This document shows, in pieces, positions 1 to 20,403 of a stretch of DNA of 20,403 bases. Numbering within the stretch: position 1 is the first letter of the stretch; every line of letters starts with the position of its first letter. This stretch comes from a virus. Position numbers and translations under genes: made by a program. The stretch spans positions 1-20,403 of the IMG/VR virus record IMGVR_UViG_3300025598_000229. One strand, given 5' to 3'. The notes below the pieces were generated by a model. The model did not search any database, was not told the DNA's origin, and saw only the letters and a program-made list of their open reading frames with translations.

Positions 1-827
1 GTCAGAGATATTTTGTTGATCCTCAATTCAATAGAAACATAAACCCAGCTGGCACAAAACTTGTTGATGACATGCGCCAATTTGTAAATGATTGGGCTAA
101 TAAACAAACTCAATCTGGAGGTAGTGGAACTGGGGTGCCACACTCTGCCGGTGACTTTGATTTATTAAAAAAAGCTTTCAAAACCGAGTTTGAAGATAGA
201 GCTAAAAATGCTGGCGCGACTATGGCATACAATGATGGCTACAATGCCATACGTCAAACCATTGTTGACGCAGCACCTCGCTATGCGCAAGACATGATGG
301 ACTACGGCGATTTGAGTGATCAAATAAAAAAAGTGAGCGCCACTGGCAAACTTGGTGGCAAGGCAGACAAGCAAGTAGCTATAGATCGTTTGCTCGGCAC
401 TTATGCTGACAAGAAAAAAATCATTGACATGTTGCGCCCGTATGAGCCCGATTTGGGATCTATGATTGCTGGCCAACAGCTCAGACTAATGGCACCGTCC
501 TCATTGTCATTTCCGACAATGTTGTTTGCCCCACAATATGCTGCGGCATCATTTCCCGGCCTCTATGGCGCAGGTGCTTACGCGGCTGGAGCAGGATCTA
601 GTGCACTAACACGTGGTGCACCGGCTGCATATGTTGCCGAACAATCTCGGTCTGGCCATGCATCGGGTGGTAAAGTAGACCACGCATCGGCAGAAAAGAT
701 CGCAGACCAATTGGTTGCCGCCTTTGCCCGGGCCAAGAAGGATGAGGAGCTGGAAACAAAGGTTCTGCTCAACAAGCCCGACGAAGTGATCATTGATGCT
801 TTGAAAGAGGCAAAGAAGGCCATTTAA
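1..827 (+). CDS. C-terminal part of a large phage virion/internal protein (5' truncated)
   Basis: The reading frame is open from base 3 to the TAA at 825-827, so the gene begins upstream of the window; the first internal Met codon is at 72. About 274 residues are visible. The middle is helical and charged. It is followed by an Ala/Gly-rich hydrophobic stretch (GLYGAGAYAAGAGSSAL) and a C-terminal module starting SGHASGGKVDHASAEK and running through LLNKPDEVIIDALKEAKKAI. From memory, this ASGGK(V/I)...L(L)..PDE...AL..A ending is typical of very large tail-associated or internal virion proteins of alphaproteobacterial phages, often ones that carry lytic transglycosylase domains further upstream. 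No catalytic motif lies in the visible part. The gene meets the leftward transglycosylase gene tail to tail, sharing the bases TTAA. The late-gene assignment is an inference from this C-terminal signature and strand. Confidence 0.6.
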   Translation, partial: QRYFVDPQFNRNINPAGTKLVDDMRQFVNDWANKQTQSGGSGTGVPHSAGDFDLLKKAFKTEFEDRAKNAGATMAYNDGYNAIRQTIVDAAPRYAQDMMDYGDLSDQIKKVSATGKLGGKADKQVAIDRLLGTYADKKKIIDMLRPYEPDLGSMIAGQQLRLMAPSSLSFPTMLFAPQYAAASFPGLYGAGAYAAGAGSSALTRGAPAAYVAEQSRSGHASGGKVDHASAEKIADQLVAAFARAKKDEELETKVLLNKPDEVIIDALKEAKKAI

Positions 828-1246
828 CGGTACTTGTCTGCTTCCCTCAAGACACGGCGACTGTAGGCACTATTGGCTGTAGCAGCGCCGTTATAGCACC
901 CAAGTGCCCTCTTCCATTCCCCCCAGATGCCGTAACAGTGCTTGAGATAACGAATGCCGTAGGTGACGTTCGTTTCCGCCTGTAGCAGCGAATTTGCTGG
1001 CCCTCGATGACCCATAGAACGTGCGGTCGCCGGTTTAATCTGCATGAGGCCGTAGTTGCCTTCACTGATAACGTGGGGCCGAAAGCCGCTCTCAGTACTG
1101 GCGACACCGAGAACGATGGCAGGGTCAATGTCGGCACGGATTGATTCATCATATATCACCTGCTGGATCGGCGTTAACTTTGGCTGTGGCACAGTCTGAC
1201 AAGCCGCAAGACATAGTGACACGGCAACAACATGTAACAATTTCAA
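824..1246 (-). CDS. Lipoprotein lytic transglycosylase (SLT-type lysozyme domain)
   Basis: 140 residues. A short hydrophobic signal ends in the lipobox LAAC (13-16), so a lipid-anchored, exported protein is expected. The SLT fold follows: ASTESGF carries the catalytic Glu at about residue 52, GLMQIKPATAR (66-76) is the classic GLMQ motif, and ALGCYNGA (about 114-121) is the AYNAG-type motif. The family cleaves the MurNAc-GlcNAc bond of peptidoglycan. Here that could serve host lysis or local wall opening. The start codon is TTG, preceded by AGGATAGGAA; no ATG gives a full signal peptide. It is the last gene of the leftward operon, 8 bp after the HNH gene. Lipid anchoring is unusual for an ordinary cytoplasmic endolysin and implies use of the host Sec system. 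Confidence 0.88.
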   Translation of the reverse strand: MKLLHVVAVSLCLAACQTVPQPKLTPIQQVIYDESIRADIDPAIVLGVASTESGFRPHVISEGNYGLMQIKPATARSMGHRGPANSLLQAETNVTYGIRYLKHCYGIWGEWKRALGCYNGAATANSAYSRRVLREADKYR

Positions 1247-1254
1247 TTCCTATC

Positions 1255-1644
1255 CTAACGGGGAACTATTGTCCCATCTAGCTTTCGTTTCCATTTGCTG
1301 ACCTTACCGAACGGCAATGGTGTTTTTGACTTCTTTAGCCCCAGAGTGGATGCTTTGGTACGTTTGGCGGCTGCGGCATTCTTGTGGTCTGCCTTCGTCT
1401 TTTCTGTCGCACAGTTTACACAAGTTAGCCGGATATTGCTATCAATATCTTCCCCGCCCAATTCTAGCGCCTTGACGTGCTCATAAATGAACTTGCCGGG
1501 CACCAATTTGACCGAACAAAGCATGCAGATGCCCTTCTCGCGCTCCCAAATGGCCAATTTGCGCTTTGTAGACAGAGATCCACGCTTTGTCGTCCCCACG
1601 TCAACCTTTATAGACACTGGCTGCCTCCATGCTGATGTAGGCAT
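1255..1644 (-). CDS. HNH endonuclease
   Basis: 129 residues, basic. Two CxxC pairs (C40/C43 and C75/C78) frame the HNH core: EHVKAL with His at about 56, DSNIRL with Asn at about 70, and EKTKADH with the final Lys/His. This is the zinc-stabilised beta-beta-alpha metal nuclease fold, which nicks or cuts DNA. In phages such proteins act beside terminase or as free-standing homing-type nucleases; here it sits in the recombination operon. It overlaps the end of the upstream nuclease gene by 44 bp from the ATG at 1644. A GTG at 1617 has a much better ribosome site (GGAGG six bases before) and would give 120 residues. I keep the longer form because its N-terminus (WRQPVSIKVDVG) resembles remembered family members. 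Confidence 0.82.
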   Translation of the reverse strand: MPTSAWRQPVSIKVDVGTTKRGSLSTKRKLAIWEREKGICMLCSVKLVPGKFIYEHVKALELGGEDIDSNIRLTCVNCATEKTKADHKNAAAAKRTKASTLGLKKSKTPLPFGKVSKWKRKLDGTIVPR

Positions 1645-2083
1645 TGTCGCGCCATACTTGGGTCTGATCGTTGGTGTTTTTCTGCGTTGCAGTCCGTTCC
1701 AAGCGCATAGTGGCGATGCCTTTCTTGGGGCACCACAATGTGATCACATGAAGCGTATTGTCTTTGGTTAAATATAAGAACCCAACGAGGGCTGTCTTCA
1801 ACAACTCGGCAATTTGCATGCCGCGAGTGATTTTGTCGTAAGATAGCAGCCACTCATTGTTGAACTGTTTCGCAAACTCTTGGCTCGTGATGTTGTTTCG
1901 TGTCTTAATCTCAACAACAGCTTTCAGCCGCAGCTCTTCATCAACCAGCATGCCGTCGATCGCCGAATATGTGTCCTTATCAGTGTGAACAAAGCGAAAG
2001 TTTGGCCTGTTGTTAGTGTATATTGTGATGGCATCGGCCTCGTATTCTAACGATTGGATGCCTTTTGGCGTATGGATTTGCAT
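1601..2083 (-). CDS. Putative PD-(D/E)XK nuclease
   Basis: 160 residues. The stretch TYSAIDGMLVDEE followed by KAVVEIKTRNNI gives an Asp (about 43), a short spacer and then E-x-K (58-60) at the end of a beta strand. That is the core pattern of the PD-(D/E)XK nuclease superfamily (RecB/lambda-exonuclease/Holliday-resolvase fold). A conserved Gln or helix could follow in TSQEFAKQFNNEWLLSYDK. It sits downstream of ERF, the SSB-like gene and Gp157, where phages often carry an exonuclease that makes the single strands ERF anneals. The start ATG at 2083 has AGGAC upstream and lies 6 bp after the previous gene. The superfamily call rests on motif pattern only; exonuclease or endonuclease activity cannot be told apart. 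Confidence 0.6.
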   Translation of the reverse strand: MQIHTPKGIQSLEYEADAITIYTNNRPNFRFVHTDKDTYSAIDGMLVDEELRLKAVVEIKTRNNITSQEFAKQFNNEWLLSYDKITRGMQIAELLKTALVGFLYLTKDNTLHVITLWCPKKGIATMRLERTATQKNTNDQTQVWRDNAYISMEAASVYKG

Positions 2084-2089
2084 GTTGTC

Positions 2090-2356
2090 CTACTTGTAGA
2101 TTTTACCAGTCCTCACAGCGATGTACTCGTAGCTCATGGGCCCAATCTTTTGCTGCACAAGCAAGACATAGCCCTTCTCATAAAGTGACCATGCAATACT
2201 GCGAGTGGCAACAAGTTTTGACTTGCCCTCTTTAAGGCGGTCAACGTCTCTGCACAGAAACCCCGTATAGTATAGATAGGGCCGCCCACGCTTGGCATCG
2301 GCCACCCACTCCAACAGACTAAGTTTCTGCGTCTCACTGACTTGATAAGGGCTCAT
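2090..2356 (-). CDS. Conserved small phage protein, function unknown
   Basis: 88 residues, basic and aromatic, with no membrane segment. Not recognised. Notable stretches are WVADAKRGRPYLYYTGFLC and YEKGYVLLVQQKIG near the C-terminus, which read as a small alpha/beta DNA-binding or adaptor fold, but nothing diagnostic is present. The start ATG overlaps the stop of the upstream gene as ATGA (2353-2356), indicating translational coupling. It lies directly before the putative nuclease, so a role in the same recombination step is possible by context only. Confidence 0.75.
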   Translation of the reverse strand: MSPYQVSETQKLSLLEWVADAKRGRPYLYYTGFLCRDVDRLKEGKSKLVATRSIAWSLYEKGYVLLVQQKIGPMSYEYIAVRTGKIYK

Positions 2357-2688
2357 TTAAAACTATTTCCCGCTCGCAAATTGGATGATTCTGTCCGCCA
2401 TGCCTCAATGATCGTCTCAGCCGTAGATCGCTCGGAACGGTAAAGTTCGTCACGTTCTGCTGCCTCGATTTCCTTATTGCATGCCGCAACATAATCTGGA
2501 TGTGATTCACTGTATGCGTCTTTGAAAGCTACCGTTCCCTCAGCTGATAGGAAGAGACGGGAGCGTATTTGTTTACGTTCAAATTCAGAACGGAGGCGCA
2601 TAGCTCGCGCCGCCGCAATGAGCTCTGATGACTTGGCTAAGTACTCAAGCGCGTCTTCAACCATTTCATCGGTTATCAATTTTGTCAA
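2353..2688 (-). CDS. Conserved phage protein, function unknown (helical)
   Basis: 111 residues from a TTG start at 2688, which has AAGGAAC placed seven bases upstream and yields an N-terminus reading (M)TKLITDEMVEDALEYL. The frame stays open to 2769, but a longer start would overlap the upstream gene by over 100 bases. An ATG at 2664 would give a shorter form. The protein is nearly all alpha-helical and charged, ending ETIIEAWRTESSNLRAGNSFK. From memory, proteins with the TDEMVE...AEAIIEAWRTE layout recur in alphaproteobacterial prophages without a known function. Stop and next start overlap as ATGA. Confidence 0.78.
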   Translation of the reverse strand: MTKLITDEMVEDALEYLAKSSELIAAARAMRLRSEFERKQIRSRLFLSAEGTVAFKDAYSESHPDYVAACNKEIEAAERDELYRSERSTAETIIEAWRTESSNLRAGNSFK

Positions 2689-2896
2689 ATTTTGTTCCTT
2701 TATATGTGCCTTCGGGGAACAAGCGCACCCACACCTCACCGCGAACGTCTGGTAGAGGGAGGGCTTCAAACTTCACACTGATGAAGTCTTCTGCCGCCGG
2801 TGCAAATGCCACGCCGATAAAGTAGGGTCTTGTTATGCCGCGCTTGTCGGTGCGAAAGCTGATAACGTCCCACCGATCAATTTCATTGTCTGTCAT
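2666..2896 (-). CDS. Small phage protein, function unknown
   Basis: 76 residues, not recognised. It is beta-rich in appearance (WDVISFRTDKRGITRPYFIGVAFA, then a segment of alternating hydrophobics), with no membrane segment or cysteine motif. The start ATG at 2896 has AAGGAATTGAA directly before it. It lies 9 bp after the SSB-like gene in the leftward recombination operon and overlaps the following gene's TTG start by 23 bp. Confidence 0.72.
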   Translation of the reverse strand: MTDNEIDRWDVISFRTDKRGITRPYFIGVAFAPAAEDFISVKFEALPLPDVRGEVWVRLFPEGTYKGTKFDKIDNR

Positions 2897-2905
2897 TTCA
2901 ATTCC

Positions 2906-3154
2906 TTAGAAGGGGATGCTGTCGTCGATCTCTACAACCGCTGGTGCGGGTTTAGCCTTTCGGCCTTCACCATTGTCTACAGTAAAAGAAAGCGACATGA
3001 ATTTGTTGCCAGCTTTGGATGTTTTGATCCAAGATGAAACCCGATACTTTTGACCATTGACTTCAGCCTTACCCGTGTAATCTGGTTGGCTTTCCTTTGT
3101 CTTCTTGTCGTTCTTATATAATGCGCCGGAGTTGTTGTTATCGTACTGTGTCAT
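2906..3154 (-). CDS. SSB-like small protein with an SSB-type acidic tip
   Basis: 82 residues. The body (ALYKNDKKTKESQPDYTGKAEV, then KYRVSSWIKTSKAGNKFMSLSF) reads as a short OB-fold-like beta barrel. The last residues, VVEIDDSIPF, closely match the conserved C-terminal tip of bacterial SSB (DDDIPF in E. coli). In the SSB family that tip recruits partner proteins such as exonucleases, helicases and primase. A low-complexity KAKPAPA linker precedes it, as in SSB. Placement right after the ERF annealase fits a single-strand DNA binder that coats recombination substrates. At 82 residues it is far shorter than a full SSB (about 170). SD AAGGAAAAGG precedes the start, which overlaps the ERF gene by 17 bp. 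Confidence 0.62.
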   Translation of the reverse strand: MTQYDNNNSGALYKNDKKTKESQPDYTGKAEVNGQKYRVSSWIKTSKAGNKFMSLSFTVDNGEGRKAKPAPAVVEIDDSIPF

Positions 3155-3827
3155 TTGCCTTTTCCTTCAGTTCATTACGACGAATTTTAGCCATTTCTAC
3201 AAGTCTATTGTAGTTCGCATCGTCTTTAACTATGCCAAAATAAGCACGGTCATCGGCCGATTCTATCCACCACTTATCCAAGTTTTCACTTGTTGTGATT
3301 AAATTTACGTTTAATTGTTCACCTTGCAAGTAAGTTTCCACATCTTCACTGTTGTGTATTTTTTTAGCAACTGGCGCTTGATAGTTTGCGTCTACCTCTG
3401 GGTCGTCACCCGTTGCAATCTGAAACAACTTGAAAAATAGATATTTGTTTGCACCGGTCATGGCCTTATAGACACCTTTGTCACCAATGCCAGTCTTGTT
3501 TTTATCATTCCCGCAGCCAGCCACACGGATCTTTTCGGGCCATACAGCACCAGACTTATGCATAAGGGTGTAAGACATAACAATGTCTGTGTTACCAGTA
3601 GAAAGGTCTGTCTTTCCTTCCTCAAATGTAGGAATGAAAATCAAGCCAACATCGACTAATACTGGGCGCAAAGCATCAAGCAATTTAGCCTCGGACACAT
3701 ACTTGTAGCCGTGAAAACTGTTTGTAGAATCCTTTTGAACATAAGCCACTCTAGCCATGACCTCATGCAAGGCATCGGCAATGATTTGAATAGCGACGAA
3801 TTGTGGGTCTGGTTTAGCGTTAGACAT
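3138..3827 (-). CDS. erf: ERF-family single-strand annealing recombinase
   Basis: 229 residues. The N-terminus has a helical start and FHGYKYVSEAKLLDALRPVL (38-57), the usual ERF opening in which a partially built substrate is recognised. The core motif DKGVYKAMTGANKYLFFKLF (116-135), followed by QIATGDDPE, is the ERF family hallmark. ERF proteins anneal complementary single strands and drive phage genome circularisation and recombination. The C-terminal third is charged and looks like a flexible region that may bind partners. GAGGTAAACT precedes the ATG. Gp157 lies 3 bp upstream and the SSB-like gene overlaps downstream, the normal neighbourhood for this family. Confidence 0.9.
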   Translation of the reverse strand: MSNAKPDPQFVAIQIIADALHEVMARVAYVQKDSTNSFHGYKYVSEAKLLDALRPVLVDVGLIFIPTFEEGKTDLSTGNTDIVMSYTLMHKSGAVWPEKIRVAGCGNDKNKTGIGDKGVYKAMTGANKYLFFKLFQIATGDDPEVDANYQAPVAKKIHNSEDVETYLQGEQLNVNLITTSENLDKWWIESADDRAYFGIVKDDANYNRLVEMAKIRRNELKEKANDTVR

Positions 3828-3830
3828 AGT

Positions 3831-4316
3831 TTACCTCATTTGTAGGGTGGTACCACCGTTTGATAATTGAGCGCCGGGGACGTTCTCATTATGCTCAAGA
3901 GCTTCCCTAATCGCAACTTTATTAGGTTCTTTTTTAACACGCAGAAATTGTTCTGGAAGTTGACTTTCGTCAACAATGACTACAGATGCTGGTTTCTGCG
4001 CTACAGACACTGTCTTCTCAGTGCCCACAAACTTTTTCATCTGTGCGTCCTCTAGCAAAAGCAAAATGCTTTGCCTCAAATTACGTGCCTTGTATTCGTA
4101 ACGGGCTTGACGCTCCTTCAACTCTTCACATCGTTTGCCCATGTATTTGGCCATACCCTCGGCCTCAATGACGCTTTCGATGAGTTCGTTAACCACGTCA
4201 TCAAAATTTACCTCGCCTTCCAACATGTCCAACTTCAACTGGCTGTCGGTCAGCAGCTCTGGGTAGAGGTGAATGAGGGTGTTAACTTCGTTACGGATAC
4301 GAATAAAATTCTTCAC
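3831..4316 (-). CDS. Siphovirus Gp157-family protein
   Basis: 161 residues from a GTG at 4316. The protein is mostly helical and charged in the N-terminal two thirds (FDDVVNELIESVIEAEG..., then a coiled-coil-like region). It then has the family's C-terminal pattern: KKFVGTEKTVSVAQKP, DESQLPEQFLRVKKEPNKV, IREALEHNENVPGAQL. Gp157 proteins accompany ERF-type annealases in siphoviruses; a link to phage resistance has been suggested for the family, but the mechanism is unknown. The GTG at 4316 forms a GTGA overlap with the stop of the upstream microprotein. A GTG at 4340 would add eight residues but lacks a clear ribosome site. The gene contains an operator-like palindrome at 3959-3974. Confidence 0.85.
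   Translation of the reverse strand: MKNFIRIRNEVNTLIHLYPELLTDSQLKLDMLEGEVNFDDVVNELIESVIEAEGMAKYMGKRCEELKERQARYEYKARNLRQSILLLLEDAQMKKFVGTEKTVSVAQKPASVVIVDESQLPEQFLRVKKEPNKVAIREALEHNENVPGAQLSNGGTTLQMR
3959..3974. repeat. Operator-like palindrome inside the Gp157 gene
   Basis: GTTGAC TTTC GTCAAC is a third exact copy of the palindrome GTTGAC-N4-GTCAAC that overlaps the -35 elements of the two leftward promoters at 9746-9775 and 11179-11208. Here it encodes part of the DESQLPEQ region of Gp157, and no matching -10 element follows on either strand. It may bind the same regulator, as an auxiliary or roadblock site, or be coincidence. Confidence 0.45.
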
Positions 4317-4432
4317 TGTGGGATCTTTCCGGCTAGCCACGACGAGATCACCATCACGATTGGGTAGACCCCAGTGACGGCAAAAACGAGCGTGAAAAAA
4401 TGTTGAATTGCTGCTATACCTTGTTCAGTCAT
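4313..4432 (-). CDS. 39-residue membrane microprotein
   Basis: A short gene starting ATG at 4432 with a strong ribosome site (AAAGGAG about six bases upstream) and ending TGA at 4313-4315. The N-terminal half is MTEQGIAAIQHFFTLVFAVT; a single hydrophobic span of about 20 residues follows and the protein ends GKIPQ. It is the first gene of the leftward recombination operon, and its stop overlaps the start of Gp157 as GTGA. The ribosome site, hydrophobic pattern and coupling argue it is real. Function is unknown. Small phage membrane peptides may act in lysis timing, superinfection exclusion or host membrane effects, but nothing here selects one. Confidence 0.68.
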   Translation of the reverse strand: MTEQGIAAIQHFFTLVFAVTGVYPIVMVISSWLAGKIPQ

Positions 4433-4494
4433 TTTGGCTCTCCTTTGGTCGGAGGGGCAGTTATGACGTATTTTATATGATTGGCAAGTAAAAA
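4433..4494. promoter_or_regulatory. Divergent promoter region between left and right early operons
   Basis: This 62-bp gap separates the first leftward gene (start 4432) from the first rightward gene (start 4495), so both operons must be started from here or from overlapping sequence. It is AT-rich (GTATTTTATATGATTGG) and holds TATA-like hexamers on both strands, but no clear -35/-10 pair with good spacing. The GTTGAC palindrome used at the other leftward promoters is absent. The call rests on gene layout, not on a recognised motif. Confidence 0.5.
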
Positions 4495-4779
4495 ATGATC
4501 ATTGAGCTCCGAAATCCCCTACCTCTGCTCACGCCGAAGGGGAAAGCTATGTGCCACTTCTTGATTGATTATGGATTCGATCATCATTTAATGTGGGTTT
4601 GCTTTCAAGATGATACCGGTGAGTGCTGGACTTGGCCGAACAATCAAATAAGGGCGCAATCCAACCCAACGGCGGAAAGGTACACGGATAATGATTACTC
4701 TAAGATTGCCTCTGGCCCCAAGCGCAAACCAGCTTTGGCAGCAGGGGAAGGGCAGGACGTTCAAAAGCCAAAAGTATAA
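4495..4779 (+). CDS. Conserved phage protein, function unknown
   Basis: 94 residues. The well-formed part runs from IELRNPLPLLTPKGKAMCHF through WVCFQDDTGECWTWPNNQ, a small beta-rich module. From memory, similar short proteins (LP..TP.G.A, ETGECWT.PN...R) recur in alphaproteobacterial phages without a known role. The last 30 residues overlap the RusA gene for 89 bp and read as low-quality tail sequence, so the stop codon may have drifted outward or a frameshift may have lengthened the end. It is the first gene of the rightward operon. Its ribosome site is weak. Confidence 0.7.
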   Translation: MIIELRNPLPLLTPKGKAMCHFLIDYGFDHHLMWVCFQDDTGECWTWPNNQIRAQSNPTAERYTDNDYSKIASGPKRKPALAAGEGQDVQKPKV

Positions 4780-5071
4780 GGACTGGCTTGAAGAGTGTGC
4801 TTGGCTAATAAAACAGCAAACAAGAGACTTGATTAACGGTGACTATGTTATTCATATCCTTGCGAAAAGACCCGACCGCCGCAAACGAGATTTAGATAAT
4901 CTGCTTAAAGCGACAAGTGACCTACTTGTCAAAACCAAGATTGTGCCCGATGATTCGCTATGCCGAGCCTTGGCCGCCGAGTGGGTGGATGAAGGTGACC
5001 CAATGACTATTCATGTCTATGAACATTCTGATGAAGAGGCAAATACGCAATGGACTATATTACCGAACTGA
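4691..5071 (+). CDS. rusA: RusA-family Holliday junction resolvase
   Basis: 126 residues. The N-terminus ITLRLPLAPSANQLW is the standard RusA opening (P.S.N..W/Y), followed by SQKYKDWLEE. The catalytic acidic cluster sits in RPDRRKRDLDNLLKATSDLL (about 60-79), with a further Asp in IVPDDS; RusA uses such Asp residues to bind Mg2+. The enzyme cuts four-way DNA junctions symmetrically, clearing branched replication and recombination intermediates before packaging. Length matches the family (about 120). The start ATG lies inside the preceding gene, and the end overlaps the DnaA-like gene by 22 bp. Confidence 0.9.
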   Translation: MITLRLPLAPSANQLWQQGKGRTFKSQKYKDWLEECAWLIKQQTRDLINGDYVIHILAKRPDRRKRDLDNLLKATSDLLVKTKIVPDDSLCRALAAEWVDEGDPMTIHVYEHSDEEANTQWTILPN

Positions 5072-5487
5072 GAATGCATTACGAGGGTGTCAAGCGCCGT
5101 CTGCATGGTCTGAGCGGTCCTACAGGCTTGCGGGTACCTAAACCGCCAGCTCCGCCAGTCGAGAAAACTGCGCCAGAGACCGTGTTCGTCATTGATACGC
5201 CTCGGTCAAGATTTGTCAAAATGCTTAAGGAAGTAGCCGCAATGCACGGCATCGATCCAGCAGAAGTCATGGAAAAGAACCGCAAATATTCCGTGGTTCG
5301 GGTTCGGCAAGAGGTGTTTGCCAAAGCCCACGATGACTTGAACCTATCCTTTAGCCACATTGGGCGGATCATGGATCTTGACCACACAACCGTCATGCAT
5401 GGCTACCGCAAGTATAAAAAATCTTTGCTGTCGCCAGAACAAATTGCTTTACACGAGGACGCTATCAATTATGATGTAGGGTGTTAG
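5050..5487 (+). CDS. Free-standing DnaA domain IV-like DNA-binding protein
   Basis: 145 residues. Residues 80-123 read as the C-terminal DNA-binding domain of the replication initiator DnaA. RVRQEVFAKAHDDLNLSFSH corresponds to the helix before the turn, and IGRIMDLDHTTVMHGYRKY matches the DnaA signature (GRDHTTVLHACRKI in bacterial DnaA). In DnaA this domain reads the 9-mer DnaA boxes at oriC. The AAA+ domain is absent; instead there is a basic N-terminus and a Pro-rich linker (VPKPPAPPVEKTAP). The gene is coupled to RusA and followed by a terminator. It could bind the phage origin, bind host DnaA boxes, or act as a transcription regulator. Confidence 0.85.
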   Translation: MDYITELRMHYEGVKRRLHGLSGPTGLRVPKPPAPPVEKTAPETVFVIDTPRSRFVKMLKEVAAMHGIDPAEVMEKNRKYSVVRVRQEVFAKAHDDLNLSFSHIGRIMDLDHTTVMHGYRKYKKSLLSPEQIALHEDAINYDVGC

Positions 5488-5501
5488 CGTTTTGCGCTAA
5501 C
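5483..5501. other. Perfect inverted repeat GTTAGCG-N5-CGCTAAC
   Basis: Seven-base perfect arms with a five-base loop (TTTTG), beginning at the stop codon of the DnaA-like gene. It has no T-tract of its own. It could stabilise the message end, form the first part of a tandem terminator with the hairpin 15 bases downstream, or be an operator. Confidence 0.5.
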
Positions 5502-5515
5502 TCCTCCCCAACTGG

Positions 5516-5549
5516 CCCCAGCATATTCTCCCTGTGCTGGGGTCTTTTT
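5516..5549 (+). terminator. Strong rho-independent terminator
   Basis: CCCCAGCA (5516-5523) and TGCTGGGG (5535-5542) form an eight-base perfect stem with an 11-base loop, followed at once by TCTTTTT (5543-5549). It ends the operon of 4495-5487. The T-tract finishes only two bases before the first possible helicase start at 5552. Confidence 0.85.
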
Positions 5550-5551
5550 AA

Positions 5552-7036
5552 ATGTGCCAAACGATGAAACAGTTACGTGATTACCAAGAACAGGCGATCG
5601 ATCAGCTTAAGCAAGCATTCCGCACTGGGTCGAAGCGGGTCGTTCTGCAGATGCCAACTGGCGGAGGCAAGACCGCAGTAGCCGGTGCCATCATCCGCAT
5701 GGCCCGTGAGAAGGGCAACAAGATTTGCTTTGTCGTTCCCGCCTTGTCACTGATCAATCAGACGGTTGATTCGTTTATAGCTGACGGGCTGCCCGACCAA
5801 GACATTGGCGTGATCCAAGCAACCCATGAGCGCACCGACTGGCGCAGACCTATCCAGATCGCCTCGGTCCAGACGCTTAATCGGCGGGAATTGCCAGAGG
5901 TTGATCTGTGGATCATTGACGAGTGTCACGTCATTTATAAGGTCTACTTCTCGATATTGGAGCAGAGCAAGGCACCGATGATAGGTCTGTCTGCTACGCC
6001 TTGGGCACGTGGCCTTGGCAAAATTTACCAAAAACTCATCATTGGCACGACAACGCAAGAATTGATTGATAATGGCTACTTGTCTGGCTTTGTCGCCTAT
6101 GCGCCTGCCCATCCCAACTTGAAGTCGGTCAGAACTATGGCTGGTGACTATCACGAGGGCGACTTAGGCAAGGTCATGGATGACAATGACTTGATTGCGG
6201 ATGTGGTCGATACGTGGCTAAAGCTGGGCGAAGGTCGGCCAACACTGTGTTTCTGCGTCAATCGTTTACACGCAAAGCACATGCAGCAACAGTTTATTGA
6301 AGCGGGAGTAAGGGCAGAATATGTCGATGCATATACAGAAATTGATGAGCGCGATGCTATCAACGATCGTTTTCGGAATGGTGATCTTGATGTTGTTTGT
6401 AATGTTGGTGTTCTCACTACTGGAGTCGATCTTCCGTTTGTTAGTTGCATTATCCTCTGCCGTCCAACAAGAAGCGAAATCCTTTACACTCAAATTATCG
6501 GGAGAGGACTTCGACGGCATCCCGGCAAAGATGATTGCCTTATCCTTGACCATAGCTCTACTACTTCTCGTCTTGGTTTTGTTACTGACATAATTAAGCA
6601 CTCTCTCGACGATGGGGAACGCAATGTACAGAAAGCCGAACGTAAGGAACCCTTACCGAAGGAGTGCCCCAAGTGCAAATACCTTAGACCTCCGAAAATT
6701 AAAGCGTGTCCTGCATGCGGCTTTGTTGCTGTGGCGACGAATGATATTGAAACCGAAGAGGGGGAGCTTCGTCAGATTAAGTCAACCGGGCGAGAGGCAA
6801 CAAGCGCTGAGAAGGCTCAGTTTTTCGCTGAAATCAAATGGTATGCACAGTCGCGTGGCTACTCAAAAGGTTGGGCGGCACATCTATTTAAGGAACGCTA
6901 TAAAGTTTGGCCAAACCACTATAGTGATGTACTACCGCGTTTCGCCTCGGCAGATACTATTAACTACATCAAATCAAGGCAGATAGCCTATGCAAAAAGG
7001 AAGTCAAATGAAAGCAAGAGATCTAGCAAGGCATAA
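5552..7036 (+). CDS. SF2 DEAD/DEAH-family helicase with C-terminal zinc ribbon
   Basis: 494 residues. RecA domain 1 has the Q-like LRDYQEQAI, Walker A PTGGGKT (35-41), motif II DECH (123-126) and motif III SATP (147-150). Domain 2 has TTGVDLP and motif VI QIIGRGLRR (314-322). A four-cysteine zinc ribbon follows (C372, C375, C386, C389). This is the UvrB/RecG-like SF2 layout of phage replicative or repair helicases that unwind DNA with ATP. The primase directly downstream suggests a helicase-primase replication pair. The first ATG is at 5552; an ATG at 5564 (MKQLRDYQ) is the likelier start. Neither has a good Shine-Dalgarno, because the preceding terminator runs right up to the gene. Confidence 0.92.
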   Translation: MCQTMKQLRDYQEQAIDQLKQAFRTGSKRVVLQMPTGGGKTAVAGAIIRMAREKGNKICFVVPALSLINQTVDSFIADGLPDQDIGVIQATHERTDWRRPIQIASVQTLNRRELPEVDLWIIDECHVIYKVYFSILEQSKAPMIGLSATPWARGLGKIYQKLIIGTTTQELIDNGYLSGFVAYAPAHPNLKSVRTMAGDYHEGDLGKVMDDNDLIADVVDTWLKLGEGRPTLCFCVNRLHAKHMQQQFIEAGVRAEYVDAYTEIDERDAINDRFRNGDLDVVCNVGVLTTGVDLPFVSCIILCRPTRSEILYTQIIGRGLRRHPGKDDCLILDHSSTTSRLGFVTDIIKHSLDDGERNVQKAERKEPLPKECPKCKYLRPPKIKACPACGFVAVATNDIETEEGELRQIKSTGREATSAEKAQFFAEIKWYAQSRGYSKGWAAHLFKERYKVWPNHYSDVLPRFASADTINYIKSRQIAYAKRKSNESKRSSKA

Positions 7037-7898
7037 GTGGCACGAGATCCTGCCACGCTTTGACATTGCGCCAGAGTTTTTACGTAACCGGCACGGTCCA
7101 TGCCCACTATGCGGAGGTACCGATCGGTTTCGTTTTGACAACAAAGACGGATACGGCAGCTACTTTTGTGCAGCATGCGGAAGCGGTGAAGGTTTCACCT
7201 TGATTATGAAAAAACACAGCATGACATATCATGATGCAGCTAAGGCAGTTGAGGATGCAATCAATCACTACAAAATAACATCCAAGGCAGACAAGGCTGA
7301 CAAAGCAAGCGAAGAAGATTTGCATTACAGAATGGTTGAGTTGTGGAAGCGGTCAAAGCCTGCATCTTTATCACCACTCATCATGGGATACTTGCATCAT
7401 CGTAAAGTCCACTACAACAATGATCAGATCATGCGATATGTTGAGGAAGACGGGTTTACAATTCTGTTGTGCAAGGTGGCTGATCAAAAGGGCAACGGCT
7501 GCCAGATACACCGCACCTATTTGAATAGCGATGGCGCTAAAACGCATAGGAAGCTTATGCGCGGCGTATTTCCTGCTGGTTCGGCAATCAGACTGCACCA
7601 ACCATTAGACGGCGTTCTGGGCGTTGCTGAGGGCTTGGAGACGGCGCTGTCAGCCTATAAGCAGTTTGGCATACCCACATGGTCTCTGCTCAATGCAAAC
7701 AACATGGTGGAGTTTAGGCCGCCGGGCAATGTAACCGAGTTAACAATTTTTGGTGACAATGATGAAAGCTACACGGGCCAAGCGGCAGCGTACCAACTCG
7801 CCCACCGAATCAAAAAAACGGGCATCAAAGTGGCAGTTCTCATCCCCAGAGTGGCGGGGACCGACTGGAACGACTACCCGCTTCAAAAGCATATTTAA
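7008..7898 (+). CDS. Phage primase with zinc-binding and Toprim domains
   Basis: 296 residues from the ATG at 7008, which has AAAGGAAGT upstream; an in-frame start at 6990 lacks such a site. The N-terminal zinc finger is of CHC2/P4-primase type (C32, C35, C54, C57 in GPCPLCGGTDRFRF and YFCAACGSG). The C-terminal half is a Toprim domain: EGLETALSA with Glu at about 208 and FGDNDES with the metal-binding Asp pair at about 250/252, ending DWNDYP. Such proteins make RNA primers for DNA replication. Residues 90-105 form a Lys/Ala/Asp-rich linker (KADKADKAS). It overlaps the helicase end by 29 bp, so the two are translated together. Confidence 0.9.
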   Translation: MKARDLARHKWHEILPRFDIAPEFLRNRHGPCPLCGGTDRFRFDNKDGYGSYFCAACGSGEGFTLIMKKHSMTYHDAAKAVEDAINHYKITSKADKADKASEEDLHYRMVELWKRSKPASLSPLIMGYLHHRKVHYNNDQIMRYVEEDGFTILLCKVADQKGNGCQIHRTYLNSDGAKTHRKLMRGVFPAGSAIRLHQPLDGVLGVAEGLETALSAYKQFGIPTWSLLNANNMVEFRPPGNVTELTIFGDNDESYTGQAAAYQLAHRIKKTGIKVAVLIPRVAGTDWNDYPLQKHI

Positions 7899-7926
7899 GA
7901 ACAAGGAAGATAAGGAAAGACTGCTC

Positions 7927-8304
7927 ATGATCATGAACCAAGACGCAACAGCTGATCTGGTGGCTAAGAAGTGGCTATGCCAAGCTGTAAAGATGCGGCA
8001 CCCGTTTACTGTCGGTTATGCCTTGCACCGAGATAGCAAGTTAAAGATCTGGCTTGATGTCATTATTTTGGAGCATGAGTTTGATATAAACGACTTCAGC
8101 CACATCCCATTACGTTGCGTGAAAGAAGCCCATGAACTTTATCAAGTTACTGAGAACCCGTACTTTGTTGTGTTTTGCTTTACTGACGGGCTTTGGTACG
8201 TGAAGGTTGATGTTGTCCGGCACGAAGTGGCTGTCATTAACGACAACGTGTATTCCCTCGTGCCGAACACTGCATTGACTGCATTTAGTCGTTCACCTCA
8301 ATGA
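7927..8304 (+). CDS. Phage protein, function unknown
   Basis: 125 residues from the ATG at 7927, preceded by AAGGAAAG; a second ATG at 7933 is possible. The frame is open upstream to 7750 but that part lies inside the primase gene. The protein begins with a helix (ATADLVAKKWLCQAVKMRHP) and continues as alternating strands (HPFTVGYALHR, KIWLDVIILEHEFD, YFVVFCFTDGLWYVKVDVV). Not recognised. It is the last gene of the replication operon, and its 3' end overlaps the convergent gene at 8285 by 20 bp. Confidence 0.7.
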   Translation: MIMNQDATADLVAKKWLCQAVKMRHPFTVGYALHRDSKLKIWLDVIILEHEFDINDFSHIPLRCVKEAHELYQVTENPYFVVFCFTDGLWYVKVDVVRHEVAVINDNVYSLVPNTALTAFSRSPQ

Positions 8305-8500
8305 CTGGACGATCCAGTGCGAGGAGCATGCGGTTGATGTCTGACCGCAATTCCTCAATCGTCTCACCTACTGGCCAAATGGCATTCTCGGTATGGCCAT
8401 TCATAGATCTATCGTCATTGTAGTAAACCTCATGGACCGCATAATACACGTGACCTTTTTCGGGTTGATGTTTGATAACACGATAATTCCAAGTTCCCAT
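8285..8500 (-). CDS. Small conserved protein, function unknown
   Basis: 71 residues: TWNYRVIKHQPEKGHVYYAV opens the protein, EVYYNDD follows and VGETIEELRSDINRMLLAL is near the end. From memory, short proteins with this W-NYRV...VYYA-HEVYYD layout occur widely in proteobacteria and their phages with no assigned role. It is the last gene of the leftward operon started at 9746-9775, with a weak ribosome site, and converges on the replication operon. Confidence 0.75.
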   Translation of the reverse strand: MGTWNYRVIKHQPEKGHVYYAVHEVYYNDDRSMNGHTENAIWPVGETIEELRSDINRMLLALDRPVIEVND

Positions 8501-8509
8501 TTGGCACCT

Positions 8510-8749
8510 TTAGTGAATTGAGTGATCGGTATCTTCGTCATCTTCGTGCAGATCAGCAGCCAAAAACATCATGATGGCGACATACATGGTCGAGCGATCT
8601 TTAGGGTCAGCACGTAGCAGTATCGCCTTCAGTGATGATTGCAGGGCCATAACACCTACGCCAATGGTTCTGTGTTGGACAAGCTCCCCAATCTTGATAG
8701 CGATGGCGAATGCTTCATCCACATGTTGAGTAATATTTTGGTCTTCCAT
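8510..8749 (-). CDS. Small phage protein, function unknown
   Basis: 79 residues, predicted all-helical, with an acidic C-terminus (DLHEDDEDTDHSIH). Not recognised. The hydrophobic helices (FAIAIKIGELVQ, STMYVAIMMFLAADL) are too polar for a clear membrane span. It lies 9 bp upstream of the 8285-8500 gene, with AAAGGACAGCC before the start. Confidence 0.65.
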   Translation of the reverse strand: MEDQNITQHVDEAFAIAIKIGELVQHRTIGVGVMALQSSLKAILLRADPKDRSTMYVAIMMFLAADLHEDDEDTDHSIH

Positions 8750-8761
8750 TTTGGCTGTCCT

Positions 8762-9001
8762 TTAGGCTACGAGGGTTTTAAGGGTCGTACGGGCACGGTG
8801 GCCTTCATCGAGGTCGATCGCACCAGTTTCGTAAATGCGGGGCTTGGCGTACCAAGTGAGAGCGTCCAGCATGGCATTCAGCTCTACCTTGGCCCGGCGT
8901 TGCAATTCGATCTTGCAAGCGCATTCGCCTTCGCACACAGACGGATCAAGCTGGAAGCATTCAAACTGATCGTCATTAAGCAGCGACTGTATGTGTTTCA
9001 T
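8762..9001 (-). CDS. Small phage protein, function unknown
   Basis: 79 residues from the ATG at 9001, preceded by TTGGAGTAAAAGCG; a longer in-frame start at 9040 lacks a ribosome site. Three cysteines sit close together (CEGECACKIE), which could bind metal with a fourth Cys at about residue 15, but the spacing is not a known motif. Not recognised. The start overlaps the end of the 8976-9335 gene by 26 bp. Confidence 0.65.
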   Translation of the reverse strand: MKHIQSLLNDDQFECFQLDPSVCEGECACKIELQRRAKVELNAMLDALTWYAKPRIYETGAIDLDEGHRARTTLKTLVA

Positions 9002-9335
9002 CGCTTTTACTCCAAGTTTGGGTACATACGCGGGTGACAAATACCCGTACCCGTTTCTTCATTTCATCAGTCATGTACAGGACACGGCCCTGCCCACTTG
9101 TGACGGCTAAGATTTCAATGCCATGTGGTTTAAGCACCTTGCGGGTACGCCACAGCAGCATATCGCAGTACTTATCCTTAGGCGGCTTGCGCCCGTAATT
9201 ACGGAGGATGTCCATCAGATCATGCCGCTCCACGTGGATTACGTCTTCATCAGCCAACAGATGGATAAGAGCTGCCACCTGTGTGCCGGTATTGAAGGCC
9301 AGTTCGTAATCATGCATTGCAATTTGTCGGTACAT
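8976..9335 (-). CDS. Possible winged-helix DNA-binding protein
   Basis: 119 residues. The segment LIHLLADEDVIHVERHDLMD, then RNYGRKPPKDKYCDMLLWR, RKVLKPHGIEILAV, and TSGQGRVLYMTDEMKKRV has the order of a winged-helix domain of the OmpR C-terminal type: helices, a recognition-like helix, and a beta hairpin wing ending in G-x-G-hydrophobic-x-hydrophobic. If so, it is a candidate regulator, possibly of the paired palindromic promoters nearby. This is a pattern judgement without a decisive motif. The start has AAGGAATTGAA directly before it and follows a TTCG-loop hairpin (9355-9372). Confidence 0.68.
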   Translation of the reverse strand: MYRQIAMHDYELAFNTGTQVAALIHLLADEDVIHVERHDLMDILRNYGRKPPKDKYCDMLLWRTRKVLKPHGIEILAVTSGQGRVLYMTDEMKKRVRVFVTRVCTQTWSKSDETHTVAA

Positions 9336-9354
9336 TTCAATTCCTTATGCGGTT

Positions 9355-9372
9355 AGGGGGCCGAAGCCCCCT
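9355..9372 (-). other. Intercistronic hairpin with TTCG tetraloop
   Basis: On the minus-strand transcript this reads AGGGGGC-TTCG-GCCCCCT, a seven-base perfect GC-rich stem closed by an extra-stable UUCG tetraloop. It lies between the stop of the 9378-9701 gene and the start of the next gene. No T-tract follows (TAACCG...), so it is more likely an mRNA stabiliser, processing boundary or attenuator than a full terminator. Confidence 0.6.
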
Positions 9373-9377
9373 TGTTG

Positions 9378-9701
9378 TTATGCTGATGCAAGAGCTTTGT
9401 TTGGCTTGACGTTTAGGGTGACACGCACCGACTGCTTGGAGTGTTTGGTGTACCAAGCTTCGCCGTAGGTATCCTTGAGCAACTTGGTGTTGATCGTCCA
9501 AGCAACATCAGAGCGAACAACGATGTCGTAAGAGTTACCAGAGATCTTGCCAGCACCATTGATGCGGACCTTGGCGGCATCTTTGTATGCCTTAAGCTGG
9601 TCGTCAATGGCGTTTGCGAAAAAGTCGAGGCGGCCAATGGTGTCGGCCAGTTCTGCATCGCTGAGGTCGGCAGCGGCGGGGAGGTTGTTGATGTCGATCA
9701 T
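9378..9701 (-). CDS. Phage protein, function unknown (first gene of leftward operon)
   Basis: 107 residues. The N-terminal half is a helical region (LSDAELADTIGRLDFFANAI, DQLKAYKDAAK). The C-terminal half is beta-rich, with SYDIVVRSDVAWTINTKLL and AWYTKHSKQSVRVTLNVKP. The layout of a coiled N-terminus followed by a small substrate-contacting domain recalls Gp157-like helper proteins, but I do not recognise the family. AGGAG stands six bases before the ATG. It is the promoter-proximal gene behind the palindromic promoter at 9746-9775, and is separated from the next gene by the TTCG hairpin. Confidence 0.75.
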   Translation of the reverse strand: MIDINNLPAAADLSDAELADTIGRLDFFANAIDDQLKAYKDAAKVRINGAGKISGNSYDIVVRSDVAWTINTKLLKDTYGEAWYTKHSKQSVRVTLNVKPNKALASA

Positions 9702-9745
9702 GGTAGGCTCCTGTTAAGATGGGCTATTGCCCGTTGCGATGATTG

Positions 9746-9775
9746 TTTATCTCATATGTGTTGACCGAAGTCAAC
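9746..9775 (-). promoter_or_regulatory. Leftward promoter with palindromic operator over the -35 (copy 1)
   Basis: On the minus strand GTTGAC-TTCG-GTCAAC spans 9775-9760. The -35 TTGACT is 9774-9769, a 17-base spacer follows, and the -10-like GATAAA is 9751-9746. The same arrangement, including the bases A-AT-TG between palindrome and -10, recurs at 11179-11208. It drives the operon 9701-8285. Overlap of operator and -35 implies repression or regulated access by a dimeric protein. Confidence 0.72.
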
Positions 9776-9796
9776 TGGCATTTGACAAATATTTTT

Positions 9797-9828
9797 AAAA
9801 AAATGGTCTGGGGTCGTAACCCTAGACC
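9797..9828 (-). terminator. Rho-independent terminator of the 11139-9858 operon
   Basis: Minus-strand RNA forms GGTCT-A-GGGT, loop TACG, ACCC-C-AGACC (9828-9805; one A/C mismatch), followed by ATTTTTTT. It lies 30 bp past the stop of the last gene of the operon (9858) and just upstream of the next promoter, so it insulates the two operons. Confidence 0.75.
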
Positions 9829-9857
9829 GTTGGTAAGATCCACGCCCTTTCTTGGGC

Positions 9858-10148
9858 TTAACGATCCTCTGGTGAAAGATCGAGTGCATCAAGCTCTGCG
9901 CGTATGGATTTCTCAATACGATCGAGCTCTGATTGGGCTTCTTTATAGCCCGTCCTTTCCGATACTGCATGCAAAAACCTATCTTGGTACTGAATGGGAA
10001 GATCCCGGATGAACGACGATAGAAACGAGGTTTGATAGCCCAACATATAGCTATCTTTATGTTTAACAGCCTCTGGGCCGTGCCCCTCTAGCTGAGTGGT
10101 AACGTGATCACGGAGACGGTCAAAGGCAACGTCAATTGCAATACTCAT
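9858..10148 (-). CDS. Phage protein, function unknown
   Basis: 96 residues, predicted almost entirely helical and charged (KHKDSYMLGYQTSFLSSFIR, QSELDRIEKSIRAELDALDL). The C-terminal part suggests a short coiled coil. Not recognised. It is the last gene of the operon starting at 11139, 3 bp after the preceding gene and 30 bp before the terminator. AAAGGACTAAACC precedes the ATG. Confidence 0.7.
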   Translation of the reverse strand: MSIAIDVAFDRLRDHVTTQLEGHGPEAVKHKDSYMLGYQTSFLSSFIRDLPIQYQDRFLHAVSERTGYKEAQSELDRIEKSIRAELDALDLSPEDR

Positions 10149-10151
10149 GGT

Positions 10152-10385
10152 TTAGTCCTTTGGTTGGGGTAAAATTGGGATGATAGGCTCTTCTTCAACG
10201 TATTGGGTGACTTCTTTCTTTTGCAATCTCTCGATCGCCTCGGTAGGTGTCCACCCCGACCCCACAAAGTTCCAGAATGTTTCATACGGGCCACGGACAG
10301 CTAGCCAAATCTCGCTTTCTTTTTCCCGAAATACAGTGAAGTGATCCCTTGTCGGGGCCATGCGAGGAGGAAGATTGAGTTTCAT
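10152..10385 (-). CDS. Small phage protein, function unknown
   Basis: 77 residues. A beta-type N-terminus (FTVFREKESEIWLAVRG) leads into a helix (TPTEAIERLQKKEV) and a Pro-rich acidic tail (EEEPIIPILPQPKD). Not recognised. Its start overlaps the stop of the upstream gene as ATGA (10382-10385), with GGTGGTAA as a weak ribosome site. Confidence 0.7.
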   Translation of the reverse strand: MKLNLPPRMAPTRDHFTVFREKESEIWLAVRGPYETFWNFVGSGWTPTEAIERLQKKEVTQYVEEEPIIPILPQPKD

Positions 10386-10606
10386 TTACCACCTTTAAGT
10401 GTGCGTTGACATAAGTCCCATAGATACATTTCTTCATTGTAGATGTTATGGCCATCTTCATCGACCTCCACAAGTTCTGCTCTATCATCAAAGTAATCTC
10501 GACAGTCTTCAAGGGCGCTTTCCAGTTGCAAAATGTATTTGCGCACATCAGCCAAAAACCCTTCATCAATTGGCCATGCGTTTAATTTTTCTTTGAAGTT
10601 AGGCAT
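10382..10606 (-). CDS. Small acidic phage protein, function unknown
   Basis: 74 residues. Helical, with LADVRKYILQLESALEDC as a likely amphipathic helix and an acidic middle (DYFDDRAELVEVDEDGHN). Not recognised. AAGGAGAC stands before the ATG, a near-perfect ribosome site. The gene is translationally coupled to the next one. Confidence 0.7.
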   Translation of the reverse strand: MPNFKEKLNAWPIDEGFLADVRKYILQLESALEDCRDYFDDRAELVEVDEDGHNIYNEEMYLWDLCQRTLKGGK

Positions 10607-10616
10607 TTTTGTCTCC

Positions 10617-10877
10617 TTAAATGATTGATTTGTTCCAGTAGGCTAACCCAAATGCGTTTACGGCAGATTGCAGCAAGCGGTTGCCCGATTTGACTGGGCC
10701 GTCATACACTACAGCAAACAACCGGCCACGTTCATACGCCCAAAGGTCATTGGAATTTTCGGGGCAAAAGTCGTAGTCAAATGGTTTGCCAGCTTTGACC
10801 TCTTTGAACCCACGCACGAAGTGCTTTGTACGCATGATGGATTGGCATGTAACATCAACGGTTTTGATCTGTTTCAT
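10617..10877 (-). CDS. Small basic phage protein, function unknown
   Basis: 86 residues from the ATG at 10877. The frame is open to 11003, but that part would lie inside the upstream gene and reads as Cys-rich nonsense. The segment FVRGFKEVKAGKPFDYDF followed by WAYERGRLFAVVY has a G-F-x-x-x-x-A-G...W-x-x-G-R spacing seen in the ribosome modulation factor/CrpP group of short basic proteins. The resemblance is weak and I do not assign that function. It starts 1 bp after the stop of the upstream gene. Confidence 0.68.
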   Translation of the reverse strand: MKQIKTVDVTCQSIMRTKHFVRGFKEVKAGKPFDYDFCPENSNDLWAYERGRLFAVVYDGPVKSGNRLLQSAVNAFGLAYWNKSII

Positions 10878-10878
10878 A

Positions 10879-11139
10879 TCAATCTCTATTATCAAGCATT
10901 GCACAGAATACGATGTCCTTGTACAATTTTTTGTACAGCTCACCGCCCAACACGTGATGTTTCTGTGTTTTGAAATCACAAATGACATCGCCTTCTTCGT
11001 CATGCAGTTTGCCTACAAAATCTGAAACATTTTTAATGAACAGTTCATCGCCAGAAACATAATAGTCAACACTAGCAGTGCCTTCAGCCATGCCGAGGGT
11101 GGTTTCTACTGCGAAGTCGTATGTGAAATCGTATGACAT
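10879..11139 (-). CDS. Phage protein, function unknown (first gene behind promoter copy 2)
   Basis: 86 residues from the ATG at 11139, chosen because GGAGGCTAAC precedes it; a longer form from 11190 would begin upstream of the predicted transcript start region. The protein is acidic and beta-rich (YDFTYDFAVETTLGMAEG, VDYYVSGDELFIKNVSDFVG). Not recognised. It opens the five-gene operon that ends at the terminator 9797-9828. Confidence 0.75.
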   Translation of the reverse strand: MSYDFTYDFAVETTLGMAEGTASVDYYVSGDELFIKNVSDFVGKLHDEEGDVICDFKTQKHHVLGGELYKKLYKDIVFCAMLDNRD

Positions 11140-11178
11140 GTTAGCCTCCGTTTGGTGGGTTGCCCCGTTTGATGACCC

Positions 11179-11208
11179 TTTATCCCACATCTGTTGACGG
11201 TTGTCAAC
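11179..11208 (-). promoter_or_regulatory. Leftward promoter with palindromic operator over the -35 (copy 2)
   Basis: On the minus strand GTTGAC-AACC-GTCAAC spans 11208-11193. The -35 TTGACA (perfect consensus) is 11207-11202, a 17-base spacer follows, and GATAAA is at 11184-11179. Palindrome arms, spacer bases A-AT-TG and -10 are the same as in the copy at 9746-9775. It drives 11139-9858. The stop codon of the small upstream gene (11204-11206) lies inside the palindrome. Confidence 0.75.
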
Positions 11209-11392
11209 TTGTTTTTGACTTTTTATCCCATTTCATCAGTACAGAAAAAACACCGTGTCTACAACCACTTAGGTCGTTTACAACCACCCAGCCAGCCTTC
11301 TCGTGCAAAAAAATTTGATTGTGACAAACATATTTCAGCCAGTCGCAGTCGCCGTGCAAATCGTCTTGCGGGGGTATCAAATGGGCCACCAT
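11204..11392 (-). CDS. Possible small protein, function unknown
   Basis: 62 codons from the ATG at 11392, ending inside the promoter palindrome. The translation (HLIPPQDDLHGDCDWLKYVC, then HNQIFLHEKAGWVVV) looks protein-like, with Trp/His/Cys placement suggesting a small folded domain. It fills a gap that is otherwise empty on both strands. Against it: there is no Shine-Dalgarno, and only a lone TATAAC just before the ATG, which could give a leaderless message. Not recognised with certainty. Confidence 0.48.
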   Translation of the reverse strand: MVAHLIPPQDDLHGDCDWLKYVCHNQIFLHEKAGWVVVNDLSGCRHGVFSVLMKWDKKSKTS

Positions 11393-11435
11393 CTGGGTTA
11401 TAGTGGGACACTTCTCATCAACCTTGGAGGCTGCC

Positions 11436-11930
11436 GTGTCAGACGTAAATGATCGTTTCATCACTTTTTCCCCATATGAAGCTGACCAGCTGACCGTTCT
11501 CGGCGTATTATATGCTGGACCGGAAGACACTGGCTATGTTTTGGTTAAGGAAGCCTTCGACGATACGGACATCGAGGCCGCTGCTAAACTTGTAGGGCAG
11601 TGGATCGAGGATCTGCAAGAAGAACTTGACGGCTTCCAGAGTGCTCTTGAGGATGCCGATGAAGAAGAAACCGACGAAGACATCGAAAATTACTACGATT
11701 TTAGTGACATCGAGGAAGATGAAGACACCGATGAAGACGACGAATCAGTCTATGGCGACTGGAAACTTTATGCCGGTGTCTGGAATGATGGCGACACTAC
11801 ATCGTTAGAGTTTGATGATTCTTTCCATGAAAATCTGGACATTGATTCCCGAATTGCAATGTTGACCGACATCGCCACCGCTGCTATGGCGGGTGTAGAG
11901 GCGCTTCGGGCAGGACGGGATGCACAATAA
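11436..11930 (+). CDS. Highly acidic phage protein (possible DNA mimic)
   Basis: 164 residues from a GTG at 11436, preceded by GGAGG at ideal spacing; an ATG at 11403 lacks a ribosome site. The centre is extremely acidic, with runs such as EDADEEETDEDIENYYDFSD and DIEEDEDTDEDDES. Folded segments flank it (FITFSPYEADQLTVLGVLYA; IAMLTDIATAAMAGVEALRA). Acidic surfaces of this type are found in DNA-mimic phage proteins that block restriction enzymes or nucleoid proteins, and also in simple phosphate-rich linkers. The next gene is a DNA methyltransferase overlapping it by 11 bp, which makes a link to restriction plausible. Function is not established. Confidence 0.78.
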   Translation: MSDVNDRFITFSPYEADQLTVLGVLYAGPEDTGYVLVKEAFDDTDIEAAAKLVGQWIEDLQEELDGFQSALEDADEEETDEDIENYYDFSDIEEDEDTDEDDESVYGDWKLYAGVWNDGDTTSLEFDDSFHENLDIDSRIAMLTDIATAAMAGVEALRAGRDAQ

Positions 11931-12483
11931 CAAAACCGACAAAGCGATGCTCGGCACCTCTGGCTATGAGCGTGTCGAGCACGACCTATACGAAACACCG
12001 GCATGGTGCACCGAGGTGCTGTTGCGCCATGTTGTGTTCCAAAAGATCATATATGAGCCAGCAGCAGGCCGTGGAGCCATTGCACGGGTGCTAGAGCTAC
12101 ATAACCACCAGACCATCTGCCATGACCTTGTGGTGCGTGATTATCAGCCTTGTGCACAGACAGACTTCTTTCATGTCAAATCCACGCAAAAGCACTTCGA
12201 CATCGTAACCAATCCTCCATATGAGTGCTCGGTGCAGTTCGTTCGGCATGCACTGGCAATCACTGGGCCGGGCCAAAAGGTGGCCATGCTCCTTCGTAAT
12301 GAATGGGACTGTGCCTATACCCGGCGGGATCTATTTATGGAGATGCCGTTTAGGCTCAAGATCGTGCTTACACGCCGTCCTAAGTGGTTTAAGGATGACA
12401 TCAACGCGCCTCGGCATTCTTTTAGCTGGTATGTGTGGGATCACAATTGGTACAGTCCACCAGAGCTGATCTACGATCAGTAA
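11920..12483 (+). CDS. DNA N6-adenine methyltransferase (NPPY type)
   Basis: 187 residues. DLYETPAWCTEVLL opens the domain, EPAAGRGAI (46-54) is the SAM-binding motif I, and FDIVTNPPY (93-101) is catalytic motif IV of amino-methyltransferases. VAMLLRNEWD and RPKWF follow as in phage orphan methyltransferases. The enzyme should transfer a methyl group from SAM to an exocyclic amine, usually adenine N6. There is no separate target-recognition domain and no restriction endonuclease beside it, so it is an orphan enzyme, likely protecting phage DNA or altering regulation. CAGGACGGG precedes the ATG, inside the acidic gene's end. Confidence 0.87.
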   Translation: MHNNKTDKAMLGTSGYERVEHDLYETPAWCTEVLLRHVVFQKIIYEPAAGRGAIARVLELHNHQTICHDLVVRDYQPCAQTDFFHVKSTQKHFDIVTNPPYECSVQFVRHALAITGPGQKVAMLLRNEWDCAYTRRDLFMEMPFRLKIVLTRRPKWFKDDINAPRHSFSWYVWDHNWYSPPELIYDQ

Positions 12484-12498
12484 AAAATAAAATATTTC

Positions 12499-12549
12499 TT
12501 GACGGCTGAATAAAATCATTTATGTGGGAAGTGTAGTCAACACCCACAT
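12499..12549 (+). promoter_or_regulatory. Promoter and inverted repeat ahead of the AT-hook gene
   Basis: TTGACG (12499-12504), a 16-base spacer and TATGTG (12521-12526) form a candidate sigma-70-type promoter in the only non-coding gap on this side. ATGTGG (12522-12527) pairs with CCACAT (12544-12549), and the inner GTGT pairs with ACAC, making an interrupted palindrome over the -10 and start region that could be an operator. Confidence 0.5.
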
Positions 12550-12561
12550 GAGGTTTTATCT

Positions 12562-12882
12562 ATGCATAACAGCGATCTTGCAGAACAACTTTCCTACTTA
12601 AATCAACGGCTTAACGCACTTGCTAGTCAGATTAGCAACATCAAGTCGTCGAAAGCTACGGCCCGTCATCGCCATGTTGACATCCACGATGGTGAACAAC
12701 CAACCGCACGGAATACTGTGAAAATTGAGCAGTTGCCCTTGTCGTTTGATGCGCCTGCACGTGGTCGTGGTCGTCCTACCGGTCCTACCAAGCTTTATTC
12801 ATTGAACGCTGCCTACAAGATTTTCTTGGAGCGGGGCATCATCGTAAAGCGTGGCCGTGGCCGTCCGAGGAAGGCATCATAA
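12562..12882 (+). CDS. AT-hook DNA-binding protein
   Basis: 106 residues. Two AT-hook motifs are evident: RGRGRPTGP (67-75) and KRGRGRPRK (96-104), each with the GRP core that inserts into the minor groove of AT-rich DNA. The N-terminus (AEQLSYLNQRLNALASQIS) is a short coiled coil suited to dimerisation. Dimer plus twin hooks would let the protein bridge or bundle DNA like a nucleoid protein. It has its own promoter candidate and a short leader (ATGAGGTTTTATCT). The next gene begins 1 bp after its stop. Confidence 0.75.
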   Translation: MHNSDLAEQLSYLNQRLNALASQISNIKSSKATARHRHVDIHDGEQPTARNTVKIEQLPLSFDAPARGRGRPTGPTKLYSLNAAYKIFLERGIIVKRGRGRPRKAS

Positions 12883-12883
12883 C

Positions 12884-13330
12884 ATGGCCCCGATGAAGTC
12901 CAGTCGTGATGAACAATTTGTCCGGCGGATGGAAATGGTTGCCCTACGCAAGAAAGCTTTGACCTTTGGACAAATAGGGGCAAAGTTTGGTGTGTCGGGC
13001 AACACCGCCAGAGTAATTATTATGAGCGCGTGTAACAACGAAGACCCGCATCCTTACAAACAAAAGGTGTTAAATAAAATGACCAAACTAGTTAAGAACC
13101 GTATCAATGACCTTGAAATAGAAAATGCCGAGTTGCGTAGGGAGCAGCCATCCTTACGGGATCAGTTTGCAATGGCAGCACTGACTGGTTTGTTAGCTAA
13201 CTCAAAGTTGGCTAATAAATTTGTAGATGAACATGGCTGCAAAAAAGGCATGTGGGAACATCATGCATATGCATTTGCTGATGGGATGATGGAGGAACGT
13301 GATGCCGAGAATTGGGTTGTCCGAACTTGA
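12884..13330 (+). CDS. Helix-turn-helix protein with phage RD-x-FA C-terminal module
   Basis: 148 residues from the ATG at 12884, 1 bp after the AT-hook gene; ATG 12893 is an alternative. KKALTFGQIGAKFGVSGNTARVII is a clear helix-turn-helix (residues about 25-48). A coiled stretch follows, then LRDQFAMAALTGLLANS and WEHHAYAFADGMMEERDA. The latter matches a short module (RD.FA..A......A..AY..AD.M...R) that I recall at the end of many small phage proteins. The fusion of a DNA reader and this module suggests a regulator, but its target is unknown. Confidence 0.75.
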   Translation: MAPMKSSRDEQFVRRMEMVALRKKALTFGQIGAKFGVSGNTARVIIMSACNNEDPHPYKQKVLNKMTKLVKNRINDLEIENAELRREQPSLRDQFAMAALTGLLANSKLANKFVDEHGCKKGMWEHHAYAFADGMMEERDAENWVVRT

Positions 13331-13571
13331 GCGTATGAAAATGGCTAAAGCTGGTGCAGATAGCATCTCATGCCAACACGGATGGAGACCAATCGACACC
13401 GCACCAACCGAAGGTGAGGCACTTGTTTGGGATGGCAAAGAAGTTTGGTTCGTCGAAATTGGCCCCAATAAATTTTGGCCAAAACAAAACGGATGTGGTT
13501 GCTGTTCGGAACCTATACATGCAATCCTTTGGCAACCATCACCGCATCCACCACTGAAGGAATCAGAATGA
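13302..13571 (+). CDS. DUF551-like small protein
   Basis: 89 residues; ATG 13302 is chosen because GGAGGAACGTG precedes it (GTG 13299 is too close to the ribosome site). GWRPIDTAPTEGEALVWDGK, then VWFVEIG and ILWQPSPHPP, follow the DUF551 layout (W-P-I-x-T-A-P-x-x-G ... W-x-P-L-P-x-P-P), a family common in phages and prophages with no known function. A CGCC pair may bind metal. It overlaps the HTH gene by 29 bp and the next gene by ATGA. Confidence 0.78.
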   Translation: MPRIGLSELERMKMAKAGADSISCQHGWRPIDTAPTEGEALVWDGKEVWFVEIGPNKFWPKQNGCGCCSEPIHAILWQPSPHPPLKESE

Positions 13572-13810
13572 CTGACAATGTAATCAACTTCAAATTTGGC
13601 CGTAACACCTCAGCTGGTAAATACGGTAACCTTGCCGACATTGTGCGTGAATGCGCCGATGGTGACCACTGTAAAGATGCGACAGGCTTTATCCTGCTGT
13701 TTGACTGCCCCGATGGTGTCAAGGGCACTGCGGTCAATGTGACCAATGGTGACATGCTGTGGTTGGCTGAAAACCTCCGCATGATGGCCGTGACTAAAGA
13801 CTTCGGCTGA
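13568..13810 (+). CDS. Small phage protein, function unknown
   Basis: 80 residues from the ATG at 13568 (ATGA overlap with the previous stop, AAGGAATC upstream). The frame is open further 5' but only as shadow of the DUF551-like gene. The protein is a compact alpha/beta type (ATGFILLFDCPDGVKGTAVN; GDMLWLAENLRMMAVTKDFG). From memory, such proteins occur in phage early regions without a known role. Confidence 0.72.
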   Translation: MTDNVINFKFGRNTSAGKYGNLADIVRECADGDHCKDATGFILLFDCPDGVKGTAVNVTNGDMLWLAENLRMMAVTKDFG

Positions 13811-13872
13811 TGGAAGAGCTTGTGTGGCTGTTTATAGTGTTGTTGTTCATATGGGCGGTCGCGCATGCTTAA
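13810..13872 (+). CDS. 20-residue membrane microprotein
   Basis: MEELVWLFIVLLFIWAVAHA, stop TAA. It is an almost complete single membrane span with an acidic N-terminus. The start overlaps the previous stop as TGATG, and its end overlaps the methyltransferase start by 8 bp, so it fills the only space between two tightly packed genes. TTCGGCTG is a poor ribosome site; translation would rely on coupling. Function unknown. Confidence 0.5.
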   Translation: MEELVWLFIVLLFIWAVAHA

Positions 13873-14713
13873 AGTATTAGACTTGTTTAGTGGCATTGGT
13901 GGGTTTTCATTGGGGCTTGAGGCGACTGGTGGTTTTAAAACAGTGGCTTTTTGCGAAATAGAACCGTATCCTGTTGCCGTCCTTAAAAAACATTGGCCTA
14001 CTGTACCGGTATATGAAGATGTCAAAACACTTACCAAAGAACGACTTGATACAGATGGAATTTCCGTGGATGTCATCTGCGGAGGATTCCCGTGCCAAGA
14101 CATCAGCCTTGCCGGGAAAGGAGCAGGACTTGCCGGAGAACGCAGCGGCCTTTGGTTCGAGTTCCACAGGCTCATTGAAGAAATCAAGCCGAAAGTCATC
14201 ATCGCGGAAAACGTCTCAGCCCTTCGCAGTAGAGGATTGGACCAAGTGCTCCGGTCACTCGCTGAGATCGGGTATGATGCGGAGTGGCACTGTATACCCG
14301 CTTCCGCCGTTGGCGCACCTCACCGCCGCGACAGGATCTGGATTGTGGCCTACCCCAACAGTGAATGGGAATTACAACCGCAAAGGATTAAGCAAAACAA
14401 GCGGGGATGGATTAGCAACAGTAGTGAAGCTATGGCCAACACCGGCGGCGAGGGATTACAAAGGCATGAGTGGAGCGGGGAGACAGGAACGCAAAGGCAA
14501 CCCAGCGGATACGCTACCCAATGCGGTTGGTGGGACATTGAACCCAATGTGGGTCGAGTGGCTGATGGGGTTCCCCATAGGGCACACCGTCTTAGAGCAT
14601 TGGGAAACGCGGTCGTCCCGCAAATCCCGCAAATGATTGGCAATGCAATACTTTCTTGGTATAGTAATCAAACACAAGGTGATTTATGTGTGTGCATGCA
14701 CAAGCGGGTCTAA
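13865..14713 (+). CDS. C5-cytosine DNA methyltransferase
   Basis: 282 residues, complete motif set: motif I DLFSGIGGF (6-14), motif IV GGFPCQDIS with catalytic Cys77, motif VI ENV (116-118), motif VIII RDRIWIV (about 155-161), motif IX-X RLRALGNAVVPQIPQMIGNAI (about 243-262). The region between VIII and IX, which holds the target-recognition loop, is only about 80 residues, short for the family, so specificity is probably for a short site. The enzyme methylates cytosine C5 with SAM. It has no restriction partner here. The +1 frame of the same DNA carries a long ORF (see 14055-14636). The last dozen residues overlap the next gene. Confidence 0.93.
   Translation: MLKVLDLFSGIGGFSLGLEATGGFKTVAFCEIEPYPVAVLKKHWPTVPVYEDVKTLTKERLDTDGISVDVICGGFPCQDISLAGKGAGLAGERSGLWFEFHRLIEEIKPKVIIAENVSALRSRGLDQVLRSLAEIGYDAEWHCIPASAVGAPHRRDRIWIVAYPNSEWELQPQRIKQNKRGWISNSSEAMANTGGEGLQRHEWSGETGTQRQPSGYATQCGWWDIEPNVGRVADGVPHRAHRLRALGNAVVPQIPQMIGNAILSWYSNQTQGDLCVCMHKRV
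14055..14636 (+). CDS. Candidate overprinted protein nested in the cytosine methyltransferase gene
   Basis: A +1-frame ORF open over 13974-14636; the ATG at 14055 (MEFPWMSSAEDS) gives 193 residues, with alternatives at 14013 and 14070. Its translation contains RSGMMRSGTVYPLPPLAHLT, SGLWPTPTVNGNYNRKG, LWPTPAARDYKG and LNPMWVEWLMGFPIGHT. From memory these match proteins annotated as separate genes in many phages and bacteria (WPTP repeats and an LNP-x-WVEWLMGFP ending). Here they are read from the same bases as methyltransferase motifs VIII and IX-X. There is no obvious ribosome site. It may be a real dual-coded gene, or those database proteins may be shadow translations; the sequence alone cannot decide. 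Confidence 0.4.
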   Translation: MEFPWMSSAEDSRAKTSALPGKEQDLPENAAAFGSSSTGSLKKSSRKSSSRKTSQPFAVEDWTKCSGHSLRSGMMRSGTVYPLPPLAHLTAATGSGLWPTPTVNGNYNRKGLSKTSGDGLATVVKLWPTPAARDYKGMSGAGRQERKGNPADTLPNAVGGTLNPMWVEWLMGFPIGHTVLEHWETRSSRKSRK

Positions 14714-14961
14714 CGCCCAGCACTGATCGGATGGTTGGGCATATGTTGGACGACAACGAACTATTATTGCGAGACAACAAAACGGCCAAGGTCATTCTTG
14801 ACGAGAGGCTGTATGCCAAAGACGTTTACGATCCAGAGATGATTGCGCTGGCCCGGAAACTTTGCGAAGCTAACAGCGATCACCCAGAGTTCTACCTGCG
14901 CTATATGCCAATGGTGCAACAGATCAAATGGGGCAACTTAAAGCTAACAGATACGCACTAA
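14686..14961 (+). CDS. Small phage protein, function unknown
   Basis: 91 residues from the ATG at 14686, with AAGGTGATTT before it; ATG 14731 would drop the Cys-containing leader. It is charged and helical (LDDNELLLRDNKTAKVILDE, PEMIALARKLCEANS), with no motif recognised. It overlaps the methyltransferase end by 28 bp. Confidence 0.65.
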   Translation: MCVHAQAGLTPSTDRMVGHMLDDNELLLRDNKTAKVILDERLYAKDVYDPEMIALARKLCEANSDHPEFYLRYMPMVQQIKWGNLKLTDTH

Positions 14962-14984
14962 CATATAACCAAATGGAGCTAAAC

Positions 14985-15224
14985 ATGACGAACGAAGAAA
15001 TTATCAAAGCATTGGTATTGAACAACCCGGATCTGGTCGAGGAGCTCGTGCGCTCTCAACTTGAACAGCATCTGGAGTATGTCGAAAAGGACATGGAGAA
15101 CATTGAATGCGGCAATCCTGTCAATGTGTTCAGTTTCCGCCCATACTTAGACTACATGTTGCTTGATCAGCGGCGCAAAGCATTAGAAATGGCGTTAGAA
15201 TACTATACACCACCCAAAGATTAA
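14985..15224 (+). CDS. Small acidic helical protein, function unknown
   Basis: 79 residues from the ATG at 14985 (GGAGCTAAAC upstream). It opens MTNEEIIKALVLNNPDLVEE and continues into a coiled-coil-like helix (QLEQHLEYVEKDMENIE), ending YYTPPKD. Not recognised. Its leader (AACCAAATGGAGCTAAACATG spread over 14967-14987) is nearly repeated ahead of the next gene. Confidence 0.68.
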   Translation: MTNEEIIKALVLNNPDLVEELVRSQLEQHLEYVEKDMENIECGNPVNVFSFRPYLDYMLLDQRRKALEMALEYYTPPKD

Positions 15225-15243
15225 CAACCAAACGAGGCTAAAC

Positions 15244-15642
15244 ATGGACATTGTTGAACTGTTAAAAAATTTAAATGTTGAATGGCACCAAGAGCCGATC
15301 ATTAATTTAGCCGCTGAAGAAATTGAACAGCTACGAGAAGATCTTAAAGATCAAAAGGGCAAAACAATAGCTGCTTATAAACGAGAGGCCAAATGGATCG
15401 AAAATGTTTCTAATGCGAAAGTTGAAATTGAACGGCTGCAGAATGAGCGGGATTTATTCAAAGGTATTTGGCAAAGATCAACTGAGTTAGATCATCGAAT
15501 CAGTGAATCTTGGACGGATGAAACTCAAAAGTTGCAGGATGCATTGCGAGAGGTCAGTGGCTATGTTGCACGAGCTGAATGGTTTTACATGACTGAAGAA
15601 ACAAAGGCTGTTGTTGAGCAGGTTTTTGGAGAGGTAAAATGA
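15244..15642 (+). CDS. Coiled-coil phage protein, function unknown
   Basis: 132 residues, ATG 15244 with CGAGGCTAAAC upstream. Two long heptad-like stretches (LAAEEIEQLREDLKDQKGK; AKVEIERLQNERDLFKGIW) indicate a parallel coiled coil. The A-x-E-I-E-x-L-R type motif recurs in this protein and in the next one (ADEIERLRERV), a hallmark of small tandem phage early proteins. Not recognised. The stop overlaps the next start as ATGA. Confidence 0.7.
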   Translation: MDIVELLKNLNVEWHQEPIINLAAEEIEQLREDLKDQKGKTIAAYKREAKWIENVSNAKVEIERLQNERDLFKGIWQRSTELDHRISESWTDETQKLQDALREVSGYVARAEWFYMTEETKAVVEQVFGEVK

Positions 15643-15833
15643 CTGACATTGTCAAATGGTTACGCGGACATTCGCCTACTTTACGGATCGCAATGAGGCT
15701 TGATGAAGCCGCTGACGAGATTGAGCGGTTGCGGGAGCGTGTGGCGGTTTTAGAAGCAACTTTAGAAGGTGCATTAGACAGCTGCAAAATTTGGGAGCGT
15801 ATACTAACCAATGCACTAGGGGAGAAAGAGTGA
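15639..15833 (+). CDS. Small coiled-coil phage protein
   Basis: 64 residues, coupled to the previous gene (ATGA) with GGAGAGGTAAA upstream. TDIVKWLRGHSP leads into EAADEIERLRERVAVLEATL, a short coiled coil. From memory, proteins with the TDIVE.LR...EAADEIERLR pattern are common in proteobacterial phages; function unknown. It may pair with the preceding coiled-coil protein. Confidence 0.75.
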   Translation: MTDIVKWLRGHSPTLRIAMRLDEAADEIERLRERVAVLEATLEGALDSCKIWERILTNALGEKE

Positions 15834-15952
15834 TGGTTGAATTTCTTGGTGTTCTTTTCTTTATTTGGCTGACTGCCGCGTTTGTCTGTACAACGCTTGC
15901 AATGTTACATCTTTCAATGATGATATGGCAATATATTAAAGAGGATTGGTGA
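15833..15952 (+). CDS. 39-residue membrane microprotein
   Basis: A short gene starting MVEFLGVLFFIWLTAAFVCT and ending WQYIKEDW. One hydrophobic span covers about residues 4-31, with a charged C-terminus. TGATG overlaps join it to both neighbours (start with the previous stop, stop with the next start), and GGGGAGAAAGAGTG gives a usable ribosome site. The perfect chaining makes it a likely real gene. Function unknown. Confidence 0.65.
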   Translation: MVEFLGVLFFIWLTAAFVCTTLAMLHLSMMIWQYIKEDW

Positions 15953-16227
15953 TGGTCGGCGCAACGGATCTTGAAAAGGCAAGGATGCAGATCAAATGGC
16001 TGAAGCGCGACATACGGCAGATATGCGTTAAAGCGTGGTTCATAAGCCCAAAACTGAAGAAGGCGCAAGACAATGTGCCAAACTATTTCATTGAAGAACA
16101 TGGTTTGACAGAGAAAGCTATCACTGAAGCTTATTTTTTAGGCCGACAAGATGGGCGGTTAACTATGGCGCGGGCGATTATGAAACGTCTTGGGCCAGAG
16201 GAGGATGAAGATGGCGAATCAGTTTGA
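15952..16227 (+). CDS. Phage protein, function unknown
   Basis: 91 residues from the ATG at 15952 (TGATG with the microprotein). A basic helix opens it (DLEKARMQIKWLKRDIRQIC), followed by EEHGLTEKAITEAYFLGRQD and an acidic tail (PEEDEDGESV). Not recognised. GAGGATTGG is the ribosome site. Confidence 0.68.
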   Translation: MVGATDLEKARMQIKWLKRDIRQICVKAWFISPKLKKAQDNVPNYFIEEHGLTEKAITEAYFLGRQDGRLTMARAIMKRLGPEEDEDGESV

Positions 16228-16423
16228 CTGGGACGGCAAAGGTGAACGTCCAAAGTATGAATACAAGATGTCTGAAGAAGCGTTGAACATGAATCGTAAT
16301 GCTACCCCAGAAGAGAAAGAACTGTTTTTGCGGTTGCAGAAGATCATATACGAAGGAACTTGCATGATTGAGGACAATTTAATCAAACAGGAGAAGAAGC
16401 ATGGAAATCTTACAGATCATTGA
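16211..16423 (+). CDS. Small charged phage protein, function unknown
   Basis: 70 residues from the ATG at 16211, chosen for GAGGAGG six bases upstream. It reads ANQFDWDGKGERPKYEYKMS, then a charged helix (ATPEEKELFLRLQKIIYEG). Not recognised. It overlaps the previous gene by 17 bp and the next by 23 bp. Confidence 0.65.
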   Translation: MANQFDWDGKGERPKYEYKMSEEALNMNRNATPEEKELFLRLQKIIYEGTCMIEDNLIKQEKKHGNLTDH

Positions 16424-16541
16424 TCAGCCAGATGGCGGTGTTATTTTGGAGCTTGAATTGACGAAGGAAGAGCGGGACGCGCTCATTGAGTTTGCGCTGA
16501 TTGAGGCGTTCAAGCGCTTGGTTGGGATTGATACCAAGTGA
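16401..16541 (+). CDS. 46-residue phage protein, function unknown
   Basis: ATG at 16401 with CAGGAGAAGAAGC upstream, stop TGA at 16539. The translation begins MEILQIIDQPDGGVILELEL and ends in an amphipathic helix (ERDALIEFALIEAFKRLVG). From memory, short proteins of the form (I/L)IDQPDG.A.L.L.LT.EE..AL..FA occur in phage early regions. It is the last gene before the non-coding region and is followed by the hairpin at 16568. Confidence 0.7.
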   Translation: MEILQIIDQPDGGVILELELTKEERDALIEFALIEAFKRLVGIDTK

Positions 16542-16567
16542 TTCGACTGATATGACTGAAAAGTAGA

Positions 16568-16598
16568 AGCCCCGGCGAGACTTGCTCAAACCGGGGCT
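16568..16598 (+). terminator. Hairpin ending the early operon
   Basis: AGCCCCGG (16568-16575) pairs with CCGGGGCT (16591-16598), an eight-base GC-rich stem with a 15-base loop, 27 bp after the last stop codon. There is no T-tract, so termination would be weak or factor-dependent; it may instead be a processing or leader element of the structured RNA that starts 28 bp later. Confidence 0.5.
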
Positions 16599-16625
16599 AC
16601 TGACCAAGTTCTTTTGCACGGAGAC

Positions 16626-17000
16626 GGTCAGTGGTGAACATATACAATCAATAATGATTTGTAGCAAGTTCTCATTGTCCCCAATTCTCAGCACTGGAAC
16701 GGTCACCGTTAGGTAAAACGGGAACATCCGGCGGTCGGTATCCGGCAGCGCACCTAACGTGGGAATGAGGTACTGTGGGATTATGCTCAAACCTCAAGCG
16801 GAGCCCTAGGGCGCGAACCGTGAGCATCGTAGGTGGGATAGTACCTGCGTGAAGTAGCGCGTCTGCTGGTGAGGCTATTCCTGCTCATCGGCCCTCCTGT
16901 TCGACGGTGGCTCCGCTGATCATACAGGTTGAGGGGACCGCCCTGCTTTTTAGCGGGGATGGTCTCCCTTTGCCTCCAATTCTCTGGTTCACCACTGATC
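16626..17000 (+). ncRNA. Probable large structured non-coding RNA (about 375 nt)
   Basis: The two ends pair: GGTCAGTGGTGAAC (16626-16639) with GTTCACCACTGATC (16987-17000), 14 pairs including one G-U. Inside are further helices: CGTTAGGT/ACCTAACG (16707-16714/16752-16759), GGTACT/AGTACC (16769/16840), ATGCTCA/TGAGCAT (16783/16821), CCTGT/ACAGG, and GGGGACC/GGTCTCC enclosing CCCTGC/GCGGGG. Several need G-U pairs that exist only on the plus-strand RNA. Both strands lack a convincing gene. It does not show tmRNA, RNase P or tRNA signatures. It sits between the early genes and the packaging genes. The family is unknown to me. Confidence 0.6.
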
Positions 17001-17011
17001 ATTGTACTACA

Positions 17012-17023
17012 TAGTATATACTA
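17012..17023. repeat. 12-bp AT-rich palindrome TAGTATATACTA
   Basis: A perfect palindrome just past the structured RNA and next to the G-rich tract. It could be an operator or easily melted site; no partner copy is seen in the window. Confidence 0.4.
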
Positions 17024-17026
17024 GTA

Positions 17027-17046
17027 GGTGGGGTGGGGTGGGGTGG
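17027..17046 (+). repeat. G-quadruplex motif, tandem GGGGT
   Basis: GGTGGGGTGGGGTGGGGTGG carries five G-runs, three of them four bases long, separated by single T. This is a textbook intramolecular G-quadruplex sequence on the plus strand, in non-coding DNA 140 bp before the first gene of the packaging operon. Confidence 0.7.
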
Positions 17047-17086
17047 CCCGTCCTGCGCGGCAAGACAAGGTGACGATGTGCAAAAC

Positions 17087-17098
17087 GTCTGGCCAGAC
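17087..17098. promoter_or_regulatory. 12-bp palindrome GTCTGGCCAGAC, operator candidate
   Basis: A perfect palindrome 67 bp ahead of the gene at 17165. It is flanked on both sides by CAAAACG (17081-17087 and 17102-17108). A TAAAAT (17121-17126) downstream could be a -10, though no good -35 is placed for it. It may control the packaging operon. Confidence 0.4.
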
Positions 17099-17164
17099 AG
17101 ACAAAACGGCCAAATTGGTGTAAAATGTTCATCATGTTAGACAATTCGAGCTTAAAGGGGCCAA

Positions 17165-17566
17165 ATGTTTAAGTTCATCAAACGGCAATGGCTACGGCTT
17201 AAACAATCTTGGAACGCCTTCAAGCGTGAATGGCGCTTCAATCATGTCGATAGCACTGACCATCTCAAACAAGACAAGTCTTTTGTCATCATGGGACTGG
17301 GTGCCCTTCGTGGGCGGTTTTACGATCCGGGCTTTGTGCATGACGAGTTTGAGTTGTACCCGCCATATCGTGGGCAAGCACTAAATCGGCTCAATGGGCA
17401 TGCATTTACGCTAAAATATGCTTATTTTGACGACAAGACGGGCAATATTCGGTACTATGAGAAGCCACAGAAGATCGACGGATGGACTGCGGTGGATATG
17501 GAATGGTTTAAAGATTACGAAGACATCGGCAATAATGTTTCACGTGAAACAAATGGAGAACGCTAA
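17165..17566 (+). CDS. Phage protein, function unknown
   Basis: 133 residues, ATG 17165 with AAAGGGGCCAA upstream. A very basic amphipathic N-terminus (FKFIKRQWLRLKQSWNAFKR) could contact membrane or nucleic acid. The rest is a Tyr-rich mixed fold (GRFYDPGFVHDEFELYPPYR; LKYAYFDDKTGNIRYYEKP). Not recognised. Near the C-terminus, NNVSRET is encoded by a perfect parS sequence. It is the first gene of the rightward block leading to terminase. Confidence 0.72.
   Translation: MFKFIKRQWLRLKQSWNAFKREWRFNHVDSTDHLKQDKSFVIMGLGALRGRFYDPGFVHDEFELYPPYRGQALNRLNGHAFTLKYAYFDDKTGNIRYYEKPQKIDGWTAVDMEWFKDYEDIGNNVSRETNGER
17536..17551. promoter_or_regulatory. parS: parS-like site, copy 1 (TGTTTCACGTGAAACA)
   Basis: A perfect 16-bp palindrome identical to the bacterial chromosomal centromere site bound by ParB (consensus TGTTNCACGTGAAACA). 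It lies in the last codons of the 17165-17566 gene and encodes N-V-S-R-E-T. No parA or parB gene is visible in this window. Confidence 0.75.
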
Positions 17567-18103
17567 ATGATCAACAAACGGCAACTTTTGCTTGGAGCGG
17601 GGTCAGTACTGGCCGCGTCAACTTTGCCTGCCATAGCCCACAAGAATGCGGATGGAGTGGCACTGAAAGCTATAGAACATCCAAAGACAAACTTTGAGGT
17701 GCTTTATGTGCCATTAGAGAAGTCCACCAGCTTCCGTGACACGCCCTGTGCGTTTTATAGAAGCATCGGAGGTGGCAATGGAAAGTATAGGGCATTTCTT
17801 GGCCGGTTTAATAATTTGTTCAAGGATGACGGCACTTATTTTATAGACTTCAAAATCCTTGTGCAGGAAGAAATCTCATTTGCTGCGACACAATTAGAAA
17901 CCGCAACAGATGAACAAAAAGCATACGTGCTCAAAGATTACAGAGAAAACGGCATGACTGTTTCTGAAATGCCAGAGGCAATGCTTAAGAACCATTTACG
18001 CATGCTAGATCATCGCGGACCAATCAATGCCAAAGACATTGCATATTGGACCGAATGGAAAAAGAACAATTCACAATACAATTACAGCCATTGGAGTGAG
18101 TAA
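17567..18103 (+). CDS. Secreted phage protein of unknown function
   Basis: 178 residues, ATG directly after the previous stop, with GGAGAACGCTAA upstream. The N-terminus (INKRQLLLGAGSVLAASTLP) is a signal peptide with an AIA|H cleavage site near residue 24. The KR-x-LLL start is close to, but not, a twin-arginine signal, so Sec export is likelier. The mature part is mixed alpha/beta with a segment FYRSIGGGNGKYRAFLGRF and a helical C-terminus (MPEAMLKNHLRMLDH). Not recognised. An exported protein directly upstream of terminase genes is unusual; it could act in the periplasm in superinfection exclusion or lysis. Confidence 0.72.
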   Translation: MINKRQLLLGAGSVLAASTLPAIAHKNADGVALKAIEHPKTNFEVLYVPLEKSTSFRDTPCAFYRSIGGGNGKYRAFLGRFNNLFKDDGTYFIDFKILVQEEISFAATQLETATDEQKAYVLKDYRENGMTVSEMPEAMLKNHLRMLDHRGPINAKDIAYWTEWKKNNSQYNYSHWSE

Positions 18104-18447
18104 TGGCACATCCACTCGGTATTCCACGCATAACACTTGCAGATCATGCCCAATACAACGATATGAAGGCTTGGGTACTTGATCAGAACTGGATGCCGCC
18201 CGAATTTATTAAACGGGCCGCATTGTATGAAGGAATTACCGGGAGAAAGTATCCTGTAAAGCCACTTAGCGAAGAGGATTTAGATATTGACCACGCAAAA
18301 CGGCAAGAAGCCAGACTAACGCTGGAGAAGTGGGATGAGATCCGTAAACGTGATGCACGTGAGAAGGAACATATGACAACCACACGCCCGGCGTTCAATC
18401 ATGGGCTTTACGGCAAAGATTACGGACATAGGCGCAAAGATGACTAA
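18103..18447 (+). CDS. Phage protein, function unknown
   Basis: 114 residues, start overlapping the previous stop (TAATG) with GGAGTG upstream. Helical and basic; MKAWVLDQNWMPPEFIKRAA then a charged helix (AKRQEARLTLEKWDEIRKRD) and the tail GLYGKDYGHRRKDD. Not recognised. It precedes TerS, whose start overlaps it by 8 bp, so it may be a packaging accessory or simply co-transcribed. Confidence 0.68.
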   Translation: MAHPLGIPRITLADHAQYNDMKAWVLDQNWMPPEFIKRAALYEGITGRKYPVKPLSEEDLDIDHAKRQEARLTLEKWDEIRKRDAREKEHMTTTRPAFNHGLYGKDYGHRRKDD

Positions 18448-18934
18448 GCAAGGCAGAGGCAGACCAAGTTCATTCACGCAGGAGATTGCTGACGAGATCT
18501 GTGTGAGGATCTCTGGAGGCGAATCACTGCGGTCGATCGTGCTCGGTTCGCATATGCCGGACCGTGCGACTGTGTTTAGATGGTTGGTAGCACATCAAAA
18601 TTTCCGCGACCAATACGCACGTGCGCGGGAAGCTCATGCTGATTCGCTGGTCGATGATATGCTTGCGATTGCTGATGCTGAGTACGAAAGCAACGAGGCG
18701 ATCACGGCTGCTCGGCTCAAAATTGACACGCGCAAGTGGTTGGCTGGCCGCATGTCGCCCAAGAAATACTCTGAGCAGAAGATGGCTCTCACTGGTCCGT
18801 CTGGCGATGGTCCGGTGCAGATTAACATGCAAGTCATTGATCCTGCTACATTAGCGCCCGAAGCAATGGCGCAGATCCAAGAGGCTTTGACACTGGCAAT
18901 AGAGGCCCAAGAAGCGCCAGATGACGAAGAGTAA
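18440..18934 (+). CDS. terS: Terminase small subunit
   Basis: 164 residues from the ATG at 18440; the frame is open to 18401 only within the previous gene. TKQGRGRPSSFTQEIADEIC includes an AT-hook-like GRGRP. SGGESLRSIVLGSHMPDRAT and VFRWLVAHQNFRDQYARARE form the DNA-binding helix-turn-helix and following helix seen in phage TerS proteins. The next part reads AHADSLVDDMLAIADAEYES, then KIDTRKWLAGRMSPKKYS, the oligomerisation region. The Gly/Pro stretch and acidic tail (AQEAPDDEE) resemble the segment that binds the large subunit. TerS recognises the packaging site and loads the motor. It overlaps TerL by 14 bp. Confidence 0.88.
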   Translation: MTKQGRGRPSSFTQEIADEICVRISGGESLRSIVLGSHMPDRATVFRWLVAHQNFRDQYARAREAHADSLVDDMLAIADAEYESNEAITAARLKIDTRKWLAGRMSPKKYSEQKMALTGPSGDGPVQINMQVIDPATLAPEAMAQIQEALTLAIEAQEAPDDEE

Positions 18935-20403
18935 GCAAAATGTTTCACGTGAAACAATTCCAACGGGTGTTCTTCTACCGGGCATTGAGCGCATTACGGG
19001 TAGCGCTGCACCTATTGACGCAAAGGAAACGCTGAGGCAGTTCCGAGCGTTCCAGCTGCAAGATGATCTCTATAGCTTCATGCGCTACTTCTGGCCGGTG
19101 GTTGATTCGGCTGAGTTCGTTGAAGGCGGCTTTGCCATCCAAGCGGTGTGTGAGCATCTGACCTCGATGGTCGATGGCACTGGCATCCGAAACTTGATCA
19201 TCAACATTCCGCCGCGTTTCTCTAAGTCATTGATTTGTATGACGTTCTTTCCTGCATGGGTGTGGGCGCAACGTGAGATCACGCCGACATCGGGGCCGGG
19301 CGTTCAGTTTCTGTGTGCGTCTTACGGTTTGAACCTGTCATTGCAGGACAGCGTGAAGTGCCGCCGATTGATTTCTTCTAAGCAATACAATGACTTATAC
19401 CCACATATTAAACTAACAGGTGATGTTAACGCCAAGCAGCGCTTTGAAAACTCGCTCGGTGGATCTCGCATTGCAACATCGGTGGGCGCATCGACAACGG
19501 GTTTCGGTGGTGACTTCCTTCTGCTCGATGACCCGAACAATGCGCTTGAGGCAAACTCGGACGCGATCTTGGAGACGACAACCGACTGGTTCGACAATGC
19601 ATGGTCAACCCGTTTGAACAACCCAAAGACTGGCTGCCGCGTGGTGATCCAGCAGCGTCTCAGTGAGCGAGACATCACCGGCCACATCCTGTCGCGTGAC
19701 GTAGGCGACTGGTGCCACTTGGTGCTGCCCATGCGGTTTGAGCCAGAGCGCAAGTACATGACCGTCATCGGCTGGGAAGATCCGCGCACGATCGAGGGTG
19801 AGCTGCTGTGGGAAGACCGGTTTGGTGAGAATGAAGTAAAGATACTGGAGGCCACGCTTCTCACTGGAGCGGCTGGTCAGCTGCAACAGCGTCCCACGCC
19901 TGCCGGTGGTGGTGTCATCAAGCGTGAATGGTTTCAGCCATGGGTGGAGGAAAAGTACCCGCCCTTCTCGATCGTCATCATGTCGCTCGATACCGCATAC
20001 ACGACAAAGCAAGAGAATGACTTTAGCGCCATAACCATTTGGGGCATCTTTGAGGAGCCGTCTGGCGTTTCGGCTATTCAAGGGCCGGGTGGCCGCGTTA
20101 GTTCCAGCTTTGCACGTGTGGAGACCGAAGACGTGCCACGGATCATGATGGTCTACGCTTGGCGCGGCAAGGTGGAGTTCCACGAGCTGACCGAGAAGGT
20201 GGTAGAGCTGGCCAAAGCACATAAGGTGGACATCATCCTCAATGAGAACAAGGCGGCTGGGCATTCACTGGAGCAGGAGTTGCGGCGGCTGTATGCCCAC
20301 GAGGATTGGCAGGTGAGGCTTGAGAACCCCGGCGCGATGGACAAGGTGGCCAGAGCCTATGCGGTCCAGCACTTGCTTGCTGACGGGCTTGTATATGCGC
20401 CAT
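18921..20403 (+). CDS. terL: Terminase large subunit (3' end outside window)
   Basis: 494 residues are visible and the frame is open to the window edge; the ATG at 18921 begins MTKSKQNVSRETIPTGVLLP. ATPase domain: Walker A-like IPPRFSKS (96-103) and Walker B FLLLDDPN (199-206). Nuclease domain: MSLDTAY with Asp at about 357, ENDFSAITIWG, and IILNENKAAGHSLEQEL with Glu442, the usual metal-binding acidic set of RNase H-like terminase nucleases. The protein packages the genome with ATP and cuts it at the ends. QLQQRPTP (about 317-324) is a typical mid-protein signature. The second parS sequence covers codons 7-12. Gene length and start fit the family. Confidence 0.94.
   Translation, partial: MTKSKQNVSRETIPTGVLLPGIERITGSAAPIDAKETLRQFRAFQLQDDLYSFMRYFWPVVDSAEFVEGGFAIQAVCEHLTSMVDGTGIRNLIINIPPRFSKSLICMTFFPAWVWAQREITPTSGPGVQFLCASYGLNLSLQDSVKCRRLISSKQYNDLYPHIKLTGDVNAKQRFENSLGGSRIATSVGASTTGFGGDFLLLDDPNNALEANSDAILETTTDWFDNAWSTRLNNPKTGCRVVIQQRLSERDITGHILSRDVGDWCHLVLPMRFEPERKYMTVIGWEDPRTIEGELLWEDRFGENEVKILEATLLTGAAGQLQQRPTPAGGGVIKREWFQPWVEEKYPPFSIVIMSLDTAYTTKQENDFSAITIWGIFEEPSGVSAIQGPGGRVSSSFARVETEDVPRIMMVYAWRGKVEFHELTEKVVELAKAHKVDIILNENKAAGHSLEQELRRLYAHEDWQVRLENPGAMDKVARAYAVQHLLADGLVYAP
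18941..18956. promoter_or_regulatory. parS: parS-like site, copy 2 (TGTTTCACGTGAAACA)
   Basis: A second perfect copy of the 16-bp ParB-binding palindrome, 1,405 bp from the first, inside the first codons of terL. It is read in the same codon phase as copy 1 (N-V-S-R-E-T). Its neighbourhood, at the TerS/TerL junction, is also where packaging sites of many phages lie. Confidence 0.75.

Follow-up and report, generated by a model that had tools for sequence, protein, structure and literature searches.

The sequence studied here is a viral contig of 20,403 bases, referred to throughout as the window, which carries two operons of five small genes each on its minus strand. Operon 1 (8285–9701) comprises the genes at 9378–9701, 8976–9335, 8762–9037, 8510–8749 and 8285–8500, and operon 2 (9858–11139) those at 10879–11139, 10617–10877, 10382–10606, 10152–10385 and 9858–10148; none of these ten small genes matched a family in Pfam. 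All five genes of operon 1 have homologues in the related contigs L015 and L019, which are described below. A predicted intrinsic terminator of operon 2 (approximately 9796–9828, minus strand) lies directly upstream of the operon 1 promoter, with a fold z-score of -3.6 in the window and -4.0 in L019. The terminator stem is retained though its bases change, and the mismatch in the window stem is a pair in L019. Upstream of operon 2 lies a gene for 85 amino acids (11204–11461, minus strand), which is evidently real, since the window and L015 differ in it by 12 synonymous and 0 non-synonymous substitutions; its product has no Pfam match, and the structure model was unusable (pLDDT 39). A strong UUCG-loop hairpin, GGGGGC-TTCG-GCCCCC, occupies 9355–9372 of the minus strand between the first two genes of operon 1, and the L019 translations suggest that it is retained there.

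Each operon is preceded by a block of the same design. The operon 1 site, from 9775 to 9746 on the minus strand, reads GTTGACttcgGTCAACacatatgaGATAAA, and the operon 2 site, from 11208 to 11179 on the same strand, reads GTTGACaaccGTCAACagatgtggGATAAA, both exactly as an initial annotation of this DNA had given them. The operator dyads, GTTGACttcgGTCAAC at 9760–9775 and GTTGACaaccGTCAAC at 11193–11208, carry the -35 element within their left arms: TTGACT at 9774–9769 for operon 1, matching TTGACA at 5 of 6 positions, and TTGACA at 11207–11202 for operon 2, matching at all 6. The spacing from the -35 element to the -10 hexamer GATAAA (9746–9751 and 11179–11184) is 17 bp in both, and the common spacer bases A-AT-TG that had been claimed along with this spacing are found in both copies. 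A TG one base before the -10 forms an extended -10, TGNGATAAA, in both modules. In both this is followed by a conserved TCATC, with the predicted start at A 9740 for operon 1 and A 11173 for operon 2, and in the alignment a conserved CAT lies at the expected transcription start of both modules. The -10 hexamer has no final T, and a promoter scan of the window did not list either promoter.

The initial annotation was right about this core, although the shared block is larger than it described and extends to a third arm, the extended -10, the TCATC, a leader hairpin and a Shine-Dalgarno sequence. The third arm, GTCAA, is located 6 bases upstream of the operon 1 dyad (9782–9786, minus strand) and is retained there in all four genomes compared; its operon 2 counterpart (11215–11219, minus strand) also encodes the end of the 85-amino-acid reading frame and is GTCTA in L019. 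Read on the minus strand, the operon 1 module from 9786 to 9746 is GTCAA-N6-GTTGAC-ttcg-GTCAAC-acatatga-GATAAA, and the operon 2 module from 11219 to 11179 is GTCAA-N6-GTTGAC-aacc-GTCAAC-agatgtgg-GATAAA. The leader, hairpin and Shine-Dalgarno sequence are common to both copies, most clearly in L019. The hairpin takes the form GGGC-N4-GCCC (GGGC-AATA-GCCC at 9721–9732 of the minus strand for operon 1) or, in operon 2 of the window, GGG-GCAA-CCC (11157–11166, minus strand), followed in each case by GGAG before the ATG (9701 and 11139, respectively). The operon 1 hairpin is present in the minimum free energy structure, but neither the conserved hairpin nor its leader exceeds shuffles in stability, and no known RNA family matched in the window. 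Along about 90 bases the two leaders are homologous in L019, which indicates that the whole promoter-operator-leader cassette was duplicated; in the alignment, both sites descend from a single such cassette and are homologous. Because the conserved terminator splits the operons, operon 1 requires its own copy of the promoter, and this would account for the retention of two copies of one control.

Chance is a poor explanation for these sites. A first-order Markov model of the window predicts 0.0015 copies of the bare dyad GTTGAC-N4-GTCAAC, where three exist, and 8e-7 copies of the dyad with GATAAA at the fixed distance, where two exist. Of the 58 six-base dyads whose spacers range from 0 to 8 bases, the bare dyad alone is present three times in the window. 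With up to three mismatches allowed, the window holds 17 matches, against 9.0 ± 3.1 in shuffles. Neither GTTGAC nor GTCAAC is avoided in the manner of a restriction or methylation site. Two of the three exact dyads are intergenic and sit at the equivalent position of minus-strand promoters. The third, at 3959–3974, was missed when the motif was described as a pair of sites, both of which are real. It lies within a gene matching Pfam Sipho_Gp157, where it spells GTT GAC GAA AGT CAA, the codons for VDESQ, and its core recurs in L019, L020 and L021. We rejected it as an operator: in this gene, the window and L019 use the same codon for about 60% of unchanged residues, so a run of five identical codons is unremarkable and needs no regulatory explanation. 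The third dyad is probably coding.

We then compared the window with three relatives, giving four genomes in two lineages. The close relatives L015 (identical to L005) and L016 (identical to L006) were found by scanning viral contigs for the dyad with GATAAA, a scan that also returned one chance match within a helicase-like gene. The distant relative L019 was found by a primase search, and its proteins are approximately 37–84% identical to those of the window. Further distant relatives were sought with the 8976–9335 family, the leading gene of each operon and the helicase; these searches returned only the contigs already known or unrelated helicases. A lack of enrichment in related phages had been named in advance as evidence against the motif, and all three relatives carry both modules. 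A weight-matrix scan recovered exactly two modules each in the window, L016 and L019, with the weakest true site scoring 50.7 and the next match, leaving aside reverse readings of true sites, scoring 4.7. The modules of L019 precede homologues of both operons, although the segment that contains the two operons plus two adjacent genes (8285–12483 in the window, 11284–14988 in L019) is inverted between the lineages; no inverted repeats above chance were found at the borders of this block. The proposal of a duplicated promoter-operator before two otherwise unrelated leftward operons is therefore borne out by three related contigs, in which two homologous copies are kept before genes that do not resemble each other.

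The pattern of conservation within the cassette is uneven. Letters constant over the eight sites of the window and its relatives are GTC.AA......TTGAC....GTCAACA.A..TG.GATAA, and the outer pair of the dyad is G...C in seven of the eight and T...C in the other. When the window is compared with L019, all 6 bases of the right arm agree in both copies; the left arm agrees at 6 of 6 and 5 of 6, with one changed base in operon 2 of L019. Identity falls to 1 of 4 and 2 of 4 in the N4 spacer and to 3 of 6 in both N6 spacers. The -35 depends on the left arm, but recognition by sigma-70 has no use for the right arm, and its constancy is the strongest sign of a bound protein, which has probably conserved it. 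The arms appear to be conserved beyond what a promoter needs and the spacer between them varies, as in an operator for a dimer, and this strongly suggests that the operator is bound by one; the dimeric regulator that had been postulated is well supported in this respect. Alternatively, the symmetry might have no function and be a by-product of promoter duplication, as could be argued from the homology of the copies, leader included, and from TTGAC palindromes at the -35 of unrelated phage promoters (L025, L030 and L031, see below). This is highly improbable, as N4, N6 and the leader have diverged, yet the arms are fixed in nearly every copy across two lineages whose proteins have diverged widely.

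A phage-encoded regulator is plausible, and its most likely identity is the 119-amino-acid product of the second gene of operon 1 (8976–9335, minus strand), for which the structure prediction shows a winged-helix fold resembling SarA, MarR and PhoB. The model (pLDDT 69 overall, 73–86 in residues 21–100) has helices at residues 18–28, 37–47 and 54–71 and strands at 76–80 and 83–87, that is, three helices and a beta-hairpin wing, predicted at moderate confidence. Nearly all of its top structural neighbours are winged-helix regulators, with SarR at Z 9.4, SarA at 8.7, MarR types at about 7–7.6 and PhoB at 7.2, where a Z under 8 can reflect a common arrangement. Foldseek hits were weak (best E 0.05 in the PDB and 0.005 among viral models), and a search for sequence relatives among solved structures gave nothing credible. 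The protein matched no Pfam or PHROG family, and thus no MarR-family profile; we describe it as MarR-like in predicted fold only, not as a family member. Its putative recognition helix and wing are nearly invariant between the window and L019, which fits operator arms that stay constant. The identity of the regulator is the least certain part of our interpretation. The structural match is no more than modest, for a fold that is widespread; the relatives are also few, four genomes in two lineages.

Of the three candidates put forward in the initial annotation, the 8976–9335 protein is the only one that fits. A repressor encoded by another phage gene, whether the 85-amino-acid protein (11204–11461), the HTH protein (12884–13330), the DnaA-like protein (5050–5487) or a CI-like repressor off the fragment, is possible but somewhat unlikely. 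The contigs are incomplete, so that another regulator, such as a CI-like repressor, may be encoded outside them. Strong purifying selection acts on the 85-amino-acid gene, the end of which lies within the operator, its TGA stop being the TGA of the TTGAC in the left arm, in L019 as well as in the window; against it stands its lack of a family match and of a usable model. The HTH region of the 12884–13330 protein retains only about 41% identity in L016, even though the operator arms there match those of the window exactly, and 44% in L019. The DnaA-like protein matches Bac_DnaA_C (E 2.5e-12) and is unsupported as the regulator, as the DnaA box TTWTNCACA is absent from both modules and has its sole occurrence in the window at 17077.

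In our model, each cassette would comprise a sigma-70 type promoter (TTGACW, 17 bp, TGNGATAAA) with the operator dyad over the -35 and the spacer, plus one more half-site upstream and a short leader that carries a hairpin and a Shine-Dalgarno sequence. Given starts at 9740 and 11173, the dyad would span approximately -36 to -21, centred at about -28.5. A dimeric protein on the dyad would cover the -35 and block sigma region 4, turning both operons off, and the upstream half-site could take a further subunit. Encoded in operon 1, the 8976–9335 protein would regulate itself, repressing its own operon by negative feedback and shutting off operon 2 jointly. We give this complete reading, repression of both operons by an 8976–9335 dimer through the duplicated operator, a probability of roughly 45%; the cassette, its duplication and its pattern of conservation are direct observations. 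With moderate confidence, we infer repression rather than activation. That the dyad is an activator site, where a protein at about -28.5 aids the polymerase, is quite improbable: the GATAAA hexamer is weak and a published box centred at -29 has a positive effect, as proposed for the Anr-dependent katAp2 promoter (PMC4974557), but a near-consensus -35, optimal 17-bp spacing and an extended -10 should need no help, and the -35 would normally lie beneath a protein bound at -28.5.

The same published box raises the question of a host regulator. The core of the modules follows TTGAY-N4-RTCAA, and TTGACnnnnGTCAA equals the motif wyTTGACnnnnGTCAArw predicted for the FNR-like regulator HcpR1 (PMC1274295). 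At katAp2 of Pseudomonas aeruginosa, the -35 is overlapped by an Anr box, TTGac-N4-gtCAA, that is centred at -29 (PMC4974557). The modules thus share with FNR-family boxes the core TTGAC-N4-GTCAA, identical spacing, overlap with the -35 and a nearly identical position; they differ in the outer pair, the third arm and the phage setting, and no FNR-like gene was recognised on the contig. Binding by a host protein of the FNR/CRP family (FnrL, Anr, DNR or HcpR type), by which the phage would read the oxygen, nitric oxide or redox state of its host, is the chief rival reading and one that the initial annotation did not raise, but it is unlikely. The outer bases, G...C in most sites, differ from the y...r of HcpR1 and the C...G of DNR, so that those typical of the family are absent, and the third arm is foreign to these motifs. 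Moreover, the module, searched with a pattern that also required the phage -10 context, was absent from 84,980 bacterial and archaeal genomes. A literature search on FNR control of phage early promoters found nothing relevant. As for the host, the relatives of the terminase include phages of Roseobacter, Aeromonas, Paracoccus and Rhizobium and an environmental phage, which weakly hints at an alphaproteobacterium. It is distinctly unlikely that host sensing of oxygen, nitric oxide or redox state directly gates part of the phage programme, through FNR-family sites that overlie the -35 elements of two early operons, with no phage-encoded regulator; if the FNR-type reading were true, phage gene expression would be linked directly to host respiration.

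Among known phage systems, the arrangement proposed here, with the 8976–9335 protein as repressor, recalls OL and OR of lambda, where early promoters carry repressor operators over the -35 and -10. In both, one dyad is repeated at two promoters and overlaps promoter elements, probably bound by a dimeric repressor with feedback. Here, however, the operons are co-directional and in tandem, with one dyad and one half-site each, whereas lambda has three dyads and divergent promoters. The candidate regulator is also predicted to be a winged helix rather than a lambda-type HTH, and no lysogeny genes were recognised on the fragment. Regulators of the MarR type bind as dimers to pseudo-palindromes of similar size, and many of them repress the operon that encodes them; the 8976–9335 protein resembles MarR/SarA-type regulators in predicted fold, unlike them in lacking sequence similarity to any Pfam or PHROG family.

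Similar promoters also occur outside this lineage. The viral-contig scan returned 11 stretches with the correct spacer and 2 with a spacer one base longer (the control, none in this lineage), and most of the unrelated stretches among the 11 look like chance or coding matches. L031, L025 and L030 have TTGAC-N4-GTCAA at the -35, 17-bp spacing and an extended GATAAT -10, with two copies in L031 as well, but their flanks differ and they share few or no proteins with the window. They are independent occurrences, some possibly due to chance given the size of the scan. In L031, an unrelated viral contig, the two promoters (5189–5216 and 5833–5860) are 644 bp apart, with both the -35 (TTGAC-N4-GTCAAC) and the -10 (TTGAGATAATCTCAA) palindromic, and lie near a short reading frame that by eye resembles a Cro-type HTH. 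Such independent palindromes at the -35, those of L031 in particular, indicate that the design is easy to evolve, which lowers its novelty: the window offers a clean example of operator duplication within fairly ordinary phage gene control, not a new principle. Its value lies in a testable circuit for an uncultured phage group, with two operons, one operator and one candidate repressor in operon 1. The operon genes of this group have no match in named phages, and neither the DNA of this region nor the proteins of 9378–9701 and 8976–9335 matched any named phage.

Several other elements of the window are recorded here. An inverted repeat, ATGTGGG-N14-CCCACAT, with GTCAAC inside it, lies at 12522–12549 upstream of an AT-hook-like gene (12562–12882); it also occurs in L016 with one mismatch and is a possible further control site. 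GTCGAC is absent from the window, L016 and L019, where 4.6, 4.5 and 3.7 occurrences are expected, which suggests restriction-site avoidance. The window also has two perfect parS sites of the chromosomal type (TGTTTCACGTGAAACA; 17536–17551 and 18941–18956), one where the large terminase gene begins, the other about 1.4 kb before it. They are kept in the close relatives (10756 and 12005 in L016, 11832 in L015) and absent from the contig of the distant relative L019; no ParB was recognised among the genes examined. Perfect parS gave at least 120 matches in viral contigs, and 22 of 80 of these loci (L043–L122) have a terminase-large-like reading frame. Among the matches listed, seven loci have parS -100 to +500 bases upstream of the start of the terminase frame, against 2.3 expected by random placement with relatedness ignored, and L058 and L085 each carry five parS sites beside terminase genes.

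Follow-up and report, generated by a model that had tools for sequence, protein, structure and literature searches.

C5-cytosine DNA methyltransferases made of two polypeptides have been known since 1995, when Lee, Kam and Shaw reportedly described M.EcoHK31I, a two-polypeptide enzyme that recognises YGGCCR. Its beta polypeptide is reportedly nested within alpha in an alternative frame, as at the locus described here. The single-chain enzymes M.HhaI and M.HaeIII consist of a large domain with motifs I-VIII and X and a small domain with the target-recognition domain (TRD) and motif IX (PMC3404938). M.EcoHK31I and M.AquI are natural two-polypeptide C5-methyltransferases: the large subunit of the former carries motifs I-VIII and X and the predicted TRD, with motif IX on the smaller polypeptide, while the beta polypeptide of M.AquI (CYCGRG) carries part of the variable region, motif IX and motif X (PMC3404938). 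The Bacillus phage enzymes M.SPRI, M.phi3TI and M.H2I are multispecific, with tandem target-recognising units in one chain (PMC8936443), and the ShiLan domain is an HNH endonuclease hidden in phage methylases (PMC11855218).

Here we analyse a 20.4 kb viral record (the window, the whole stretch of 20,403 nucleotides), whose phage genes include a helicase, a primase and terminase subunits. One of its loci very probably encodes a two-subunit C5-cytosine DNA methyltransferase in two reading frames, with alpha as the catalytic large domain and beta as the predicted DNA-recognition small domain. As in M.EcoHK31I, the larger subunit holds motifs I-VIII and X and motif IX (LNPMWVEWLMGFP) lies on the smaller one; by description the two are set apart, since conservation places the cassettes in beta here whereas the published TRD is in the large subunit, and the host range, the cassette array and the number of members are much wider here. 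M.AquI is similar in that two polypeptides complete one enzyme, but the window and the viral relatives selected by frame 0 keep motif X on alpha and their overlap is a full nesting; relatives of the AquI type were found in Mycobacteriophage, Arthrobacter and Streptomyces phage (L001, L092, L093 and L098). The Bacillus enzymes are likewise phage-borne and have tandem units, which may act through the same specificity mechanism; they are single chains, whereas the tandem units described here lie in the +1 frame, on a separate subunit. The two-domain layout of M.HhaI and M.HaeIII is the same, and the model of a single-chain relative aligns across the full M.HhaI chain, but the domains here would come as two chains from two frames. 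The ShiLan domain resembles beta in being encoded in an alternative frame of a phage methylase, but it is an inserted homing element, whereas beta would belong to the enzyme and shows no similarity to HNH. No hidden homing endonuclease of the ShiLan type was seen here: beta had no Pfam match, and the homology of its +1 frame is to the TRD-IX part of methyltransferases. In the literature searched, four points reported below seem to be undescribed: the wide distribution, the paired start codons, the location of the cassettes in a nested frame and the way these modules are reused.

Two reading frames at the viral locus

The sequence-only reading had reported a +1 frame open for 220 codons at 13974-14636 inside the methyltransferase gene. 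ORF and sequence checks found this frame as claimed, as an ORF on the (+) strand that begins with a TTG and lies in frame +1 relative to the methyltransferase ORF at 13865-14713, together with the blocks that had been quoted from it: RSGMMRSGTVYPLPPLAHLT, read from the bases of EIGYDAEWHCIPASAVGAPH, two WPTP motifs and LNPMWVEWLMGFPIGHT, read from EPNVGRVADGVPHRAH. The open frame stood as described, but the start of the gene was placed differently: beta, which the ORF encloses, probably begins at ATG 14055 (MEFPWMSS) or ATG 14070 rather than at TTG 13974, because synonymous constraint rises only from about 14024-14068 and because in many relatives a start codon occurs at the position corresponding to 14055 or close by. 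The whole open run of the +1 frame measures 224 codons. Shuffles of this gene only reached this length in 1, 2 and 3 of 20,000 cases when, respectively, synonymous codons were permuted, the codon usage of the window was applied and codon order was permuted (mean open runs of 97, 99 and 76), which is suggestive, not decisive.

Alpha matched PF00145 (E 3.2e-49) and phrog_363 (E 9.3e-87) and presented motifs I, IV (PCQ), VI (ENV), VIII and X in order (Table 1). The PF00145 alignment covered only profile positions 1-202 of 324 and ended at alpha residue 203, and the variable region and motif IX were not found on this one chain. Similarly, the alpha profile matched M.HhaI over 12-180 and then over a second stretch, 294-318 (motif X), which is statistically weak by itself; the skipped part of M.HhaI comprises the target-recognition region and motif IX. 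The pattern of motif IX was absent from frame 0 of the alpha relatives and was found in the +1 frame instead. The last quoted block had been assigned to motifs IX-X of the methyltransferase, an assignment that fails for motif IX, as the motif-IX-like sequence sits in the +1 frame.

Two further ORFs were noted in the window. One, at 11920-12483 and about 1.4 kb upstream, carries an NPPY motif and resembles another DNA methyltransferase (phrog_799, E 5.9e-48), probably an N6-adenine or N4-cytosine enzyme. The other is an antisense ORF (13513-14202).

Table 1. Features of the alpha and beta reading frames (window positions)
Feature	Position	Strand	Description
alpha	13865..14713	+	282-aa C5-cytosine DNA methyltransferase, catalytic (large-domain) subunit; motifs I-VIII and X, without motif IX
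alpha motif I	13880..13903	+	DLFSGIGG, AdoMet binding; from sequence and from PF00145 and M.HhaI alignment
alpha motif IV	14081..14098	+	GGFPCQ, catalytic Cys; from sequence and M.HhaI alignment; PCQ kept in 64/64 relatives
alpha motif VI	14207..14215	+	ENV; E115, N116 and V117 invariant in alignment A3
alpha motif VIII region	14312..14335	+	GAPHRRDR; from sequence and alignment
alpha motif X	14600..14641	+	LGNAVVPQIPQMIG; LGNAVVPQ
beta	14055..14636	+	gene nested in the +1 frame; 193 aa if begun at ATG 14055 (alternative start ATG 14070); predicted recognition (small-domain) subunit
beta N-terminal segment	14055..14348	+	MEFPWMSSAEDS...RSGMMRSGTVYPLPPLAHLTAATGSGLW; overlaps alpha motifs IV-VIII; synonymous ratio about 1.3-2.2
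beta cassette 1	14349..14435	+	PTPTVNGNYNRKGLSKTSGDGLATVVKLW; cassette family shared with L010, L015 and L052
beta cassette 2	14436..14537	+	PTPAARDYKGMSGAGRQERKGNPADTLPNAVGGT; family also in L041
beta motif-IX-like segment	14538..14588	+	LNPMWVEWLMGFPIGHT; alpha frame EPNVGRVADGVPHRAH; ratio 3.0

Selection on both frames

The +1 frame had been read either as an overprinted partner of the methyltransferase, for example a specificity subunit, or as a shadow that had given rise to a whole database family. In the second case the frame would be open merely through composition and methyltransferase conservation and the databases would be full of false proteins; the first half of the +1 protein does overlap strongly conserved methyltransferase motifs, enough to look conserved. 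Two of the checks that had been proposed, stop-codon depletion and synonymous constraint, were run on 64 non-redundant relatives from IMG/VR and phage records, taken from the best 80 matches per scan. The IMG/VR relatives had been retrieved through frame-0 peptides alone, so this set was gathered without regard to the +1 frame. From the PCQ motif to the IX region, 61 genes contained 6 stops in the +1 frame, when 289.5±11.9 were expected from permuting synonymous codons within each gene, which keeps the methyltransferase. The frame was fully open in 57 of these genes (shuffle mean 0.9, maximum 4). The LNPxWVEWLMGFP pattern was present in the +1 frame of 54 out of 61 relatives and never arose in 300 shuffles, and the seven remaining genes carried variants such as LNPTWVEWLMGFEAGWT.

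Synonymous constraint was expressed as a same-codon ratio, the chance that two relatives sharing a methyltransferase residue use the identical codon, relative to the codon-usage expectation, and flanking codons of the same genes controlled for relatedness. Counted over pairs that are not independent, the ratio was 1.00-1.15 upstream of 14024 and 1.3-2.3 inside the +1 ORF, peaked at 3.0 over LNPxWVEWLMGFP and was 1.05 just past the +1 stop, although alpha continues into the conserved motif X. The excess thus rises and falls with the +1 ORF, and codon choice loosens at the beta stop codon (TGA 14634-14636), which falls within motif X of alpha. The codons of the IX stretch were near-frozen (GAA 62/62, CCC 63/64, GTG 53/53, GCT 52/52 and GGG 63/63), and frame-0 residues of this overlap varied (N/D/H/Y; V/I/F/L) where the +1 residue was constant (M in 63/64; F in 61/64). 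Because of the stop depletion, the synonymous constraint bounded by the ORF and the frozen IX codons, we conclude that the +1 frame is a protein-coding gene under selection. With the variable region also better conserved in the +1 frame than in frame 0, the chance that the database family is a shadow is virtually nil.

The two frames behaved differently between motifs VIII and X. In all 25 cassette families compared, conservation was higher for the +1 protein (0.87) than for the frame-0 protein (0.52; pairs not independent), and in the family of cassette 1 the identities were 0.85 and 0.41. Frame 0 contained no stops in the variable region of 59 genes, when beta-keeping shuffles gave 160.8±10.3. 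As frame 0 is kept stop-free and beta is better conserved, both frames count. The simplest reading of these sequences is that alpha would be translated through the variable stretch to reach motif X and that its own sequence there matters little; selection on the variable region appears to be that of beta, not of alpha, which seems to be new. According to the published view of M.EcoHK31I, beta would supply motif IX only and the recognition domain would be the alpha stretch between motifs VIII and X. The predicted TRD is indeed placed in the large subunit (PMC3404938), and the alpha stretch occupies the canonical TRD place and is kept open. This arrangement is nonetheless very unlikely here, given that the cassette families are 52% identical in the alpha reading and 87% in the beta reading and that single-chain relatives carry PTP cassettes in the catalytic frame between motifs VIII and IX.

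Beta proteins contained one to five 'PTP' units, mostly of 25-45 residues each, after an N-terminal segment in which R71, S72 and G78 were invariant in 58 beta proteins. Cassette families recurred at differing positions and in differing company, among them PTPTVNGNYNRKGLSKTSGDGLATAVK (in the window, L010, L015 and L052), PTPRASEYKDCGPVGSKSHTHM... and PTPCARDWKDNGKSPAELNRNSKTLATHAGG, and the unit PTPQASDHRDRGNLSNP... of L031 and L064 had a close match in an enzyme from a Paenibacillus polymyxa plasmid (L096). Beta thus appears to be built from reused tandem cassettes, apparently a new observation, and each cassette may have a DNA target of its own.

The Paenibacillus polymyxa plasmid locus (L096, 879-2369) was unusual in another respect: its beta frame carried two IX-like segments, LNPTWVECLMGFP and LNPAWVECLMGFP, and in its alpha the corresponding RVSDGLS/RVLDGLS stretch occurred twice, as though partly duplicated.

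Single-chain relatives and translation of beta

Beta from the window matched phrog_1008 ('DNA methyltransferase') with an E value of 1.7e-26, a significant profile match, as did Bloom_57 (E 6e-72) and Colucci gp83 (E 2e-91); altogether, beta proteins matched the families phrog_1008, 10223, 26627, 27243, 31772 and 35493. Pfam, NCBIfam and PADLOC searches gave no match for beta, and its profile found no credible structure among PDB sequences, only chance matches to plasminogen activator inhibitor. AlphaFold predicted no fold for beta alone (58 sequences, pLDDT 52.6), a result that is uninformative for an obligate subunit and lends no support either, and this model was excluded from the fold searches.

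Relatives with one chain located beta within the enzyme. In single-chain actinophage relatives (Shauna1 gp67-like; L091, L100-L156), one frame carried motifs I-VIII, tandem LLPTP cassettes, the EWMMG stretch and motif X, and the beta profile aligned to exactly their cassette and EWMMG part (hhalign 97.5%, E 7e-12). PF00145 spanned one of these relatives, L108, almost entirely (1-317 of 324), and the model of this chain (pLDDT 73.7) aligned with M.HhaI 12-327 (Z 22.0, rmsd 3.8, 256 residues). Since alpha lacks the TRD and motif IX and beta aligns to that part of the single-chain enzymes, beta would correspond to the small domain and alpha to the large domain. The family presented three layouts: nested, as in the window; split, with motif X on beta; and single-chain. 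In the split loci Katalie136 76/75, Colucci 82/83, Chickaboom 41/42 and Lilbooboo 32/33, beta was a separate gene with cassettes and motifs IX and X.

These relatives also bear on whether beta could be an overprinted protein of unrelated function, for example in anti-restriction or regulation, that only shares the locus. Viruses commonly carry genes that arose de novo by overprinting (PMC8227390), and beta had no match in Pfam, NCBIfam or PADLOC. However, beta holds exactly the pieces that alpha lacks, the split relatives carry motifs IX and X on beta, and alpha lay beneath beta in nearly all loci selected by beta, which makes an unrelated function most improbable. Together with the selection on its frame, this supports the overprinted partner that the sequence-only reading had proposed, with specificity as its predicted role.

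Several relatives showed other arrangements of the frames. In single-chain relatives L100-L148 (for example L100, 1501-2865), a +1 ORF of about 100-190 codons carried PTP cassettes, no motif IX and raised synonymous constraint, and in most of them it stopped at a conserved TAG where the frame-0 cassettes begin (TAGACCTGCTGCCGAC; +1 ...SAVMDL*, frame 0 ...VDLLPTP). A 99% identical relative, L123, had motifs IX and X in the +1 frame; a frameshift, a hop or a cassette-only product are candidate readings of these ORFs. A Candidatus Megaera plasmid locus (L095, 1155-2180) had motif IX (LNPDWVEWLMGYP) in the alpha frame and PTP units in the +1 frame, followed by a stop, a layout that, as judged from its motifs, is intermediate between nested and single-chain. 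In Mycobacterium phage Llama (74/75; L004, 1441-2200), comparison with Spikelee gp77 (L005) showed a frameshift in alpha beyond motif VI, and alpha is annotated there as two separate DNA methyltransferases; it may be either a broken or a working split gene.

The start of beta is the weakest point, since no clear Shine-Dalgarno sequence precedes ATG 14055 in the window. Among the viral relatives, an internal start codon behind a Shine-Dalgarno core was present in 33 out of 64, compared to 11.2 in shuffles (for example AAAGGAGAAGACA-TTG). One bacterial subfamily, with members in Pseudomonas, Halomonas, Acinetobacter and other genera, had the start codons of alpha and beta 4 nt apart behind one Shine-Dalgarno sequence (GGAGGATAA-ATGAATGAGCTGGCTC), so that the overlap is nearly complete. 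These paired starts, which give alpha MNELALF and beta MSWLFSQ, were seen in 26 of 67 beta-selected bacterial loci (from the best 80 matches per scan). Such starts and the +1 in-frame stops found shortly 5' of the beta start in a number of relatives argue against programmed frameshifting from alpha, which would yield a fusion of the alpha N-terminus to beta and no separate subunit. This explanation, which draws on the flips of frame within the family (single-chain, split and nested) and on a natural in-frame alpha-beta fusion (L177), is highly improbable.

The paired-start sequence itself (ATGAATGAG; L171, 1781-2600, and 25 other bacterial loci) would be a case of two proteins made via one ribosome landing site.

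We propose that alpha and beta would be translated separately from one message, beta via its internal start. Alpha would contribute AdoMet binding, the catalytic Cys, motif VIII and the C-terminal motif X, and beta its N-terminal segment, an array of 'PTP' cassettes of about 30-45 residues in the place of target recognition, and motif IX. Both subunits would be needed, and may assemble into one M.HhaI-like enzyme in which the cassettes would determine specificity. The frame-0 stretch between motifs VIII and X would serve as a linker held open so that translation reaches motif X. The enzyme would methylate the DNA of the phage itself, presumably against host restriction.

Distribution and meaning of the nested pair

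Of 87 loci from viruses or phages that had the +1 layout (best 80 matches per scan), 86 kept alpha open past the IX motif of beta, with motif X present. Among the beta-selected bacterial loci with this layout (best 80 matches), alpha stayed open in 64 out of 67 and the motif X pattern was matched in 28. Those of the remaining 36 that were inspected carried motif X as LGNGQVP or IGNGQVP, which the pattern missed; for the WVEWLMGWP subfamily, motif X (LGNGQVP) was consequently assigned by reading examples. According to record titles, the organisms included Alpha- and Gammaproteobacteria, Actinobacteria, Verrucomicrobia, Synergistaceae and others. A search for standalone members had also been suggested, and none was found among the best 80 beta-selected bacterial matches: only L174 and L193 had no alpha, both at contig ends. 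Where beta overlapped little, it was the second gene of a split methyltransferase.

The earlier statement that such proteins are annotated as separate genes was right. In Paenibacillus larvae phages both frames are annotated (Bloom_57 inside Bloom_56; LILY_63 as 'g62 internal gene'). Pseudomonas phage VB_PaD_phPA-G has beta alone, as a hypothetical protein, and in E. coli PT62 (L242) alpha alone is annotated and beta was missed. As annotation often keeps one frame, many phages are misread as to what they can methylate and with which specificity, and several of the PHROG families that match beta have no function assigned or a loose one.

Long same-strand overlapping genes in prokaryotes are disputed, and here the evidence for selection on both frames is very strong. 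The pair occurs in phages that are not related to one another and in bacteria from several phyla, with a clear proposed mechanism, two enzyme domains from two frames. These loci offer a collection of methyltransferases already split by nature, whose putative recognition cassettes would be exchangeable; nested pairs from E. coli prophages are among them. Altogether, we consider it somewhat more likely than not that a large class of C5-methyltransferases from phages and bacteria have their specificity held in exchangeable +1-frame cassettes, and that phages retarget their enzymes by recombining short cassettes of DNA that have to remain open in both frames. If so, beta would carry the meaning of the cassettes, and alpha need only pass through.

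Follow-up and report, generated by a model that had tools for sequence, protein, structure and literature searches.

A putative structured RNA family with exchangeable bodies, ahead of the packaging genes of freshwater phages

What occupies the long stretch without genes that lies between the early and the packaging genes of a freshwater phage? The question arises from the window analysed here, a 20.4-kb (20,403-nucleotide) stretch of an IMG/VR virus record from a phage that we call freshwater. In this window a plus-strand array of small ORFs runs up to position 16541, the gap between genes extends from 16542 to 17164, and small ORFs resume at 17165, followed by the gene for an Sf6-like small terminase at 18401. 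In relatives of this phage, a terminase and an SU10-like portal are encoded downstream of the corresponding locus. A preliminary description, made from the letters of the window, had placed in the gap a large structured RNA spanning 16626-17000, with a 14-pair terminal stem and at least six internal helices. Our analysis bears out a large structured RNA of the plus strand, but not its proposed boundaries or its closing stem. In both phage lineages that carry the locus, short-ORF families of the type MDIV..RLR..AADEIERLR are repeated upstream of the RNA (window 15639-15833; L083, L055, L025 and others). Elsewhere in the window, a 129-aa ORF on the minus strand (1255-1644) has a sub-threshold HNH match (Pfam E 4e-4).

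A plus-strand fold and the members of its family

The gap does hold a large fold. The region 16626-17000 folds far better than its dinucleotide shuffles (z -4.4, equalled by 0 of 100), and the longer stretch that we delimit below, 16563-17003, reaches z -4.6. Since the minus strand folds well too (z -3.45), a single sequence cannot settle the strand, and it is the alignment that does so: G-U cells outnumber A-C cells by 55 to 6 in one class of members (class A, which includes the window) and by 64 to 6 in the other (class B). The folded RNA is thus that of the plus strand, as the preliminary description had held in preferring an RNA to a DNA palindrome. No reading frame is open throughout the class A members on either strand, which speaks against a protein-coding gene. 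ARAGORN and Rfam found no tRNA or tmRNA in the window, and Rfam searches at permissive thresholds, which covered the window and the RNA at seven homologous loci, returned nothing credible, Intron_gpI included, so that the reported lack of tmRNA, tRNA and group I intron signatures holds.

Members of the family were gathered in several ways. The small terminase, used as an anchor, led to seven near relatives. L005/L006 match the window at 99.8% in the RNA region, although their flanking genes reach only ~90% identity; for L003/L002, L007 and L008 the alignment to the window breaks at ~16607 and resumes at ~17077, with different sequence of similar length between. Both versions of the locus begin with the same hairpin. 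A scan of viral contigs with a descriptor of this hairpin, CCCGGYGAGN{3,9}CTCNAACCGGG, gave L025, L027, L029, L030, L032, L034, L035, L036 and L037; a search with a class A core word gave L055, L056, L071, L072, L083, L085 and L087; and a portal-based scan added L092, L093 and L126. Among phages with the same portal, the descriptor of the hairpin (P1) and the covariance models found as new only L091-L093 and L126. Most portal relatives (L094-L167) lack the RNA, which is therefore not essential to the portal-sharing group. The family amounts to about 15 distinct freshwater viral contigs, all of them metagenomic.

Further searches delimit this set. Fold-scan candidates upstream of the portal in L094 and L108/L109 looked coding or unrelated on inspection, and Rfam recognised one tRNA across 17 portal loci. 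A blastn search of INPHARED with five members gave no match, and in MW202675, the record of a genome whose portal is related, the space ahead of the small terminase is too short to hold the RNA. When two patterns were run over genome contigs, one found no match and the other 22 loci, four of them proteobacterial, which were searched without a body match. The pattern TWWTCCTGCTCATCGKCC gave recognised matches in known members only, and nothing was gained from an upstream 46-aa ORF as an anchor. A literature search that covered few subscription journals found no published report of this RNA.

A common promoter and 5′ module, and two bodies behind them

Ahead of the fold lies a sigma70-type promoter, TTGATA-N17-TATGAC (16531-16560, plus strand), which matches the consensus at 9 of 12 positions and lies ~12 nt before the first hairpin, P1. 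A sigma70-like promoter is found in 16 of 16 aligned members, with 9-11 of 12 matches, a spacing of 15-18 nt and, at its best, elements as good as TTGACA-16-TATTAT. The chance of such a promoter is 1.3% per random upstream sequence, and members whose upstream sequences are unrelated (45-49% identity) all still have it. Because the promoter stands at the same distance from P1 in every aligned member (10-13 nt from the -10 element), the RNA is probably transcribed from a promoter of its own. Taking the 5′ end from this promoter and the 3′ end from the point at which conservation is lost, we place a putative class A noncoding RNA of ~440 nt at ~16563-17003 on the plus strand, as indicated by the fold, the homologues, covariation and the lack of a conserved reading frame. 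The RNA would thus begin ~60 nt before the limit of 16626 given earlier.

The first ~70 nt form two tandem hairpins that begin ~5 nt past the expected start site and are present in every one of the 16 aligned members, whether of class A or class B; their covariance model, R1, has matches in both classes. P1 (16569-16597, plus strand) pairs GCCCCGG with CCGGGGC around an inner GAG/CTC and an asymmetric C/AAA internal loop. Its stem pairs vary with compensation (CCCCAG/CTGGGG, CCTCGG/CCGAGG and CCCCGC/GCGGGG), and the inner GAG/CTC and the asymmetric loop are kept throughout. P2 (16600-16631, plus strand) pairs CTGACC with GGTCAG, or elsewhere CTGAACC with GGTTCAG, and in most members has the apical loop CUUGGCGG. 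P2 excludes the 14-pair terminal stem (16626-16639 with 16987-17000): the 5′ half of that stem is the 3′ strand of P2, and its 3′ half is conserved without a conserved partner. The 14-pair stem is kept in no other divergent member, stems of at least 14 pairs arise 11 times when the region is mononucleotide-shuffled 100 times, and we rejected it as a conserved helix.

On the minus strand P1 reads as a hairpin followed by a U-rich tail, so that it could also end antisense transcription. A hairpin of the P1 type, CCCGGCGAG..CTCAAACCGGG, recurs in unrelated viral contigs, at L021:6072-6190, L024:491-610, L031:12655-12770 and on the minus strand of L026, where a conserved stretch of ~115 nt holds it along with CTAGAGGAGACGGTA and another hairpin, and also on the minus strand at L042:3183-3205 and L041:2208-2232. 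Read on the other strand, several of these are a hairpin with a U-run; they are perhaps a shared terminator or another small RNA.

The class A body behind this module was aligned from P4 to the 3′ end in nine distinct sequences (alignment A5), with helices chosen from L055 and checked in all. The resulting model has 67 pairs including a pseudoknot. Standard pairs fill 97.0% of 601 cells (n = 9), a proportion favoured by the structure having been read from the same sequences, and the evidence therefore lies in double-sided changes. These occur in 32 of the 67 pairs, against 14.7 expected from column shuffling (0 of 500 shuffles as high) and at most 6 in a control with slid partners; in this alignment the window is shifted by one column in P4 and also misplaced in P11b, faults that reduce the counts and do not inflate them. 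The conserved body comprises 11 helices including the pseudoknot, in addition to P1 and P2. The earlier description, with at least six internal helices, did not include the pseudoknot.

In particular, P4 (16707-16714 with 16752-16759, plus strand) surrounds P4b (16734-16738 with 16742-16746) and the near-invariant AAAACGGGANCATCCGGCGGTCGGT; the window pairs CGTTAGGT with ACCTAACG, and four of the eight pairs show double-sided changes. P5 pairs GAGGU at 16767-16771 with ACCUC at 16791-16795 (GGGAU with AUCCC elsewhere), and P6 pairs AUGCUC at 16783-16788 with GAGCAU at 16822-16827, the latter helix occurring also as GCAUCC/GGAUGC and GUGUCC/GGACAC, with double-sided changes in five of its six pairs. 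P5 crosses P6, and the core of class A is thus a pseudoknot; both arms, on the plus strand, are paired in every member (100% of cells). P6 encloses P7 (16798-16801 with 16818-16821; two of four pairs changed on both sides) and P7b (16803-16805 with 16810-16812), both likewise read on the plus strand. The hairpins P8 (16828-16849, CGUAGGUG/UACCUGCG) and P9 (16865-16892, GCUGGUGAG/CUCAUCGGC) follow on the same strand, with double-sided changes in seven of eight and eight of nine pairs, respectively, and all cells paired in P9; together with P6 they are the most strongly covarying helices of the class.

P10 (CCUGU/ACAGG) and P10b (16905-16909 with 16914-16918), within 16896-16928 on the plus strand, are paired in all members that have letters there, with changes between U-A and C-G and between G-C and A-U. 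P11 (16936-16940 with 16960-16964) and P11b (16941-16947 with 16952-16958) complete the set at 16936-16964 on the plus strand in A5; although misaligned there, P11b of the window is intact (CCCUGCU/AGCGGGG). A tentative P3 region at 16636-16671 (plus strand; GAAC/GTTC with an inner hairpin), recognised by inspection, varies in length and sequence between members and was not counted. The window thus has P1-P2 and P4-P11 with the P5/P6 pseudoknot, the features that mark class A, and scores 55.7 bits with R1 and 121 bits with model R2, both of which had the window in their training sets. Great length, numerous covarying helices and a pseudoknot are what one looks for in a large ornate phage RNA, and the covariation among homologues strongly supports the suggestion that this is one, perhaps of a new class.

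Beyond the last helix, alignment of class A members shows a conserved 3′ stretch, (N)TCACCAYTGRWCA, without a conserved partner (16986-17003, plus strand); in L037 the start codon of the next gene lies ~40 nt behind it. Directly behind the RNA of the window comes a G-rich run of repeats, GGTGGGGTGGGGTGGGGTGG (17026-17044, plus strand), a possible quadruplex or slippage tract, of which L005 has one repeat fewer. We found no plus-strand intrinsic terminator at the 3′ end of the RNA. A consensus scan of the plus strand pointed to a possible second promoter, CAGACA-17-TAAAAT (17098-17126), ahead of the packaging-side genes; such sites numbered two against 1.0 expected, and this one is also kept in L003.

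Class B RNAs occupy the same locus and have nothing in common with class A beyond the promoter and the P1-P2 module that makes up the first ~70 nt. The RNAalifold consensus of four of them (alignment A6: L126, L003, L007 and L008, on which the pair counts rest) has 148 pairs, with 95.5% of cells paired and 23 pairs changed on both sides, against at most 4 after sliding, so that class B covaries as well. A covariance model of the class B core, R3, finds L025, L027, L029, L032, L034 and L093 at the expected place (E 5e-14 to 2e-12), an out-of-sample test, as these six loci were absent from its training set. R3 matches neither the window nor the other class A loci, and the class A model finds nothing in class B loci. 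Short words common to the two bodies, TCCGGCGGTC, CCTCAAGCGG and TCCTGCTCATCG, are not conserved within the classes, and local scores between the bodies reach only z 3-4; body homology was rejected on these grounds. By sequence and by covariance model the two bodies are unrelated, although they may have a remote kinship.

Closely related phages can differ in the body that they carry. Over 300 nt of upstream sequence the class A window and the class B member L003 have 96% identity, but their bodies have only 46%, which is background. For a second such pair, L092 (class A) and L091 (class B), identity is 80% upstream and 74% downstream, with 90% in the promoter and 83% in P1-P2, against 42% for the body. 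The reverse holds for the window and L072, which both belong to class A: their bodies are 65% identical and their upstream sequences 46%. This pattern indicates at least two exchanges of the body, with promoter and 5′ module retained, or else recombination that restored one of two ancestral versions.

Four members, from both classes, have a gene for a homing-type endonuclease directly behind the RNA, and most members have none. Three of these genes are of HNH type (L005:9437-9769, L083:2390-2791 and L093:5521-5961) and one bears NUMOD3 with a GIY-YIG-like start (L027:3406-4047); L027 also has two tRNA genes recognised by Rfam upstream of its class B RNA (1344-1512). The near-identity of the RNAs of the window and L005, against 90% in the flanks, fits a recent transfer, and the repeated occurrence of endonuclease genes directly behind the RNA suggests that RNA cassettes move between phages by homing-driven recombination. 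We infer from this that homing drives the exchange of bodies.

Candidate roles of the RNA

The reading that we favour, and consider moderately probable, is that 16563-17003 encodes a structured noncoding phage RNA that belongs to class A of a new family, is independently transcribed and acts in trans. The promoter, strand, fold, conservation and exchange on which this builds come from comparison of sequences; the role in trans is proposed by analogy. Host RNA polymerase would transcribe it from the sigma70 promoter of the locus at about the early-to-late switch. The 5′ module P1-P2 would start or protect the transcript or permit read-through, and the exchangeable body of ~370 nt (class A), built round P5/P6, would carry the activity. 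The RNA may then act as a folded RNA, alone or with a protein, in the manner of GOLLD and ROOL.

The main rival, which we judge unlikely but take seriously, is a cis-acting leader of the late or packaging operon, in which P1-P2 act like the put RNA of phage HK022 in antitermination and antipausing, or the whole RNA regulates late genes, with transcription running into the portal and terminase genes. The RNA has two stem-loops directly downstream of its promoter, as a put element does, and these two tandem hairpins of ~70 nt, ~5 nt past the expected start, resemble the anatomy of HK022 putL (PMC9378689) and are the sole part common to both classes. In every member in which a portal or terminase gene is visible, the RNA lies upstream of it and on the same strand, an arrangement that fits a leader as well. 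The lack of a plus-strand terminator at the RNA end likewise favours a leader and counts against a stand-alone RNA, for which a terminator would be expected. However, put-like action does not need a covarying body of 370-450 nt with a pseudoknot, several members have endonuclease genes and small ORFs between the RNA and the late genes, and in the window a second promoter-like site lies behind the RNA. The leader and the trans-acting RNA could also coexist, with P1-P2 working in cis while the body works in trans. We entertain as a speculative and rather improbable version a modular RNA gene in which unrelated large bodies are swapped as alleles between close relatives, by the homing endonucleases behind them, at a conserved promoter and 5′ module; the module would act on the polymerase, and the body would have a role in trans, perhaps directed at host defence or at a competing phage.

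The constant proximity of the locus to packaging genes might also suggest an RNA that joins the portal/terminase motor as the pRNA of phi29 does. These phages have a conventional Sf6-like small terminase and SU10-like portal, close portal relatives lack the RNA, and Rfam finds no phi29-type pRNA, which makes a packaging RNA very unlikely. More doubtful still, and disfavoured, is a degenerate group I intron, another ribozyme or the guide RNA of a nuclease encoded by the neighbouring HNH or GIY-YIG genes. The endonuclease genes directly behind the RNA in four members and the nested pseudoknot core recall such elements, but the permissive Rfam search of members gave no credible match, the position is intergenic with no interrupted gene, the HNH proteins near the RNA are of 110-146 aa without a RuvC domain in Pfam, most members lack an endonuclease gene, and the RNA has its own promoter. 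Finally, a DNA element (an origin, a cos or pac site, or a palindrome) with an incidental fold would suit a position between early and packaging modules, but is refuted as the main explanation by the strand-specific pairing, and as loop lengths vary while stems covary we give it next to no credence.

Comparison with known phage RNAs

The short list of large RNAs to which GOLLD and ROOL belong gains from this locus a further phage RNA family, with two bodies whose secondary structures are of covariation grade. That near-identical phages differ in the body while promoter and 5′ module stay fixed amounts to an unusual natural experiment: it distinguishes the parts that the locus has to retain from those open to exchange, and it supplies constructs that can be tested directly. 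Models R1-R3 allow the family to be found in sequence data and in existing lake metatranscriptomes.

Several known systems bear comparison with this RNA. HK022 putL consists of ~70 nt with two stem-loops just downstream of a promoter (PMC9378689), and P1-P2 are likewise two tandem hairpins of ~70 nt just behind a sigma70 phage promoter; compared with putL and putR by anatomy, not sequence, the new RNA differs in adding a conserved body of 370-450 nt and in lying on the late side. HEARO/omega RNAs and group I introns with homing endonucleases also place a structured RNA beside a gene of HNH or GIY-YIG type, as some members do here, whereas the new RNA has no Rfam match and splits no gene, and the endonuclease gene beside it, where there is one, is small and comes in two unrelated types.

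GOLLD is a large, multi-helix, pseudoknotted phage RNA, in some cases from lakes, with one conserved and one variable part, and ROOL is a large ornate RNA of phages and prophages with a complex secondary structure, its role not established (PMC12286853). The new RNA resembles GOLLD in being large, multi-helix, pseudoknotted and phage-encoded, with constant and variable parts, and ROOL in being large, ornate, phage-encoded and of complex secondary structure. The Rfam covariance models of GOLLD and ROOL had no match with permissive filters. At 440-480 nt, the RNA is shorter than many GOLLD members, which exceed 800 nt; its 5′ part is conserved and its 3′ body exchanged, the reverse of GOLLD; and it adjoins packaging genes, whereas GOLLD lies in tRNA islands. 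It is also smaller than ROOL and differs from it in having packaging genes as neighbours. Most likely, then, the RNA works like GOLLD and ROOL more than like any other of these systems, but as a new family that by the Rfam test is a member of neither.
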